Source: a virus. Taken from it: DNA of 56,343 bases. The stretch covers positions 1 through 56,343 of IMG/VR virus record IMGVR_UViG_3300029448_000046. One strand, given 5' to 3'. The translations under genes and the position numbers were made by a program. This document shows positions 1-56,343 of the stretch, one piece after another. The notes under the pieces were generated by a model that did not search any database, was not told the DNA's origin, and saw only the letters and a program-made list of their open reading frames with translations. Each line of letters opens with the position of its first letter. Within the stretch, counting starts at the first letter, position 1.

Positions 1-2
1 TT

Positions 3-119
3 AACGCAACCATTGATGGCACTGAAATGTCAGTACCACTTGACCCAGCCAATCGCCACTACGCAGAAATCATGCGTCAGGTAGACGCTGGCGATTTGAC
101 TATAGCCGATGCTGAGTGA
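3..119 (+). CDS. C-terminal end of a virion/tail protein (partial)
   Basis: The reading frame is open from the left edge and stops at 117-119, so only the last 38 residues are visible. They include the stretch DPANRHYAEIMRQVDAGDLT and end in IADAE. This type of short acidic tail (an asparagine/aspartate-rich start, then a helix with RHYAEI..QVDAG) is common at the end of marine phage tail-appendage proteins, but I cannot name the family. The next gene starts inside its last codons (ATG at 109), which suggests translational coupling. The partial gene at the right edge of the window is also a fibre-type protein, but joining the two edges directly does not keep the frame. Confidence 0.6.
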   Translation, partial: NATIDGTEMSVPLDPANRHYAEIMRQVDAGDLTIADAE

Positions 120-531
120 GTCCCCTCTTTCCTTCAACCAGATTGGTGACGCTGGCATTATTGTTGACACGCCAACATCAACTCAAACATTCTCTTTCAC
201 CCAGACATCTATCCTGTCTAAGTTCTACATTGGCGTTTCAAGTCAGTCTTTTGCATTTACAAAAACATCCAGCGGTCTTCGTGGTAAAATTGGCACGTCT
301 AGTCAAAGCTTTAATTTAACTCAAAGTTCTATTGGTAGTAGAATACAGCAACAATCACCGACATTGGAATGGGGCTTTACGCGGACCACTCAGGGCGACA
401 GGCTTTGGGAGATTTTTTCTAAAGGTGGCTCAAGTGAAAGTTGGTCTTCTTTAAATGTCACTTCATCTGAGGAAGTTTGGTCAGACTTAAATACATCATC
501 GACCAGCGAGAACTGGACTAAGCTTAGATAG
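109..531 (+). CDS. Short serine/threonine-rich virion repeat protein, unrecognised
   Basis: This 140-residue protein is almost entirely Ser, Thr, Gln and Phe. Its N-terminal 75 residues carry three imperfect copies of a repeat with the core 'ssQSFxFTqtSs' spaced about 21-23 residues apart, followed by a tryptophan-rich tail (SESWSSLN, EEVWSDLN, SENWTKL) that is itself a threefold repeat. Such beta-prone repeats fit a fibre or decoration protein. It has no clear ribosome binding site and overlaps the end of the previous gene, so translation is probably coupled. A terminator follows it, making it the last gene of the upstream tail-fibre unit. Function is inferred from position only. Confidence 0.6.
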   Translation: MLSESPLSFNQIGDAGIIVDTPTSTQTFSFTQTSILSKFYIGVSSQSFAFTKTSSGLRGKIGTSSQSFNLTQSSIGSRIQQQSPTLEWGFTRTTQGDRLWEIFSKGGSSESWSSLNVTSSEEVWSDLNTSSTSENWTKLR

Positions 532-579
532 GTCAGCACCACCACATACGCATATGTTATGTTAACTAAAGATTACTAA

Positions 580-603
580 CCCTGCTTCTAGCGGGGTTTT
601 TTT
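580..603 (+). terminator. Rho-independent terminator after the fibre unit
   Basis: A six-base-pair stem (CCCTGC/GCGGGG, one G-T pair) with a TTCTA loop is followed by seven T residues. It lies between the repeat protein and the next fibre gene and would separate their transcripts. Confidence 0.75.
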
Positions 604-614
604 ACGAGGTATCA

Positions 615-1865
615 ATGGCAAGTACTTACTCAACTAACACAGGTATTGAACTTCAGGGTTCAGGCGAAAACGCTAATACTTGGGGTGATATTACAAACAC
701 AAACTTTACAATAATTGACCGCGCTCTAAATGGTGTTGGAGCCATTACACTATCTGGAACCACGCATACATTAACAACAAGTGATGGCTCGTTGTCTGAT
801 GGCCAGTATGCTGTTCTGGTTTTTGGTGGCTCTCCATCTGGGACGAATACGGTGACAATCTCACCAAACGACCAAGATAAACTTTATCACATACAGAACT
901 CCACGAACCAATCTATTATCCTAAAGCAAGGAAGCGGAGCAACTATTACAGTTGCCGCAGGTCTGAAGAAGATTGTTTATGCGGACGGTGCTGGGTCTGG
1001 TGCGGCTGTTGTTGACCTTACATCAAATCTTGATTTAGGCGACATCACTGCAACAAGCCTAGATATAAGCGGTTCAGTGGACATTGACGGAACTCTGGAA
1101 ACAGACGCATTGTCAATTGCAAGCACGACAGTCACAGCTACAGCCGCTGAATTAAACAAACTGGATGCATGTACAGCAACAACTGCTGAATTAAACTACC
1201 TTGACCTGACAACTTTGGGAACAAGTGAAGCCAGTAAGGTTGTGTCTGCTGACGCAAGTGGAGACATAACAATAGCTGGAGCCAGCTATAATGCAGTTTG
1301 GGACAAGTCAGCAAATGCTCTTGAGTTTGCAGACAATGCAAAGGCCGTGTTTGGAACTGGCTCAGACATGGAGTTGTCTCACGACGCTTCTCACTCTTAC
1401 ATCAAAAATACCACTGGAAGTTTGAAAATCCAGACAGGACAGCTTGATGTTTTAGGTGGGAGTGATGGTGGAGAAACAATGGCGACGTTTGTCGATAATG
1501 GTGCTGTGTCTCTCTACTATGACAATTCTGTTCGGTTGGCAACCACAAGCGCAGGTGCATCTTTGACGGGAGCGTTTACTGCGTCAGGAGACATCACCGC
1601 TTTCTCTGACGAAAGGTTAAAGACAAATATAAAAACAATCCCAGCCGCCCTTTCAACGGTCCAGAAAATGAGGGGTGTTACATTCACAAAGGACAACATG
1701 AATTCATCTGGCGTTATAGCTCAAGAGCTTGAGAAGGTTGCGCCAGAACTCGTTCACAGTAATGAGATTTATAAATCTGTAGCCTACGGAAACTTGGTGG
1801 GATATCTGATTGAAGCTGTCAAGGAGCTGTCTGAAAAAGTCGAGGCTTTAGAACATGGCATTTGA
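615..1865 (+). CDS. Tail fibre with C-terminal S74 intramolecular chaperone domain
   Basis: A 416-residue fibre-type protein. The N-terminal part (MASTYSTNTGIELQGSGENA..TWGDITNTN) is the usual start of marine phage fibres, and the middle is a beta-repeat shaft with the motifs TAAELNKLDACTATTAELNYL and LDISGSVDIDGTLE. Residues about 333-416 match the peptidase S74/autochaperone family: SDERLKTNI at the expected Ser-Asp self-cleavage site, then VIAQELEKVAPELV and a final helix (NLVGYLIEAVKELSEKVEAL). In this family the C-terminal part trimerises the fibre and is cut off before the serine. Translation starts after a GAGG site following the terminator. It shares shaft motifs with the fibre at 54610-55794. 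Confidence 0.88.
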   Translation: MASTYSTNTGIELQGSGENANTWGDITNTNFTIIDRALNGVGAITLSGTTHTLTTSDGSLSDGQYAVLVFGGSPSGTNTVTISPNDQDKLYHIQNSTNQSIILKQGSGATITVAAGLKKIVYADGAGSGAAVVDLTSNLDLGDITATSLDISGSVDIDGTLETDALSIASTTVTATAAELNKLDACTATTAELNYLDLTTLGTSEASKVVSADASGDITIAGASYNAVWDKSANALEFADNAKAVFGTGSDMELSHDASHSYIKNTTGSLKIQTGQLDVLGGSDGGETMATFVDNGAVSLYYDNSVRLATTSAGASLTGAFTASGDITAFSDERLKTNIKTIPAALSTVQKMRGVTFTKDNMNSSGVIAQELEKVAPELVHSNEIYKSVAYGNLVGYLIEAVKELSEKVEALEHGI

Positions 1866-2565
1866 GTCTGGTGCAATTTCGTTTTCCGCCCTTCAAACAT
1901 TTTTTGGTGGGAGTAATCCAATATCGATAAGTGAATATTATCGTGGGGGTGATAATGTTCCCAGCACCAAAACAGAAATCACGACATATAATTCTGGAAC
2001 ATTAGGCAGTAATTTTGGAAGTGGAAGACCTCAAGACCAGAATAGTTGGTTCGCTGGCACGTCAGCTACTTTTCCCGGCGGCACTGCCACTGGCGGCGGA
2101 CAAGTTTGGGTGATTATAGGTTCAGATTTTAGTACTCCATTTAGTAATCTACCCGCAGTGGGGACCGTTGGCAGTAATGTAAGTGTGTCAGGCGGAAGCT
2201 CATCTACAACAGGTTCAACCGAGGCAAAGGTGTGGAGGCAGGATAGTGCCAACCACCGAAGGATTGTTATTATTAATCAGCTAAACAACCCGACAGACGT
2301 AACTTCATTTTCTATGACAAGCAGTGATGTCACATGGACATTTTCCTACGTTGGAACAGACTTTGGTCAAATCATAGCCCCCAATACAATAAGTCCAGAT
2401 GGTGGCACTATATCTATTGGCTCTGGCTCCGGTGGATATAATAACTGGGGGGGCAGAAGCTTTTCATACTCGAAGGCAACTTCATCAACAGCAGATGGTA
2501 ACACAGGTGTTCCGGCCTCTGGAGAGGTTCAGTTAAGTGATTATCGAAATGCGGACGCAGGGTAG
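1855..2565 (+). CDS. Glycine/serine-rich virion protein, probably fibre-associated
   Basis: This 236-residue protein overlaps the end of the fibre gene by 11 bases and has GAGG nine bases before its ATG. It begins with SGAISFSALQTFFGGSNPISISEYYRGG, a pattern seen at the start of many phage appendage proteins ('FsdlqtefGGsnPISlsEYYRGG'), and ends with the matching 'VQLSDYRNADAG'. The remainder is Gly/Ser/Thr-rich with little charge, as expected of an extracellular beta structure. I recognise the N-terminal motif as common in phage and GTA-like tail regions, but no enzymatic motif is present. Confidence 0.65.
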   Translation: MAFESGAISFSALQTFFGGSNPISISEYYRGGDNVPSTKTEITTYNSGTLGSNFGSGRPQDQNSWFAGTSATFPGGTATGGGQVWVIIGSDFSTPFSNLPAVGTVGSNVSVSGGSSSTTGSTEAKVWRQDSANHRRIVIINQLNNPTDVTSFSMTSSDVTWTFSYVGTDFGQIIAPNTISPDGGTISIGSGSGGYNNWGGRSFSYSKATSSTADGNTGVPASGEVQLSDYRNADAG

Positions 2566-2574
2566 GAAATCAAA

Positions 2575-4347
2575 GTGGCACTTGCAACTTTAAAATTCGC
2601 TTCAGGTGTTGTTAAAGACGACAGCTCTTACAGTTCAGAAGGACGCTGGGTTGACAGCGACAAGATACGGTTTTGGCAAGGTAAGCCAGAAAAGCTAAAG
2701 GGCTGGCAGAAGATAAACAACACAGCATTCAACGGTGTTTGCAGAGGATTAATTCAATGGCGCGATAATTCGGACAATGCACTAATCGCTCTTGGAACTC
2801 ATACACATTTATACATTTTAAAGGGCGGTGTATTAACTGACATTACACCAGTTCGAGAAGCAGGAAATCTAGTCAATAAATTTACATGCACTAATGGCTC
2901 CCCGACAATAACGGTAGCTGATAACGCTCATGGAATGGAGACTGGGACAAGAATAATTTTAGGTTCTGCAAGTTTTAATGGTGTAACTATTGCCGCTGAC
3001 TCAGAGTTTACAATCACTGATACTGGGTCTAACAGCTTCACGTTCACTGCCCCCGTCAACGCAACTTCGGACGGGTCGAGTGTCGGGGGAACGGTTGCAT
3101 ACAAATACCTACTAAATCCAGGTGACCAAAGTTCTGTATTTGACTTCGGCTGGGGGACTGGAGTTTGGGACAGCTCTGGTACTTGGAACACCCCTTCATC
3201 TGGAGATGGCATAGAGGTTGATGCTAGGACTTGGCAGTTTGATACATTTGGTGAGGACTTAATTGCGGCGGTTAAGGGTCAACCACTTATTCAGTGGGAT
3301 GCCTCGGCTGGTGTTGCAACGCGAGCTGTGTTTATAAACGACACAACTACCTCAGATAGCGCGTGTCCAAACACAGTGACTGGAGTTGTGTCTTCTAGTC
3401 CCGACCGACATCTTGTTGCGCTTGGTGCTGATGACCCCATGACAGTTCAATTTGCATCTCAAGAAACTACGAATACATGGACGGCGGCGGCAACAAACAC
3501 TGCTGGTTCGCAGAAGCTGACAGGTGGCTCCAAAATTATTGGTGCAAAAAGAACCCGTGGACAGATTTTGATTTGGACTGACACAACACTTCATTCGATG
3601 ACATTTAGAGGTCCACCTTATACTTTTGGATTTAGAGAACTGGCAACTGGTTCTGGACTTGTTGGTCCTAACGCAGTCGTTGAGGTCGGTGGCGTCGTTT
3701 ACTGGATGGGTATCAATCAGTTCTTTCGATTTGATGGTTCAGTGAAACCTTTGATAGGGCCTGTATCAAACCATGTCTTTTCAAATTTCAATACAGTTCA
3801 GTCAGAAAAAGTGGTGGCTGGGCTTAACAAAGAACACAGCGAGATATTTTTCTTTTATCCATCTTCATCATCCACGGAGAATAATCAGTATGCCAAGTAT
3901 AATTTTCGCGAGAACGTGTGGGACATCGGAACGATGGACAGGACGGCTTGGACCGACGCATCTACCTTCCCGAACAACATCGGAGCTTCATCCAGCGGAT
4001 ATTTATATAATCACGAAATTGGTGAAAATGATGACGGTGCGCCTATGTTATCTTTTATTACAAGCGCGGACATGGATATTGGAGATGGTCAAGAGGTAAT
4101 GTTTATTGACCGAGCGTTGCCTGACTTAACTGTCACAGGCGAAGCAAACATTACATTTAAAACCAGAAAAGATGCGATGGGTTCGTTTACAGAGAAAGGA
4201 CCATTTGAAGTGACGCCGACTACCTCAAAGATAAATCCCCGTGTTCGAGGCCGTCAGCTAGCTATAAAGGTTTCCTCAAATACATCTAACGCCGCTTGGC
4301 GGCTCGGTAACACAAGGGTTGATATGAAGAAAGATGGTGAGAGATGA
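2575..4347 (+). CDS. Tail hub / DNA-stabilisation-like protein (P22 gp10-type, inferred)
   Basis: A 590-residue protein starting at GTG after a GGA site. The sequence reads as repeated short beta blades: RWVDSDKIRFWQGKPEKLKGW at the N-terminus, then blades such as LIALGTHTHLYI, LVALGADDP, ILIWTDTTLHSMTF, VYWMGINQFFRFDG and IFFFYPS, ending with RVRGRQLAIKVSS. This resembles the propeller-type hub and packaged-DNA-stabilisation proteins of podophages (P22 gp10), including a final RxxGRxLaikv block. It lies downstream of the adaptors and fibres, as hub genes do. The family call rests on architecture, not on a strict motif. Confidence 0.6.
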   Translation: MALATLKFASGVVKDDSSYSSEGRWVDSDKIRFWQGKPEKLKGWQKINNTAFNGVCRGLIQWRDNSDNALIALGTHTHLYILKGGVLTDITPVREAGNLVNKFTCTNGSPTITVADNAHGMETGTRIILGSASFNGVTIAADSEFTITDTGSNSFTFTAPVNATSDGSSVGGTVAYKYLLNPGDQSSVFDFGWGTGVWDSSGTWNTPSSGDGIEVDARTWQFDTFGEDLIAAVKGQPLIQWDASAGVATRAVFINDTTTSDSACPNTVTGVVSSSPDRHLVALGADDPMTVQFASQETTNTWTAAATNTAGSQKLTGGSKIIGAKRTRGQILIWTDTTLHSMTFRGPPYTFGFRELATGSGLVGPNAVVEVGGVVYWMGINQFFRFDGSVKPLIGPVSNHVFSNFNTVQSEKVVAGLNKEHSEIFFFYPSSSSTENNQYAKYNFRENVWDIGTMDRTAWTDASTFPNNIGASSSGYLYNHEIGENDDGAPMLSFITSADMDIGDGQEVMFIDRALPDLTVTGEANITFKTRKDAMGSFTEKGPFEVTPTTSKINPRVRGRQLAIKVSSNTSNAAWRLGNTRVDMKKDGER

Positions 4348-4604
4348 GCGCACCCATTCGGCCAACCCTTCCTAGACCACAAGGTGATATGGAAGAGTGG
4401 GCTTCTCTTTTGGTAGACGAGCTTGAAAATGAATTTGAGAGAATTAGTCAGGCCGCAAATACCGCTGACCCTAATGATAGCTTTGCGCCGACAAACTTTA
4501 CTCAGACTAAAGCCTTAAACGCTGGCACAGCAAACACTGCCACCGTAGCCAATGTATTGGCGACGTTGATTGAAGCCCTCAGAAACAAAGGATTGTTAGC
4601 GTAA
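4344..4604 (+). CDS. Small helical virion-region protein, unrecognised
   Basis: An 86-residue protein whose ATG overlaps the stop of the hub gene (ATGA), so it is probably translationally coupled. It has a proline-rich start (MSAPIRPTLPRPQGD) followed by an acidic amphipathic helix (EEWASLLVDELENEFERI) and an alanine/threonine-rich second half with a final helix. No family is recognised. Its place between the hub and the ejection-protein genes suggests a minor structural or assembly role. Confidence 0.6.
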   Translation: MSAPIRPTLPRPQGDMEEWASLLVDELENEFERISQAANTADPNDSFAPTNFTQTKALNAGTANTATVANVLATLIEALRNKGLLA

Positions 4605-5728
4605 TGTGTGTAAGAAATTCAGAGCCTACTAATATGAGAATGGGTGGACCTTCTGACATTATGACAGTGGAGGAGTTTTACGGTGGACCTAGCGATAGCG
4701 ACAATAATCAAAGTGACAACAACACTAACACTAGTAACCAAAACGATATTCCAAACTATCAGTCTAGACCCCCAGCCGCTACTGACGACATGGGTAGCTA
4801 TGACGCAATTTATGGGCGAGGTGATGTCCCTGAAATAATGAACACCTTTGATGAAAGGAACAGGTCTGAATCTAGCCATCCAAATCACGTCCCAAACGCA
4901 CAGAGGGGAATACAAAACTATAACAGATTTATGGATAACAGAGTTAATTCTGTAGGTGCAAAAATTAGTAGGGGCATCAGGGGCATAGGGTCAATGGGGC
5001 CAATGAGCTTGTTTTTTGGTGGTGATAAAAGAAAAGAAGACTCAGTGTCTAGAAGCCAAGATTTGGTAAGTCAAATTATGAACTATAATGAAAGGGAACC
5101 GCAGTCTGTTTTACTAGGTGATGATGGACTTTCCTTTAAAATAACAACCCCTAACGGCGGCACTATCAACATTGGAAAGTCTGGTTTCTCATCGTACTCA
5201 GGTATGCCAGACCCTGACTACACTGGACCACTATCAAATTTAGTAAACCCGCCTGAACAAACAAATGAAGATAGTAACCCTGAAAGCACAAAAACTCCGC
5301 TAGACCCCTGCCCCGACGGTTTTGTGTTTAACAGTGAAACAAACTCCTGTGTTGAGGTTGAGTCTGACAGTGACACTATAGGTTCTTCATTTGTGAGAAA
5401 CACAGAACCCATGCCAACAGACCTTAGTCGATACGGTAGAGATAGCGGTGAGTATAGATTTTTTGATGAAATGCCGGGAATAATTAAAGCTAAAGATGGA
5501 ATACCGCGTGGAAGTCATGGTGAGGTTAAGGGGGTAGGTGGTCCTAAAGATGACCTCAACGGACCATTCATGCTTTCAACTAGTGAATATGTAATGCCAG
5601 CCGAGATGGTGCTGGATGAAGGTAACGGGAGTCACAAAAGAGGTATTGAAGCATTAGAAAAAAAACGCTTCGACGCACTAAGGAGATATCGTGACAGAGT
5701 TAAATCTGAGGAACGCGACAGAGCGTGA
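4604..5728 (+). CDS. Low-complexity virion-region protein with conserved C-terminal domain
   Basis: A 374-residue protein whose start overlaps the preceding stop (TAATG). The first 150 residues are Asn/Asp/Ser-rich and disordered. Residues 61-71 read DDMGSYDAIYG, a motif that recurs in the protein at 7151-9505. A small Cys pair (CPDGFVFNSETNSC) lies near residue 230. The C-terminal 80 residues (GEVKGVGGPKDDLNGPFMLS, then SEYVMPAEMV..GNGS..RG) match the 'G.GD..SD.I.a.LSdGEYViPAdvV...GnGs...G' domain found in many marine phage internal virion proteins. That domain's function is unknown to me. The following acetyltransferase gene starts inside this gene, 38 bases before its end. Confidence 0.65.
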   Translation: MCVRNSEPTNMRMGGPSDIMTVEEFYGGPSDSDNNQSDNNTNTSNQNDIPNYQSRPPAATDDMGSYDAIYGRGDVPEIMNTFDERNRSESSHPNHVPNAQRGIQNYNRFMDNRVNSVGAKISRGIRGIGSMGPMSLFFGGDKRKEDSVSRSQDLVSQIMNYNEREPQSVLLGDDGLSFKITTPNGGTINIGKSGFSSYSGMPDPDYTGPLSNLVNPPEQTNEDSNPESTKTPLDPCPDGFVFNSETNSCVEVESDSDTIGSSFVRNTEPMPTDLSRYGRDSGEYRFFDEMPGIIKAKDGIPRGSHGEVKGVGGPKDDLNGPFMLSTSEYVMPAEMVLDEGNGSHKRGIEALEKKRFDALRRYRDRVKSEERDRA

Positions 5729-6152
5729 CGACCCGTTAATATTTAACCTATTGATAGACATGCACCAAGAAAGCGGCATGGGAAACCTCAACCCTGACAA
5801 GGTAAAAAAAGCAATCAGGCACTGTCGATTGCAAGGGTGTATAATAGTTGCAGATATTCAGGGAGTTCCAAAGGCTGTCTTGGGTTTGCGACCTGATAGG
5901 TTTTGGTGGTCTGACGATATAGCTCTCTTTGACCAGTTCACATACGTTGCACCAGAGGCACGCAAAACAAGGGCTATATTCCAAATGATTAATGCGGCGA
6001 AGAGGATGGCTATTGAAGCTGAGATACCTCTACTTATTGGTAATTTTGGCCCAGTCGATACGGAAACAAAATCAAGGCTTTATAAAAGAATGGGTAAAAG
6101 TCTTGGAACAACTGTAATAGCGGGAGACACAGGTAAGTTCTTGTGGAAATAA
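5691..6152 (+). CDS. GNAT-like N-acetyltransferase
   Basis: A 153-residue protein. The GTG start is set by a strong AAGGAG five bases upstream, inside the preceding gene. The pattern of an N-terminal helix (RDDPLIFNLLIDMHQESG), a strand with small residues (GCIIVADIQGVPKAVLGL), a central VAPEARKTRAIFQMINAAKRMAI block at the acetyl-CoA pyrophosphate-binding position, and a final strand (LGTTVIAGDTGKFLW) fits the GNAT fold. The R/Q-x-x-G-x-G/A loop is degenerate (ARKTRA). Similar genes sit among tail and internal virion genes of other podophages. The substrate is unknown; a virion or host protein is possible. Confidence 0.6.
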   Translation: MTELNLRNATERDDPLIFNLLIDMHQESGMGNLNPDKVKKAIRHCRLQGCIIVADIQGVPKAVLGLRPDRFWWSDDIALFDQFTYVAPEARKTRAIFQMINAAKRMAIEAEIPLLIGNFGPVDTETKSRLYKRMGKSLGTTVIAGDTGKFLWK

Positions 6153-6155
6153 AAT

Positions 6156-7154
6156 ATGGGTTCATTTTGTAAAACAGGAAGTTCGACTTCCACACAAACT
6201 ACTGAGATACCGGACTATATCAAGAAACCTTTGACGGAAAACTTAGATGTAGCGGCAGACCTAGTCAAACAGCCTTATCAGGCATACGAAGGTATTCGTA
6301 TCGAGGACTTTACACCTGAACAGCTTGCGGCATTTGAGCAAATCAAGTCAATGCAAGGTACGGGTCAAGATGATATTGCCGAAGCAATGGCAGGTATAAA
6401 GGGGCTTTCTCCAAGCTCGCCATCAACAGTTACGTCCAAAACTTTTGATTCAGCCGCCGCCAGTCAGTACATGAATCCCTACACTACGAATGTCATGGAT
6501 AAAGCTCGCGAGCGTATGCTTGAGACAGATGAAATTATGGGGCAAAAGAGAGCCGCAAATCAGTTAGCCGCCGGAGCGTTTGGAGATAACTCCCGACGCT
6601 TCATAGAAAACTCTGAAGCTAAGTCTAACCTTGCTGACAGAATTGGAGACATGGAAGCAAAGCAGTTGGCGGCGGCATACAACAATGCACAAAAAGCCTA
6701 CGGTGTCGATGCTGGTATGGATATGAAAGCACAGCAACTAAACCAAGCATCTGGCCTTGCGGCTGACAAATTAAATACCGCGCAAGGATTGGGTGTAGCA
6801 CAGGGAATTGCGGGTCTTGTTGGTGCTGGTCAAGGTCTTAATTATGACCAGACAAATGCGCTTATGCAGGTTGGCGCGGCTGGTCAGCAGATGGGTCAGG
6901 CTGGTTTAGACTTAGCCTATGGAGACTTCCAAAACCAACAGCAATATCCATACGAGCAAGTTGGTTTCATGGCAAACCTATTGCAGGGTGCGCCGATGGG
7001 TAGCGTGACAACTGCAACCAGACCCACGGCTTCACCATTTCAATCAATGGCTGGTTTGGGTCTAGCTGGACTTGGTCTCTACGGACAGATGGGCGGCTTT
7101 AGTCCATATGGATTTGGAAATATTAACCCGCAGACTGGAGCGGCATACACATGA
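6156..7154 (+). CDS. Putative internal virion (ejection) protein
   Basis: A 332-residue Ala/Gly/Gln/Met-rich protein. It starts with MGSFCKTGSSTSTQTTEIPDYI and then TPEQLAAFEQIKSMQG. The middle (AASQYMNPYTTNVMDKARER and QLAAGAFGDNSRRFIENSEA) is the pattern seen in small internal core proteins of T7-like and marine podophages. The C-terminus is glycine-rich and hydrophobic (AGLGLAGLGLYGQMGGF), suitable for membrane interaction during DNA ejection. Its stop overlaps the start of the next virion gene (ATGA). The ejection role is inferred from composition and from gene order: three consecutive genes of increasing size before the lysis genes. Confidence 0.6.
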   Translation: MGSFCKTGSSTSTQTTEIPDYIKKPLTENLDVAADLVKQPYQAYEGIRIEDFTPEQLAAFEQIKSMQGTGQDDIAEAMAGIKGLSPSSPSTVTSKTFDSAAASQYMNPYTTNVMDKARERMLETDEIMGQKRAANQLAAGAFGDNSRRFIENSEAKSNLADRIGDMEAKQLAAAYNNAQKAYGVDAGMDMKAQQLNQASGLAADKLNTAQGLGVAQGIAGLVGAGQGLNYDQTNALMQVGAAGQQMGQAGLDLAYGDFQNQQQYPYEQVGFMANLLQGAPMGSVTTATRPTASPFQSMAGLGLAGLGLYGQMGGFSPYGFGNINPQTGAAYT

Positions 7155-9505
7155 TAAATCCAGCACAATACAACAGAGTATTAAGTCAGGCTACAGACGA
7201 GCAGTTAATGAACATGCTTAGACGACCTGACAAAATACCATCACAGTTTATCGTTGCTGAAATCAACCGCCGACAGTCCATGAGACAAGCTTCAAAAGCT
7301 CAACAGGCTGGTATGGCAGAGCAAATGGCAACAAATCCACAGCCTCAAATGGCGCAGTTGCCTGAAGCAATGCAATCCCCATCACAAATTAAACCAACAG
7401 GTTTGTTCAGAGGAGGCCCGTCCAGAGTCCCGACTATGACGCTTGGCGAAAGAAATATGAACCCCTTAAACATAAGACCTAATGACCAGTTTTTTGGTAG
7501 CACAGGTCAAAACCAAGGTTACGCAACCTTTGTGGCTCCGCTAGCTGGTCTTCGTGCTGGTTCTGTCTTGTTGGACACGTATGCAAACGAGTATGGAATT
7601 GATAATGTTGACTCTTTGATAGATAGGTTTGCACCAGCGGGAGATAATGCATCAGACTCAAGAACAAATTACAAAAGCTTTGTAGCTGATGCACTAGGTG
7701 TAGGCGTCAATGACAATATCGACCTAACAGACGACGCGACCAAGGCGACGGTTCTTGATGCTCAGATTAAATTTGAAAACAACGGAAAGAATAACTACTC
7801 ATCTTTGATACCTCAAGCAATCAAGCTTTCAAAAGACAAAACTAATAATCCGTTTAAAAATAATAACAGCGGTATTACTAATGCATCCTTTTCTTCTCCG
7901 TTTGCATCCCCCGGAGTAAGCGCGGCCAACCAAACTTCAAATATTATGCAGACAATAGATAATCTGTTTGCATCTGGTGACCGAGCCAGTCTTGAAAAGC
8001 TAGCAACTGACAAATCTGTGCCGTCAACGCATGGAACAGCGGCACAAATGTACGCTCGCAGGAAGCTTGGGCAGTTGACTGTGCAGTCAAACAACCCTAC
8101 TAAGCCGCCGCCGACAGATGATGACAACACTGACACCTCCGCTATTGCCGCACTTCGTAGTCAGGTTCGCCGCGACATGGATACAAACAGGTCCAGACTC
8201 AGCACTCCGATGGGTGGTGGGACAGATGACATGGGTTCGGCAGATGCTATTTATGGTAAAATGGGAGAGCCTAAAGATAAAAGTATTTTCAAAGCCATAC
8301 GAAATCAAATAGATGTTGACCGGAGTGGTGGTATAGAAAGGTTAGCAGATAAAAAAACAACTAGACCATCAACTCCATACACTGGCGGTGATGACAACCC
8401 TGAAGATAGTTTTTTACTTGGGACAGAAGCCCAGTCTAGTACGACGCCATACGCTGACCTAAAAAGAGATTTAAAGAAATTTTTTGGGGGAAATGTAGGG
8501 GATATGCCGCCTGTAAAAGCTAGTATTGACGACTATAAGTTAAACCAGCCCAGACCAGCCGACACAAGCCCCGAAAAATTATTTTCTCAAACACGTTCAA
8601 AACCAAATAAAGCCGCCATAACCACTGCTGATAGACAGTTGCTTGAAAGAGAAGTGCCGAATGATGAAATAGCAAATACTATTGTGAAGGAAACAAACTC
8701 ATCTGGAACGTCCGCTAAAACATCATTTAACAAGATAGCAAACAATCTCAAAGCAAGTGCTACAAGCAACAGCGAGATAAGTGCGCTTAATTATAATCAG
8801 ATTATGGATTTGCCACTTATAAAAAATATGGGCGAGGCAAACCAAGCTATCGTTGATGAGTATAATAAAGGAACTGCTGACCTAGTTGAAAAACGTAAAG
8901 ACCTAATGTCACTTCTGGACTCGCAACGCCGAACTCCACAGAACATGATGTTTAAATCTTTGATAGACTTTGGACTAGAGCTTGCGGCATCGCCGGAGAC
9001 TAACTTCCTGACGGCAGTTGCAAAAGCGGGACAAAAAGGAATTTCATCTTTTGATAATTTAGCAACGCAAGACAAGAAGCAATTGTTCCAAAAATACAAA
9101 ATGGCATACGACATAGCTAGCGATGAAATGGGCCATAAGATGAAGGGTCGAGAGTTAGCGACTAAACTAAATAGTCAACTACTTACTGTTGCAGACACAC
9201 TGTCAAACATTGGATACCGAAGCCAAATGGGGCAAGCGGCAGTGGCAAGGGCAACGAACGTAAAGCAACCAAACTTTAACACTCTTATTGCGGCGGACAT
9301 GAAGCAGTACGAACCACAGTTAGAACAAGCGGCAATGGATGAACAGGCAAGAAAAGACCTTGCGCGTGAGCTTGGCTTAAAGCCCGACGCGACGATGGAA
9401 ATGATACGGTCTAAAATTTTCAATAATTCCACAAACAGAGTGCGGTCAGGGATGGGCGGTACAGTGTATAGCACTGACGAGCTAATCAATACGGCAGGGA
9501 TGTAA
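7151..9505 (+). CDS. Internal virion protein with lysozyme-like 'NPxNIR' domain
   Basis: A 784-residue protein. Residues 1-55 (QYNRVLSQATDEQLMNMLRR, then IVAEINRRQSMR) form the helix pair found at the start of many marine internal virion proteins. Residues about 95-225 (MNPLNIRPNDQFFGSTGQNQ, GYATFVAPLAGLRAGSVLL, INRFAP-like DRFAPAGDN, YKSFVADALGV) match a family often annotated as structural protein P5 or a virion-associated peptidoglycan-acting domain. The centre is Asn/Thr/Asp-rich and contains DDMGSADAIYG at residues 359-369. The C-terminal 220 residues are helical. It could open the cell wall during infection. Hydrolase activity is inferred from family resemblance only. Confidence 0.65.
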   Translation: MINPAQYNRVLSQATDEQLMNMLRRPDKIPSQFIVAEINRRQSMRQASKAQQAGMAEQMATNPQPQMAQLPEAMQSPSQIKPTGLFRGGPSRVPTMTLGERNMNPLNIRPNDQFFGSTGQNQGYATFVAPLAGLRAGSVLLDTYANEYGIDNVDSLIDRFAPAGDNASDSRTNYKSFVADALGVGVNDNIDLTDDATKATVLDAQIKFENNGKNNYSSLIPQAIKLSKDKTNNPFKNNNSGITNASFSSPFASPGVSAANQTSNIMQTIDNLFASGDRASLEKLATDKSVPSTHGTAAQMYARRKLGQLTVQSNNPTKPPPTDDDNTDTSAIAALRSQVRRDMDTNRSRLSTPMGGGTDDMGSADAIYGKMGEPKDKSIFKAIRNQIDVDRSGGIERLADKKTTRPSTPYTGGDDNPEDSFLLGTEAQSSTTPYADLKRDLKKFFGGNVGDMPPVKASIDDYKLNQPRPADTSPEKLFSQTRSKPNKAAITTADRQLLEREVPNDEIANTIVKETNSSGTSAKTSFNKIANNLKASATSNSEISALNYNQIMDLPLIKNMGEANQAIVDEYNKGTADLVEKRKDLMSLLDSQRRTPQNMMFKSLIDFGLELAASPETNFLTAVAKAGQKGISSFDNLATQDKKQLFQKYKMAYDIASDEMGHKMKGRELATKLNSQLLTVADTLSNIGYRSQMGQAAVARATNVKQPNFNTLIAADMKQYEPQLEQAAMDEQARKDLARELGLKPDATMEMIRSKIFNNSTNRVRSGMGGTVYSTDELINTAGM

Positions 9506-9508
9506 CAA

Positions 9509-12500
9509 ATGCCTCAAATGCTTTTCCCAGATGGTCGTATTTATGATACGGGTAATATGTCTGAACAAGATATACAAACCGCTTACGACAATATTCAGAA
9601 ACGGTTTGCTCCAGTTGCACCTCCAGAACCAGAGCAAGGAACGCTATCGCGAGCAGGTGATTTACTTGAACTTGGGACGCGAAATGTAGCGGCAAAAGGC
9701 GCAAGGGGTATTGCACAGATTGCCGACATGTCATTCGATGACAGGTTCGACAACGCAGAAGATTACCTAGAATCATTTGCTCAAGGCCAAGACAATGAAG
9801 CGTCTAAAATACGTGGAATAAAGCCACTTCAAGAGGCCGAAGGTATTGGAGATGTCTTCTCATCAGGAGCTTCATACCTAGTACAGTCAATTCCTGAGAT
9901 GGCTCCTATTTTTGTTGGAATGAAAGCAGGTGCTATTGCTGGCTCACCCTTCGGTCCTATTGGTGCAACGGTTGGTGCAGGGATAGGTTTGGCAATTGGT
10001 GCTTCCTTACCATTTTTGGGTGAGAACACAGAGCAATTCAAGAAGACCCAGAACCGTGCGCCAGACAAGGATGAAGCTTTAAACCTTTTAGGAACTTCGA
10101 TTATTCAGGGTGGACTAAATGCTCTGATATTTAAGCTCATACCTTTTAAGGGTAGCCCTAAGATTACTACTAACATGATTAAGAAAGGTCTGGCGGGTAC
10201 TGGCCTTGAGGGTTCGACTGAATTTGCACAGGAACTAGGTACGATTCTTGCGGCCAACAATTTTGACACATCTGTATTGAGTGACCCAGATGTTGTTTAC
10301 AGATTAAAGGAATCTCTTTTAGCTGGCGGGTTTGTGGGTGGCGCGATTGGTGTTGGAACATCACCATTTACAACCGAAGCCGCCCCACCTGCACCGCAGG
10401 TTCGGCGAGATGCTGAATTGGAACAAGCGGCGACAGACTTTAAGGATGGTCAACCACAACCCCCTGCACAACCAGCGCAGTTAACCGATGAAACGGTTGT
10501 TGTCCCACGACTTACGTCTCAGGAATCCCCCGAACCCGATAGTCGTGTTGAGGATGTTGTAACTGTTCGTGACGGAGTTCCAACGGCTGAACAACGCATA
10601 ATGACTGGTCAACAGGAGCCTTTCCTTGTAGGTCAGGCAGACGCAACTCTAGATGCCAATGAACAAGCACAGCAAACCAACTCTGAAATGGTCATGCAGA
10701 TTGCGCGTGAGGCTCTTGATGCTGGACTTGACCCACTTGAAGCTCTTGGTTCAGCAGAGACAACCAGAAGAATAGAAGATGCCCTTGAAGGTGAACTTGA
10801 GCAGGATGTTGCTCTGGGTCAAACGCCAGTTGCACAAGAAAAGCAGAATTTATCTCGGCTGAAGAACAAGGAGCTTATAGAGTGGGCTGAACAGAACGTC
10901 AATACAGATGAGATAATTGGAAACATAGTTAAATCACAGCTATCTGTCACAGTTAAAGCACAGCAAATTCGCAAGCGTCTCGCGGACCTGAATGTAAGAA
11001 GCACTACCGCGTTAGAACAAGGTCAACAGGTAGGCAAACCCATACTGCGTAAAGACTCTGATGTTGACCCAGAGGGACGGATAACAAGAACAACAACAGA
11101 AGGCACTGTCTCTGACGTAGACCCCTCTGGTCAAGCCAGAATGGGCAGAAGAACTGACACCGCCGAGGGTCTTCGGATTCGCGATGAGGTCGGCCCTGTT
11201 GTAACCCCTGCCCTTCGTGAGGCTTTGCGAATGAGAGGTGGCGAGGCATCTATAAGAACAGGTGATAACCAGTCAACACAGGATTCCAGCACTACCCCGG
11301 TAACATCGCAAACCTTAAAGTATGAGGGAGCATTAAACTATCTAACTGGTAGACTTCAGATGCTTGAGAAGTCCGGTTCACAAGGAAAGAAACTTGCAAG
11401 AGCTGTAAAGCGTCAGGTCATGGATGACACATCCATGAATGCTAATGACGTTGTGGCTGGTTTCTTGGCGGCTGACGCAGTTGTCAACACACTAGGTGGT
11501 AAGGGACCAAAGGGTGGGGTTGAGTTAACTTTTCTCAAAACATTGACCAATGAAAAGGGCAATGAACTGCACGGTGAGAAGTCTTATTCCGATAATGCAA
11601 AGGGTAGAACACAAGCTGTAATGAGACTGGCCTTGGGTAGCACAGACGCACAAGGCAACTATGTTCAGGACAGTGCTTACAGAATTGCCGAGACGGCAAA
11701 TCACGAAGCTTTTCACTTCCTTCAAGACTTCTTCGTTGAACACAGCCCGTCTGACGCAAAGCTTCTAAGAAGCGTTTATAAGCTCAAGGATGGGAAGGTT
11801 AATTACAAAGCCCTTCCATCTACAGTCAGAAATCTTTGGAAGAAATACGCACCAAACCAGCATCAGCAAGCTCTTAACGGTTCACTTGATATCATGTCAA
11901 AGCCATCAGAGTTTCAGGCTATGACATATGAGTTTTATCAGAGAGCTAAATCAACAGGCGATGCCAGCCCACTTGCTGGTGCATTTGGAAAGTACTTTGA
12001 CTTTATATCTGGGTTTCTTCCCAGACTTGCAAACTCTGTAAGGGGCATGGGCTTCCAAACCGTAGAAGATTTGTATACTCGCACATCAGAGGGGACGACA
12101 GGAAGAAACCTAGATGGAAAAACTCTAACGCCTCGTCAATCACTGACTGAAGAGTCATCAAGAATTGATACGAAGCTTTCTAATGACATCACAAAATTAT
12201 TAAAAGAACCGGATGCAGAGCAATCCATTCGTAATGACTCAAAAAAATACATGAGTGATGTTCAAATTATCGACAATGATAGTGATGAAAATATAGCCAG
12301 CATTACAACGATTAACCTGAAAACAGTACTTAAAAAAAGTAGACCACTAAACTTTAATTACTTTACTGAAGAGACTCAGGAAAGTGTAGTGGTCGATTTC
12401 TTTGAGAGGGTTTTTAGAGGCGAGATTGAGTTTGACCCGACCGGACTACAGTATGATGACTTTGGTGAAACAATGGAAACGGAGTTTGAGTATGCCAAGG

Positions 12501-15500
12501 CTGGAAGAAGAGGCTCACCCCGCGAGGCGGCAGAGTATTTTGTAGGACAATTTGACAAAGGTAACTACAGAGTCATGCGCGATGCTGTGACTGGCCTAGA
12601 AGTAGTGTCATTTAGCTATCCAATTGAGAACGAGCAGGAACCGTCTGTCAGTTATCTTCTATATCCAGACGGAAGATTATCACCCCCTCACTTTGACGAA
12701 AACAGTATGACTCCTTATCGGCTTGAAAATGAATTATTTAACTTCTTCACTCCTGAATTTACATCAAATAAAATAGCTGGACTTCGTTCTTATGCACAAA
12801 AAAAGGACCCATATTTTCTTGGGTTCGAGAATGAAGAGCAACTAAAAGGGCGAACCGATGTTTGGGACATTGGATTTTCAGTTGATGGTTTATACGAAAC
12901 AACAAATGAAAGTGATGCTCGAACTGCGCTTGAGACATTCGCCCGTGCGACTGCATCATTTAGAGTTATCTTGGATGAGATAATCAACAGAGGTCTTAAA
13001 GTAGACGCTATAATTTTTGCAGGAACTGACTCAAAAAAACATTCAATTTATAAAAGCATGGTAAGAAACAAAGGATTTATGTCACTGTTTCCAGAGTTAG
13101 GAAGTGCGGTGGATGTGAGAGGCCCTAACAGGGCGACGGTTTTACCAACTAAATTTCAGAAACCCACACAGGGTGAGTTGTTTAGCGAAGAGTCTATTAG
13201 AATAGACCGTGTTCAAGACATTTCAAACATAGCTCTATCTCAAGAAAACGATGCAGTTTCTAACAGGTTTAATTTAGATGAGGGAATGCGAAGGTTGTCT
13301 TCAATAGACATCCTATACAACAAAACATTTAACCCTGAGTTACCTGAGAAGGACAAAGCTGTCGGTAGAGATGGGAAAAAAAGAGACGCTGGAAGAAACA
13401 TTGCAGAGGCCGCTCGAATGTTACATAACCGCGCCCTTGAAATATTAAACGAACCAATTACTTCAAGCAATCCAGAGACTGACGAAATGATAGCTCGCGT
13501 GATGGCGGCTGAGATTGTTGCGGCAAGAGAAAACAACCCAGATACAAGCGCGGCTGACTGGTACACTAGGAGTGTGGACGCGGCAATAGCGGAGGTGTCA
13601 AAGCTATATCCAGAAATATCTAGCGACCCTGAACACAGGTCAGCATTTTCACTTGCTCTTGCAATAACAAGTCAAGGGATTGTTGTTGACCGAAATTCAA
13701 AGCTGGGACTTGGAGCGTATGAGTTCTGGAGAAATAATGGACGCTTCCCAGAATTTGGCGAAGGCAAGTCATCCCCCGCAATATTGAAAAACTTCCGTAA
13801 CGCTAATGTTGTCATGGATGTGTTTAAAAACTCCAGAGTAAATGTTCCATTTCATGAGTTTCTTTCACAGCAATTTACTGTGAAGGAACTAAAGCAAAAG
13901 TTAGAGGACTTTGGAGTTAAGGTTGGCAAGGGTGGTGTTGGTCTGAGTGGAGAAGGTGTCAATACGGAAGTCTATGGCTCATATATGTTTGGTCCAAAAA
14001 TTGGCCAAGGCTTTTATCAGAATTTAACAGGTAACTATGACCCAATAACAATTGACCTATGGTTCATGCGTAGTTGGGGGCGCATGACAGGAACACTGGT
14101 TGGTAACGAAAATGCATTCCAAAATAACCTTAATGATTTACGTATATCAATGCGTAACGAGGGTCTTGAATATGATGAGGAGCTATTTGGAACAGATGAG
14201 CAATATACATTTGATAAAATATCTGAGGCCAACAATATAGGTGAAGAATTTTACACGGCAAACAAGGAGGCTATTGACAACAAGGAATTACAAAAATCCC
14301 CGATGATGAAATCGGCGGCGGCGGCTTTGGTAAACGGTGTAAAACCAATAGACACGCCGCGTGGTGGCCCTCAAAGGAAGTGGATTAGGTCGGTTGTCAA
14401 ACGCGCTCAATCAATTCTTGAAGGGCAAGGACAGAGCCTTACAAGCGCGGACATGCAAGCCATCCTCTGGTATCCAGAGAAAGACCTTTACTCAAAGCTT
14501 ACCACTGGTCAGCAGGAGACAAGACTTAATCAAAGCTACGAAGATGCATTCAAGGAGATTGTAAATGAAACAGGGCTACGCACCTTGGACGGAAGAGGCA
14601 GAGGAGCCAACGATGTTCGGGAAACTATCGAAGCAGGAGATGCAAAAAGCCGCAGAAGCACTCCTAGAACTACATCTGGAAAAGAAGAATCAATCCGCTT
14701 CTCAACAGCAGACTACAGAACAACAGATGGAATGAAGGCTACGCTAGCAGACCCAACTGTACAGGGTATTGCTGGCAAGACTTATAGCTTTATTCGTAGG
14801 TTTGCTTCCCAGGAGGGCCGTAAAAATTTAAGAGAATCTTTTGTTAACGAGTTCGTACATGGTTTAGCTCCGTTGGCTAGACGTGAGCTGGAGTTAAACT
14901 ACAGAGAAACAGGAGATAGACGTTACAAGCCCTTCGCGCAAGGCGCATTCAAAATTACTGAGCTTGCTCAACAGATGTCTGGCCGTATGCAGATGTTTAA
15001 CGAGATTGGTGCGCCAAAGTTAAATGAGGATGGGTCGGTAGGAATAGTAGAGGGAACACAGGGACTGAAAAAAATATTTGAACCAATTGGTCAGGGTGAA
15101 AAATATGCAAAGTTTCAGATGTTTGTTTATGCTCAACGCGCACAAAGATTGAAGTCCGAGGGTAGGGAAAACCTTATGACCGACGCCCAGATTGCAGAAG
15201 GGTTGCAGTACGGCGTAGAAAACCCAGAGTTTCAGCAGGTCTTTAATCAATATAAGTCATTCAACGAAAGTGTCATGCAGTTTTTAAAGGATACTGGTTC
15301 TGTCGATGAAGAAACAAAGCAAAGGCTAATTGGTACGGCTGATTACGTTCCATTTTATCGTATCATTGAAGAAGAGCAGTACACTGAAGGTCTGTTTGGT
15401 CAGGTCAGGCGCGGAAACGAAAACGCTCAGAACTCTACATCTGCATTCGATAATCCAGATGCTAGAATTAAGGATGTCCTTCGCAAACTGAAGGGTGGGG

Positions 15501-17368
15501 AGGAAAAGATTGGTGACCTCTACCAAAATGTTTTTGCTAACACGCAAGCGATTGTTTCTGCTGGACTCAGAAACGTAGCAACTCAAAGAACTGTAAAACT
15601 TGTCGAGGATTTGGCCGCTGATGGATTCTATGACGAGGCAGTAAAGCCAAAAAGGATTTCAAAATCAGATGCTGTAAACAACAACAATCATTTCACACTG
15701 AGAGAAGATGGGAAGTCAGTGTATTTTGATGTTGGTTCTGACGCAGAACTCCTAACAGCAATGCGTACATTTACTCCTGTACAAATGCAGGGGTTCTTAA
15801 AAACCATGCAGAACATTGGGCGTTTTTTCCGTAACGCAATAACCATCACGCCAAGTTTTATGGAAGCGAACCTCATACGAGGTGACATGGCTGGAGTGGT
15901 GACAGTTGATGCACCTCTTAGACCAATGATTGACACAGTCATCGGTCTTAAAAACGCACTGACAGATGCAGACACAATATTAGAAATGAAAACAATTGGC
16001 GGCTTCGGCGGATACACATTTGGCGAAAGCTCTACAGATTTTGCTAAAAAAATGAAGCGTTTTTATCGGAGGCATGAAGGATACACTATTGTTGATACGC
16101 CACAGAAACTGACCGACATGTTTTTGAACTCGCTAGACAGGGTTAATAACCTTGGAGAAGCAACAGAGCTAGCGACAAGAGAAGCTATCTACAGACGTAT
16201 GACTGAGGCAGGTTCAGACAAAGGCGATGCGGCTTACGAAGCTCTTAACCTTATAAACTATTCGCGGCGTGGTAATCCCAACGGTGCGGCGTCACAAACC
16301 TTGGCTATGCTTTTGCCACTAGTTCCGTTCTTGAATGCAAGAATACAGGGTCTGTATAGAACCGGAACTGCGTTTAAAGGTGAGGCAAACGCCAAGCGAA
16401 CTGCACTTAAAGGTATGGCCTTGATGGGCTTGTCACTTGGATTGTATTCCCTGTCATCCAAAGAGGACGACTGGGACAAAGAGCCGTTACACAGAAAGCT
16501 AAATTATTACATCATATATTCTGATGATAAGAAGTTTTTAATACCAAAGCCATTTGAAATTGGGGCTATCTTCAGCACTATGCCAGAGGTCTTTTTGGAT
16601 GGCATCAGAAAGAAAGACGGCGAGTATGTTGCCGAGGCTGTGACACAGGTCTTCCTCAATAATCTTAGCTTCAATCCTATACCCCAAGCTATCAAACCAA
16701 TTATTGAAGTAGCAACTAACCAAGACTTTTTCAGAGGTCGTGAGATTGAAAGTCTTGGTGTCAGAGGTTTGCCCACTGAGATGCGGAGTTACAGTACAAC
16801 ATCTGAGTTCGCCAAAATGATTGGCAACATCACTGGGTCGCTTGGCATTAGTCCTATTGAAGCAGAAAAACTGATTTCAGGATACACTGGCTCAATGGGT
16901 AGCCTGTTTCTTGCTGGAACTGACTCAATACTTGGAATGACAGGGCAAGTTCCAACACGTCCAGCAGGTGTATTTGGCGACAGCATAACAGCCAAAGCGG
17001 CTGGTGCATTAGGCATAACTAGATTTGTTAAGGATAGGCCAGCCGACCCAAGCAACCAGTATCTTTCAGACTTCTACGAGTTGAAGAGAGAGGCCGATGA
17101 GGTTGTGCGCGGCATCAACCGCCTCCGCGAGGAAGGTAACTTTGAAGACGCAATGGAAATGCGGAAAGAGAACCGCAGTCTCATAGCTGTCAGGAAACAA
17201 TTGAATGTAAAATATCGGCAGTTAAATGAATTAAACGATAAAATACAGGGAGTGAAAAGAAGTGGTTCAACGCCCGAAGAAAAGAAAAGGCGGGTTGACC
17301 TATTGATAAAGAGACGTAACTCGATTGTTAGAGATATGTCTAGGCTAAAGGCCAGAATACGAGGATAA
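9509..17368 (+). CDS. Giant polyvalent virion (ejection) protein with zincin motif
   Basis: A 2619-residue protein, about one seventh of the window. The start (MPQMLFPDGRIYDTGNMSEQ) is the short N-terminal strand module common in such proteins. Residues about 130-175 form a glycine-rich hydrophobic stretch, likely a membrane helix. HEAFH at 732-736 is a zinc-metallopeptidase HExxH motif. A conserved large polyvalent-protein region follows at about 1270-1600. A C-terminal region (about 2105-2350, RNAITITPSFMEANLIRGDM..) resembles the LPD38-type domain, with a hydrophobic helix near 2305 and a coiled coil at the end. Linkers repeat an ESIR-type motif. Proteins of this kind are packaged and injected with the DNA. 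It has no RNA polymerase motif that I can see. Confidence 0.75.
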   Translation: MPQMLFPDGRIYDTGNMSEQDIQTAYDNIQKRFAPVAPPEPEQGTLSRAGDLLELGTRNVAAKGARGIAQIADMSFDDRFDNAEDYLESFAQGQDNEASKIRGIKPLQEAEGIGDVFSSGASYLVQSIPEMAPIFVGMKAGAIAGSPFGPIGATVGAGIGLAIGASLPFLGENTEQFKKTQNRAPDKDEALNLLGTSIIQGGLNALIFKLIPFKGSPKITTNMIKKGLAGTGLEGSTEFAQELGTILAANNFDTSVLSDPDVVYRLKESLLAGGFVGGAIGVGTSPFTTEAAPPAPQVRRDAELEQAATDFKDGQPQPPAQPAQLTDETVVVPRLTSQESPEPDSRVEDVVTVRDGVPTAEQRIMTGQQEPFLVGQADATLDANEQAQQTNSEMVMQIAREALDAGLDPLEALGSAETTRRIEDALEGELEQDVALGQTPVAQEKQNLSRLKNKELIEWAEQNVNTDEIIGNIVKSQLSVTVKAQQIRKRLADLNVRSTTALEQGQQVGKPILRKDSDVDPEGRITRTTTEGTVSDVDPSGQARMGRRTDTAEGLRIRDEVGPVVTPALREALRMRGGEASIRTGDNQSTQDSSTTPVTSQTLKYEGALNYLTGRLQMLEKSGSQGKKLARAVKRQVMDDTSMNANDVVAGFLAADAVVNTLGGKGPKGGVELTFLKTLTNEKGNELHGEKSYSDNAKGRTQAVMRLALGSTDAQGNYVQDSAYRIAETANHEAFHFLQDFFVEHSPSDAKLLRSVYKLKDGKVNYKALPSTVRNLWKKYAPNQHQQALNGSLDIMSKPSEFQAMTYEFYQRAKSTGDASPLAGAFGKYFDFISGFLPRLANSVRGMGFQTVEDLYTRTSEGTTGRNLDGKTLTPRQSLTEESSRIDTKLSNDITKLLKEPDAEQSIRNDSKKYMSDVQIIDNDSDENIASITTINLKTVLKKSRPLNFNYFTEETQESVVVDFFERVFRGEIEFDPTGLQYDDFGETMETEFEYAKAGRRGSPREAAEYFVGQFDKGNYRVMRDAVTGLEVVSFSYPIENEQEPSVSYLLYPDGRLSPPHFDENSMTPYRLENELFNFFTPEFTSNKIAGLRSYAQKKDPYFLGFENEEQLKGRTDVWDIGFSVDGLYETTNESDARTALETFARATASFRVILDEIINRGLKVDAIIFAGTDSKKHSIYKSMVRNKGFMSLFPELGSAVDVRGPNRATVLPTKFQKPTQGELFSEESIRIDRVQDISNIALSQENDAVSNRFNLDEGMRRLSSIDILYNKTFNPELPEKDKAVGRDGKKRDAGRNIAEAARMLHNRALEILNEPITSSNPETDEMIARVMAAEIVAARENNPDTSAADWYTRSVDAAIAEVSKLYPEISSDPEHRSAFSLALAITSQGIVVDRNSKLGLGAYEFWRNNGRFPEFGEGKSSPAILKNFRNANVVMDVFKNSRVNVPFHEFLSQQFTVKELKQKLEDFGVKVGKGGVGLSGEGVNTEVYGSYMFGPKIGQGFYQNLTGNYDPITIDLWFMRSWGRMTGTLVGNENAFQNNLNDLRISMRNEGLEYDEELFGTDEQYTFDKISEANNIGEEFYTANKEAIDNKELQKSPMMKSAAAALVNGVKPIDTPRGGPQRKWIRSVVKRAQSILEGQGQSLTSADMQAILWYPEKDLYSKLTTGQQETRLNQSYEDAFKEIVNETGLRTLDGRGRGANDVRETIEAGDAKSRRSTPRTTSGKEESIRFSTADYRTTDGMKATLADPTVQGIAGKTYSFIRRFASQEGRKNLRESFVNEFVHGLAPLARRELELNYRETGDRRYKPFAQGAFKITELAQQMSGRMQMFNEIGAPKLNEDGSVGIVEGTQGLKKIFEPIGQGEKYAKFQMFVYAQRAQRLKSEGRENLMTDAQIAEGLQYGVENPEFQQVFNQYKSFNESVMQFLKDTGSVDEETKQRLIGTADYVPFYRIIEEEQYTEGLFGQVRRGNENAQNSTSAFDNPDARIKDVLRKLKGGEEKIGDLYQNVFANTQAIVSAGLRNVATQRTVKLVEDLAADGFYDEAVKPKRISKSDAVNNNNHFTLREDGKSVYFDVGSDAELLTAMRTFTPVQMQGFLKTMQNIGRFFRNAITITPSFMEANLIRGDMAGVVTVDAPLRPMIDTVIGLKNALTDADTILEMKTIGGFGGYTFGESSTDFAKKMKRFYRRHEGYTIVDTPQKLTDMFLNSLDRVNNLGEATELATREAIYRRMTEAGSDKGDAAYEALNLINYSRRGNPNGAASQTLAMLLPLVPFLNARIQGLYRTGTAFKGEANAKRTALKGMALMGLSLGLYSLSSKEDDWDKEPLHRKLNYYIIYSDDKKFLIPKPFEIGAIFSTMPEVFLDGIRKKDGEYVAEAVTQVFLNNLSFNPIPQAIKPIIEVATNQDFFRGREIESLGVRGLPTEMRSYSTTSEFAKMIGNITGSLGISPIEAEKLISGYTGSMGSLFLAGTDSILGMTGQVPTRPAGVFGDSITAKAAGALGITRFVKDRPADPSNQYLSDFYELKREADEVVRGINRLREEGNFEDAMEMRKENRSLIAVRKQLNVKYRQLNELNDKIQGVKRSGSTPEEKKRRVDLLIKRRNSIVRDMSRLKARIRG

Positions 17369-17372
17369 ATTT

Positions 17373-17576
17373 GTGTACTTTGCTATTGTTTTAATGTGTG
17401 GAATTTCATTCGGACAACCTTCATGCATTGAAGCCCACGACAATTATGGACCATACAAAACTTTGGAAGAGTGTCAGGCAAGAACAAAGGTTATGGAGCG
17501 AGATATATACATGATGGCTCCTGATACAAAGTTGACACAACAGAAATGCACAAAGGCAGATATCTCAGCAACATGA
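17373..17576 (+). CDS. Small exported cysteine protein of the lysis region
   Basis: A 67-residue protein starting at GTG, with GAGG about nine bases upstream. The N-terminus (MYFAIVLMCGISFG) is a short hydrophobic segment like a signal or anchor. Three cysteines follow (CIEAHD, ECQART, KCTKAD) in a small charged domain. The layout resembles the small protein at 51274-51501 (hydrophobic start, GE/SF, Cys-spaced charged body), which suggests the phage carries two members of one secreted family. The next gene's ATG overlaps its stop. A spanin-like role is possible but not shown. Confidence 0.55.
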   Translation: MYFAIVLMCGISFGQPSCIEAHDNYGPYKTLEECQARTKVMERDIYMMAPDTKLTQQKCTKADISAT

Positions 17577-17950
17577 TATGGATGTCACTTATAAGCCCAG
17601 TTGCTAAACTTGCAGGTAGTTTTATTGAACAACAAACAACAAAGCAGAAAGCCAAAGCAACTCTTGCTCAAACTGAGGCTGATGCAAAGAGTGAGATTTT
17701 AAAATCAGCGGCACAGCATGATTCCAAATGGGAATTAATAATGGCCGAGTCCACAAGGTCCAGCATCAAAGATGAAATAATAACTATAGCTGTTCTTGCT
17801 CCAGCGGCGATGGCTTGGATAGACCCTGAACTTGCAAAGCGTGGCTTCGATGTGATTGCTGAATTACCAAGTTGGTATACGAATATTTTGTACATAACAA
17901 TCTTAGCTGGCCTTGGTTTAAAGGGGCTTGATAGGTTCAAGCGGAAATAA
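17573..17950 (+). CDS. Three-TM holin, GTA-type
   Basis: The ATG overlaps the preceding stop (ATGA), giving 125 residues. The order is a short hydrophobic N-terminus (MIWMSLISPVAKLAGSFI), a long charged helix (EQQTTKQKAKATLAQTEADA), a conserved KWELIMAESTRSSIKDEIIT block, then two membrane segments (IAVLAPAAMAWI and WYTNILYITILAGLGLKGL) and a basic tail. This is the arrangement of the three-TM holin family known from alphaproteobacterial gene transfer agents and marine phages. It would form the membrane lesion that lets the lysozyme at 18214-18663 reach the wall. Confidence 0.72.
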   Translation: MIWMSLISPVAKLAGSFIEQQTTKQKAKATLAQTEADAKSEILKSAAQHDSKWELIMAESTRSSIKDEIITIAVLAPAAMAWIDPELAKRGFDVIAELPSWYTNILYITILAGLGLKGLDRFKRK

Positions 17951-18003
17951 AAAAATGTGGTGCATGAGTGACCATACTACGGAAGAACAAGCGAGGATAA
18001 ATC

Positions 18004-18207
18004 GTGGCCGAATTAACAATGGAGCGGTTCCTAAAGTGGAAAATACTTCCAAGGCTGATGATGCTGATGTTGTCGATATCAGCGTGGAGAGTAGTCGAGT
18101 GGTTCATGCTTCTTCCAGACCCGACGACACAGCAGTCGGCACTGGTGTCTGTAGTCACGGGGGCCATGACAGGTGCGTTTGCGGTGTGGCTATCACATGA
18201 GCAATAG
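18004..18207 (+). CDS. Small membrane protein, second holin or antiholin candidate
   Basis: A 67-residue protein starting at GTG with GAGG seven bases upstream. After a basic helix (MERFLKWKILPRL) it has two hydrophobic stretches (MMLMLSISAWRVVEWFMLL and SALVSVVTGAMTGAFAVWL), a typical two-TM holin size and shape. It sits between the three-TM holin and the lysozyme. Its stop lies a few bases before the lysozyme start, so the three genes probably form one lysis cassette. An overlapping frame at 17928-18200 is judged a shadow. Confidence 0.65.
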   Translation: MAELTMERFLKWKILPRLMMLMLSISAWRVVEWFMLLPDPTTQQSALVSVVTGAMTGAFAVWLSHEQ

Positions 18208-18213
18208 GTGGCG

Positions 18214-18663
18214 ATGATGGATATTGATTTACTCAGAGAAGAACTTGCTGTTGCAGAGGGACTAAAGCATGAGATTTATTTATGCTCAATGTCCCATAAA
18301 ACTTTTGGAATTGGCCACTTAATTACAAAGTCAGACCCAGAGTATGGACAAGAGGTTGGTGAAAAGGTTTCACCTGAACGAGTCAAGGAAGCTTTCTCTC
18401 ATGATATAGTTGTTTGTCTTGAGGATTGCCGAGCAGTGTTTGAAGACTTTGATATGATGCCAGAGACGGCTCAGAGATGCTTTGCTAATATGATTTTTCA
18501 ATTAGGCAGACCAACTTTCTTAAAGTTCAAGCGCAGTATAGAGCTGGCAAAACTTTCGCGTTGGAAAGAATGCAGTAAAGAAATCCTAGATAGTAGATGG
18601 GCAAAGCAAACACCAAATCGGGCGCAAAGAATTAGCGAAAGACTTGCTACTATTGAGAGTTAG
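18214..18663 (+). CDS. T4-type lysozyme (GH24 endolysin) with Asp-to-Cys change
   Basis: A 149-residue protein aligned to T4 lysozyme through VAEGLKHEIY and HKTFGIGHLITKS. Counting from the ATG at 18214, Glu15 matches the catalytic Glu11 of T4 lysozyme and Thr30 matches Thr26. The position of the catalytic Asp20 is Cys24. The C-terminal helical lobe (NMIFQLGRPTFLKFKRSIEL, SRWAKQTPNRAQRI) is conserved, so the enzyme is probably active on peptidoglycan. The start could also be the ATG three bases later; an AGGTGG site precedes both. It has no signal peptide, so it depends on the holins. It is the last gene of the late operon. Confidence 0.85.
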   Translation: MMDIDLLREELAVAEGLKHEIYLCSMSHKTFGIGHLITKSDPEYGQEVGEKVSPERVKEAFSHDIVVCLEDCRAVFEDFDMMPETAQRCFANMIFQLGRPTFLKFKRSIELAKLSRWKECSKEILDSRWAKQTPNRAQRISERLATIES

Positions 18664-18863
18664 GTTTCGTACTTTAAAAGATTTACATCTATCGAATTCA
18701 AATACATTTTAGGCAACTGAAAAGTTGAGCCAACCCTATGTTCCGAAACAAGAAATAAATCTATTATATTTTTTCTTTGTTCGACGACGATGTAAGCCTC
18801 AATTTCTGAACCCTCAATATTAATCTTAACTGCGTGATTGTCCCGTACCGATTCTATCTTCAT
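18660..18863 (-). CDS. Small protein downstream of integrase, unrecognised
   Basis: A 67-residue minus-strand frame. The preferred ATG is preceded by TTGGAG nine bases upstream; a TTG start five codons earlier is also open. The sequence (MKIESVRDNHAVKINIEGSE, then IVVEQRKNIIDLFLVSEHRV) reads as a compact beta-rich domain without a known motif. Its last bases overlap the lysozyme stop in a tail-to-tail arrangement. It would be transcribed after the integrase across the candidate attachment site, so integration could separate it from the integrase gene. Confidence 0.5.
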   Translation of the reverse strand: MKIESVRDNHAVKINIEGSEIEAYIVVEQRKNIIDLFLVSEHRVGSTFQLPKMYLNSIDVNLLKYET

Positions 18864-18879
18864 AGCTAATAACTCCAAG

Positions 18880-19034
18880 AGTTGTCCAAAAGTTGTCCAT
18901 ACGCTTGTAAGCTATTGATATTATTATATATGTTTGGCATCCCGTATGGGTGGTAAAATAATAAAAATCAATAGGTTAATGACTGTATGGACAACTTCTT
19001 TGTATCAGGTTGTGTCAGGTTGTGTCTAGTTGTT
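18880..19034. other. Candidate phage attachment / integrase-binding region
   Basis: The 155 bases just after the integrase stop contain no gene but several repeats. A perfect 13-base inverted repeat, AAGTTGTCCATAC at 18890-18902 and its complement at 18985-18997, flanks an AT-rich core. TTGTCCA also occurs at 18882-18888 and again, inverted, just inside the end of the integrase gene. Three tandem 10-base units (TCAGGTTGTG twice, then TCTAGTTGTT) fill 19005-19034. Integrase core and arm sites have this look, and attP normally lies next to int. I cannot define the core because no host sequence is available, and I see no tRNA-like sequence here. Confidence 0.45.
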
Positions 19035-20099
19035 TCAACCTTGGACAAGTAATTTGTTGTTTGTTTGAGATATAATGTTAGAGCCAACCTCACTTGACTT
19101 AGTCATAAACTCTGGCTGAAATCTCGCGTAATGATTTTGAGTTGTTGCAGTATTTGTGTGACCCAAATAGTTTGATATCTCCAAAATAGGTACACCATTC
19201 TTAGCCATCTGCACGGCACATGTGTGTCTCAAGCAGTGTGGATTAACATCTTTTAAGCCTGATTTTTTTACAGCCTTTTGAAAATGTGTATAGATTGTTT
19301 TGATTGGTTTGCCATCTTTCTCAACCAAAAAACCACTAGAGCTTTTGGACACAGCCTCTTTAAGTATCGGCTTTAGTGCGCTAGGCATTCTAATAATAGA
19401 GCGAGGCTTGTGCTTGCCCTCTATGCTGGGGTTGTTGAAGTTAATTATGTTGTCAGAAAAGTTGATGTTGGACTCAGTCAACTGAAGTATAGCTTCGCTT
19501 CGTGCGGCTGTCGCTAGAGCTATAGTTGTCCATACCTGCACAAACCATTCATCACAACTTTCCAAAAGAACTTTTATTTCTGAAAGCGTGAGGAACCTGT
19601 CCCTCACTCCAGACTTCACAAGTTTCATTTTGAAGGGGGTCCACTCAATCAACTCTTCTTCATGACAGAAATTAAGAGCCGCATTCAAAACGCCCAGTTC
19701 GCGTGAAGCTGACTGAGGTAAGACTGGTCTGCTTCTTATATAATTTCTAACATCCTGCTTACAGAAACTAGAAATTTTTCTGTTACCAAAATAGTTTGTC
19801 AGTTGTTTAACAATTGAATAGTGACGAGTCATATTTCGCTTAGTCGTTTTTCTGGATATAAGTTCTTTAGTATATTCCTGAAGAACTTCTGACAGAGTGC
19901 TAATTAAGTCTAAGTCAAACTCATCTGATTGTCCTGTAACCCAACCACTGAAGACCTGCTTTGCTTTCTCTTCATCCTCTTGGCCAGTAGAATACCTTCT
20001 TGGTACAACGACCCACTGTCCACCTCGGTGGACTTTTTCTGTCCAGTATATCTCCCAGTGTCTTCTGTCTCCGCGAGGCTCTTTAAGTTTGTATTCCAT
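19035..20099 (-). CDS. int: Tyrosine recombinase integrase
   Basis: The 354-residue start used here (MEYKLKEPRGDRRHWEIYWT) is preceded by GGAAGGAG seven bases upstream; an in-frame ATG further upstream lacks such a site. An N-terminal arm-binding-like segment is followed by a core-binding domain (about 65-155) and a catalytic domain with Arg200 (ATAARSEAI), His298 and Arg301 (PHCLRH), His314 (LGHTNTAT) and the nucleophile Tyr324 (QNHYARF). All catalytic residues are present, so site-specific integration and excision are expected. It lies beside the candidate attachment region and overlaps the excisionase-like gene by 190 bases. Its presence makes the phage probably temperate. Confidence 0.93.
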   Translation of the reverse strand: MEYKLKEPRGDRRHWEIYWTEKVHRGGQWVVVPRRYSTGQEDEEKAKQVFSGWVTGQSDEFDLDLISTLSEVLQEYTKELISRKTTKRNMTRHYSIVKQLTNYFGNRKISSFCKQDVRNYIRSRPVLPQSASRELGVLNAALNFCHEEELIEWTPFKMKLVKSGVRDRFLTLSEIKVLLESCDEWFVQVWTTIALATAARSEAILQLTESNINFSDNIINFNNPSIEGKHKPRSIIRMPSALKPILKEAVSKSSSGFLVEKDGKPIKTIYTHFQKAVKKSGLKDVNPHCLRHTCAVQMAKNGVPILEISNYLGHTNTATTQNHYARFQPEFMTKSSEVGSNIISQTNNKLLVQG

Positions 20100-20257
20100 T
20101 TCATATCTCCTTCCTCTTGAGAAAGGATAGAAGATAACAGTATTCTTACAGACCGTCCACATTTTATAGACTTGATTGTATTATTCTTGACCATTCTTAC
20201 AACAGTTGAGCGAGATACTTGCAGAATATCTTGTGTTTGTCTCACTGTAACGTACAT
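19910..20257 (-). CDS. Excisionase-like MerR-type DNA-binding protein
   Basis: The first 50 residues (MYVTVRQTQDILQVSRSTVV, RMVKNNTIKSIKCGRSVRI) fit the winged-helix fold shared by excisionases and MerR-like proteins: 'tv.qaAeiL.vSrsTV.rmi..g.i....v.g.rri'. The open frame continues for 65 more residues, but these lie inside the integrase gene in another frame and look unstructured, so the functional protein is mainly the N-terminal domain. The gene is directly upstream of int and is probably its directionality factor. The site before its ATG is weak (AGAGTGG 13 bases upstream). Confidence 0.68.
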   Translation of the reverse strand: MYVTVRQTQDILQVSRSTVVRMVKNNTIKSIKCGRSVRILLSSILSQEEGDMKWNTNLKSLAETEDTGRYTGQKKSTEVDSGSLYQEGILLAKRMKRKQSRSSVVGLQDNQMSLT

Positions 20258-20322
20258 ATTATCTATTAACCACTCTTGTATTGACTACTATATACATATT
20301 TATAACTCAATAATCCCTGGAA

Positions 20323-20793
20323 CTAACGTATCCAAACCCTAAAGTTCTTAACAAGGTTATCCATCTTCTGGCGTAAAGCCTCGGCATCTGAATTACCCAG
20401 TTCGCTTCTACTTTTAATACGGAGCTTGGCCTTCAAAGCATTAGCCGCTTCGGCTTCATGTTCAGCCAACCCCCAATCATAAAACCCCTCGTCCTGTGCG
20501 AGAGCTTCCATGTACCTTTGAAAGTTAACATCCTTACAAAGCATAACTGCTCTCTGAATATATTTTTTGTTTGGGTTATCACCCACCTCTGGTTCAGGGT
20601 TGTCGTAGTCCATAGCCTTTAAACCAATAGCCAGTGGCAGACCTGTTGGCGCGAACACCAGCCAGTCAGCCTGACCGAACTCATGAACGGTTAGTGTGAG
20701 TTGCCAAAGTCCATCAGTCGTCTGTCTGATTGCGTGTTTCTTGGCTTCAAACCCAGATACCTCGGTGAAGGCTGTTCGTGGTGTCGGTTTCAT
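20323..20793 (-). CDS. Recombination-block protein, unrecognised
   Basis: A 156-residue protein whose ATG overlaps the stop of the preceding small gene (ATGA). It starts MKPTPRTAFTEVSGFEAKKH and contains a beta segment (GLWQLTLTVHEFGQADWLVF) followed by helices with many Ala, Glu and Lys residues (AEHEAEAANALKAKLRIKSR). I do not recognise the family. Its place among SSB, annealing protein and nuclease suggests a role in DNA recombination or host interaction, but nothing in the sequence shows a catalytic site. Confidence 0.6.
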   Translation of the reverse strand: MKPTPRTAFTEVSGFEAKKHAIRQTTDGLWQLTLTVHEFGQADWLVFAPTGLPLAIGLKAMDYDNPEPEVGDNPNKKYIQRAVMLCKDVNFQRYMEALAQDEGFYDWGLAEHEAEAANALKAKLRIKSRSELGNSDAEALRQKMDNLVKNFRVWIR

Positions 20794-20969
20794 TCAAGCT
20801 CCTCATAATATACAGAACGATAAGCCTCTCTAATTAGTTGAGCTACAGACGTGTATTTGTTCTCACGCTTGGAGACATCGTGTGCCACCTTGGTAAGCAC
20901 TTCCCAATCTCTTCGGGGCATTAATAAATTATATGTTTTGTTCTTCGACAGTTTTTTAAAACCAGTCAT
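20790..20969 (-). CDS. Small ribbon-helix-helix-like regulator
   Basis: The start used (MTGFKKLSKNKTYNLLMPRR) has GGAG six bases upstream and overlaps the stop of the HNH gene (ATGA); an ATG four codons earlier has no such site. The 59 residues read as a strand (KTYNLLMPRRDWEVL) followed by two helices (TKVAHDVSKRENKYTSVAQL and IREAYRSVYYEEL), the layout of CopG/Arc-type DNA-binding proteins. It may regulate this block. The assignment rests on the predicted pattern only. Confidence 0.55.
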   Translation of the reverse strand: MTGFKKLSKNKTYNLLMPRRDWEVLTKVAHDVSKRENKYTSVAQLIREAYRSVYYEELE

Positions 20970-21256
20970 ATTGAACTCCATATTTCTTCAGCCGCCGCCA
21001 GTGCATCAATCCCTGCAAACGCCCAGTAAAGACGCTCTCCTTCTTGCGTGACGTGTAATTCGTGATGACAAGTTCCACAGAGCGGAACGGTATACTGGTC
21101 TCCAACCTTCTGACCAAAACCACGATGCTCAGAAAACTGAATATGATGAGCGTGATTTGGTGCAGGAGAACCGCACACTAGACATGGCAGTTTCCTAACC
21201 TTGTCTAGGTGCTTTCGAGAACGAATTTTTTTTTCCTTAAAACGGGATATCGTCAT
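20966..21256 (-). CDS. HNH-type nuclease-like zinc protein (DUF968-like)
   Basis: A 96-residue protein from the ATG at 21256, which overlaps the end of the SSB gene by 20 bases. The conserved block is RSRKHLDKVRKLPCLVCGSP, then HAHHIQF, VPLCGTCHHELH and a final helix. The two Cys pairs (CLVC, CGTC) and the HH..H pattern match the HNH fold seen in the DUF968/Ref/NinG-like recombination nucleases of phages. It probably cuts or processes recombination intermediates. The start is uncertain because the AAGGA site is 11 bases away and a second AAGGA lies inside the overlap. Confidence 0.72.
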   Translation of the reverse strand: MTISRFKEKKIRSRKHLDKVRKLPCLVCGSPAPNHAHHIQFSEHRGFGQKVGDQYTVPLCGTCHHELHVTQEGERLYWAFAGIDALAAAEEIWSSI

Positions 21257-21596
21257 CCAGTTTGTCTTCCTTGGGTGCATCTGAGGACTTGTCTGATGCT
21301 GACTTTGGTGGAAGCACAACCGCATTTACTCGCACGTTGAGGTTCATGTACTTTGCATCTTTGAGTGTAGCCTTTAACTCACCACTGACTGTAACCAAAC
21401 CACCCTTGGAGAGAGTTACTTTGCTTGGGTCCTTTAAATACCAATAGCACTGAAACCAATTGGTGTGTGATTGGTTGTCACCCTTTGGGTCATATTGATT
21501 TTGAGCAACCTTAAATGCGACAGTGTTATCTCCTACCACCTTCGCATCTTCCACTAAGTAACCAGCAAAGGTTATACTATTTAATTGATTAGCCAT
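21237..21596 (-). CDS. ssb: Single-stranded DNA-binding protein
   Basis: The ATG with GAGGAG seven bases upstream gives 119 residues starting MANQLNSITFAGYLVEDAKV. The OB-fold pattern is clear: N-terminal strand, FQCYWYLKDPSKVTLSKGGL, VTVSGELKATLKDAKYMNL and VRVNAVVLPP. A disordered linker leads to the acidic tip DDDIPF that SSB proteins use to recruit partner enzymes. It lies between the annealing protein and the HNH protein, as in many phage recombination operons. Confidence 0.88.
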   Translation of the reverse strand: MANQLNSITFAGYLVEDAKVVGDNTVAFKVAQNQYDPKGDNQSHTNWFQCYWYLKDPSKVTLSKGGLVTVSGELKATLKDAKYMNLNVRVNAVVLPPKSASDKSSDAPKEDKLDDDIPF

Positions 21597-22269
21597 TTGA
21601 ATTCTCCTCATATTCAGCCTGAGTTGGTAGTTTTGATGTGTAGTCTTTCCATAGTTTCTCTAAGTCTGAGTGTAGCTCACTGTTATTAGACTGAAGATGC
21701 TCAAAGAAACTAGATTTTTCTATGATGTAGTCCGTGACCTCTTCCTTAAATCTTTTTTGTGATAGCTCATTTTGAAACTTCATAACTAATTCTCGTAATT
21801 TAGCACCGCCTTTAAACTGCAATTTAACTACGTTGCCAGACTGAACAGCAAACTCAACTTCCTCAAGAGTTGCCATCTCTCCGCCGTGGATACCAAGATT
21901 GGCTAGCATTCTGCCGACGGATGATGTCTCAGAATTTTCTACCGCACTAGTTTGATTGATACGGTTGGACGTTCTGTCCTCTTCACTGGTTCCAGTTGAT
22001 TTTACGTTCTTCATCTGGACTATCTCTTGGCCATCCTCATTAATAATGACATCAATTTCCTCTGCCAAATATGCCCTAGTGATAACCTTATCATCATGTG
22101 TCTCAACACGGGTGAAGACTGAAGCATATTCTACAATGTCTTCAGCAGAAATTTCTCTTCGGAACAACTCAGTACGCAACGAAACAGAACTGTAATCATT
22201 CTTACCAATCCTAATTTTATTGTCAGCATTTTTCAGAAGCCTCTGGATATCAGATATTTTATTTGTCAT
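21589..22269 (-). CDS. Erf/Rad52-type single-strand annealing protein (putative)
   Basis: A 226-residue protein that overlaps the exonuclease gene upstream and the SSB gene downstream. The block from about 55 to 135 (VFTRVETHDDKVITRAYLAE, then INQTSAVENSETSSVGRMLA, NLGIHGG and MATLEEVEFA) matches the region around 'N.tSA.ENcETSAvGRALA.lG.gg.iAs.eEv' in phage Erf-like recombinases. The helical C-terminal part differs from the classic family. Together with the neighbouring exonuclease and SSB it makes a Red-like recombination module. Confidence 0.68.
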   Translation of the reverse strand: MTNKISDIQRLLKNADNKIRIGKNDYSSVSLRTELFRREISAEDIVEYASVFTRVETHDDKVITRAYLAEEIDVIINEDGQEIVQMKNVKSTGTSEEDRTSNRINQTSAVENSETSSVGRMLANLGIHGGEMATLEEVEFAVQSGNVVKLQFKGGAKLRELVMKFQNELSQKRFKEEVTDYIIEKSSFFEHLQSNNSELHSDLEKLWKDYTSKLPTQAEYEENSNG

Positions 22270-23116
22270 CTGTCAAAACCTCTTTCGTAAATTGTTCAGA
22301 TTGATACTGGTCACAGAAGGGCGCGACATCACAAAATCTAGTGCATCTAATTGGCTCGGCCTCTCTCTTTTGAATAAAGACTGGTGTCTTTGTGGTGTGT
22401 GCCAATGCTTCATCCATTGTTGAATAGAGACGTAAAGTTTTCTTTGTCTTCTCAGAGACAACTGCGAACTTTGCTGGTCGCATCCACCTGTCTTCGTCGG
22501 TGCATAGAGGGATTGATTCTGACAGGTGTAACTGCAATCGCTCATTGACATAATCCTCTGCCTCATTTTCTAACCATAGCGGCAAGGAAAACACTGGGAA
22601 CATTGTGTCAGGGTAATCACCACCAACTTTAATGTCAGACCAGTCTCGTAAAACGCCACTTATATAAAGATTTTTTGGTGTCATATCGTTTGCGCGTAAG
22701 AGAAACGCATATATGTTGAGTTGTTTTTCAAACTCTTTCATATCAGTCTGAGCTTTATAAGCTGTCATAAGCTTATAATCCCAGATGTTCCACCCACCCT
22801 CGACAGGCTCAAGCGCATCAGGCGAACCCGATATAACTTTATCACCTACCCGTGCGTATAATCGTTTCTCAGTAACCCAATGGGGTGGTGAGTTCTGCTC
22901 CATAAGCAGATGCCAAGCCTCTCCAAGTTTGGCATAACCTCTTTTAAGCGGGTCAACTTTAATTTTTTTTCCATGCTCTTTGTACAGTCTGGATATTCTT
23001 GGAGAGTCCTTTAATCTGGTAGCTGATACATCTGTAGGTATTGCACCAGAGTTGTAACCATCTTTATTAAGATAGGACTTCAAAGAGTCTGGCAGAATTT
23101 CTTTAGCTAATTTCAT
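22259..23116 (-). CDS. PD-(D/E)XK exonuclease of RecB/Cas4 type with Cys cluster
   Basis: A 285-residue nuclease. His69 (GEAWHLL), Asp100 (SGSPDAL), the DYK at 113-115 (IWDYKL) and Gln132 (KQLNIYAFLL) form the active-site series of RecB-family exonucleases. Near the C-terminus CTRFCDVAPFC, together with an earlier Cys (PLCTDED), gives four cysteines like the Fe-S cluster of Cas4 and AddB proteins. It would resect DNA ends for the annealing protein encoded next to it. A weak ribosome site precedes the ATG. It is the first gene after the repressor in this operon. Confidence 0.83.
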   Translation of the reverse strand: MKLAKEILPDSLKSYLNKDGYNSGAIPTDVSATRLKDSPRISRLYKEHGKKIKVDPLKRGYAKLGEAWHLLMEQNSPPHWVTEKRLYARVGDKVISGSPDALEPVEGGWNIWDYKLMTAYKAQTDMKEFEKQLNIYAFLLRANDMTPKNLYISGVLRDWSDIKVGGDYPDTMFPVFSLPLWLENEAEDYVNERLQLHLSESIPLCTDEDRWMRPAKFAVVSEKTKKTLRLYSTMDEALAHTTKTPVFIQKREAEPIRCTRFCDVAPFCDQYQSEQFTKEVLTDDK

Positions 23117-23169
23117 ATAGCTAATCTAATACAATTAAATACAATGTCAAGATTTTAGAGGTAGAATAC

Positions 23170-23841
23170 TCAGAAATCTGCACTTAATCTAATTAGCTTA
23201 CCTTCTACTGTAAATTCTTCTTGAGACAACTCTTCAACATCTTTCATCAAAACATCCTTGGCGACTAGGAATTTTTCAGAGCCAAGCTTCCTGTCTAGCC
23301 ACCTATAGTAATTTCTACCTGAAGATTGAATTGCGTATATACTTTTCTTTTTAAACTCAGTCTTCTCCCACCACGCAAAAACATTTACACCAATAAGCGC
23401 ATCGCACTCTGTGTCCATTACACGGCTAATCCAATCAACATTAATATATTTTGTAAAATCCTTATATAAAACAATATGATTTTGGGGATTTTTAGTTTCA
23501 TGATAGTGAGCTTGTACAGCACCCTCGTTGTGGTCATAAACTCCAACCTCAGTATATTTATCAGGTACAAAAATTGATGGTGTCGGTGAGGCACATTCAG
23601 ATAAACCAAAGAGATAGTTTAAATTAACATTAAATTTCTCAGCTATATCACGCAGTAGTAAAAGGTCTGGATGAGTCGGTCCTGCTATAACATGGTTAAA
23701 TGTTCTAGCATCCATGCCAAGCATGTCTGCCGCCTTGGATTGCGTAAGGTCTCTCTCAATTAAAAGCTTACGCAGTGCCTCTCTAAAAGGCGCGTAATCT
23801 CGTTTAACTCTAGTTACTTTTGTAGGTTTTAATCTGGCCAT
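23170..23841 (-). CDS. CI-like repressor with HTH and degenerate S24-like C-terminus
   Basis: A 223-residue protein with AGGGAG seven bases before its ATG. Residues about 27-80 are an XRE-type helix-turn-helix (LTQSKAADMLGMDARTFNHV, then LLLLRDIAEKFNVNLNYLFG). After a linker, residues about 140-223 follow the order of an S24 repressor domain (DALIGVNVFAWW, KSIYAIQSSGRNYYRWLDRK). However, the usual G-D-S-M serine motif reads MDTECDAL and the catalytic lysine strand reads YYRWLD. It may bind DNA and dimerise without self-cleaving, so induction could need another signal. It is divergent from the VRR-NUC gene, the likely lytic switch point. Confidence 0.8.
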   Translation of the reverse strand: MARLKPTKVTRVKRDYAPFREALRKLLIERDLTQSKAADMLGMDARTFNHVIAGPTHPDLLLLRDIAEKFNVNLNYLFGLSECASPTPSIFVPDKYTEVGVYDHNEGAVQAHYHETKNPQNHIVLYKDFTKYINVDWISRVMDTECDALIGVNVFAWWEKTEFKKKSIYAIQSSGRNYYRWLDRKLGSEKFLVAKDVLMKDVEELSQEEFTVEGKLIRLSADF

Positions 23842-23905
23842 ATAATTTCTCCCTTAAAAATTACATATTTCAGAGTGGGGTTTTCACTATAGGTCAAAAA
23901 ATTTC
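23842..23905. promoter_or_regulatory. Divergent promoter/operator between repressor and replication genes
   Basis: This 64-base AT-rich gap separates the leftward repressor gene from the rightward replication genes and must hold both promoters. A short inverted repeat, AGTG at 23874-23877 and CACT at 23885-23888 around seven bases, and the sequence TTTCA twice are the only symmetric elements I see. The minus strand has a TTGACC box but no well-spaced -10 box. Operator assignment is inferred from position. Confidence 0.4.
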
Positions 23906-24343
23906 ATGACACAACGCGAACGAATCAAGAACATGCAAGTTTTTAAGTCTAAAACTGTCCGAAAAGAGCCTGAATTACTAATTCAAAGTAATATAATTCA
24001 GATGCTGAAGGAAAATTTAAAACATAATGTGCTTATGACAGCCTTCCCTGCTGGTGGCGGTGGCAGGGTAAGAGGTGCTAAACTAAAAAGGGCTGGCCTT
24101 CAATCTGGTTGGCCTGACATTCAGCTTATACATGAAGGACGTTACTACGGTCTAGAAGTAAAGACCAGCACAGGCCGATTATCTCCAGCGCAGAAAATCA
24201 TACATCAAAAACTAACTGATAGTGGCTGTCTTGTTGCAGTCGTTAAGTCAGTTACTGACGCACAGGAGAAAATAGTTGAGTGGGGCATCTCTAGAAGGTA
24301 TAAAAAGAATGTGGAGAGCGACAATATTACAGGCGTTACTTGA
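23906..24343 (+). CDS. VRR-NUC domain nuclease
   Basis: A 145-residue protein. The conserved series PAGGGGRVRGAKLKRAGLQS, GWPDIQL, GLEVKTSTGRLSPAQ and LVAVVKSVTDAQEKI is the VRR-NUC domain, a PD-(D/E)XK nuclease fold with Asp in GWPD and Glu/Lys in LEVK. Such phage proteins are thought to cut branched DNA during replication or recombination. No clear ribosome site precedes the ATG at 23906; an ATG nine codons later is also possible. It is the first gene rightward of the repressor junction. Confidence 0.85.
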   Translation: MTQRERIKNMQVFKSKTVRKEPELLIQSNIIQMLKENLKHNVLMTAFPAGGGGRVRGAKLKRAGLQSGWPDIQLIHEGRYYGLEVKTSTGRLSPAQKIIHQKLTDSGCLVAVVKSVTDAQEKIVEWGISRRYKKNVESDNITGVT

Positions 24344-24641
24344 TGCTTGTAACTTAGGTCGTTCACTCAATCCCAGTTGGCCAGAATGGAAACATGAAAA
24401 GGTTAGATGCGAAGCAACAGATTGGTTGCTTGGTGATAGCCAAGACTTTGCCGAAGTTTGCGAAGCCGCTGACATACAGAAAGAATATATAGCCAAGTTC
24501 GCCTTGAGAATATCCAAAGGTGACAACAAGGCAAAACAATTACTAATTGAATGGCGAGATACATTCGCTAAACAAGGAAGGAAGATAAAGAATGGCGTGG
24601 AAGTCGAACTCGAACCCGATGTTTCGGACGAAATTTTCTGA
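24309..24641 (+). CDS. Conserved-looking helical protein, unrecognised
   Basis: The ATG at 24309 (MWRATILQALLDACNLGRSL) follows an AAGG site; a TTG eleven codons earlier is also open. The 110 residues are mostly helical and charged (DSQDFAEVCEAADIQKEYIA, KFALRISKGDNKAKQLLIEW). It begins inside the VRR-NUC gene and ends 50 bases inside the reductase gene, so all three are tightly coupled. The central part looks like a small helix-turn-helix protein, but I cannot place it in a family. Confidence 0.5.
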   Translation: MWRATILQALLDACNLGRSLNPSWPEWKHEKVRCEATDWLLGDSQDFAEVCEAADIQKEYIAKFALRISKGDNKAKQLLIEWRDTFAKQGRKIKNGVEVELEPDVSDEIF

Positions 24642-26271
24642 AGATATTTTTAATAATAAGTACGCACATGAAGATGCAACAACATGGGCTGAGTTGTCAC
24701 GAACTTTGGTTGAGGATGTTTGTCGCGACTACATGCCTCAAGATGAGAAAGATGAACTTGTTGACCATCTCACAAACTTGAGATGGGTGGCAGGTGGCCG
24801 CTATCTTTATTATGCAGGTCGTAAGCGTAAGTTCTTTAACAACTGCTTTCTTTTACGCGCACAAGAAGATACCCGTGAGGACTGGGCTAACCTAAGTTGG
24901 AAGGCGGAAAGCTGTCTTATGACTGGCGGTGGAATAGGTATTGACTACTCAGTATACAGACCTGAAGGCTCGGCCCTCGGTGGAACTGGTGGAACTGCAT
25001 CTGGTTCTGTAACTAAGATGAAGATGATTAATGAAATCGGAAGGTCTGTAATGCAAGGCGGCTCACGTAGGTCTGCAATATATGCAAGCCTAAACTGGAA
25101 GCATGGAGACATAAATAGCTTTCTGGATGCCAAGAACTGGCACGAAATGCCAGTGGGTAAATCTGGCTACACACTGTATGATGCAAAGCAGGATGACTTT
25201 AACTTCCCTGCCCCACTCGACATGACAAATATCTCTGTCAATTATGACACAGAGTGGTTGATGAATTACTGGCAAACTGGTGATGTCGGAGATGTGTTTA
25301 GAAAGAATTGTAAACAAGCATTGAGCAGTGCAGAGCCAGGATTTTCCTTTAATTTTTTTGATAAAGAAAACGAAACTCTTCGCAACGCATGTACAGAAGT
25401 GACCAGCTCCGACTCAGATGACTTATGTAATCTTGCCAGCCTGAACTTCGCTCGTATTGATAGCTTAGACCAACTTCAATCACTGGTTTATCTGGTAACA
25501 AAGTTTCTTGTTTGTGGGACGATGGTTGCAGAACTCCCTTACGATGAAATTTATAGAACCCGTGAGAAAAATAGGCGTCTTGGTTTAGGGTTGATGGGTC
25601 TGCATGAATGGCTTATTGCACGTGGAAGTAAGTATGAAGTGACTGACGAACTTCATCGTTGGCTAAGAGTTTACAAGAGTGTGTCAGATGATACAGCAGA
25701 CAAGTTCTGTGATGAGTTATCTATTAGCCGCTCAGTAGCCAAACGTGCAGTCGCACCAACGGGAACGATAGGTATTATTGCTGGAACAACAACAGGAGTT
25801 GAGCCAATCTTTGCTGTCTCATATAAGCGCAGGTACTTAAAAGGAAGCAAGTGGCACTATCAATATGTGGTTGATGCGGCGGCTCAAGAAATGATTGATG
25901 TGTATGGAGCTGACCCGAATAAAATTGAATCGGCCATTGACCTAGCTGGTGACTACGAGCGAAGGATGAAGTTCCAGTTCGATGTCCAGTCTTACGTTGA
26001 CATGAGTATCTCAAGTACAATCAACCTACCTAGCTGGGGCAGTGAACTCAACAATGAGGATACCGCTGAAAAGTTTACTCAAACACTAGCTAAGTATGCT
26101 CATGGTCTGCGTGGTTTTACCGCTTACCCCGATGGCTGTCGAGGTGGTCAACCGCTTACATCAGTCGCGTATGCAGAGGCTGTAGAAAAACTTGGAACAG
26201 AGTTTGAGGAAGCTGTTGAGACACATGACATATGTGAAATCACTGCACACGGCGGTTCTTGTGGAGTGTAA
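24592..26271 (+). CDS. nrdJ: Class II (adenosylcobalamin-dependent) ribonucleotide reductase
   Basis: A 559-residue protein with GGAAGG nine bases before its ATG. It makes deoxyribonucleotides using a B12-derived radical. Cys85 (FNNCFLL) and Cys279 (DLCNLASLNF) form the redox pair, N265-x-C267-x-E269 (NACTE) is the radical active site, APTGTIGIIAGTTTGVEPIF is the phosphate-binding loop, and Cys548 and Cys557 near the end shuttle electrons. The length fits compact monomeric-type class II enzymes of marine phages. It needs host cobalamin, which limits suitable hosts to B12-using bacteria. It sits at the head of the replication module. Confidence 0.9.
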   Translation: MAWKSNSNPMFRTKFSEDIFNNKYAHEDATTWAELSRTLVEDVCRDYMPQDEKDELVDHLTNLRWVAGGRYLYYAGRKRKFFNNCFLLRAQEDTREDWANLSWKAESCLMTGGGIGIDYSVYRPEGSALGGTGGTASGSVTKMKMINEIGRSVMQGGSRRSAIYASLNWKHGDINSFLDAKNWHEMPVGKSGYTLYDAKQDDFNFPAPLDMTNISVNYDTEWLMNYWQTGDVGDVFRKNCKQALSSAEPGFSFNFFDKENETLRNACTEVTSSDSDDLCNLASLNFARIDSLDQLQSLVYLVTKFLVCGTMVAELPYDEIYRTREKNRRLGLGLMGLHEWLIARGSKYEVTDELHRWLRVYKSVSDDTADKFCDELSISRSVAKRAVAPTGTIGIIAGTTTGVEPIFAVSYKRRYLKGSKWHYQYVVDAAAQEMIDVYGADPNKIESAIDLAGDYERRMKFQFDVQSYVDMSISSTINLPSWGSELNNEDTAEKFTQTLAKYAHGLRGFTAYPDGCRGGQPLTSVAYAEAVEKLGTEFEEAVETHDICEITAHGGSCGV

Positions 26272-26342
26272 CAGTCTAAAATTATTTATCTAACCTCTAA
26301 AATATGGTTGCAATAACTTATTTGTCTCATTAAAAAGAAATT

Positions 26343-27026
26343 ATGCGTGATGTAGGTTATATTAAAATGCATAGAGGATGGATGAAAAACCCTGTCTTCC
26401 GCTCATGTGAAGAGCGAGTTCTTTGGGTCACCATAATTGAGCGAGCCGCTTGGAAGGATACAAGTACAACAGTCAATGGTTGTATTGTGTCTGTACCTCG
26501 CGGCTCTTTTATTTGCTCAATGCGTACCATCTCTGATGTCCAAGTCTGGGATGCAAAGAGGGTGAGTCGCTTCCTAAACAGGTTAAAAAAGTGCCACATG
26601 ATTGACACAGAAACTGTCCAAGGACTGACACAGATAACAGTCTGTAATTATGAGAAATATAATCAACAGCCGCACACAAGTGACACAGATAGTGTCCAAG
26701 CAGTGACACATAAAGAAAGAATAAATAATAAAAAAGAAAATATAATACATGGATGGGATGAGTTTCACGCCGTCTACCCAAAGGGCAAGCATGACAACGG
26801 CAACCCCAGACGTTGGCCAAAGTCAGGCCGTGATAGTGCGATGAATGTTTTTAAGGCAACGAGCAAGAACACTTCAGTCGAACTCTTAATCAAAGCGGCA
26901 GGTAATTACGCACAAGTAAAGAGCGATGGGCTGTATGTTCTGAACCCAAAAAAGTTTTTATCACAAGATTACTGGAAGGATTTCTTGGAAGTGAAAAAGA
27001 AAATAGACAATTGGAATTACCAATGA
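26343..27026 (+). CDS. Replication-initiator-like winged-helix protein
   Basis: A 227-residue protein. Residues 1-110 (GYIKMHRGWMKNPVFRSCEE, RVLWVTIIERAAW, VPRGSFICSMRTISDV, RVSRFLNRLKKCHMI, ITVCNYEKYN) have the winged-helix pattern of phage replication proteins of the O/DnaD type. After a polar linker, the C-terminal part (WDEFHAVYPKG, SAMNVFKATSK, LNPKKFLSQDYWKD) resembles the conserved block at the end of many such proteins. It lies just upstream of the primase zinc ribbon and helicase and may load them at the origin. The stop overlaps the next start (ATGA). Confidence 0.65.
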   Translation: MRDVGYIKMHRGWMKNPVFRSCEERVLWVTIIERAAWKDTSTTVNGCIVSVPRGSFICSMRTISDVQVWDAKRVSRFLNRLKKCHMIDTETVQGLTQITVCNYEKYNQQPHTSDTDSVQAVTHKERINNKKENIIHGWDEFHAVYPKGKHDNGNPRRWPKSGRDSAMNVFKATSKNTSVELLIKAAGNYAQVKSDGLYVLNPKKFLSQDYWKDFLEVKKKIDNWNYQ

Positions 27027-27343
27027 CTGGTGTTGACGGGTTTCTAGACAGGAACAAGGCGTTTGGTACTGAGTTAGAGACAGTTTTAGGAAACACGTTT
27101 GGCGGGTGGCGTAGATGCAGGTGTCCGAAGTGTTCAGACAGTAGGAAAAACAAAGCGGACAGGTGTCTTGCAGTAAGGCATCCTGAAGAAGGAGATGTAT
27201 ATGTTATCTGCCACAATTGCGGCTGGCGGTCAGGATTTAATGGGGCTGACGGAAGAGGCTACAGCGTATCTAGAAACCAGAAGTCTGGACGCAGAGACAG
27301 TTTTAAATCTGGGGGTTTTCGCCTCAAAACACCATTCCTCTGA
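27023..27343 (+). CDS. Primase zinc-ribbon protein (separate from Toprim-helicase)
   Basis: The ATG overlaps the previous stop and follows TTGGA by eight bases. The 106 residues contain a Cys4 zinc ribbon: CPKC at 34-37 and CHNCGW starting at 63, with SDSRKNKADRCLAVRHPEEG between. This is the template-recognition domain normally fused to the front of gp4-type primases. Here it is in a different frame from the Toprim-helicase, which begins inside it. The tail after residue 70 (GRGYSVSRNQKSGRRDSFKS) is probably not part of a domain. A separate protein, a programmed +1 shift, or a sequence error would all fit. Confidence 0.72.
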   Translation: MTGVDGFLDRNKAFGTELETVLGNTFGGWRRCRCPKCSDSRKNKADRCLAVRHPEEGDVYVICHNCGWRSGFNGADGRGYSVSRNQKSGRRDSFKSGGFRLKTPFL

Positions 27344-28697
27344 GGTTATTGCTTTCCCTTATTTTAAAGATGGGAAGGTTGTTAATCATAAGTATCGCAA
27401 CTACAAGGCCACGGGCAACCAACCTAAATGGTTTCAAGACAAGGCTGGTCAGAAGATTGTGTTCAATCGGGCCGCTCTTGAGGATGAAACTCTTGCGTCT
27501 GAACCAGTTATTATTACCGAAGGTGAGTGGGACTGCTGTGTTTCTGTTCAGTGTGGTTTTGTTCGCTCCATATCTGTGCCAGATGGTGCGCCACAGAAAT
27601 CTATAGATGTTGAGCGCGATGGTATTTCAAACAAGTATAGTTATGTTCAGGATTTGCTACCTCTTCTAGAGAACTGCAAGGAAATAATCATAGCAACAGA
27701 CGGTGATACAAATGGTCAGGTTCTAAGGGATGACCTAGCGATACGACTTGGTAAGGCAAGGTGTAAGTTTGTTAATTATCCCAGAGACTGTAAGGATTTG
27801 AATGACGCTCTTGTAAAGTACGGCACTAAGGGTGTGACTGAAACTATAGCTCGCGCAAAATGGTTTCAGGTGGACGCTGTCTATAGCTTCTCTGACCTTC
27901 CACCCTTAGATGACAAGCCTGTTTACGAACTTAACATGCATTCATTTGATTATCATTTTAAGATAAGGAAGGGCGACTTCTCTGTCGTCACGGGCGTACC
28001 CTCTTCAGGTAAATCAACATTCCTTAATCATATGATGTGCAAGATGGCAAAGCATCACAACATGAGAGTGTGCTTCGCATCCTTTGAACAGATGCCCCAG
28101 ACTGACCACCTTCGAGCCTTACGCAAGTGGTACTTTGAATGTTATCTGAATCGTCCGGTCAGAAGAAACTGGGCAAATGAGGATGAAGCACTCAAGACAC
28201 AATGCAGTGATTGGATTGACCATCACTTCCGCGTTATACACCCAAGCTGGGAAGATACTGTTGATTTAAATTGGCTTGTGGAAAAGATGCAAGCGGCTGT
28301 CATACAAGAGAGTTGTGACATAATAGTCATCGACCCATTCAACGAGATGGAACACAACACATATGGTGAGAGCATGACCCTGTACATTGGGGCTTTCATT
28401 AAGACGTTAAAAAGATTTGCGGCAAAGTATAACGTGCATGTGTGTGTGGTTGCTCACCCTCGCAAGGTCAGCAAGGACAAGGATGGTAATATAGAGATAC
28501 CCACGCTCTACGACATAGAGCAGTCAGCCATGTGGTATAACAAGGCCGACCTTGGTTTGATTGTTCACCGTGAAAATGGAGTAACACGGGCGCGTGTAGC
28601 TAAGTCACGTTACGAAGATATGATTGGTAAAAGGGGTGAGGTTTTATTCACATTCAATGAGGAGACGGCACATTTCTACGAGTACGAAGAGGTCTAA
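27240..28697 (+). CDS. Toprim primase / DnaB-type helicase (gp4-like)
   Basis: Taken from the ATG at 27240 (MGLTEEATAYLETRSLDAET), which has AGGA four bases upstream; the frame is open earlier. The 485 residues hold a Toprim domain with EGEWD at 94-98 and DGDTNG at 154-159, then a RecA-like helicase domain with Walker A GVPSSGKST at 252-260 and Walker B (CDIIVIDPFNEM). VAHPRK and SAMWYNKADLG follow as in the Twinkle/gp4 family. It would unwind DNA and prime lagging strands. The usual N-terminal zinc ribbon is encoded separately just upstream. Confidence 0.88.
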   Translation: MGLTEEATAYLETRSLDAETVLNLGVFASKHHSSEVIAFPYFKDGKVVNHKYRNYKATGNQPKWFQDKAGQKIVFNRAALEDETLASEPVIITEGEWDCCVSVQCGFVRSISVPDGAPQKSIDVERDGISNKYSYVQDLLPLLENCKEIIIATDGDTNGQVLRDDLAIRLGKARCKFVNYPRDCKDLNDALVKYGTKGVTETIARAKWFQVDAVYSFSDLPPLDDKPVYELNMHSFDYHFKIRKGDFSVVTGVPSSGKSTFLNHMMCKMAKHHNMRVCFASFEQMPQTDHLRALRKWYFECYLNRPVRRNWANEDEALKTQCSDWIDHHFRVIHPSWEDTVDLNWLVEKMQAAVIQESCDIIVIDPFNEMEHNTYGESMTLYIGAFIKTLKRFAAKYNVHVCVVAHPRKVSKDKDGNIEIPTLYDIEQSAMWYNKADLGLIVHRENGVTRARVAKSRYEDMIGKRGEVLFTFNEETAHFYEYEEV

Positions 28698-29145
28698 GGA
28701 AAACGACAAGTCACCTGTTCGCATAGAGTGGGCTGATAAGAACACACCCCGTGTTCGACGTGTTGACCAACGTGTCATCGACAGGTATCTGCTGTCTGAA
28801 AAAATAAACACAACACAACACCAAGCCGCCAACTGGTATCTAGACTTAGCGGAGACAGCCCAGTCAACGCCTCACCTCACTAGTCAGATAGGTAAGATGA
28901 GGGTTGGAACAGGCAATCCTGTTATGTCAAATCGTCAGGCCGAAGCGCGTGTTGTTCTTAAAAAGATTGATGACATGGTGAGGTCTAAGACCAGTTCAAT
29001 ACACCTGTCATGTATGAGAAACGTGGTATGCTTTGACGAGTCAATGCGTGAACAGCAAAGGAAATACGGCGGCGGCTTGCGCTCAAATGGTATGACAATA
29101 CTAAGAGAGGCACTTGATTGTTTGTATTTACATGGCCACTTTTAG
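28657..29145 (+). CDS. Possible late regulator (DUF6456-like), uncertain
   Basis: The start is chosen at MRRRHISTSTKRSKENDKSP, an ATG that overlaps the helicase gene by 41 bases; an earlier ATG lies deeper in the helicase. The 162 residues are helical and basic. The pattern VIDRYLLSEKINTTQHQAAN, WYLDLAETAQS, RQAEARVVLKKIDDMV and ILREALDCLYLHGHF resembles small phage or host regulators in which a 'H..Aa.wY' helix pair is followed by an ALD.L..H ending. It is the last gene before the convergent terminator and could act on late transcription. This is a weak similarity judged by eye. Confidence 0.45.
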   Translation: MRRRHISTSTKRSKENDKSPVRIEWADKNTPRVRRVDQRVIDRYLLSEKINTTQHQAANWYLDLAETAQSTPHLTSQIGKMRVGTGNPVMSNRQAEARVVLKKIDDMVRSKTSSIHLSCMRNVVCFDESMREQQRKYGGGLRSNGMTILREALDCLYLHGHF

Positions 29146-29217
29146 TTTGGACTTGAATTAATGGGCAGAAATGTTTAAATCAAGATGTGGCGGAACGATG
29201 TATTGCATCGATTTGTA

Positions 29218-29270
29218 AAGAGGTTTCTGCACCTCTTCTACTTGTGAGGGAGCGGACTGCACCGCTCCCT
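29218..29270. terminator. Tandem hairpins at convergent gene ends
   Basis: AAGAGGT/ACCTCTT (29218-29237) is followed by a perfect nine-base-pair stem AGGGAGCGG/CCGCTCCCT (29247-29270) whose right edge touches the stop codon of the minus-strand gene. Rightward and leftward transcription meet here. Neither hairpin has a long T tract, so they may act as bidirectional brakes or RNA end protectors. Confidence 0.6.
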
Positions 29271-29656
29271 TACAGCACCTCAAAGAACTCTTGGTCAATA
29301 CCGCATTCAAAATTGTGGTAAGAACAATAGCCTATAATTGCGTACATCATTTCTGGTGGTGCAAACTGTTCAATAATATTGACAACAATTTTTCCATCTA
29401 ACTCTTGTTCCAGTTCAAGCCACCACCAAGGAACACCTTCTCTTTTATCGTGTGGAATTCTTGCCCACTGCAAGGATGAATAATCCCAATAAAATTTATG
29501 ACCATTAATCTCTGTGTTGCCTTTAATTTTTGGGAATCTTTTCTGTCTTGGTGAAAGTGTACTGTATTCACCAGCTACAGAGGATATAAAACTTAACGCT
29601 TGAAATAATTCAGAGTCACCAAAGTGTGCTTCGGGTAGTAACTTTTCTTTAATCAT
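29270..29656 (-). CDS. Hypothetical protein, end of leftward operon
   Basis: A 128-residue protein with TGGAG seven bases before its ATG, which overlaps the stop region of the small zinc protein upstream. The sequence has an N-terminal helical part (HFGDSELFQALSFISSVAGE) and a tryptophan-rich middle (FYWDYSSLQWARI, VPWWWLELEQELDGKIV). No family is recognised. It is the last gene of the leftward operon and ends in the convergent hairpins. Confidence 0.6.
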   Translation of the reverse strand: MIKEKLLPEAHFGDSELFQALSFISSVAGEYSTLSPRQKRFPKIKGNTEINGHKFYWDYSSLQWARIPHDKREGVPWWWLELEQELDGKIVVNIIEQFAPPEMMYAIIGYCSYHNFECGIDQEFFEVL

Positions 29657-29807
29657 TTTTAATCTCCACTAACTCAGCTTCTCCATAGAGAATGCATTCG
29701 TTGCAAGCACCAGCATCTTTTGCTCCTAGAACTTCAACATTAAGTTCGCACTCCTCACAACCATCGACAGGTTTGTAACCAACATTTGTTTTACTTATCT
29801 TTTCCAT
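29649..29807 (-). CDS. 52-residue zinc-ribbon-like protein
   Basis: A short frame that starts MEKISKTNVGYKPVDGCEEC and continues ELNVEVLGAKDAGACNEC. Two Cys-x2-Cys pairs 15 residues apart would bind zinc. It overlaps the stop of the gene upstream by 13 bases and the start of the gene downstream by 8 bases, with a GGGGAT/GGATG site before the ATG. The tight packing and Cys pattern support a real gene. Role unknown. Confidence 0.65.
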   Translation of the reverse strand: MEKISKTNVGYKPVDGCEECELNVEVLGAKDAGACNECILYGEAELVEIKND

Positions 29808-29992
29808 ACATCCATCCCCCTATAACAAAAATGCTCTAAGCCTTTTCGTTGTTCATCACTACTAAAAACTTCATCATCTGAGCCAGCAATACCCTCTTGC
29901 ATCACCCATTCAAACCACTGAACTTGTTGTTTGGGTACGTAGACTGTCATGCCACCGTTCTTTAAATAAACCTGTGTTAATGTTTTAACCAT
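29795..29992 (-). CDS. Small hypothetical protein
   Basis: A 65-residue protein with AGGGAGG seven bases before an ATG that overlaps the previous stop (TAATG). The sequence MVKTLTQVYLKNGGMTVYVP is a strand pair, followed by a helix with WFEWVMQEGIAGSDDEVF. No motif is recognised. It is part of a run of small overlapping genes of the kind found in phage early regions that act on the host. Confidence 0.6.
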   Translation of the reverse strand: MVKTLTQVYLKNGGMTVYVPKQQVQWFEWVMQEGIAGSDDEVFSSDEQRKGLEHFCYRGMDVWKR

Positions 29993-30186
29993 TACTTAAC
30001 CTCCCTGTAAACACCACCGATTGTGTTGTCATCTTCATCTTTCATTGAAGTTTCGCCTTGGCCAATGACTTCATCAGCATCAAAGTTGTAGCGGTCTGCA
30101 AGCTGACGAAGTTCTCGCCTCCCATGAATAGAGGTACGTCCACCACCATCTTGAAACCACATAGTGAACCATTCTTTTCTAGACAT
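29992..30186 (-). CDS. Small hypothetical protein
   Basis: The ATG at 30186 has GGAGGAG seven bases upstream, so the longer open frame is not used. The 64 residues start MSRKEWFTMWFQDGGGRTSI and continue with ELRQLADRYNFDADEVI, a helix-turn-helix-like stretch, then an acidic end (KDEDDNTIGGVYREVK). It overlaps the 57-residue gene upstream by eight bases. Function unknown. Confidence 0.6.
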   Translation of the reverse strand: MSRKEWFTMWFQDGGGRTSIHGRRELRQLADRYNFDADEVIGQGETSMKDEDDNTIGGVYREVK

Positions 30187-30352
30187 CACCAATCTCCTCC
30201 ACTGTAATCTCTGCGTCATAGTCACCATCATACTCTTTCCAATGGTCACAGTCTAATTTCCTCGCAAGACAGGCCGCTTGGTCAGCATCAGTAGCCTCAA
30301 CAGTGGCAACGCTGGACACTGAATAGCTTCGGGTTATTTCATATTTTGGCAT
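30179..30352 (-). CDS. 57-residue small acidic protein
   Basis: A short frame with AGGAG seven bases before its ATG. It reads MPKYEITRSYSVSSVATVEA, then DADQAACLARKLDCDHWKEY and an acidic end (DAEITVEEIGDV). The strand-helix-strand order resembles small phage proteins in which a YE(I/V)-type strand is followed by an 'A.DA..A...A' helix. It overlaps the next gene by eight bases. Function unknown, but the ribosome site and packing make it likely to be expressed. Confidence 0.65.
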   Translation of the reverse strand: MPKYEITRSYSVSSVATVEATDADQAACLARKLDCDHWKEYDGDYDAEITVEEIGDV

Positions 30353-30436
30353 CACTATTCTCCTGTGAACTAGTTATTATGAATAGTTTGTATCCTGCGA
30401 GTTTCCCCAGGAACACAAACCCAAAAGAAAAGGCGA

Positions 30437-30574
30437 CTACTTGAGCCGCCCTCTCTTTAAATCTTTGAGCGCACACACCGCGCAGTAAAGAATCCCACCG
30501 TAATAGACAAAGCCTAAGTCATTACACTTTGTGCATCTCAGGTCTTGTTCCTCGCGCTCTTCTTTTGTAGTCAC
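30437..30574 (-). CDS. Small zinc-ribbon protein, start uncertain
   Basis: About 45 residues from a GTG at 30574. The core is DLRCTKCNDLGFVYYGGILY followed by CAVCALKDLKRGRLK, two Cys-x2-Cys pairs 13 residues apart, a typical zinc ribbon. The frame stays open much further upstream, but that part lies inside the basic gene at 30522-30800 and looks like shadow sequence. No clear ribosome site decides the start. Function unknown. Confidence 0.5.
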   Translation of the reverse strand: MTTKEEREEQDLRCTKCNDLGFVYYGGILYCAVCALKDLKRGRLK

Positions 30575-30800
30575 GTTGATACACGCGCATCTTGTCCTTG
30601 TTTTTTTCTCGCCATTCGGATTGATACTTTCGTAGTCGAATGTTTTTCTTGTGGTGGTTTTTGTATTCGCCAAGACAGATGAAAAGTTTGTATGCGTCTT
30701 TGAGCATATCATTGGACACATCTCCTTTGAATTTATCCAAGTCAACAGAGCCGTACCTTTTGCGGAACTCACCCCTCAGTTTAATGTATTTATTTTTCAT
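30522..30800 (-). CDS. Small basic hypothetical protein
   Basis: A 92-residue protein with GAGGA five bases before its ATG. It begins MKNKYIKLRGEFRKRYGSVD, has a helical middle (LKDAYKLFICLGEYKNHHKK), and ends with a very basic stretch (YQSEWREKNKDKMRVYQRDY, KRRARGTRPEMHKV) like the YxxxYrekNkEkir repeats found near HNH-type proteins. It may bind nucleic acid. The zinc-ribbon gene follows with overlap, and the two could be parts of one split ancestral HNH protein. Confidence 0.6.
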   Translation of the reverse strand: MKNKYIKLRGEFRKRYGSVDLDKFKGDVSNDMLKDAYKLFICLGEYKNHHKKNIRLRKYQSEWREKNKDKMRVYQRDYKRRARGTRPEMHKV

Positions 30801-30869
30801 TTCATTCCTCGTTAAAAAACCCTCCCCTTTTCAAGAGAGAGCTTAACATTTTTTAGAGATGGAGTGAAG

Positions 30870-31520
30870 TCAGCCAACCGCATATCTGGAGCAAAACTCA
30901 TGCATACCGTCTACGGCGTTACGTTCTATAACATCATCGAATTCGGGGTGTCCTGTAGGACGGGGGTTTATCTCAACCACTTTCGCACCACTTTTCTTGG
31001 CTAGGTATAGCATAGAGCTATCTCCACCAATTGACAGGGATGAACCAACTACAACAAAAAGGTCTGCGGATTTTATTGCGGCTAGCATACATAGCCTACG
31101 TTTGGTTTCGTCACCATACAGGACAACGTCAGGCATAACCCAGTTAACATTTTTTCCCCGACAATCGACCGTAAACTTTCGACCAGCTTTGAACATACTC
31201 CCATGAACTTTTATAGGGTCTTTAGTTCCGGCAAGCTCATGAAGATTGTCTACGTTACTAGTAATAACCTTAACTGAAGATGATTTCTCCAAGTTTGCTA
31301 TGTCATAGTGTGCCTGATTAGGTTTGAAATCAGAGTACAAGGCCATGTCTTTTGCGGTACGCCAGAATTCCATAAACATCTCGAAGTTCTTGTCCCAACC
31401 GTTTACAGTAGAGACTGTTTCGACATCATAAATATCCCAAAGACCAGCCTTATTATCTCGAAAGGTTGGGATACCGCTTTGACTAGATATACCTGCACCT
31501 GTGTAAAATGTTATGTTCAT
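30870..31520 (-). CDS. Sir2-family NAD-dependent enzyme without zinc cysteines
   Basis: A 216-residue protein with the NAD-binding motifs of sirtuins: TGAGIS (7-12), GIPTFRD (16-22), TSNVD (87-91, usually TQNID), catalytic His106 (VHGS), PDVVLYGD (130-137) and VVGSSLSIGG. The zinc-binding Cys4 that normally lies between the histidine and the P-x-VV motif is absent; only Cys120 is present. It could deacylate proteins or break down NAD. It is the gene after the small 73-residue gene in the leftward operon that carries the MoxR/VWA genes. In a phage it could alter host metabolism or interfere with NAD-based defence, both inferred. Confidence 0.85.
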   Translation of the reverse strand: MNITFYTGAGISSQSGIPTFRDNKAGLWDIYDVETVSTVNGWDKNFEMFMEFWRTAKDMALYSDFKPNQAHYDIANLEKSSSVKVITSNVDNLHELAGTKDPIKVHGSMFKAGRKFTVDCRGKNVNWVMPDVVLYGDETKRRLCMLAAIKSADLFVVVGSSLSIGGDSSMLYLAKKSGAKVVEINPRPTGHPEFDDVIERNAVDGMHEFCSRYAVG

Positions 31521-31522
31521 CT

Positions 31523-31744
31523 TTAGTTTTTTCCCTTCGAGGTTTGAGTGTCGGTCACATCATATGTGGTTGAGTCACCACTGCTTTCCGACTGTGCTTT
31601 AAGTTCCTTATTTAGATTTAAATATTGTTGTGTTGAAATGTTATAGGCGTGGTCTTTTTCTGTAAAGGCGTAAACAATCATCTGCCTGTAGAAAAAATCT
31701 TTCCAGCCCTCATGCATTTTTCTTTCTGCTTTCTTGCACATCAT
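31523..31744 (-). CDS. Small hypothetical protein between Sir2 and unknown gene
   Basis: A 73-residue protein with GGAG upstream of its ATG pair. The N-terminal half is basic and aromatic (MMCKKAERKMHEGWKDFFYR, then QMIVYAFTEKDHAYN), and the end is Ser/Thr-rich and disordered. Its stop lies two bases before the Sir2 gene, so the two are probably co-translated. No family recognised. Confidence 0.55.
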   Translation of the reverse strand: MMCKKAERKMHEGWKDFFYRQMIVYAFTEKDHAYNISTQQYLNLNKELKAQSESSGDSTTYDVTDTQTSKGKN

Positions 31745-31755
31745 GAGCTGTCTCC

Positions 31756-32574
31756 TTAATCAAATGCTGATAGTAATTCTTCAGTGAATTCGCTTGAAGC
31801 TTTTCGCTTTACGACGGACTCAATGTACATCCTTGAGCGACATGTCTTCATTGTGTCAACGTGTCTACCAATATATCCCTCTTCTAAATCCCAGCTAGAA
31901 GATTTGACGGAGCGTTTGTACCAGCTAGCCTTGAAGCCATCTACATCACCAAAGTTTCCAATATACTTTGCTGTCTTTATGATTTTATTTTCGACAACGA
32001 AAGCTCCCAGCAACTCAACTTGTTTGAACCAGTTGTACGGGACATCCAGTCTCAATTCATGTGAGCTTCCATCTAAATACATTTCGATTTTTTTGTATTC
32101 GGGACTCTTTAATCCGAAGTCTACTTTATAATCTGGAGTGGTATTAGAAAAACATCTCCCGTGTAGGTTAAAAACAGCTTGGCGGTTTCTTTCTAAAGAC
32201 CTTTGCCATATTGAAGCTATCCCCATTGGCGTATTCTTTTTGGCTAAAATCTTTCTGTATTTTTTAATCTGTCTTATAGAAGAGACGTATTCATCACATA
32301 AATTATTTGCATAACCATTGATTTGAAAGTCATTTACGTCCGGTGCAAAGTCTTGGGTGAAATTATGTTCACCGAATTCAGCAGATATTTTTTGGATTTT
32401 GTGCATGAAAAAATTAGATGACATACCAGTCTTAGTTAAGCTCTCTCTCGAAAACTTATTCGCATGTTGGTTTATCACATAGGTTACTGCATCAAATTTA
32501 ATGTCATCACAGTATCTAGAAATGGGTGATAAAGTTTTAACAGCATTAAAATATGCTAAAGATTTCTTGCTCAT
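31756..32574 (-). CDS. Unrecognised protein in the MoxR/VWA operon
   Basis: A 272-residue protein with GAGG before its ATG, 11 bases after the VWA gene. It is helical in the first half (SLAYFNAVKTLSPISRYCDD, NNLCDEYVSSIRQIKKYRKI) and mixed in the second half (KKIEMYLDGSSHELRLDVPY, NKIIKTAKYIGNFGDVDGFK). It has no enzyme motif or membrane segment that I can see. Its conserved position directly after the metallopeptidase-VWA gene makes it a candidate partner or substrate of that complex. Confidence 0.6.
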   Translation of the reverse strand: MSKKSLAYFNAVKTLSPISRYCDDIKFDAVTYVINQHANKFSRESLTKTGMSSNFFMHKIQKISAEFGEHNFTQDFAPDVNDFQINGYANNLCDEYVSSIRQIKKYRKILAKKNTPMGIASIWQRSLERNRQAVFNLHGRCFSNTTPDYKVDFGLKSPEYKKIEMYLDGSSHELRLDVPYNWFKQVELLGAFVVENKIIKTAKYIGNFGDVDGFKASWYKRSVKSSSWDLEEGYIGRHVDTMKTCRSRMYIESVVKRKASSEFTEELLSAFD

Positions 32575-32585
32575 GTTTTTCCTCT

Positions 32586-33827
32586 TTAATTTTGAAGGTT
32601 GATTTCAAGAACTTCACCAAACAGGTGACTGTGATAGTCAGTTGTGACCCCCCAATACACGGGGTATTCAGGTTGTGTGGGTGCTGGACAGTAACCATCA
32701 GTCAAGTAAACCAATGCTTGTGGACGAATATCATTCTGTTCAACCCAGTCAAAGACTGGCTGAAACCTAGTGCCGCCGCGCCCATGAATTCGATTTATCT
32801 TAAATGGTTGACCAATCTCAAATACATCGACGTGATTGACACGACTGTCGCATTGAACGACGTGAAGCTTTGAAGGTTGAAGCTCTTCACAAATGCTCTC
32901 TATCTCACCTAAGAACTGTTGTATTTCCTCAGATGAAACTGACCCCGAAGTATCAATGCCAACAACAATCTCACCGACATTCTCACGATGATAGTCTGGA
33001 ATAAATGAGCGGTACTCAGACAGCAGGTGATGAAACTTTTTGTGAGGGCGAGTATAGGTGTGGTCTACAATCACCAATGACTGCATCATTTGCCGAAGCA
33101 CAGAACGCCAATCAACGGTTGGCTTTTTGTATGTATCGATAAGCTCATCAGCAGAACCAAATGCCTTACCTCTAGACTTGGCCGTCTGATGTGCTTGCTC
33201 AACCATTATTTCAACTTCACGTTCCATCTGACCAGCTTCAGATTGAGTCTTGACTGGTGCATCTGTAACCTGCCCGTGGCCTCCAGTCGCTCCGCCATCA
33301 CCTTCCGCGTTACCCTCACCTTCCGCGTTACCCTCACCTTCCGCGTTACCTTCACCGTCACCCTCACCTGAACCCGTCCCAGAACCAGAGCCTTTTTCTA
33401 ATAGATGATTGTATATATCTATGGTTGACCATCCGCGAAACTTTGAGTCGATAAGACCGTTTTCAGGGAGCTTCATACAGGAAACTCCACGGCGACTTAT
33501 CTCTGCTTCAATTGCATCCTCTATTAGAAGGTTGATGAAATAATCACCTGCTATATTCCAAAGCTTTGGGTCACGTTGACCCCTCAATAAATGATGCTTG
33601 GAATAAACATGCATCACCTCATGAACAGCCAGACCAACCATCTCTTGCTTATCAAGACCCCTGACAAAGTCAGGGTTAAACTTGATGTACACACCATTCG
33701 TACATGCGGTTGGGATTGTATCATCAACTTCCCAACTTAACTTTGACGCACCAGCCCCGAAGAACGGCTGATGTGCTAGTGTTACAACCTTACATCGGTC
33801 TATTATTTTTTGAATATCATCTGTCAT
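32586..33827 (-). CDS. Metallopeptidase-like / VWA domain protein
   Basis: A 413-residue protein. The N-terminal half has HEVMH at 69-73 (VGLAVHEVMHVYSKHH), the zinc motif of the DUF2201-type metallopeptidase-like family. Residues 145-183 are a Gly/Glu/Asn low-complexity linker encoded by 18-base DNA repeats. The C-terminal half is a VWA-like domain with a complete MIDAS start, DTSGS at 292-296, then IHGRGGTRFQPVFDW and LVYLTDGYC supplying the Thr and Asp ligands. Such proteins work with MoxR ATPases, and that gene lies nine bases upstream. Its function may be remodelling or cutting a host or phage protein; CobT-like chelatase subunits have a similar linker-VWA layout. Confidence 0.83.
   Translation of the reverse strand: MTDDIQKIIDRCKVVTLAHQPFFGAGASKLSWEVDDTIPTACTNGVYIKFNPDFVRGLDKQEMVGLAVHEVMHVYSKHHLLRGQRDPKLWNIAGDYFINLLIEDAIEAEISRRGVSCMKLPENGLIDSKFRGWSTIDIYNHLLEKGSGSGTGSGEGDGEGNAEGEGNAEGEGNAEGDGGATGGHGQVTDAPVKTQSEAGQMEREVEIMVEQAHQTAKSRGKAFGSADELIDTYKKPTVDWRSVLRQMMQSLVIVDHTYTRPHKKFHHLLSEYRSFIPDYHRENVGEIVVGIDTSGSVSSEEIQQFLGEIESICEELQPSKLHVVQCDSRVNHVDVFEIGQPFKINRIHGRGGTRFQPVFDWVEQNDIRPQALVYLTDGYCPAPTQPEYPVYWGVTTDYHSHLFGEVLEINLQN
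33301..33354 (-). repeat. 18-base tandem repeat inside the VWA gene
   Basis: Three near-identical copies of an 18-base unit (plus strand CCTTCCGCGTTACCCTCA) encode the repeated hexapeptide EGNAEG in the linker. Copy number could change by slippage without disturbing the frame. Confidence 0.85.
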
Positions 33828-33836
33828 TGAAGCCCC

Positions 33837-34922
33837 CTATGAACTGGCAATGTTTTTAAGTTCGACATTTAATTTGATGAATTGTGCATTCTTACCAAGC
33901 TTGGCGTCACGCGCACTGATATCAGTCAGTAAGAGCAGTTGAAATTCTCTGCCAAGCCGCCGCGCATACCGGATAACATTATCCATATTGGTTGGGTTAG
34001 CCATACGGGCTAACGTACTCACCATTGCGTAGAGCGTGCATGGGTCACTTGGCACATCAACCGCATCTGGGTTTGTCTCAATCATCTTAACATTTGGAAG
34101 TGACCTGAAGACACGCAGGAAACCAGTGAACTCAATCGCAAACCCTCGACCACAACAACCCTCGACAAGCGCATGTTCAATAGCTTGTGATGGCTTTTGT
34201 TTCATAATATTTGACAGCATCGAAATGCTTCGAGGTGTTGGGAAAGCTGTCATGTCAGGGCTGAAGTCATGAAGCTGGTCTGCTTTGAACCGGACAAACG
34301 CCACAAGTTCAGGCAAAATATCATTAGCAACAGCATGAGCCGTCCAGTCCTCAACATCCACAATCAATTCGACGTGTGCAAAGCGGTTGCGAAGTGGTGC
34401 TGGCATGGTATTTGTCACACCCCTGTCGCTGACCCTGTTTCCAGCCGCCATAATCCGACAACCCTTGGGTAACTCATAATCTCCAAGCTTACGGTCAAGC
34501 ACAAGCTGGTAAGCCATACCCTGAACAATCGGCGACGCGGAATTGATTTCATCAAAGTTGATAAGCACTTTTGCGTCGGGATTGGTTGGTAGTAGATTGT
34601 CACGTAGCCACATAACAAATCCTCTTTTCTCAGAGGGGGTAGCCTCTGGAATACCGTCCAAGTTCTGCTCACCAGAAGGTTGACCATCAATGAAGCATGG
34701 CACGGGTAAACCCTTCAGGTCAGATGGGTCATATATAGACAGGCGAATGTCAGCCATACTGTCAAAGCCAATCTCTTGTACAAGTTGTGCAGTACCTTCA
34801 GATTTGCCGATACCTGCCGCACCCCACGTCATGAGGGGGACGTTTGCTTTTAAACATGTTTTTGCAAATAGCTTCCAGTCACTCATTCTCAAAGTCGAAA
34901 TATTCATTTCAGATTTCTGCAT
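33837..34922 (-). CDS. MoxR-type AAA+ ATPase
   Basis: A 361-residue protein with GGAG six bases before its ATG. Walker A is GAAGIGKS (34-41), Walker B is VLINFDEI (119-126), and sensor 1 is IMAAGNR followed by MPAPLRNRFAHVEL, which provides the arginine finger region. The insert LSIYDPSDLKGLPVP is typical of the MoxR/CobS-like branch. It probably acts as a hexamer that remodels a partner held by the VWA protein encoded next to it. The pair follows two further genes of the same operon. RavA-ViaA and CobS-CobT are the best-known analogous pairs. Confidence 0.88.
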   Translation of the reverse strand: MQKSEMNISTLRMSDWKLFAKTCLKANVPLMTWGAAGIGKSEGTAQLVQEIGFDSMADIRLSIYDPSDLKGLPVPCFIDGQPSGEQNLDGIPEATPSEKRGFVMWLRDNLLPTNPDAKVLINFDEINSASPIVQGMAYQLVLDRKLGDYELPKGCRIMAAGNRVSDRGVTNTMPAPLRNRFAHVELIVDVEDWTAHAVANDILPELVAFVRFKADQLHDFSPDMTAFPTPRSISMLSNIMKQKPSQAIEHALVEGCCGRGFAIEFTGFLRVFRSLPNVKMIETNPDAVDVPSDPCTLYAMVSTLARMANPTNMDNVIRYARRLGREFQLLLLTDISARDAKLGKNAQFIKLNVELKNIASS

Positions 34923-34931
34923 TTCAATCTC

Positions 34932-35195
34932 CTACTGGTTAATTCTAAAGGGTATTATGGTTGCTGTAATTTTCTGGCTTGCGGTGAACTCAACGCCAGC
35001 CTCAATCATTTCCTCAAACGTGCTTTTCTGCATCACCACACGTTTAAAAAATTCCCAAGCGAGGGGCTGAAGCCCACGCTTTTCGCATATTATTTTATGT
35101 TCATCCCAAGCCCGTTTCCGGTTTGTGAACCATTCGGTATCGTTACCTTTCATACGTATGCACTCCTCAATATCTAAAGTTTTCTGACAGGTCAT
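34932..35195 (-). CDS. Small protein upstream of the MoxR ATPase
   Basis: An 87-residue protein whose ATG overlaps the stop of the 299-residue gene (ATGA). It is charged and helical (TLDIEECIRMKGNDTEWFTN, RKRAWDEHKIICEKRG, WEFFKRVVMQKSTFEEMIEA). No family recognised. The overlap and short distance to the ATPase gene suggest stoichiometric co-expression with the MoxR/VWA system. Confidence 0.6.
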   Translation of the reverse strand: MTCQKTLDIEECIRMKGNDTEWFTNRKRAWDEHKIICEKRGLQPLAWEFFKRVVMQKSTFEEMIEAGVEFTASQKITATIIPFRINQ

Positions 35196-36091
35196 TCTGC
35201 GGCCAGCCCATAAACGCCCTGCATAGTATCTAATATTGACTGTGCATCGTCAGCAACAGACTTACGCAGGTTGTCATTAGACCGCAGGTCTTCACAGTCA
35301 TAGACCGCTATTTTCTCGCTCACCAGTTGACATGCGTTGTCCAAGTCAGCATCGCCCGTCAAATTTAAACGGGGTAAAACATCACACAAATCACGCACGT
35401 TTTGTATAAGCGTGTCTCGAAACGCACCTTCAGCCTTAACCTCACCATCGGCAGGTTTGTAATTTCTAAGCTTGTCCTCGACGTGAACTACAGCCTTGGT
35501 CAATCTTGACCACAGTTCTGTAACAGCATCATCAATCCTCGACTGCATCTGACGATTGGCGGTCTCTATGAGCTGTTGTTCCATTTCAACTGACCCAAGC
35601 ATATTATCAAATGCGTTATTATCGGCTAGTGGTTCATAACTCAGGTCAAATTGAAAGCGCGTCCAAAGCTCATTAACGCTTGGATAGTCATAGATATTGA
35701 ACATTTCACCAAGCCGCAATGACTGACGGTCACGCATTACCTCGAATTCATCAATGAACTCACTGACCAATGAGGTAAACATTTGTTGATGCCCTTGTAA
35801 CAGTTCTGAATGTCGTTCAAAATTAGTCACTGGCAAAAGTGAAACGCCCGTAGTAAATGGTAACGTCTGTGCATTATTTGCATGACGCGCCGCGCTCGAA
35901 ACTTGTTTAATTTCTTTCAGCAACTGACTACCACCCATAAGTGATTTGACGAACTTGCCAGCGTTGTTGTCGGCATTTTTTTGCATGCATGTTTCCAGCG
36001 TTGCAGACTTGTCAACCTTCTGACCGCCCCACTGTCGAATTCCCAGTTTTACAAGAACTGCTGATTTTTGAATGTTTGATATATGTGTCAT
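35192..36091 (-). CDS. Helical partner protein of the MoxR/VWA operon (DUF3150-like?)
   Basis: A 299-residue protein with GGAG before its ATG. It starts with SNIQKSAVLVKLGIRQWGGQ KVDK and continues with long helices (FTSLVSEFIDEFEVMRDRQS, QQLIETANRQMQSRIDDAVT, LWSRLTKAVVHVEDKL). The opening 'L..L.i..wgG.KkdK' and the size recall the helical DUF3150-type proteins that I associate with MoxR-VWA pairs in other phages. I am not certain of the family. It is the first long gene of this operon. Confidence 0.55.
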   Translation of the reverse strand: MTHISNIQKSAVLVKLGIRQWGGQKVDKSATLETCMQKNADNNAGKFVKSLMGGSQLLKEIKQVSSAARHANNAQTLPFTTGVSLLPVTNFERHSELLQGHQQMFTSLVSEFIDEFEVMRDRQSLRLGEMFNIYDYPSVNELWTRFQFDLSYEPLADNNAFDNMLGSVEMEQQLIETANRQMQSRIDDAVTELWSRLTKAVVHVEDKLRNYKPADGEVKAEGAFRDTLIQNVRDLCDVLPRLNLTGDADLDNACQLVSEKIAVYDCEDLRSNDNLRKSVADDAQSILDTMQGVYGLAAE

Positions 36092-36167
36092 GAAAATCTC
36101 CTGTTATGACTAGTGTACACAAATTTTAGACTGTCGCAAGACGCAAAGCGTCTAGGCAAACCACTTA

Positions 36168-36461
36168 TTAGTCATTACGCTTATTATATGTGATAACCGT
36201 ATAACGCTTACCTTCTTTGACCAGTCGTGCTTGATACTTATGCATTACTGGCCTCGAAATGCTCCCTTTCCGCTCTAACATTGGAAGCCAGTTCTGAGCG
36301 GCTCGAACCCCTGCCCTCAACTCTCTATCGTCATAATTCGGCAACGACTTTCTAAGCTTTCCGAATGTGTCGTTTCCTGCCTTTATCTGACCGATAATCT
36401 CAAGTGCTATTCTGTCTTTGAATGCACCAGTTAATTTTCGTTTAACGCTTGTAATTTGCAT
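36168..36461 (-). CDS. Small basic protein, possible winged-helix
   Basis: A 97-residue protein with AAGGAAGGG before its ATG. IALEIIGQIKAGNDTFGKLR, DDRELRAGVRAAQNWLPMLE and YQARLVKEGKRYTVITY follow a helix-helix-wing order compatible with DNA binding ('f..L.k.l....R.L..al..a..ap.i.R'). Its stop is 76 bases before the 299-residue gene. It could be an early regulator. No firm family. Confidence 0.5.
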   Translation of the reverse strand: MQITSVKRKLTGAFKDRIALEIIGQIKAGNDTFGKLRKSLPNYDDRELRAGVRAAQNWLPMLERKGSISRPVMHKYQARLVKEGKRYTVITYNKRND

Positions 36462-36627
36462 ATCCCTTCCTTTCGATTAACCATTTTTCCAATTTACTTA
36501 ATGTTGAATAAGCAAACAAAAGCGCACTGATAAACACACATACAGTCAATGCGCCTTCATCATTTAAATTAACTAAAATCATAAACAATACGCTGGTCAG
36601 CGCACCTTCTTTGATAATTTCAAACAT
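36442..36627 (-). CDS. Small two-TM membrane protein
   Basis: A 61-residue protein with GGAAA before its ATG. Two hydrophobic segments (GALTSVLFMILVNL and GALTVCVFISALLFAYSTL) share the start GALT and are followed by a basic tail (KLEKWLIERKGYANYKR). The last bases overlap the next gene. It could be an early membrane protein, for example one that excludes other phages, but the sequence does not show this. Confidence 0.5.
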   Translation of the reverse strand: MFEIIKEGALTSVLFMILVNLNDEGALTVCVFISALLFAYSTLSKLEKWLIERKGYANYKR

Positions 36628-36641
36628 GATATTTCCTTTCT

Positions 36642-37019
36642 CTATGCGGCCACGTTGCAGTTCCAGTTTTCAATTCCATCAAGTTCTTCCAATCTAAAAA
36701 CATCGTCGGAACGGATGTAATATTTGAACCCGTTTTTTACGATGACAGGCCAGAAATTGTGTTGTGAAAATCTATAGTTCCTGCCAAGTAACTCTAGGAT
36801 TGAATTTAATCTGTCACGGGTTGTTCGCGTGTTGTATCCGCAAAGTGACATAGTGATGTCCATGCCGCCGCCGCGACGGGCGATTAAATTGCCATGCAAA
36901 AACATTCTGTAAATGTTGTTTTCTTCTGTTTTGTATTCGACTTTTACAACAGTGTTTACAGAACAGCTTTTGTAGCCTTCACAAAACGCGAGAGCCATTT
37001 TTTCTGATAAATTTCTCAT
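36642..37019 (-). CDS. First gene of the leftward early operon, unrecognised
   Basis: The ATG at 37019 (MRNLSEKMALAFCEGYKSCS) has AAAGGA nine bases upstream, so the longer open frame is not used. The 125 residues include RMFLHGNLIARRGGGMDITM, SLCGYNTRTTRDRLNSILEL and FWPVIVKNGFKYYI. The series 'H.t.Ia.r.g..i..t..Gw.t.TTr.RLN.ll' is shared by small proteins of many phages of unrelated hosts; their function is unknown to me. It is the promoter-proximal gene of the leftward early operon. Confidence 0.68.
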   Translation of the reverse strand: MRNLSEKMALAFCEGYKSCSVNTVVKVEYKTEENNIYRMFLHGNLIARRGGGMDITMSLCGYNTRTTRDRLNSILELLGRNYRFSQHNFWPVIVKNGFKYYIRSDDVFRLEELDGIENWNCNVAA

Positions 37020-37404
37020 TTTGAAAGTTCCTTTTTCAAGTTCCGAAGCGGTGATGTGTTCACCGCCTAGGCAGTCCACCAGACTAGCTAGGCAGTGACA
37101 GGACAATGTTGCCCTGCCACCTGAAACTTTTTACTTTCCACCTGACATCCCTGTCATGCGCCGCACTGGCAACGAATGATAGAACTGTCAGGGCTGATGC
37201 AGTCCGGCAAACCGTGTCACTTGTTCCACGGATGCGGGAAGCTTGGTGAAATAGGGCATTCAGCAAAGCCCGCCGCCGAAGCGACAACCTGTCATGGTCA
37301 GTGGCAAGGGGGGCGAAGCCCAATTCAAATTCCAAACGTACAACCTCTTATTGCACGTCCAACATCAAAGCCCGTTTTGGGGGTCTCGACTGCATAGCAT
37401 CCTG

Positions 37405-37525
37405 TTTGTGGGGTATGGTAGCCCTGCCCATTTTCGGGGGTCTTAATCAGTATTGAAAGCGTTCTATGTGGGGGTTGATTACCCTGCCAAGTTGGGGGTC
37501 TGTGAAGGGTAACTGAAAGGTTCGG
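37405..37525 (+). repeat. Two imperfect ~60-base tandem repeats
   Basis: TGTGGGG (37407, 37467), CCCTGCC (37422, 37482), GGGGGTCT (37436, 37494) and GAAAG (37455, 37515) recur in the same order at 58-60 base spacing. A further GGGGGTCT lies 57 bases to the left at 37379, so a third, decayed unit is likely. Confidence 0.75.
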
Positions 37526-37563
37526 TATGTAGAAGTCCTACACCTGACAGTCGCCGGACAATT

Positions 37564-37660
37564 GACCGTTTCCAACGGGTCTAACGCACACCTGATAATG
37601 TACCGTTTCCGGTGGGTCTAATGCACAATCAGCGCGATTAACCAGTTCCAAGGGGTCTGG
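37564..37660 (+). repeat. Three spaced iterons ACC(G/A)GTTTCC..GGGTCT
   Basis: ACCGTTTCC...GGGTCTAA.GCACA occurs at 37565 and 37602, and a weaker copy ACCAGTTCC..GGGGTCTGG at 37641, at 37 and 39 base spacing. Each copy is itself an imperfect inverted repeat (ACC...GGT). Together with the GGGGGTCT units to the left this makes six related sites in 280 bases. Confidence 0.7.
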
Positions 37661-37837
37661 ATGATGTTGCTTGCGTATAGCGTGTTAGTCTTTTTAACGA
37701 TGAGAAAAAGCGAACCGAAGCACCACAATGCCATCCGGTGGAGTATCGGGGGGCTGGAATTGACCGCCAGTGCAGTCATTAGGCCAGCCCTGTCCGACTG
37801 CCTTCCGGTCAGCAGGGTGATGGGTCACGGGTTGTAA
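37661..37837 (+). CDS. Possible 58-residue protein in the control region
   Basis: AGGGG five bases upstream of an ATG pair opens a 58-codon frame with a hydrophobic start (MMLLAYSVLVFLTM) and a basic remainder (RKSEPKHHNAIRWSIGGLEL). The ribosome site overlaps the last iteron. The frame lies over a hairpin and repeats, so it may be accidental. Confidence 0.25.
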   Translation: MMLLAYSVLVFLTMRKSEPKHHNAIRWSIGGLELTASAVIRPALSDCLPVSRVMGHGL

Positions 37838-38038
37838 GTCCGTGTCGGTATGAACAATAAGAAAAAGCGCACCACAATAGAGAGTGGCAATAGTCCAGTC
37901 TAATATATGTTGTACAATCTCTGAAACAAGTAGTCAGGTCAAATAAGTTTTGGACAAAGGACAAGCCTTGTCCAAGGCGTGGAAATGTCGGTGCTTAACT
38001 GTAGGGGGGTGGTACAATAGCTAAGAGAGGTCAAAGAT

Positions 38039-38524
38039 ATGGCAAGTAAGAAACACACAACACAGTCGGGACTGACAGATAAACAGGAAACCTTTTGTCA
38101 GGCTTATACGGTAGGTGACCAAAAGGGCAACGCATCTGCGAGTTACAGAACCGCCTACGCTTGTGACCGGATGAAACCCGCCAGCATTCGAGCGGAAGCA
38201 TGTCGGCTGTTGGATAACCCTAACGTTTCCCAACGCATAAACGCTCTAAACACCCAAATAGCGCATCAGAACCGCTTGCAACGGGTCTCGCTAAGACAGA
38301 AAGTCACAGAGGGACTGTTACTAGAAGCATCAGCGGCTGAAAGCCCTGCGGCACGGGTCAGGGCGTGGGAATTGATTGGGAAACTCGACGGCGTCGATGC
38401 CTTCGGTGCTGAAAAGGTCGAGACAACTACTACTGTTTCGAGCCAACAGGCCGAAACTGAACTGCAACAGGCTGTTGCGGCGGCCTTGCAGGATGACAGT
38501 GTTGTCCAGCTCTTCAGTAAGTAA
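38039..38524 (+). CDS. terS: Terminase small subunit
   Basis: A 161-residue protein with AGAGAGG before its ATG. The N-terminal half (LTDKQETFCQAYTVGDQKGN, ASASYRTAYACD, ASIRAEACRLLDNPNVSQRI) is the helix-turn-helix DNA-binding region of the terminase_2/P27-like small subunits, which recognise the packaging site. A helical middle and a glutamine-rich acidic end follow. It lies 2 kb before the large subunit with small genes between, and directly beside the repeat-rich control region that may contain its binding site. Confidence 0.82.
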   Translation: MASKKHTTQSGLTDKQETFCQAYTVGDQKGNASASYRTAYACDRMKPASIRAEACRLLDNPNVSQRINALNTQIAHQNRLQRVSLRQKVTEGLLLEASAAESPAARVRAWELIGKLDGVDAFGAEKVETTTTVSSQQAETELQQAVAAALQDDSVVQLFSK

Positions 38525-38786
38525 CTGATATCGTTTGTTTTCTGTCCCATTCTCTATGGAATTCAACGGCTTGACGCCCATGCCCGAAAATCAAAAGAAA
38601 CAGGGGTGTACCTTCTCAGGTTTTGCCCGGCTGACCCAAGACCCCCTACCCCCCTGCACGCACACGCACGCACATACATGTATACATAGGACTACACACG
38701 AATAATTTACCCAAAATCCCAGCATTCGCCCCCTTCTACATAAGTGTCGGGTCTTAAATTAGAGAAAAAAGCCAAGGAATCCTACC

Positions 38787-38812
38787 CCTGTACAAATTAT
38801 ATACAGGTTTTT
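38787..38812 (+). terminator. Terminator-like hairpin before a promoter
   Basis: CCTGTA and TACAGG form a six-base-pair stem around a nine-base AT-rich loop, followed by five T residues. It would end transcripts from the small terminase gene just before the promoter starting at 38816. Confidence 0.55.
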
Positions 38813-38815
38813 GAG

Positions 38816-38844
38816 TTGACTACCTCTAATACTGGCTATATAGT
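38816..38844 (+). promoter_or_regulatory. Sigma-70-type promoter for the packaging/late unit
   Basis: TTGACT at 38816-38821 and TATAGT at 38839-38844 are separated by exactly 17 bases, the best promoter match I found in the window. It drives the gene run from 38933 towards the large terminase. The transcript would begin near 38851 with an 80-base leader. Confidence 0.65.
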
Positions 38845-38880
38845 TTTAATTGCGAGTCATTTATCGCAACGCTGAGAGAG

Positions 38881-38931
38881 GGGTCGCTCTTTAAGTCAAT
38901 CCTTCCTCCCTTACCGCTTGGAGGGCGACCC
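38881..38931 (+). promoter_or_regulatory. Leader hairpins that can hide the ribosome binding site
   Basis: GGGTCGC (38881-38887) pairs with GCGACCC (38925-38931). Inside it, CCTCC (38905-38909) pairs with the Shine-Dalgarno GGAGG (38920-38924) eight bases before the ATG at 38933. In the folded state the ribosome site of the next gene is closed, suggesting translational control. Confidence 0.5.
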
Positions 38932-38932
38932 T

Positions 38933-39139
38933 ATGCCTAGGTTAATCTGGGAAGATGCTGATGGTGAGATAGATTTTGACGAGTCGCGTATGTCTGATTG
39001 GTTCGTCATGGCGACTCAGAACCTGATTGAGTACGATATTCCCGAAGATGAAGTTGCGTGGATGTTATTCCTGATGGGAGCTGAGACCGCTGTAAGGGGC
39101 AATGCGGGAGACAGCCCATATGGCGAGAAGGACTCGTAA
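38933..39139 (+). CDS. Small acidic hypothetical protein
   Basis: The ATG at 38933 has GGAGG eight bases upstream; a TTG five codons earlier lies in that site. The 68 residues are acidic and amphipathic (MPRLIWEDADGEIDFDESRM, YDIPEDEVAWMLFLMGAETA). The central part looks like a two-helix domain. It overlaps the next gene by 20 bases. Its leader hairpin suggests regulated synthesis. No family recognised. Confidence 0.6.
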   Translation: MPRLIWEDADGEIDFDESRMSDWFVMATQNLIEYDIPEDEVAWMLFLMGAETAVRGNAGDSPYGEKDS

Positions 39140-39386
39140 AGATGTCACTAAAAGCACAAGCAAAAAAGAAATTGAGTGCAGTGGGTGCGGCCTTGTCTTC
39201 TTCGCAAGAGAAGAGAACTGGGTTGCCCTCGCAAGCGGGGACTTCGTCCACTACGGTGGAGAGTGGGAAGATAAATGCCACCGTGTTCTCAGGGAAAGGA
39301 ATGAGGCACGAAGAGTTCATGAAGCAACAGAGCCTGAAAGAAGGTACTGGGCTTCATATGAGCAAGGATGGCCAGAGCAATACTGA
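39120..39386 (+). CDS. Small zinc-finger-like protein
   Basis: The ATG at 39120 has GGGAG nine bases upstream. The 88 residues start MARRTRKDVTKSTSKKEIEC and contain CSGCGLVFF, then WVALASGDFVHYGGEWEDKC. A Cys pair followed by His and Cys could form a zinc site. The tail is charged and helical. It overlaps genes on both sides. The alternative frame across the same bases (from 39142) has no sensible protein until the DUF3310 part and is judged a shadow there. Confidence 0.5.
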   Translation: MARRTRKDVTKSTSKKEIECSGCGLVFFAREENWVALASGDFVHYGGEWEDKCHRVLRERNEARRVHEATEPERRYWASYEQGWPEQY

Positions 39387-39597
39387 TGATGTTAACTCTC
39401 CATCCCATTACAACCAGTCAGGGATAGAGTGCATAGACGCTATACGCGCGGCACTGGGACCAGAGGGTTTCAAATATTATTGTCAGGGAAACATTATAAA
39501 ATACATATGGCGTTACCGTTACAAAAACGGTGTTCAGGATTTGAAAAAGGACGAGTGGTACTTGAGGGAACTAATAAAGGCAACCGAAGAGGACTAA
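39358..39597 (+). CDS. DUF3310 protein
   Basis: Taken from the ATG at 39358, giving 79 residues. VNSPSHYNQSGIECIDAIRA, GFKYYCQGNIIKYIWRYRYK and NGVQDLKKDEWYLRELI match the DUF3310 family, a small protein common in phages of many hosts and sometimes annotated as a nucleotide kinase-like protein. The frame is open to 39142, but that part has low-complexity, shadow-like content. Its role is unknown; it often sits near replication or nucleotide genes, as MazG does here. Confidence 0.75.
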   Translation: MSKDGQSNTDDVNSPSHYNQSGIECIDAIRAALGPEGFKYYCQGNIIKYIWRYRYKNGVQDLKKDEWYLRELIKATEED

Positions 39598-39599
39598 GC

Positions 39600-39953
39600 T
39601 TGGAATACAACTCTAACTTTAGATATGACTTAAAGCGCGGCCAAGACGCTGAGAAGTGGCTAGGCGGATTACTAGAAGCAGATACTCTGGAAGTTAAAAG
39701 GGATTTTAAAGCCAGTAGAACAAAAAGAGTATTCGTCGAATATGAAAGCAGGGGTAAGCCGTCAGGTGTATCCACCAGTGAAGCTGACTACTGGGCGTTC
39801 ATTCTTGATGATGCGGTTATCATGTTGCCATTGCACAGACTAAAGCGTCTGGTTGATATTGCTATAGATGATAAACGGGTCGCCAACGGCGGCGATAAGA
39901 ATACGTCGAAGGGTGCATTGATAGATATCGATGACCTTACAAAGATTGACTGA
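39600..39953 (+). CDS. PD-(D/E)XK nuclease-like protein
   Basis: A TTG start with GAAGAGG about seven bases upstream gives 117 residues starting with EYNSNFRYDLKRGQDAEKWL after the initiator. The series GQDAEKWLGGLL, DTLEVKRDF and VFVEYESRGKPSGVSTSEAD, YWAFIL is a Glu-x-Lys, Glu-based nuclease core like Holliday-junction resolvase or Vsr/MutH-type folds seen in marine phages. It may resolve branched DNA before packaging. The open frame extends further upstream, but over the DUF3310 gene. Confidence 0.65.
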   Translation: MEYNSNFRYDLKRGQDAEKWLGGLLEADTLEVKRDFKASRTKRVFVEYESRGKPSGVSTSEADYWAFILDDAVIMLPLHRLKRLVDIAIDDKRVANGGDKNTSKGALIDIDDLTKID

Positions 39954-40101
39954 ATTGATTTCAAGAATTGAACGAAGGTGGTCAGAGCGAAAGAGAAACA
40001 TCAGGTATCAGAAGTTTCTCAGGCGTAGGATTTTATTTAACAGTCTGTTTAAGTGGATGAACACTAGGCCAGCAAAAACAATATACCCGGAGAAAAAGTA
40101 A
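39946..40101 (+). CDS. 51-residue basic protein with TTG start
   Basis: A short frame whose TTG overlaps the end of the nuclease-like gene and whose TAA overlaps the MazG start (TAATG). It reads LTELISRIERRWSERKRNIR, then YQKFLRRRILFNSLFKWMNT, rich in Arg and Lys. The exact fit between two genes supports translation, but no strong ribosome site is seen. It may bind nucleic acid. Confidence 0.45.
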   Translation: MTELISRIERRWSERKRNIRYQKFLRRRILFNSLFKWMNTRPAKTIYPEKK

Positions 40102-40427
40102 TGGACTTTCAAAACTACCAGTCAAAGGCCAGAACAACGGCTGTATACCCGTCTGAATATAGGATTATATACACGACCCTCGGATTGTGTGGAGAGGCGG
40201 GAGAGATTTCTGAAAAGGTAAAAAAGGTTATTAGAGACAAGGGTGGTGTGTTCACCGAAGAAGACCGCGCTGAAATCTCCAAAGAGTTAGGCGATGTGCT
40301 TTGGTATCTGTCTCAACTTGCCGCTGACTTGGATATACGTCTTGAGCAGGTAGCAGAAGATAATCTTGAAAAGCTTTTCTCCAGACAGAGTCGCGGCAAA
40401 ATCAGTGGGTCTGGAGACAACCGTTAG
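40101..40427 (+). CDS. MazG-like nucleotide pyrophosphohydrolase
   Basis: A 108-residue protein with GGAG before its ATG. TTLGLCGEAGEISEKVKKVI and ISKELGDVLWYLSQLAADL contain the Glu-x2-Glu and Glu-x2-Asp motifs that bind magnesium in the MazG/dUTPase-like all-alpha family. It would hydrolyse nucleoside triphosphates or, as proposed for phage MazG, affect ppGpp or nucleotide pools. It is a single-domain form. It lies just upstream of the large terminase. Confidence 0.85.
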   Translation: MDFQNYQSKARTTAVYPSEYRIIYTTLGLCGEAGEISEKVKKVIRDKGGVFTEEDRAEISKELGDVLWYLSQLAADLDIRLEQVAEDNLEKLFSRQSRGKISGSGDNR

Positions 40428-40477
40428 CAATCAAAGTAAATAGGCGGTGTGCCACTTCCTAGTGGTATTTTGTAACT

Positions 40478-41989
40478 ATGGAAGCGTCTGCTCAAGAACT
40501 CCTCAAAAATCTAGACAAGCTACCGCCTGAACATTACGAGGCGGTAACTGTTGCGCTTGCAAAATGGCATGAGGCTAAAAGAATAGATAAGTCTAAGGAC
40601 AGCTTCCTAGACTTTGTTAAGGTTGTGTGGCCAGCATTTATCGAAGGTCCACACCATAGAATAATGGCTGAGAAGTTTCAAAAGGTAGCCAGCGGCGAGT
40701 TGAAGCGTATCATCATCAATATCGCTCCTCGACACGGTAAGTCTGAACTTACCTCTTGGCTACTACCAGCTTGGATGCTTGGGAAAGACCCTAGTAAGAA
40801 AATCATTGCCGCAACGCACACGGCAGATTTCTCTGTAAGGTTTGGTCGAAAGGTTCGTAACCTCATCGACTCCGAGTCATTCAAGGGGGTATTCCCAAAC
40901 ATCTCTCTCAGGGCTGACTCAAAGGCCGCTGGTAGATGGGATGTTTCAGGCGGCGGAGAATACTTCGCTGTCGGTGTTGGCGGTGCAATGACTGGGCGTG
41001 GTGCAGACCTGCTTATCATTGACGACCCTCACTCAGAGACTGCTGGTATTAGTCCGTCTCTTGATTACTTTGATGGTGTTTATGAATGGTATGCATCTGG
41101 TCCGAGACAGCGTCTCCAGCCGGGCGGTGCAATCATAATCGTCATGACCCGCTGGCATCAGTTAGACCTGACGGGTCAGATACTCCAGTCATCAGAAGAC
41201 AGGAAGGGTTCCGACAAATGGGAAGTGATTGAGCTTCCTGCTATGTACGAAAACGGCGAACCTCTTTGGCCAGACTTCTGGAGCAAGGAGGAGCTAGACG
41301 CTCTGAAGGCGGAGCTTCCCATTTCAAAGTGGGAGGCCCAGTACCAGCAACAGCCCACCTCTGAAGAGGGTGCGCTTATCAAGAGAGAGTACTGGAGAGA
41401 GTGGCGAGCCGATAACCCACCCCAATGTGATTACATAATTCAGTCAGTAGATACAGCGCATACCAAGAACGCGAGGTCTGACTACTCCGCAATAACAACA
41501 TGGGGTGTATTCCAACATCCAAATGATGACGGACAAGTTACAGCCAACATCATTCTTCTCGACGCAGTTAACGAAAAACTTGAGTTCCCTGAATTAAAGA
41601 ACAGGGCTTTGGAGCTTTATTATTCTTATGAACCAGACGGATATCTTATTGAAGCAAAGGCGGCGGGTTTACCGCTTATACAAGAACTGCGAGCGAGCGG
41701 TATTCCTGTCATGGATTACACTCCGAGTCGCGGCCAAGATAAATTATCGCGGGTTAATGCTATCACTGACATCTTTGCTAACGGCATTGTTTGGTATCCT
41801 AAAACACGATGGGCTGAAGAAGTGGTTGAGCAATGCGCGTCGTTCCCTCAAGGAGCGCATGATGACCTTGTTGACTGCACGACCTTGGCGTTGATGCGTT
41901 TTAGACAAGGCGGGTTTATCAGTCTTGATAATGATTACGGCGATGAGAGTGACGAGTGGTTACCTCGGCGCAAAGAGCCTTACTACTAG
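40478..41989 (+). CDS. terL: Terminase large subunit
   Basis: A 503-residue packaging motor. Walker A is APRHGKSE (83-90), Walker B is LLIIDDP (178-184) with the catalytic acidic residue from the following PHSE, and the coupling motif is MTRWH (223-227). The RNase H-like nuclease part has Asp325 (SVDTAHT), Glu393 (LIEAKAAG) and HDDLVD (462-467). It drives DNA into the procapsid through the portal and cuts it. The motif RHGKSE is typical of headful-type terminases of podophages. It starts the main structural gene run. Confidence 0.95.
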   Translation: MEASAQELLKNLDKLPPEHYEAVTVALAKWHEAKRIDKSKDSFLDFVKVVWPAFIEGPHHRIMAEKFQKVASGELKRIIINIAPRHGKSELTSWLLPAWMLGKDPSKKIIAATHTADFSVRFGRKVRNLIDSESFKGVFPNISLRADSKAAGRWDVSGGGEYFAVGVGGAMTGRGADLLIIDDPHSETAGISPSLDYFDGVYEWYASGPRQRLQPGGAIIIVMTRWHQLDLTGQILQSSEDRKGSDKWEVIELPAMYENGEPLWPDFWSKEELDALKAELPISKWEAQYQQQPTSEEGALIKREYWREWRADNPPQCDYIIQSVDTAHTKNARSDYSAITTWGVFQHPNDDGQVTANIILLDAVNEKLEFPELKNRALELYYSYEPDGYLIEAKAAGLPLIQELRASGIPVMDYTPSRGQDKLSRVNAITDIFANGIVWYPKTRWAEEVVEQCASFPQGAHDDLVDCTTLALMRFRQGGFISLDNDYGDESDEWLPRRKEPYY

Positions 41990-41998
41990 GGAGAAACA

Positions 41999-43072
41999 AT
42001 GCCGCCAAAAAACCACAAGAGCTGGGTGAAAGAGCCAAACATAGAATACGTTAACTCTCTTATCTACTCAGACCAAGGCTTGTACGAGCAGGAGATAGAG
42101 AAGATATTTTCTAAGGTCTGGGTTCCCTGCTTTCACAAAAGCGAACTACCAAAGGCTGGTAACTTCAGAACTGGTCAGATAGCAGGACAAAACATTCTTG
42201 CTTACAACACTGGCAGGGAGATAGTTGCTTATCGGAACTACAGTGTGAATGAACCTAGTGGTACGTTTGCGGCTCATATCGTAACCTCAGAGCCAAAGCT
42301 ACATTGCGAAGTAAAGCATGGCGGCATGGTCTGGGTCACCTTAGACCCCAATCCCTCCCAGAGTGTAGAAGAGTGGACAGGTGGTGCTTTTGATTGCATT
42401 GCAAAAGCGATTGATACCGAAGAGCTAGAGGTATTTCACTATCACAAGGCTATCATTGATACCAATTACAAGCTTTGGCACGATACCAATAGCGAGTTCT
42501 ATCATGACTTCATGCACTATCATAACCGCGTAACTGGCTTCAACGACGCCTATTTCGCACGTAAGAACATTCCATTCGACAATGGGCATGTGAATGTCAG
42601 TAGCTTCACAGTTCAGTATGAAGAGTATGAAGGCTTTGAAGATAGAGGTGAGCTGTCATTCCCTAACCTGCCGCCCAACCAGTGGTACATGGTTGACCTG
42701 TTTCCGGGTTATAACTTCAACCTGAGAGGTAGTGCCTATCGCAGTGATAGTATCACGCCTCTTGGTCCAAACAAGGTGATGATTGAGTTTCGTGGTTACG
42801 GACTAAAGAGTGACAGCCCAGAAGACCGTGCCACACGCATCGAACATCATAATTCTATATGGGGACCTTTCGGCAGAAACCTCCATGAAGATTTGATTGG
42901 TGTCTCAGGACAAGGCACAACCATGCGTCCCAACACAGAGCCTCGTAACATTCTTCATGGTCGCCATGAAGGTGGAACAATCCATGATGAGGTTGGAATG
43001 AGGCACTACTACGCTGAGTGGTCAAAGTGGATTGGCGTTCCGGCAAACAACCCCCTACAGGAAACGGCATAA
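41999..43072 (+). CDS. Rieske-oxygenase-family protein lacking Rieske ligands (MsmA-like)
   Basis: A 357-residue protein with GGGAG five bases before its ATG. The start (LIYSDQGLYEQEIEKIFSKV, WVPCFHKSELPKAGNF) is that of ring-hydroxylating oxygenase large subunits. The [2Fe-2S] ligands that should follow (C-x-H, C-x2-H) are missing: the region reads AYRNYSVNEPSGTFAAHIV and LHCEVKHGG. The catalytic half keeps a likely mononuclear-iron site: NYKLWHDTNSEFYHDFMHYH (His169 with His173 or His175) and Asp298 in NLHEDLIGVS. I recall a methanesulfonate-monooxygenase-like gene in phage HMO-2011; this may be its counterpart. Sitting between terminase and portal, it could be a repurposed structural or modifying protein. 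Confidence 0.75.
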   Translation: MPPKNHKSWVKEPNIEYVNSLIYSDQGLYEQEIEKIFSKVWVPCFHKSELPKAGNFRTGQIAGQNILAYNTGREIVAYRNYSVNEPSGTFAAHIVTSEPKLHCEVKHGGMVWVTLDPNPSQSVEEWTGGAFDCIAKAIDTEELEVFHYHKAIIDTNYKLWHDTNSEFYHDFMHYHNRVTGFNDAYFARKNIPFDNGHVNVSSFTVQYEEYEGFEDRGELSFPNLPPNQWYMVDLFPGYNFNLRGSAYRSDSITPLGPNKVMIEFRGYGLKSDSPEDRATRIEHHNSIWGPFGRNLHEDLIGVSGQGTTMRPNTEPRNILHGRHEGGTIHDEVGMRHYYAEWSKWIGVPANNPLQETA

Positions 43073-43091
43073 ATAGCCAAAGGTTTTAGAG

Positions 43092-45443
43092 ATGGTAGAA
43101 GAACTAAACATTGAGGAAGACTCTTTAAGCATTGGTGTGGTCAACCCCGAAGCCATTATCATTGGTGAAGATGATGGAAGTGTTGTGATTGATTTTGACC
43201 CAGAGTCATCTGAAGACAAGATTGAGTTTGGCGCAAACCTTGCGGAACACATTGACGAGTCCGAGCTTTCTATACTTTCTTCAGACCTAATTGCATCATA
43301 TGACGACGACAAAGCTTCTCGGTCGGACTGGGAAGACACCTATATTGATGGCTTGGATTTGCTTGGTGTTAAGATTGAGGACAGGTCAACCCCGTTTCAG
43401 GGTGCAACTGGTGTCTCTCATCCCATACTCAGTGAAGCTGTAATAAGATTTGTATCTCAGGCAATGATGGAGATATTCCCATCCAATGGACCAGTAAGAA
43501 CAACCGTCATTGGGGAGAAAACCCTAGAGAGAGACCAACAAGCAATCAGAGTTAGAGACTACATGAACTATCTCCTGACCGAGGAGATAGAGGAATACAG
43601 GCCGTCAACAGAACAATTACTATTCAAGACTGCCCTCTCCGGCTCTGGCTTCAGGAAAGTATACAAGGATGAAACTCATAATCGTCCCGACAGTATATTT
43701 GTTCCAGCCGAAGACTTTGTAATTAGTTATGAGACTACAGACCTGAAGTCATCACCCCGATATACGCATGTGATGCGAAAGAGTGACAACTTTGTAAGAC
43801 GTATGCAAATTAACGGGTTCTATCGTGACGTCAACTTAGGAGACCCTTCTAATGAAGGAAGCGACATCCAAACAAAATACAACGAACTTACCGGAGTCAC
43901 GGAAGTCTCAGACACAGATGTCAGAACCCTGCTCGAAATGTTCGTCGAGCTTGACCTCGAAGGATTTGAACACACTGGACAAGACGGAGAACCTACAGGA
44001 CTCAGCCTCCCCTACGTCGTCACCATCGACCAAACCAGTGACACCATTCTATCAATACGCCGTAATTACAAAGAGGATGACCCACTAACAGAGCCAACCC
44101 AACACTTTGTACATTACAAGTTTCAGCCCGGTCTTGGATTTTATGGTTTCGGTTTGATACACCTTATTGGCTCAATAGCTAAATCATCCACATCAATTCT
44201 TAGACAGCTAATAGATGCAGGTACACTAGCCAACCTTCCAGCAGGATTTAAAGCCAGAGGTCTAAGAATTAAGGGTGATGACAGACCAATAGAACCCGGA
44301 GAGTTCCGCGATATTGATTTGCCAGGTGGGGCTATAAGAGACAACATTCTACCCTTACCATTCAAGGAGCCTTCTCCAACACTTGCCCAATTGATGGGTG
44401 TTCTGGTTGATGAGGGCAGACGCATAGCATCTATTGCCGATATGAATATAGGTGAGGGAAATCAGGAAGCTCCTGTAGGAACAACCATAGCCCTTATTGA
44501 ACGCTCAATGAAGGTTATGTCAGCCGTACATGCTAGACTTCATAATAGTTTAAAGCGTGAGTTTAAGCTGTTAACAGAGATTATTAGGGATACTTTACCT
44601 GAGTATCCTTACGATGTTGGGGAAGATTCATTAATTGCAAGGTCAGACTTTGACGACCGAGTCGATATCATTCCTGTTTCTGACCCCAACGCAACCTCGT
44701 TTGCCCAACGGATTATGCAACAACAGGCCGCGCTACAAACATCGGCGCAAGCACCACAGTTATATGACCTGAGAAAACTCCACCGAGCGTTTCTCCACAC
44801 TGTTGGTGTAGACGGGGTTGACGAAATCATACCAGACCCAACTGACGTTCCGGCGTTTGACCCAGTGTCAGAGAACGCACGCCTCATGTCTGGTGCGGCT
44901 GTCAAGGTTTATGCCTACCAAGACCATGACAGTCACATATCCGCGCATATGTCACTGATGCAAGACCCAAGTATGCAACAGAACCCTATGGCTAAAATGA
45001 TACAGCAATCTGTTTCATCTCATATATCCGAACATATGGCGCACAAGTACCGCAACGAAGCTCAAGAGCTTATGTCTGAAGAACTTCCACCACTCAATCC
45101 AGAAGCTGAGAACGGATTGTCGGAGGAAGAAGAGTCACGCATTTCAGCCCAAGCTTCTCAAGCGGCGGCACAGATAACTGGCAAGGCACAGCAACAAGCT
45201 GTTCTTGAGAAACAAATGGCGGCGGCACAAGACCCTGTCATGCAACAGCAACAAGCCGAGTTACAGGTTAAACAGGCAAAGGTTCAGCAAGAAGCACAAG
45301 AGGCGCAGATGGATGCACAGGTCGAAATGCAGAAAGCACAAATGAGAACACAGCTTGAAAGAGAACGCCTAGCACAACAGAGGGAGATAGCTGAGATGAA
45401 AGCGCAGATAGAACTCATCAAAGCTGGGATGAAAACTAACTAG
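43092..45443 (+). CDS. Portal protein
   Basis: A 783-residue protein. After an acidic N-terminus, SRSDWEDTYIDGLDLLGVKI, STPFQGATGVSHPILSEAVI and QAMMEIFPSNGPVRTTVIG match the portal family of marine podophages and siphophages. The middle includes SGSGFRKVYKDE, PGLGFYGFGLIHLIGSIA and PVGTTIALIERSMKVMSAVH, the latter being the long channel-side helix. The last 90 residues are a Gln/Ala-rich coiled coil (QVKQAKVQQEAQEAQMDAQV), like the barrel of large portals. It forms the dodecameric ring through which TerL packages DNA. Confidence 0.9.
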   Translation: MVEELNIEEDSLSIGVVNPEAIIIGEDDGSVVIDFDPESSEDKIEFGANLAEHIDESELSILSSDLIASYDDDKASRSDWEDTYIDGLDLLGVKIEDRSTPFQGATGVSHPILSEAVIRFVSQAMMEIFPSNGPVRTTVIGEKTLERDQQAIRVRDYMNYLLTEEIEEYRPSTEQLLFKTALSGSGFRKVYKDETHNRPDSIFVPAEDFVISYETTDLKSSPRYTHVMRKSDNFVRRMQINGFYRDVNLGDPSNEGSDIQTKYNELTGVTEVSDTDVRTLLEMFVELDLEGFEHTGQDGEPTGLSLPYVVTIDQTSDTILSIRRNYKEDDPLTEPTQHFVHYKFQPGLGFYGFGLIHLIGSIAKSSTSILRQLIDAGTLANLPAGFKARGLRIKGDDRPIEPGEFRDIDLPGGAIRDNILPLPFKEPSPTLAQLMGVLVDEGRRIASIADMNIGEGNQEAPVGTTIALIERSMKVMSAVHARLHNSLKREFKLLTEIIRDTLPEYPYDVGEDSLIARSDFDDRVDIIPVSDPNATSFAQRIMQQQAALQTSAQAPQLYDLRKLHRAFLHTVGVDGVDEIIPDPTDVPAFDPVSENARLMSGAAVKVYAYQDHDSHISAHMSLMQDPSMQQNPMAKMIQQSVSSHISEHMAHKYRNEAQELMSEELPPLNPEAENGLSEEEESRISAQASQAAAQITGKAQQQAVLEKQMAAAQDPVMQQQQAELQVKQAKVQQEAQEAQMDAQVEMQKAQMRTQLERERLAQQREIAEMKAQIELIKAGMKTN

Positions 45444-45489
45444 GCGGTGACCACTTTCCCCATGATATACATACAATAAGGAGTCTTAC

Positions 45490-45693
45490 ATGAGCGACCC
45501 AGTTGTTCATGCGTTTGCGGACACTGTCCGTAAAACCATTCGCACATACATGAACGAGCTAACAGATAATGTTGCTCTAGGTTCTGCAAAATCATTTGAG
45601 GAATATCAGAGAACGGTTGGACAAATCGAAGGATTGGCAATCGCAGAGAGAGAACTTCTGAACCTCATTTCATCTTCCGACGAGGAAGACTAA
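45490..45693 (+). CDS. Small helical head-region protein
   Basis: A 67-residue protein with AAGGAG before its ATG. It is a single helical domain (HAFADTVRKTIRTYMNELTD, EYQRTVGQIEGLAIAEREL) with an acidic end (SSSDEED). Genes of this size and type often lie between portal and scaffold in marine podophages. The role is unknown; a scaffold accessory function is possible. Confidence 0.65.
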   Translation: MSDPVVHAFADTVRKTIRTYMNELTDNVALGSAKSFEEYQRTVGQIEGLAIAERELLNLISSSDEED

Positions 45694-45739
45694 CGGCGTT
45701 AGCTTGACCGCACAATTCAAAAGCTAAACAGGAGAAAAT

Positions 45740-46117
45740 ATGTCATCCGTATATAGTACGGGTGCGGTTGTCATTCCAGACAACCCGCCAAAGCCTATGG
45801 GCTATCACGTTTTAATTGTGATGCCAAAAGTTGAAGAGCAAACAAAAGGCGGAGTCATACTTCCGGGTGAAGTTAAGAACCGCGAAGACGTTGCTTCGAT
45901 AGTTGGAAAAGTGGTCTCAGTTGGAGATACCGCATACCCCGAAACAGATACACGATTTGCCGCTGGACCTTGGTGTCGAGAAGGCGATTGGGTGATGGTT
46001 TCAAAGTATGCTGGACACCGATTTGAGTATGACCGCGTCGAGATGCGTATCCTTAATGATGACGCAGTGCTTGCGGTTGTAGACGACCCAACCAAGATTT
46101 CGAGGGCAACAGGATGA
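45740..46117 (+). CDS. GroES-like co-chaperonin
   Basis: A 125-residue protein with AGGAG before its ATG. KPMGYHVLIVMPKVEEQTKG, GVILPGEVK, VGKVVSVGDTAYP, GPWCREGDWVMVSKYAGHRF and RILNDDAVLAVVDDP follow the GroES fold: a mobile loop (EEQTKGGVILP) that contacts GroEL, flanked by beta strands. No GroEL is encoded nearby, so it would use the host chaperonin, as T4 gp31 does, probably to fold the capsid protein. It overlaps the scaffold start (ATGA). Confidence 0.85.
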   Translation: MSSVYSTGAVVIPDNPPKPMGYHVLIVMPKVEEQTKGGVILPGEVKNREDVASIVGKVVSVGDTAYPETDTRFAAGPWCREGDWVMVSKYAGHRFEYDRVEMRILNDDAVLAVVDDPTKISRATG

Positions 46118-46962
46118 ACGAAGAAGACTTAAAAGATGATGTTGAGCTTGAGGTTCAGGTTGAGGAAGAAGTCCCTCAAGAAGAGCCAAAGCCAGAAACA
46201 GAAGAGGTATCTGGTTTAGAAGAACAAACCAAGAAACCTTCAAAGTTCCAAAAGCGTATAGACGACTTAACACATAAACAGAGAGAAGCTGAACGCCAGC
46301 GTGATGAATATTACAAGGTAGCTCAGAAGATTATGGAAGAGAACAACTCTCTTCGTAGGACTGCTCAAGAGTTCTCATCAACATCTGTTAATGAAATGGA
46401 AGCCCGAATCAATACTGACTTGGACTCAGCTAAAGCTGACTTCAGGAAAGCATATGAAGACGGTGATGCTGACAAGATTACTGAAGCGCAAGACAAGATG
46501 ATTAAGGCGTCTCAGCAAACTAGCAAGCTAGAGTCTATGCGTACAAGAGCGGCCTCAGACAATTATGCTGAGAGGGAGCCAGTAACTCCGCCGCCAGATA
46601 CAAAAGCAGTTGAATGGGCTAGCCGTAATCAGTGGTTTAACAGAGACATGATTATGACTAATGCGGCTTACGCGGTTCATGACGAGGCTATAAGCCAAGG
46701 AATATCTCTAGGTAGTGACAACTACTATGAGGTAATCGACCAGCGTATGCGTGAAGAGTTCCCACAAAAGTTTAAGGAAGAGGTCGAGGACGCTCCTCCT
46801 CCAGCCCGAAAGGGTAACGCAACCTCCGTGGTTACGCCGGGCGGCAATGAAACTGGCCGTTCAAAGAAAGTCCGACTATCACCTTCACAGGTGGCCGTAG
46901 CAAATCGTTTGGGTGTTCCTCTTGAGGAATATGCAAAGCAGTTTGTTGCGCTTGAAAATTAG
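46114..46962 (+). CDS. Scaffolding protein
   Basis: A 282-residue acidic coiled-coil protein. The first 50 residues are Glu-rich, then long helices run to about 150 (RIDDLTHKQREAERQRDEYY). The block AVEWASRNQWFNRDMIMTNA, AYAVHDEAISQGI and YYEVIDQRMREEFPQKF is shared by scaffold proteins of T7-like and marine podophages. A short basic helix at the end (VRLSPSQVAVANRLGVPLEE) may bind the capsid protein. It would guide procapsid assembly and then leave. Coupled to the co-chaperonin gene. Confidence 0.8.
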   Translation: MNEEDLKDDVELEVQVEEEVPQEEPKPETEEVSGLEEQTKKPSKFQKRIDDLTHKQREAERQRDEYYKVAQKIMEENNSLRRTAQEFSSTSVNEMEARINTDLDSAKADFRKAYEDGDADKITEAQDKMIKASQQTSKLESMRTRAASDNYAEREPVTPPPDTKAVEWASRNQWFNRDMIMTNAAYAVHDEAISQGISLGSDNYYEVIDQRMREEFPQKFKEEVEDAPPPARKGNATSVVTPGGNETGRSKKVRLSPSQVAVANRLGVPLEEYAKQFVALEN

Positions 46963-46970
46963 GAGACGTT

Positions 46971-47438
46971 ATGTCTGATACAGCAAAAGCTAATCGTTCG
47001 CCCCGCTCAATTGAGAAGCGTGAGCAGGAGCAACGCCCCCAAACTTGGTCACCACCAAACCTAATACCCGACCCCTTACCCAGAGATGGTTTTACTTTTA
47101 AGTGGGTTCGCGTCTCGACTATGGGTCAGGACGACCCGATGAACTATTCCAAGAAACTCAGAGAAGGATGGGAAGCCGTTCCTCTTGAGGAGTGTCCTGA
47201 AATGGAACACCTTGTGCTTGACCCAAATCCAAGGTTCAAGGGCAACGTCGAGGTAGGTGGATTGCTTCTATGTAGGATGCCCGAAGGCATGGCCGCGCAA
47301 CGCAATGAATATTATGCGAACCAAAGTAGGAACGCTATCGAATCCGTTGACAACGCTCTGATGCGGGAATCCAACCCAAGGATGCCGATTAACGCTCCAC
47401 AGCGTGATAGTCGTGTGACCTTTGGGAAAGGCTCTTAA
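46971..47438 (+). CDS. Conserved-type head protein, unrecognised
   Basis: A 155-residue protein eight bases after the scaffold gene with GGAG before its ATG. It contains GFTFKWVRVSTMGQDDPMNY, SKKLREGWEAVPLEECPEME and VGGLLLCRMPEGMAAQRNEY, a pattern ('w.R....G..D..nv.k.l.eGw..v..e..p......vGgL.L..iP.e.v..r..Y') seen in small head proteins next to scaffolds in marine phages. The function is unknown; it may be an assembly or decoration factor. Confidence 0.65.
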   Translation: MSDTAKANRSPRSIEKREQEQRPQTWSPPNLIPDPLPRDGFTFKWVRVSTMGQDDPMNYSKKLREGWEAVPLEECPEMEHLVLDPNPRFKGNVEVGGLLLCRMPEGMAAQRNEYYANQSRNAIESVDNALMRESNPRMPINAPQRDSRVTFGKGS

Positions 47439-47482
47439 CAATCCTGTTGGGGGCAATTTTATTCTCTTAGGGAGAAACCAAA

Positions 47483-48079
47483 ATGGCGACTACTTCAGCC
47501 CCTCGCGGTCTGAAGCCAATTGGTCTTCTAGGGGGATTGCCATTTGCTGGCTCGACTCAATCCATCTTAATTAAGTCAGGCTATTCAACAGCAATCTTCA
47601 ACGGAGACGTAGTTGGCTACGGAAATGTTGCATCTTCAACGGACGATGGATACCTCGTCCGTGAGACAGCGGCAAGTGAAGTTAACCCGATTGGTGTATT
47701 TATGGGATGTTCTTACACAGACCCTAACACCAGCCAGTTAACTTTCTCACAATATTATCCGGGTTCAATAACAGCAGACGACATTCGTGCCGTTGTAGCT
47801 ATTAACCCATTCACCCTTTACGAAGTCCAAGCGGACGGAGCAGTTGCACAAACAAGCTTGGGTATGACCCTTGACCTTGTTCAAACAGCATCTGGTTCTA
47901 CTGCGACTGGTAACTCCGGTCTTCAGGCAGACGCATCAACCGCATCGGTTGGTGGCGAATTGTTCAAGATTGTAGACTTTGTAAATCGTTCAGGCTCTTC
48001 AGTTGGTGATACATACACAGACCTAGTCGTTATGTTGTCACATGCTGAGAATGCCCTGCTCGTTGACCCAATAACATAA
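47483..48079 (+). CDS. Probable capsid decoration or cement protein
   Basis: A 198-residue protein just before the capsid gene. GLKPIGLLGGLPFAGSTQSI, FNGDVVGYG, NPIGVFMGCSYTDP, TLYEVQADGAVAQT and YTDLVVMLSHAENALL are beta-rich and start like many head decoration proteins ('a.rGl.P...lgg.p..g...y.I......aif.GD.V'). Its place directly upstream of the major capsid gene and strong GGGAG site suggest high expression. The family assignment is by pattern. Confidence 0.65.
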   Translation: MATTSAPRGLKPIGLLGGLPFAGSTQSILIKSGYSTAIFNGDVVGYGNVASSTDDGYLVRETAASEVNPIGVFMGCSYTDPNTSQLTFSQYYPGSITADDIRAVVAINPFTLYEVQADGAVAQTSLGMTLDLVQTASGSTATGNSGLQADASTASVGGELFKIVDFVNRSGSSVGDTYTDLVVMLSHAENALLVDPIT

Positions 48080-48091
48080 GGAGGTTGTGAA

Positions 48092-48997
48092 ATGGCTATT
48101 GCACGCGCACAGCTAATGAAGGAACTCCTGCCGGGTCTAAACGCGCTTTTCGGCATGGAGTACGCACGTTATCCAGAAGAATGGAAATCTTGTTTTGAGG
48201 TTGAAAACTCAGACCGTTCTTTTGAAGAGGAAACTAAACTGTCAGGGTTTGGCCAAGCACCAGTAAAGCAAGAAGGTGCGGCTATTACCTATGACGATGC
48301 ACAAGAGGCGTATACCTCACGGTATACCCACGAAACAATGGCTATGGGCTTCTCAATAACAGAAGAAGCTGTCGAAGATAATCTTTATGATAGTCTTTCG
48401 GCTCGCTATACCAAGTCACTGGCCCGTGCATTCCAGCATACAAAAGAGGTTAAGGGTGCAGACCTGTTCAACTCTGGCTTCACTGGTCAGGTTGGCGGCG
48501 ATGGTGTGTCCCTGTTCAATACTTCACACCCACTTGTTAACGGTGCTGTAAACGCTAACCGTCCCGCAAGTGCTGTGGATTTGAATGAGACATCTCTTGA
48601 GGCGGCGATTATCGGTATCGGCAAATGGACGGATGAGCGTGGTCTAAAGATTGCATCTCGTCCAACTAAGTTGCTTATTCCTTCCGACCTTCAATTCGTG
48701 GCAGAACGTCTGATGGCTACCGACATGCGTGTTGGTACATCTGACAACGACATCAATGCACTGAAGTCTACAAGTGCAGTGTCTGGCGGTTACATGGTTA
48801 ACCACTATTTCACTGACGTGGATGCTTGGTTCCTCGGAACTGACATTCCAAATGGCTTCAAGCATTTTGTTCGTGTGCCAATGAAGACAAGCATGGAAGG
48901 TGATTTCGAGACAGGCAATGTACGGTACAAAGGCCGCGAGCGTTACAGCTTCGGTTACTCTGACCCACTAGCCTACTACGGCTCACCGGGTGTTTAA
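48092..48997 (+). CDS. Major capsid protein (Mu gpT-like)
   Basis: A 301-residue protein with AAGGAGG before its ATG. It opens ARAQLMKELLPGLNALFGME, followed by FGQAPVKQEGAAITYDDAQE, YTHETMAMGFSITEEAVEDN, GVSLFNTSHPLVNG and KLLIPSDLQFVAERLM, which match the gpT-like major head family (HK97 fold). The absence of a long N-terminal delta domain agrees with a separate scaffold gene. A strong terminator follows the gene, so the capsid message ends here. Confidence 0.88.
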   Translation: MAIARAQLMKELLPGLNALFGMEYARYPEEWKSCFEVENSDRSFEEETKLSGFGQAPVKQEGAAITYDDAQEAYTSRYTHETMAMGFSITEEAVEDNLYDSLSARYTKSLARAFQHTKEVKGADLFNSGFTGQVGGDGVSLFNTSHPLVNGAVNANRPASAVDLNETSLEAAIIGIGKWTDERGLKIASRPTKLLIPSDLQFVAERLMATDMRVGTSDNDINALKSTSAVSGGYMVNHYFTDVDAWFLGTDIPNGFKHFVRVPMKTSMEGDFETGNVRYKGRERYSFGYSDPLAYYGSPGV

Positions 48998-49016
48998 CAC
49001 CAATAATTAAATAACA

Positions 49017-49047
49017 AGGGGCGGCTTTCGGGTCGCCTCTTTTTTTT
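49017..49047 (+). terminator. Strong rho-independent terminator after the capsid gene
   Basis: AGGGGCG and CGCCTCT form a seven-base-pair stem (one G-T pair) with a ten-base loop, followed by seven to eight T residues. It is placed 20 bases after the capsid stop. Confidence 0.85.
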
Positions 49048-49095
49048 GAACCTTGACAGGCTTTGCCTGACACTTGCCAAGACAAGGAGTTCCTC

Positions 49096-49941
49096 ATGGC
49101 AAACAGTACTTTTAGCGGAGCAGTCCGCTCAGAAAACGGCTTTACCAAAGTCACAAAAGACGCCACAACAGGCGTTATCACAGACGACTCAACCTATTCA
49201 ACAGCCGCAACCGTAAGCGGTATGACCACCACCACAGGTGGCCTTAACGGTATGACAGCCGCAAGCTGGTATAATCAAGGTGTTGGAACCACAATGTTGG
49301 GAATGAACCCACAGTGGAACCAGAACTTTGGCCGTTGTGGTGATGATGGCGCAGTTGCAAATGTTGATGATGTTCTCACAGCACCAACCACAGCACTGAA
49401 GCTTGCTCTTGCGCTTGAAGGTGTAGCAAATCAAACTGCTGTACCAACTGCCGCTCAAGCATCTGCTATCTTTGGTGGCACAGGTGTAATCGGAACAGAC
49501 TTTACCATTGCGGCAGGTGCGACACAGATTGCGGCAAACCAGTCTATTGTTCGTTATAATGGCGACGTTGGCTCAACCCTCGCGCTCACAGCCTCAACCA
49601 CAGACCTAGCATCAGACACACACAAAAGTCTCATCATCTTCAATGACAATGTGTTTACTGCTTCACAGGCTCTGACACTGCAAGTTCATACAAATAACGA
49701 ACTTGATGCGTCATCATTTGAGGCATTCGTTACAGGTGCAGGAAATGGTGTTCTTGAGCGAGAGGCAACAACTACTGATGGACACGCTAAGATTATTCTT
49801 ACCGCATCAGGAGCTGACACAACAATACTCGCTGGTTCTTACATCTATTTTGAAGCCGCCGCTGACACTGACAGCATGGTGGTTAAAATGATGATACGGA
49901 CAACTGGTGGCACAATCGCAGTCACATCGGCAAATAACTAA
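49096..49941 (+). CDS. Ala/Thr-rich virion protein, unrecognised
   Basis: The ATG at 49096 is chosen because AAGGAG lies six bases upstream; an in-frame ATG eleven codons earlier overlaps the region just after the terminator. The 281 residues start MANSTFSGAVRSENGFTKVT and are rich in Ala, Thr and Gly (TTALKLALALEGVANQTAVP, GDVGSTLALTASTTDLASDT). 'FsGpVrS.nGF...' is a pattern I know from small marine phage head proteins. It is probably a surface or decoration protein. Confidence 0.65.
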   Translation: MANSTFSGAVRSENGFTKVTKDATTGVITDDSTYSTAATVSGMTTTTGGLNGMTAASWYNQGVGTTMLGMNPQWNQNFGRCGDDGAVANVDDVLTAPTTALKLALALEGVANQTAVPTAAQASAIFGGTGVIGTDFTIAAGATQIAANQSIVRYNGDVGSTLALTASTTDLASDTHKSLIIFNDNVFTASQALTLQVHTNNELDASSFEAFVTGAGNGVLEREATTTDGHAKIILTASGADTTILAGSYIYFEAAADTDSMVVKMMIRTTGGTIAVTSANN

Positions 49942-49945
49942 TCGT

Positions 49946-49968
49946 GGTGGGGGCTAACTGCCCCCATC
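49946..49968 (+). other. GC-rich stem-loop between virion genes
   Basis: TGGGGGC (49948-49954) and GCCCCCA (49960-49966) form a perfect seven-base-pair stem with a TAACT loop, extended by two more pairs. It has no T tract, so it may be a processing or mRNA-stability element rather than a terminator. Confidence 0.55.
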
Positions 49969-49987
49969 CCTTATAGGGAGATTAAAT

Positions 49988-50608
49988 ATGAGTCGTTCTG
50001 ACGTAAAAGTATCATTCATAAATGACGAAGTCGCGGCTGACCCAAACGGTATATCTGAGTCTGCTCAAGTTGGGAACAACGCCGCTGTAGTAATTGGCGG
50101 TGCTTTAGCTGACGGCGGTGCAGTATCACTTGCTGGTTCTGCTAGAAAGCTAGTTGTCACATCTGGCGGAAACGATAGTAGCAAATCATTTACAATAGTA
50201 GGCACAGATATAAACGGCTCCGCTCTGACAGAGTCCTTGACTGGTGCTAACGCTGATACAGCGACAACATCTAATTACTTTAAGACAATTGCCAGCATAA
50301 CAGCAGTGGGTAATCCCGCTGGAACAGTTGTAGCTGGAACAAGCGGTTCTGCGGCAGATGTTGTTTTTGCTGGGCGTTCACGCCTGAAGGGCTACTCAAT
50401 AGTTTCTGGCGGTACTGCTGGTGTAATTGAGTTCTTTAACGGTGACCCCAATGGCACAGGTTCAGCCGTATTCAAGGCTAGAACCATTGGAACAGACAAC
50501 ACAACAGTTGATAACACTATACCAGAGCAAGGCATCCTGTTTGAGGATGGTCTTTATATTGTTTATACAATTGGAACCATCGACATGATGAACTTCTTCT
50601 ATGCCTAG
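49988..50608 (+). CDS. Virion protein, probable surface/decoration
   Basis: A 206-residue protein with AGGGAG before its ATG. Composition is Gly/Ala/Ser/Thr with alternating strands (LVVTSGGNDSSKSFTIVGTD, GAVSLAGSARKL, YSIVSGGTAGVIEFFNGDPN, VYTIGTIDMMNFFY). The C-terminal half from GRSRLKGYSIVSG on is similar in style to small beta-sandwich head proteins of marine phages. It overlaps the next start by eight bases. Family not certain. Confidence 0.6.
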   Translation: MSRSDVKVSFINDEVAADPNGISESAQVGNNAAVVIGGALADGGAVSLAGSARKLVVTSGGNDSSKSFTIVGTDINGSALTESLTGANADTATTSNYFKTIASITAVGNPAGTVVAGTSGSAADVVFAGRSRLKGYSIVSGGTAGVIEFFNGDPNGTGSAVFKARTIGTDNTTVDNTIPEQGILFEDGLYIVYTIGTIDMMNFFYA

Positions 50609-50894
50609 AAAGAAGGACAACCCGATAAAGACTTCAGTTAAGTCGGGTAACTTCAGAAAAACAAAAGCTGGTGCAGGTATGACGGCCAAAGGCGTGGCCG
50701 CATATCGTCGTAAAAACCCCGGAAGCAAACTCAAGACAGCCGTAACGGGGAATCCAGCCAAGGGTAGCAAGGATGCTAATCGTAGAAAATCTTTCTGCGC
50801 TCGTTCTGCTGGTCAGATGAAAAAATTTCCAAAGGCGGCAAAGAACCCAAACTCTCGTTTACGGCAAGCTCGCAAGAGATGGAAGTGTAGATAA
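50601..50894 (+). CDS. Basic conserved phage protein (DUF6321-like)
   Basis: A 97-residue, very basic protein. AGAGMTAKGVAAYRRKNPGS, KLKTAVTG, SKDANRRKSFCARSAGQMKK and NSRLRQARKRWKC match a family that I know as DUF6321, found next to structural genes of T7-like and marine phages. The charge suggests nucleic-acid binding or packaging inside the head. The function is unknown. It overlaps both neighbours. Confidence 0.75.
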   Translation: MPRKKDNPIKTSVKSGNFRKTKAGAGMTAKGVAAYRRKNPGSKLKTAVTGNPAKGSKDANRRKSFCARSAGQMKKFPKAAKNPNSRLRQARKRWKCR

Positions 50895-51094
50895 TGGCAG
50901 AAGCAGTTGAGGTAACTCTGGCGAGATTAGAAGAGCGCATAAGTCAGCTATCAGAAGAAGTTAGACACGTTCATGAGGAGGTGTCTGACTTGAAGGCTAC
51001 GGCGAATAGATGGAAGGGCGCATTCTGGGTAATTATTGCGCTGGGTGGTGTAGCGGGAACCTTTTCAAACTTACTAATAGGATGGATGAAATGA
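50894..51094 (+). CDS. Coiled-coil and TM small protein (XhlA/holin-like)
   Basis: A 66-residue protein starting one base inside the previous stop. A heptad-type helix (LARLEERISQLSEEVRHVHE, EVSDLKATANRWK) is followed by one membrane segment (GAFWVIIALGGVAGTFSNLLIGW). This is the layout of haemolysin-XhlA-like and some phage lysis accessory proteins. Far from the main lysis cassette, it may instead belong to the virion. Its stop overlaps the next ATG. Confidence 0.6.
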   Translation: MAEAVEVTLARLEERISQLSEEVRHVHEEVSDLKATANRWKGAFWVIIALGGVAGTFSNLLIGWMK

Positions 51095-51258
51095 CTATGA
51101 ATAGAGCAAACATGAACAATCAAATGACAAAGCCACCAATGAAAAAGAAAAAGCCATACGGTATGATGTATGGCGGCAAGGTTAAGGGCATGAAGCATGG
51201 TGGTTCATGCAGAGGAATGGGAGCGGCCACAAAGGGTGGTAAATATAAGCTTTCCTAA
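51091..51258 (+). CDS. Small Gly/Lys/Met-rich phage protein
   Basis: A 55-residue protein whose ATG overlaps the preceding stop, with AGGATGG five bases upstream. The end 'PYGMMYGGKVKGMKHGGSCR' followed by GMGAATKGGKY is a very common C-terminal signature of small proteins in marine phages, with no known function. The longer open frame overlapping the coiled-coil gene is judged a shadow. Confidence 0.65.
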   Translation: MTMNRANMNNQMTKPPMKKKKPYGMMYGGKVKGMKHGGSCRGMGAATKGGKYKLS

Positions 51259-51273
51259 ACATTACTTACCGTA

Positions 51274-51501
51274 ATGGAACACGTATTTATTCTCCTAGTT
51301 TACCTTGGGACGGGTGAATACAGATATCTTGCCAGCGGCGATTTATATTTTAGAAGTGCGATTGAGTGCAACCACTTCGCAAAACTCTCAGCAAAGCGTT
51401 ACGGAAACTACAGCTACTCTGACTTCATTGACCCGAAGGACCGAGTGACAAGCTACTGTGTACCAAAATTTATTAAAAAGGGGTCTGTTAAGGTATACTA
51501 A
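51274..51501 (+). CDS. Small exported protein, related in layout to 17373-17576
   Basis: A 75-residue protein beginning with a hydrophobic strand (MEHVFILLVYLGTGEYRY), then LYFRSAIECNHFAKLSAKRY and VTSYCVPKFIKKGSVKVY. Small proteins of the form 'm.fvl.l.l.......F.s..eC...a......' are frequent in marine phages; two Cys residues are spaced as in that group. It has no clear ribosome site. Role unknown. Confidence 0.55.
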   Translation: MEHVFILLVYLGTGEYRYLASGDLYFRSAIECNHFAKLSAKRYGNYSYSDFIDPKDRVTSYCVPKFIKKGSVKVY

Positions 51502-51520
51502 GTGGAGGCTAAGTAATTGA

Positions 51521-51979
51521 ATGATTGACCCTATTTCTGCAATATCGCTGTGTTCCAGCGCGGCAGGTGCAATTAGCTCCGCTATAAAAGCTGGTCGCGA
51601 TTTGTCGTCTTTGTCGGGTCCTATTTCAAAGTACGCAATGGCTGAAGCATCCTTAAATTTTGGTGCAACAAGAAAAAAGAACAGCATCTTCTCAAGGATG
51701 ACAGGAGCTGAACAGGCTGGGATAGATGAGTTCTTTCGCAAGGAGGAGCTTGATAATCTAAGAGATGAGCTACGTCAGATATTTTTGTACTTCGGCAAAC
51801 CCGGACAATGGGAAAGGTTGCAAGCAGAAATAGCTAGGCAGAGGACCATGCAGAAAGAAGAGCTGGAAGCCCGTGCTAAACGTAAAGACGCTATTATTTT
51901 GTGGACCGTAGGCCCCACCATTGTTGCTGGCGGTATAGCCTTATTAACATACTTGGTTATTTTTCTGAAAGGATTGTAA
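51521..51979 (+). CDS. Virion-region protein with C-terminal TM segment
   Basis: A 152-residue protein. An Ala/Ser-rich N-terminal helix (ISAISLCSSAAGAISSAIKA) is followed by a charged helical middle (GIDEFFRKEELDNLRDELRQ, then ERLQAEIARQRTMQKEELEA) and one C-terminal membrane segment (TVGPTIVAGGIALLTYLVIF). The same order is found in small proteins beside tail genes in cyanophages and other marine podophages. It might anchor a component to the membrane. Overlaps the next start (TAATG). Confidence 0.6.
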   Translation: MIDPISAISLCSSAAGAISSAIKAGRDLSSLSGPISKYAMAEASLNFGATRKKNSIFSRMTGAEQAGIDEFFRKEELDNLRDELRQIFLYFGKPGQWERLQAEIARQRTMQKEELEARAKRKDAIILWTVGPTIVAGGIALLTYLVIFLKGL

Positions 51980-52371
51980 TGACCGTTGCAAAGAAACGCG
52001 ACCCCAAAAAGTGGGCGGCGGCAAAGGCAAGAGCCAAAGCCAAGATGGGTGGAAAGCACTCTGCTCGCGCCATGCAGTTAGCTACCAAATACTATAAGGC
52101 TAGTGGTGGAAAATACAGTGGTTCTAAGAAGTCTTCAAACAAATTATCCAAGTGGTCAAAACAAGATTGGGGAACGAAGAGTGGTAAGAACAGCACAGTT
52201 GGTCCAAAGGCAACGGGTGAGCGGTATCTCCCAAAGAAGGCGATTAAATCTCTTACATCAATGGAGTACTCCGCAACATCAAAAGCTAAAAGAAAAGGAA
52301 CTAAAGCTGGAAAGCAATTTGTCAAACAGCCCAAAAGAATAGCTAAGAAGACGGCAAAGTTTCGCAAATAG
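51979..52371 (+). CDS. DUF5872-type basic protein
   Basis: The ATG at 51979 overlaps the previous stop. The 130 residues are very basic. KKWAAAKARAKAKMGGKHSA, RAMQLATKYYKASGGKYSGS, WSKQDWGTKSGKNSTVGPKA and TGERYLPKKAIKSLTSMEYS match the DUF5872 family, with a final Lys-rich stretch. Proteins with this domain occur in phages and giant viruses; the function is unknown, with DNA binding likely from the charge. Confidence 0.78.
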   Translation: MTVAKKRDPKKWAAAKARAKAKMGGKHSARAMQLATKYYKASGGKYSGSKKSSNKLSKWSKQDWGTKSGKNSTVGPKATGERYLPKKAIKSLTSMEYSATSKAKRKGTKAGKQFVKQPKRIAKKTAKFRK

Positions 52372-52557
52372 TTGTGTTATCGACGCCTTAAAAAGGCACA
52401 TAGAAAGCACAAGACTAGCAAGGTTTCAGAACAAGGAAGAATAACAAAAGTCGAGCGTCATCGTGAACGCAAACAGGAACAAGATTATGTCTTGGAGAGT
52501 ATGAAAGAATGGCTACAAGCGGAACAGCTACGTTCAATCTGGACATTGTTGAAATAA
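52372..52557 (+). CDS. Possible small basic protein, doubtful
   Basis: A TTG-started frame of 61 residues (CYRRLKKAHRKHKTSKVSEQ..) directly after the DUF5872 gene. It is strongly basic, but its last 49 bases overlap the next gene and there is no ribosome site. It may be real or simply an open frame in the 137-base gap. Confidence 0.3.
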   Translation: MCYRRLKKAHRKHKTSKVSEQGRITKVERHRERKQEQDYVLESMKEWLQAEQLRSIWTLLK

Positions 52558-53192
52558 TAGAAGAGGCATATGAGCGCGCTGGTCTAGGCAGACCGTTTTC
52601 AGGTGCTGATTTTAGAACAGCGAGAAGAAGCTTAAATCTTCTAGGTCAAGACTTTGCAAACAGGGGAATAAATCTTTGGACTGTTGAGGATGTTTCTTTA
52701 ACGCTTACTGCTGGAACATCTGTGTACACCCTTCCCTCCGATACTGTTAGTATTCTAGACCACACAATTCGTACAGGCACAGGAACAGGACAGTCTGACT
52801 TAGCTATAACCAGAATGTCTTTGGGAGAGTACGCAGGTATATCATCTAAGAATTCAACCGGACGGCCCACTAAAATATATGTTGAGCGGTTGAGAGATGC
52901 TCCTCAAATTACATTGTGGCCAGTACCTGACGCATCAGATACTTACACTTTGGTTTATTATAGAATAAGAAGAATAGAGGATACTGCGAATGGGTCAGTC
53001 ACTCAGTATGATGCCCCGACTCGGTTTCTTCCTGCTATAATCTCAGGTCTATCTTATCAGATTGCTTTGAAGAATCCCCCAGTATCTGACCGTATTCCAC
53101 TTCTTAAATCTATATTTGATGAAGATTTCAATTTAGCGGCAACCGAAGACAGGGACCGCTCTGATTTTAAAATAATTCCAGCGGTCAGTTAA
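52509..53192 (+). CDS. Head-tail adaptor-like protein (SU10 adaptor type)
   Basis: A 227-residue protein with TTGGAG eight bases before its ATG. It starts with IVEIIEEAYERAGLGRPFSG and continues FRTARRSLNLLGQDFANRGI, NLWTVED, LTAGTSVYTLPSDTVSILDH and ITLWPVPDASDTYTLVYYRI, then YDAPTRFLPAIISGLSYQIA. This helix-beta-helix order is that of the gp4/SU10 adaptor family, which docks under the portal ring. A second gene of related design is at 53541-54164. Confidence 0.75.
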   Translation: MATSGTATFNLDIVEIIEEAYERAGLGRPFSGADFRTARRSLNLLGQDFANRGINLWTVEDVSLTLTAGTSVYTLPSDTVSILDHTIRTGTGTGQSDLAITRMSLGEYAGISSKNSTGRPTKIYVERLRDAPQITLWPVPDASDTYTLVYYRIRRIEDTANGSVTQYDAPTRFLPAIISGLSYQIALKNPPVSDRIPLLKSIFDEDFNLAATEDRDRSDFKIIPAVS

Positions 53193-53540
53193 ATGTCACG
53201 CTATTCCTCTGGAAAGAAAGCTTTAGCTGTATGTGATAGGTGTGGTCAGAGATATCCATACAACGACATCAAGCCACAGATTGAAAATAAAAGACCGAAT
53301 GGAATGAGGGTCTGTCCTCCATGTATGGATGATGACCATCCACAATTACAGCTTGGTAAGAAGAGAGTATTTGACCCTCAGTCACTAAGAGACCCACGTC
53401 CAGAGGTTTCTGAGAAGGACAGTCACATAATAGCGTTTGCTAATAGGTTCCCTCATACGGCTGGGGAAAACACGTTTTCAGATACAACTATTATAAACGA
53501 GTTTAAATTTAGCCTGACAGTAGAAGGTGAGGTTGTATAA
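53193..53540 (+). CDS. Zinc-ribbon virion-region protein
   Basis: A 115-residue protein directly after the adaptor gene. CDRCGQRYPYNDIKPQIENK and RVCPPCMDDDHPQLQLGKKR give two Cys-x2-Cys pairs. This module ('v.CdrsG......el.......l.v...c.d..hPql') is common in small proteins between adaptor genes of marine podophages. The C-terminal part is beta-like (EFKFSLTVEGEVV). Its function is unknown; it is probably a minor head-tail component. Confidence 0.7.
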   Translation: MSRYSSGKKALAVCDRCGQRYPYNDIKPQIENKRPNGMRVCPPCMDDDHPQLQLGKKRVFDPQSLRDPRPEVSEKDSHIIAFANRFPHTAGENTFSDTTIINEFKFSLTVEGEVV

Positions 53541-54164
53541 ATGAACTACTCAACACTAGTTCAAAACATAAAAGATTTTATGGAAGATGATGGTACGGAG
53601 TTCTCTAACGAGATTGACACGTTTATAGACCTGACCGAGCTGAAGCTATCTCGCGAACTACGCATACCAGCTTTTCGGCAACGCCAAACATCTGCCCTCA
53701 CACAAGACGACCCCTTCCTAACTATGCCATCCGATATGGTTTCACTTGAAAACCTGCAAGTCATTCCCAGCGCGGCGACACGCGCCCTTCTTCTTCTACG
53801 TTCTGACGAGTTCTTAATGGAGTATTGGCCAGACAGAACAGCCACAGGAACACCAACTTATTATTCCTACTTTGATGATAACACTATTTATGTAGCACCT
53901 ACCCCATCATCAAATATGAATGTTGAGATTTCCTATCGTAGAAGACTGCCAGCCCTCTCCTCTTCCAACACAACAAACTGGCTTACAGATAATGCCAGCG
54001 ATGCGCTTCTATACGGTTCTCTAGTAGAGGCATGTAACTTTAACAGGAACTATACATTGCAGGAAAGATATCTAGCCCTGTACACGAATGCCGTGTCATC
54101 GGTAAACGAGGAGCAGGTCACCCGTAATTCAATAGACAATTTTTATCAAAAGAGCGAGGGCTAA
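53541..54164 (+). CDS. Second adaptor-type protein (SU10 adaptor family)
   Basis: A 207-residue protein. LVQNIKDFMEDDGTEFSNEI, DTFIDLTELKLSRELRIPAF, TMPSDMVSLENLQVI, PTYYSYFDDNTIYVAPTPSS and NVEISYRRRLPALSSSNTTN, WLTDNASDALLYGSLVEACN are the classic series of phage adaptor proteins related to SU10 and P22 gp4. It connects portal and tail hub. Two adaptor-like genes with a zinc protein between them suggest two stacked rings or one adaptor and one nozzle component. Confidence 0.85.
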   Translation: MNYSTLVQNIKDFMEDDGTEFSNEIDTFIDLTELKLSRELRIPAFRQRQTSALTQDDPFLTMPSDMVSLENLQVIPSAATRALLLLRSDEFLMEYWPDRTATGTPTYYSYFDDNTIYVAPTPSSNMNVEISYRRRLPALSSSNTTNWLTDNASDALLYGSLVEACNFNRNYTLQERYLALYTNAVSSVNEEQVTRNSIDNFYQKSEG

Positions 54165-54167
54165 AAG

Positions 54168-54608
54168 ATGGCAACAGCTAATGCCGCAACAACATATCTT
54201 GAGGCAAAAGTCTTGGACTTTATCTTCAAAAACAATTCAACCTCATTTGCCACACCTGGAAACTCAATCTATGTAGGTTTGGCAACCGCTGTAAGTGATG
54301 CAGAAGCAGGTTCTCTCACTGAGGTTACCTCAAGTCAGGACAGTAACTATGCGCGTCAACAAGTACAGGCATCAGCATGGACACATGTTAGTTCATCTAC
54401 TGATGCACAAACTGTTAAAAACTCTGCAAACATAGAATTCCCTGCTAGCAGTGGGGGAGCGACATATACAATAACGCACTGTTTCATTGCAGACCATGCA
54501 TCAGCAGGTAATATATTATTTATAGGTGCTTTGGACGATTCAAAAACAATAGAATCCGCAGATATATTCCGCATCAATGCAACCAACCTAACAATAGAAT
54601 TGAAGTAA
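54168..54608 (+). CDS. Small tail fibre-type protein
   Basis: A 146-residue protein. YLEAKVLDFIFKNNSTSFAT, IYVGLATAVSDAEAGSLTEV, YARQQVQASAWTHV, KNSANIEFPASSGGATYTIT, HCFIADHASAGNILFIGALD and FRINATNLTIEL match a widespread phage virion family ('yval.ta.....g.l.EVs...YaRq.vt.....f..a.......th.gi.da...Gn.l..gal....i..gd.f.i....l.v.l'). It is usually annotated as a tail fibre protein and probably forms a short fibre or decorates the tail. Confidence 0.78.
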   Translation: MATANAATTYLEAKVLDFIFKNNSTSFATPGNSIYVGLATAVSDAEAGSLTEVTSSQDSNYARQQVQASAWTHVSSSTDAQTVKNSANIEFPASSGGATYTITHCFIADHASAGNILFIGALDDSKTIESADIFRINATNLTIELK

Positions 54609-54609
54609 T

Positions 54610-55794
54610 ATGGCTTTAGTTCTAAAGGACAGAGTCAAGGAAACAACCGCAACGACTGGGACAGGAACCTATACTCTCGCAGGTGCAGTTACAGGTTCAG
54701 AAACCTTTGGCTCGGTAGGCAATAGCAACACAACTTATTACTGTTGTACAGATGGCTCTGACTTTGAAATTGGGGTCGGAACATATACTAGCTCTGGAAC
54801 AACATTGGCCAGAACTAGCATACTTCAATCAAGCAACAGCGACAACGCTGTTAGCTGGGGCGCGGGAACCAAAACTATATTCTGCACACTTCCAGCAGAA
54901 AAGATGAAGTTTCTTGATGCTAGCAATGTTCTTGATGTTGGCTCTACAGCCATCACAACAACAGGTGTCGTGACCGCTGGTGGTATAACATTAGGCAACG
55001 CTGTCCTTGTAGAGGCTGAACTCGAAATGCTTGACGGCATTACTGCCGGAACTGTCGCGGCCAGTAAAGCAGTAGTTGTTGACGCAGACAAAGATATTAG
55101 CGGTGGCCGAAACCTGACTATTTCCGGTGAACTAGATGCCGCAACTCTAGACATTAGCGGCGACGCCGACATCGACGGTACATTGGAAGCGGACGCAATA
55201 ACAATCAACGGTACTGCTATATCTAGTGTTCTAAGCCCCGTAGCTGGTTCCTCATCTATTGTCACTACAGGCGCACTAAATTCTGGGAGCATTACTTCTG
55301 GCTTTGGCGCGATTGATAATGGTTCAAGTAACATAACGACAACAGGCGTCGGGTCATTCGCGTCATTAGACGTAAGTGGCAACATAGACGTAGATGGAAC
55401 TGCAAATCTTGATGTTGTTGATATCGATGGTGCTGTCGATATGGCGAGTACTTTGGCAGTAACTGGCAACCTTACATTAGGCGCACATCTTATAATGCCC
55501 GATGTTACGTCAACCAAGATATTGGTTGCTGACGGGACTAGCTTTCAAGAGGTTGCTGTTTCCGGTGACGTGACAATAGCCAATACAGGTGCGGTAACGA
55601 TTGCCGCCAATGCTGTTGAAGGCACAATGCTTAACAACAACACCATATCAGCTCAGACCGCCCTCACATCCGGTCTAGCCACAGACGACGAACTGTTAGT
55701 CAGCGATGCGGGAACTCTGAAACGAATGGACGTAAGTGTGCTGACAGCATTAACAGATGACAACGCGACCGCACTGGCGATTGCCTTAGGCTGA
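54610..55794 (+). CDS. Tail fibre with repeat shaft
   Basis: A 394-residue protein one base after the previous gene. The N-terminal domain (VLKDRVKETTATTGTGTYTL, then AGAVTGSETFGSVGNSNTTY and IFCTLPAEKM) is a known phage fibre head-binding domain. The shaft contains LVEAELEMLDGITAGTVAAS, LDISGDADIDGTLEADAITI and many GxITTT repeats. No receptor-binding or S74 domain is present at its end. It shares shaft units with the fibre at 615-1865, so the two probably descend from one gene or exchange parts. Confidence 0.8.
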   Translation: MALVLKDRVKETTATTGTGTYTLAGAVTGSETFGSVGNSNTTYYCCTDGSDFEIGVGTYTSSGTTLARTSILQSSNSDNAVSWGAGTKTIFCTLPAEKMKFLDASNVLDVGSTAITTTGVVTAGGITLGNAVLVEAELEMLDGITAGTVAASKAVVVDADKDISGGRNLTISGELDAATLDISGDADIDGTLEADAITINGTAISSVLSPVAGSSSIVTTGALNSGSITSGFGAIDNGSSNITTTGVGSFASLDVSGNIDVDGTANLDVVDIDGAVDMASTLAVTGNLTLGAHLIMPDVTSTKILVADGTSFQEVAVSGDVTIANTGAVTIAANAVEGTMLNNNTISAQTALTSGLATDDELLVSDAGTLKRMDVSVLTALTDDNATALAIALG

Positions 55795-55807
55795 TTAGGA
55801 GAAACTA

Positions 55808-56164
55808 ATGGCAAACACATTTAAACTTATAACACGGGACGTTGCCCCAGCAAGTTCTGGGACACCAGAGACCTTGTATACTGTTCAGTCAGGTAGCAGA
55901 ATTGTAATACTTGGACTTACACTGGCTAACGTACACACATCACAGGTAACAGCATCAGTTACGTTAGTAAGTACAACTACCCAGACAAGCCAAACACAAA
56001 ACACGACAGCACATCTTTGTAAGGATATCCCACTACCCGTCGGCAGTAGTTTTGAGTTGATGGCGGGTAACAAAATCATAGCAAATGTCGGAGACATAGT
56101 AAAAATAGATGCAAGTGTTTCCGACAAAGTTTCCGTGACCATGAGTTATATGGAGATAACCTAA
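55808..56164 (+). CDS. Small virion protein, tail-associated
   Basis: A 118-residue beta-rich protein with AGGAG before its ATG. TLYTVQSGSRIVILGLTLAN, ASVTLVSTTT, LCKDIPLPVGSSFELMAGNK, IIANVGDIVKIDASVSDKVS and VTMSYMEIT match small marine phage structural proteins that start 'y....a..t.viig..laN......v.v.l'. It overlaps the start of the next fibre gene. Probably part of the tail appendages. Confidence 0.7.
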   Translation: MANTFKLITRDVAPASSGTPETLYTVQSGSRIVILGLTLANVHTSQVTASVTLVSTTTQTSQTQNTTAHLCKDIPLPVGSSFELMAGNKIIANVGDIVKIDASVSDKVSVTMSYMEIT

Positions 56165-56343
56165 TGCCATACATTGGTCAAAGAACAACAGAACACTTTG
56201 CTAGTACAACTGCTGTTCAGCGTTTCAATGGTGACGGAAGTGACACAACATTTACATTAAGCACAGCAGTATCTTCTGTGCAAGATGTGCTGGTGTCAGT
56301 TGATGGTGTTGTACAAGACACTGCCGCCTACACTATTCCTGAT
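56164..56343 (+). CDS. Tail fibre-type protein (partial, runs off the right edge)
   Basis: The first 60 residues are visible, starting MPYIGQRTTEHFASTTAVQR. 'YIG..p......t....F.GDGs.T.FTLs..v.s..dv.V.vdGV.Q....Yti..' is a frequent N-terminal domain of marine phage fibres, seen here with FNGDGSDTTFTLSTAVSSVQ and DGVVQDTAAYTIPD. The rest lies beyond the window. It starts at the stop of the previous gene (TAATG). Confidence 0.75.
   Translation, partial: MPYIGQRTTEHFASTTAVQRFNGDGSDTTFTLSTAVSSVQDVLVSVDGVVQDTAAYTIPD

Follow-up and report, generated by a model that had tools for sequence, protein, structure and literature searches.

The alphaC Gene in the Window

The sequence analyzed here, referred to as the window, is the whole 56,343-nucleotide stretch of marine viral DNA in the IMG/VR record IMGVR_UViG_3300029448_000046. 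Among its head genes, it encodes a homolog of MsmA, the methanesulfonate monooxygenase alpha subunit, and this homolog lacks the Rieske motif (Table 1). Short Rieske-less proteins of this kind are designated as alphaC. The first-pass annotation had recognized an oxygenase-family open reading frame between the terminase and portal genes, and this frame is real and intact, with gaps of 9 nt from the terminase end and 19 nt to the portal start. The insertion site had also been called unusual. It is indeed seen in the window alone among the 82 phage neighbourhoods compared, which are mostly of the HMO-2011 type with the alphaC gene located elsewhere. The site varies among phages and is not informative; the terminase-portal insertion was thus rejected as a functional clue.

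The window also includes genes for nucleotide supply, a ribonucleotide reductase large subunit (24592–26271) and a MazG pyrophosphohydrolase (40101–40427). A GroES-like co-chaperonin (Cpn10, e-value 1.5 × 10−13) is encoded at 45740–46117, shortly after the portal gene.

Table 1. Features of the alphaC locus, with positions in the window.
Feature	Position	Strand	Remarks
alphaC, Rieske-less catalytic-half homologue of MsmA, 357 aa	41999..43072	+	ATG start
Shine-Dalgarno-like GGGAG, 5 nt upstream of the alphaC ATG	41989..41993	+	sequence
Rieske subdomain remnant, alphaC residues 46-106	42134..42316	+	strands predicted, both cluster-binding loops deleted, phage-variable
End of N-terminal domain and catalytic domain, alphaC residues 107-342	42317..43024	+	strongly conserved
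Iron-site motif E166-x2-H169-x3-H173 (bridging Glu and two His ligands)	42494..42517	+	
D298, carboxylate iron ligand, within LHED	42890..42892	+	
Terminase large subunit, directly 5' of the alphaC frame	40478..41989	+	context
Portal protein, directly 3' of the alphaC frame	43092..45443	+	context, phrog_1216

Fold and Iron Site of the Window Protein

The window protein matches ring-hydroxylating oxygenase (RHO) alpha subunits in NCBIfam. With the Pfam family Ring_hydroxyl_A, the e-value was 2.5 × 10−5 and the score 24.7 bits, 0.2 below the curated cut-off of 24.9, and the PHROGs search gave no significant family for the protein. A profile built from its relatives matched around 29 RHO alpha chains in the PDB. 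The AlphaFold model showed pLDDT 86.6 and pTM 0.88. It was obtained with an input of 82 rows including intact MsmA; 27 close relatives alone gave pLDDT 50, and that model was not used. The PDB matches listed by Foldseek were RHO alpha subunits aligned over the whole chain, with TM-scores of 0.65–0.76 by query length. The similarity to oxygenases noticed in the first-pass annotation is therefore borne out, and the RHO alpha fold extends over the whole length of the protein.

All four ligands of the Rieske cluster had been reported as gone, and they are absent from the window protein, from the HMO-2011 protein, and from 139 of 139 distinct viral relatives. The window protein contains neither the Rieske motif CXH...CXXH nor the specific spacing CXH-X26-CXXH, which Henriques and De Marco described as the signature of true MsmA (PMC4433239). 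The ligands are mostly deleted rather than replaced as initially described: the protein has around 50 residues fewer than intact MsmA, and both cluster-binding loops are gone. The AlphaFold model still contains, at high confidence, the beta strands of the Rieske-type subdomain.

The catalytic domain belongs to the MsmA clade, and the overall identity to intact MsmA is 58–66%. E166, H169, H173, and D298 are invariant in 82 of 82 aligned family members, and they are predicted to constitute a 2-His-1-carboxylate iron site with a bridging acid. Of the residues proposed from the first inspection (His169, His173 or His175, and Asp298), H175 was rejected as an iron ligand because Phe occupies position 175 in 128 of 139 distinct viral relatives, while the other three are retained.

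The Viral alphaC Family

Genes for alphaC relatives are present in at least 594 viral stretches, and three scans were pooled to collect 139 full-length viral proteins, all distinct. Each of the 139 keeps the E-x2-H-x3-H motif and LHED, and none has the Rieske motif; the loss is a conserved character of the viral relatives. The catalytic domain is nearly invariant among them and residues 46–106 vary freely. Between the window and HMO-2011 proteins, pN is 0.028 for residues 141–342 and 0.49 for residues 46–106, with synonymous sites saturated in both regions. This conservation pattern indicates that the viral alphaC is a functional and strongly selected protein.

The partners are missing from the viruses searched. 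The phage alphaC loci contain no MsmB, MsmC, or reductase gene. A search of viral contigs for the Rieske half by peptide and DNA patterns found none, and the stretch CMFHAWQFDM was likewise not detected in any of them.

The dead Rieske slot (residues 46–106, window 42134–42316) shows a pN/pS of 0.47 among phages versus 0.17 in cellular alphaC, and its phage versions fall into recurring sequence types resembling exchanged cassettes. A hypervariable recognition module was considered for this region. Relaxed constraint on a dead slot is the simpler explanation, although the value of 0.47 is still compatible with diversification.

Very large viral contigs also carry alphaC, such as L172 and L260 of 316 kb and 222 kb, respectively. 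The family thus spans unrelated phage types.

Two Complementary MsmA Derivatives in SAR116

The scan for cellular relatives covered 84,980 species, and relatives were sampled by similarity to three queries. They are of two kinds. Proteins of around 410–435 aa show 52–59% identity and contain CXH-X26-CXXH, with a single relative not matching this pattern (L153). Proteins of around 362 aa show 69–75% identity, lack the Rieske motif, and come chiefly from SAR116. Among the 17 short "cellular" alphaC copies, two (L088 and L099) are on viral-looking contigs, and the L099 contig is a 100% match to an IMG/VR contig equal in length.

SAR116 genomes additionally encode a fusion protein of around 800 aa, designated as alphaR. 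Its Rieske domain is intact, its RHO catalytic domain is degenerate, and a flavin reductase of the Pyr_redox_2/Reductase_C type is fused to them; the Pfam matches are Rieske, Pyr_redox_2, and Reductase_C. The operon order is alphaR-MsmB-MsmC-(X279)-alphaC, and the genes that follow encode a LysR regulator, the sulfite exporter TauE, PanB, formate-THF ligase, and FolD.

The conserved residues of the two proteins are complementary. The Rieske C/H/C/H ligands are kept in 16 of 16 intact MsmA proteins and 10 of 10 alphaR proteins, and in none of the 17 short cellular or 6 phage alphaC proteins. The residues E166/H169/H173/D298 are kept in all intact MsmA (16/16), cellular alphaC (17/17), and phage alphaC (6/6), and in no alphaR (0/10). 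The genome G092, which we take to be that of IMCC1322, the host of HMO-2011, encodes both proteins. Its alphaR motif NFKLNHDRTIKFHQDFMK and its alphaC motif NYKLWHDTNSEFYHDFMH align without a gap; alphaR carries the substitutions E166K, H169Q, and H173K, and its D298 segment is deleted.

Sequence divergence follows the same division. Compared with the intact MsmA L107, alphaR is 79–83% identical in the Rieske half and 32–53% in the catalytic half, and alphaC is 39–46% and 77–82% identical, respectively. Median pN/pS values for the Rieske and catalytic halves are 0.083 and 0.500 in alphaR, 0.167 and 0.062 in alphaC, and 0.155 and 0.144 in intact MsmA; these are relative values and not calibrated dN/dS, as synonymous sites are saturated. 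alphaR and alphaC are reciprocally decayed: the half under constraint in one copy varies freely in its counterpart. Intact MsmA serves as an even, symmetric control.

The two proteins also occur together. Twelve of the 136 host-order genomes encode alphaC, and 11 of the 12 encode alphaR; the twelfth has a 123-aa alphaR-family fragment at a contig start. One host-order genome encodes intact MsmA and neither alphaR nor alphaC. The association (12/12 versus 0/124 genomes) gives a Fisher p of around 2 × 10−17, a value inflated by linkage and shared ancestry. Both halves share one operon in most genomes, and in L165 and L166 they are on the same contig around 10 kb apart. Given this linkage in the host, the co-occurrence by itself argues only weakly for their interaction.

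Several variations of the split operon were observed. A conserved protein of around 279 aa without a Pfam match is encoded just 5' of alphaC in most SAR116 split operons (L091:4953–5792, L164:13555–14385). In L165 (13189–15575), alphaR is present as two overlapping frames, a Rieske part of 330 aa and a reductase part of 465 aa, which reflect either a genuinely unfused protein or an error in sequencing. In L164 (8912–13502), msmC and the 279-aa gene are separated by three genes of 962, 249, and 312 aa, possibly the dmsABC cluster reported to adjoin msmA in SAR116 (PMC8547437).

Evolution of alphaC

In the phylogenetic tree, alphaC is one group apart from intact MsmA with a branch support of 100/100. 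When the tree is rooted on intact MsmA, the deepest alphaC lineages are from phages (HMO-2011 and the window), and cellular alphaC nests at two places within the phage sequences. A single clade of cellular alphaC was weakly rejected (p-AU 0.033), and a single clade of phage alphaC was not formally rejected (p-AU 0.129). The tree tests are only suggestive regarding the origin of alphaC. A tentative and rather doubtful scenario is that alphaC arose in phages, where it worked with the intact MsmA of the host, and was later captured by SAR116, whose resident MsmA lost its catalytic site. If so, a virus-made part would have reshaped a bacterial enzyme into two subunits. Transfer from host to phage, with host lineages that are unsampled, is possible.

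A Proposed Pairing of a Phage Catalytic Half with a Host Rieske Half

The preferred interpretation, with a probability of roughly three in four (0.74), is that the window gene encodes the alphaC of a split Rieske monooxygenase. The phage would make alphaC only, and the host would supply alphaR, MsmB, and MsmC, so that methanesulfonate oxidation is sustained. The window phage presumably infects SAR116. The iron-sulfur cluster absent from the phage protein is probably supplied by the infected cell, because the likely SAR116 hosts carry the electron-delivery half as a separate protein.

Rieske oxygenases pass electrons between subunits, and thus the phage alphaC could plausibly join host alphaR, MsmB, and MsmC and serve the host enzyme as a catalytic half that can be replaced. 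In the carnitine monooxygenase CntA, the distance from the Rieske cluster to the iron is 44 Å within a chain and 12 Å to the neighbouring subunit, and electrons are known to cross between subunits by way of a bridging Glu (PMC7948474). In the split enzyme, the Rieske cluster of alphaR would pass electrons over a mixed-subunit interface to the iron of alphaC. With the iron site dead in one subunit and the Rieske site dead in its neighbour, one productive interface would be left.

The enzyme containing the phage alphaC may keep the conversion of methanesulfonate to formaldehyde and sulfite going during infection; homology and operon context point to methanesulfonate as the likely substrate. The benefit for the phage is a matter of speculation. 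Cyanophage psbA renews D1, and by analogy the phage alphaC might renew a labile catalytic subunit. Formaldehyde-derived one-carbon units might alternatively be used for nucleotide synthesis. The presence of alphaC in viral contigs up to 316 kb counts against a host-supplied partner.

The first-pass annotation had offered two explanations for the missing cluster: a different electron source, or a protein turned to binding or structural roles. The former is supported in a specific form, with alphaR as the source: this paralogue, encoded beside alphaC in the host, carries a Rieske cluster and a reductase but no working catalytic site. The different source could be more direct: alphaC could be a working iron oxygenase reduced by the host MsmC ferredoxin or another donor, with alphaR as a separate reductase-side component. 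MsmC, a Rieske-domain ferredoxin, shares the SAR116 operon, and the iron site of alphaC is fully conserved. However, the Rieske half of alphaR remains very similar to that of intact MsmA (79–83%) under strong selection, which would be superfluous for a mere reductase, and direct reduction is considered unlikely.

Less likely again is a regulatory or dominant-negative subunit, with which the phage would block or retune methanesulfonate oxidation by the host. A phage-made subunit would displace the host counterpart, and the pseudo-Rieske region evolves fast in phages. However, the iron ligands and the bridging Glu are present in all 139 viral proteins, and the host operon itself encodes the same Rieske-less protein.

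The location among head genes in the window could suggest a non-catalytic iron- or ligand-binding protein or a virion protein, but other phages carry alphaC at different locations. No change is seen in the iron ligands or the bridging Glu of a nearly invariant active site, and the catalytic-domain pN is 0.028 against saturated pS; binding or structural roles are therefore disfavoured and very improbable. Decay of a former metabolic gene, which the degenerate Rieske region could indicate, has a negligible probability, as it is already contradicted by the same selection data between the window and HMO-2011 and by the widely conserved, intact iron site.

Comparison with Known Rieske Oxygenases

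Among named relatives, the one closest to the window protein is the gp61 product of Puniceispirillum phage HMO-2011, which carries the annotation methanesulfonate monooxygenase. It belongs to the same family with 78.6% identity, and differs in genome position. In 2015, Henriques and De Marco reported that the Rieske motif is absent from the HMO-2011 MsmA, from numerous GOS and virome sequences, and from one of the two proteins annotated as MsmA in the SAR116 host, and the accessible part of that report offers no mechanism (PMC4433239). The absence in the phage protein is thus not new. Neither a split methanesulfonate monooxygenase nor a complementary reading of alphaR and alphaC was found in the literature searched, whose coverage did not include the primary HMO-2011 paper (PNAS 2013).

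The iron motif of alphaC is identical to that of intact MsmA, and cellular alphaC is 77–82% identical to it in the catalytic half. They differ in the Rieske loops, deleted in alphaC, and in msmB/C/D, absent from the phage. CntA shares the fold (TM-score around 0.7) and the bridging Glu before the first iron His, but it forms an alpha3 homotrimer in which every chain holds both centres.

A known parallel, and a precedent at the biochemical level, is 7-methylxanthine N-demethylase NdmC/NdmD(+NdmE) in caffeine demethylation, in which the oxygenase NdmC has no Rieske cluster and the reductase NdmD bears the extra Rieske domain (PMC4408171). The window protein is likewise a catalytic subunit without the cluster, and alphaR, found in host genomes and not in the phage, is likewise a partner joining a Rieske domain and a reductase. 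The nearest cellular relatives found for alphaC are MsmA proteins. Unlike NdmC and NdmD, both alphaR and alphaC retain the general shape of a complete MsmA and are decayed reciprocally, the reductase of alphaR is of the Pyr_redox_2/Reductase_C type, and alphaC is widespread in phages.

The split between alphaR and alphaC offers an explanation for the Rieske-less MsmA of SAR116 and of marine viromes, and suggests that one more Rieske oxygenase is divided between two proteins. To our knowledge, there is no earlier case of a virus that carries one half of a split Rieske oxygenase and depends on its host for the other. With the two centres on different polypeptides, the pair lends itself to testing how electrons pass between subunits. 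On this reading, counts of phage msmA should not be taken to show that phages encode the whole methanesulfonate oxidation step of the sulfur cycle in the ocean.

C-Terminal Ends of alphaC

The C-terminus is Ala-Ala in 109 of the 139 distinct viral alphaC proteins (Leu-Ala-Ala in 65), compared with 7 of 614 other viral open reading frames. The window copy itself ends in ETA (window 43064–43069 region). AAE is the usual end of intact MsmA and cellular alphaC. This weakens the idea that the Ala-Ala end is a phage-specific invention, and suggests that the phage form lost the last Glu, exposing an ssrA-like LAA end.
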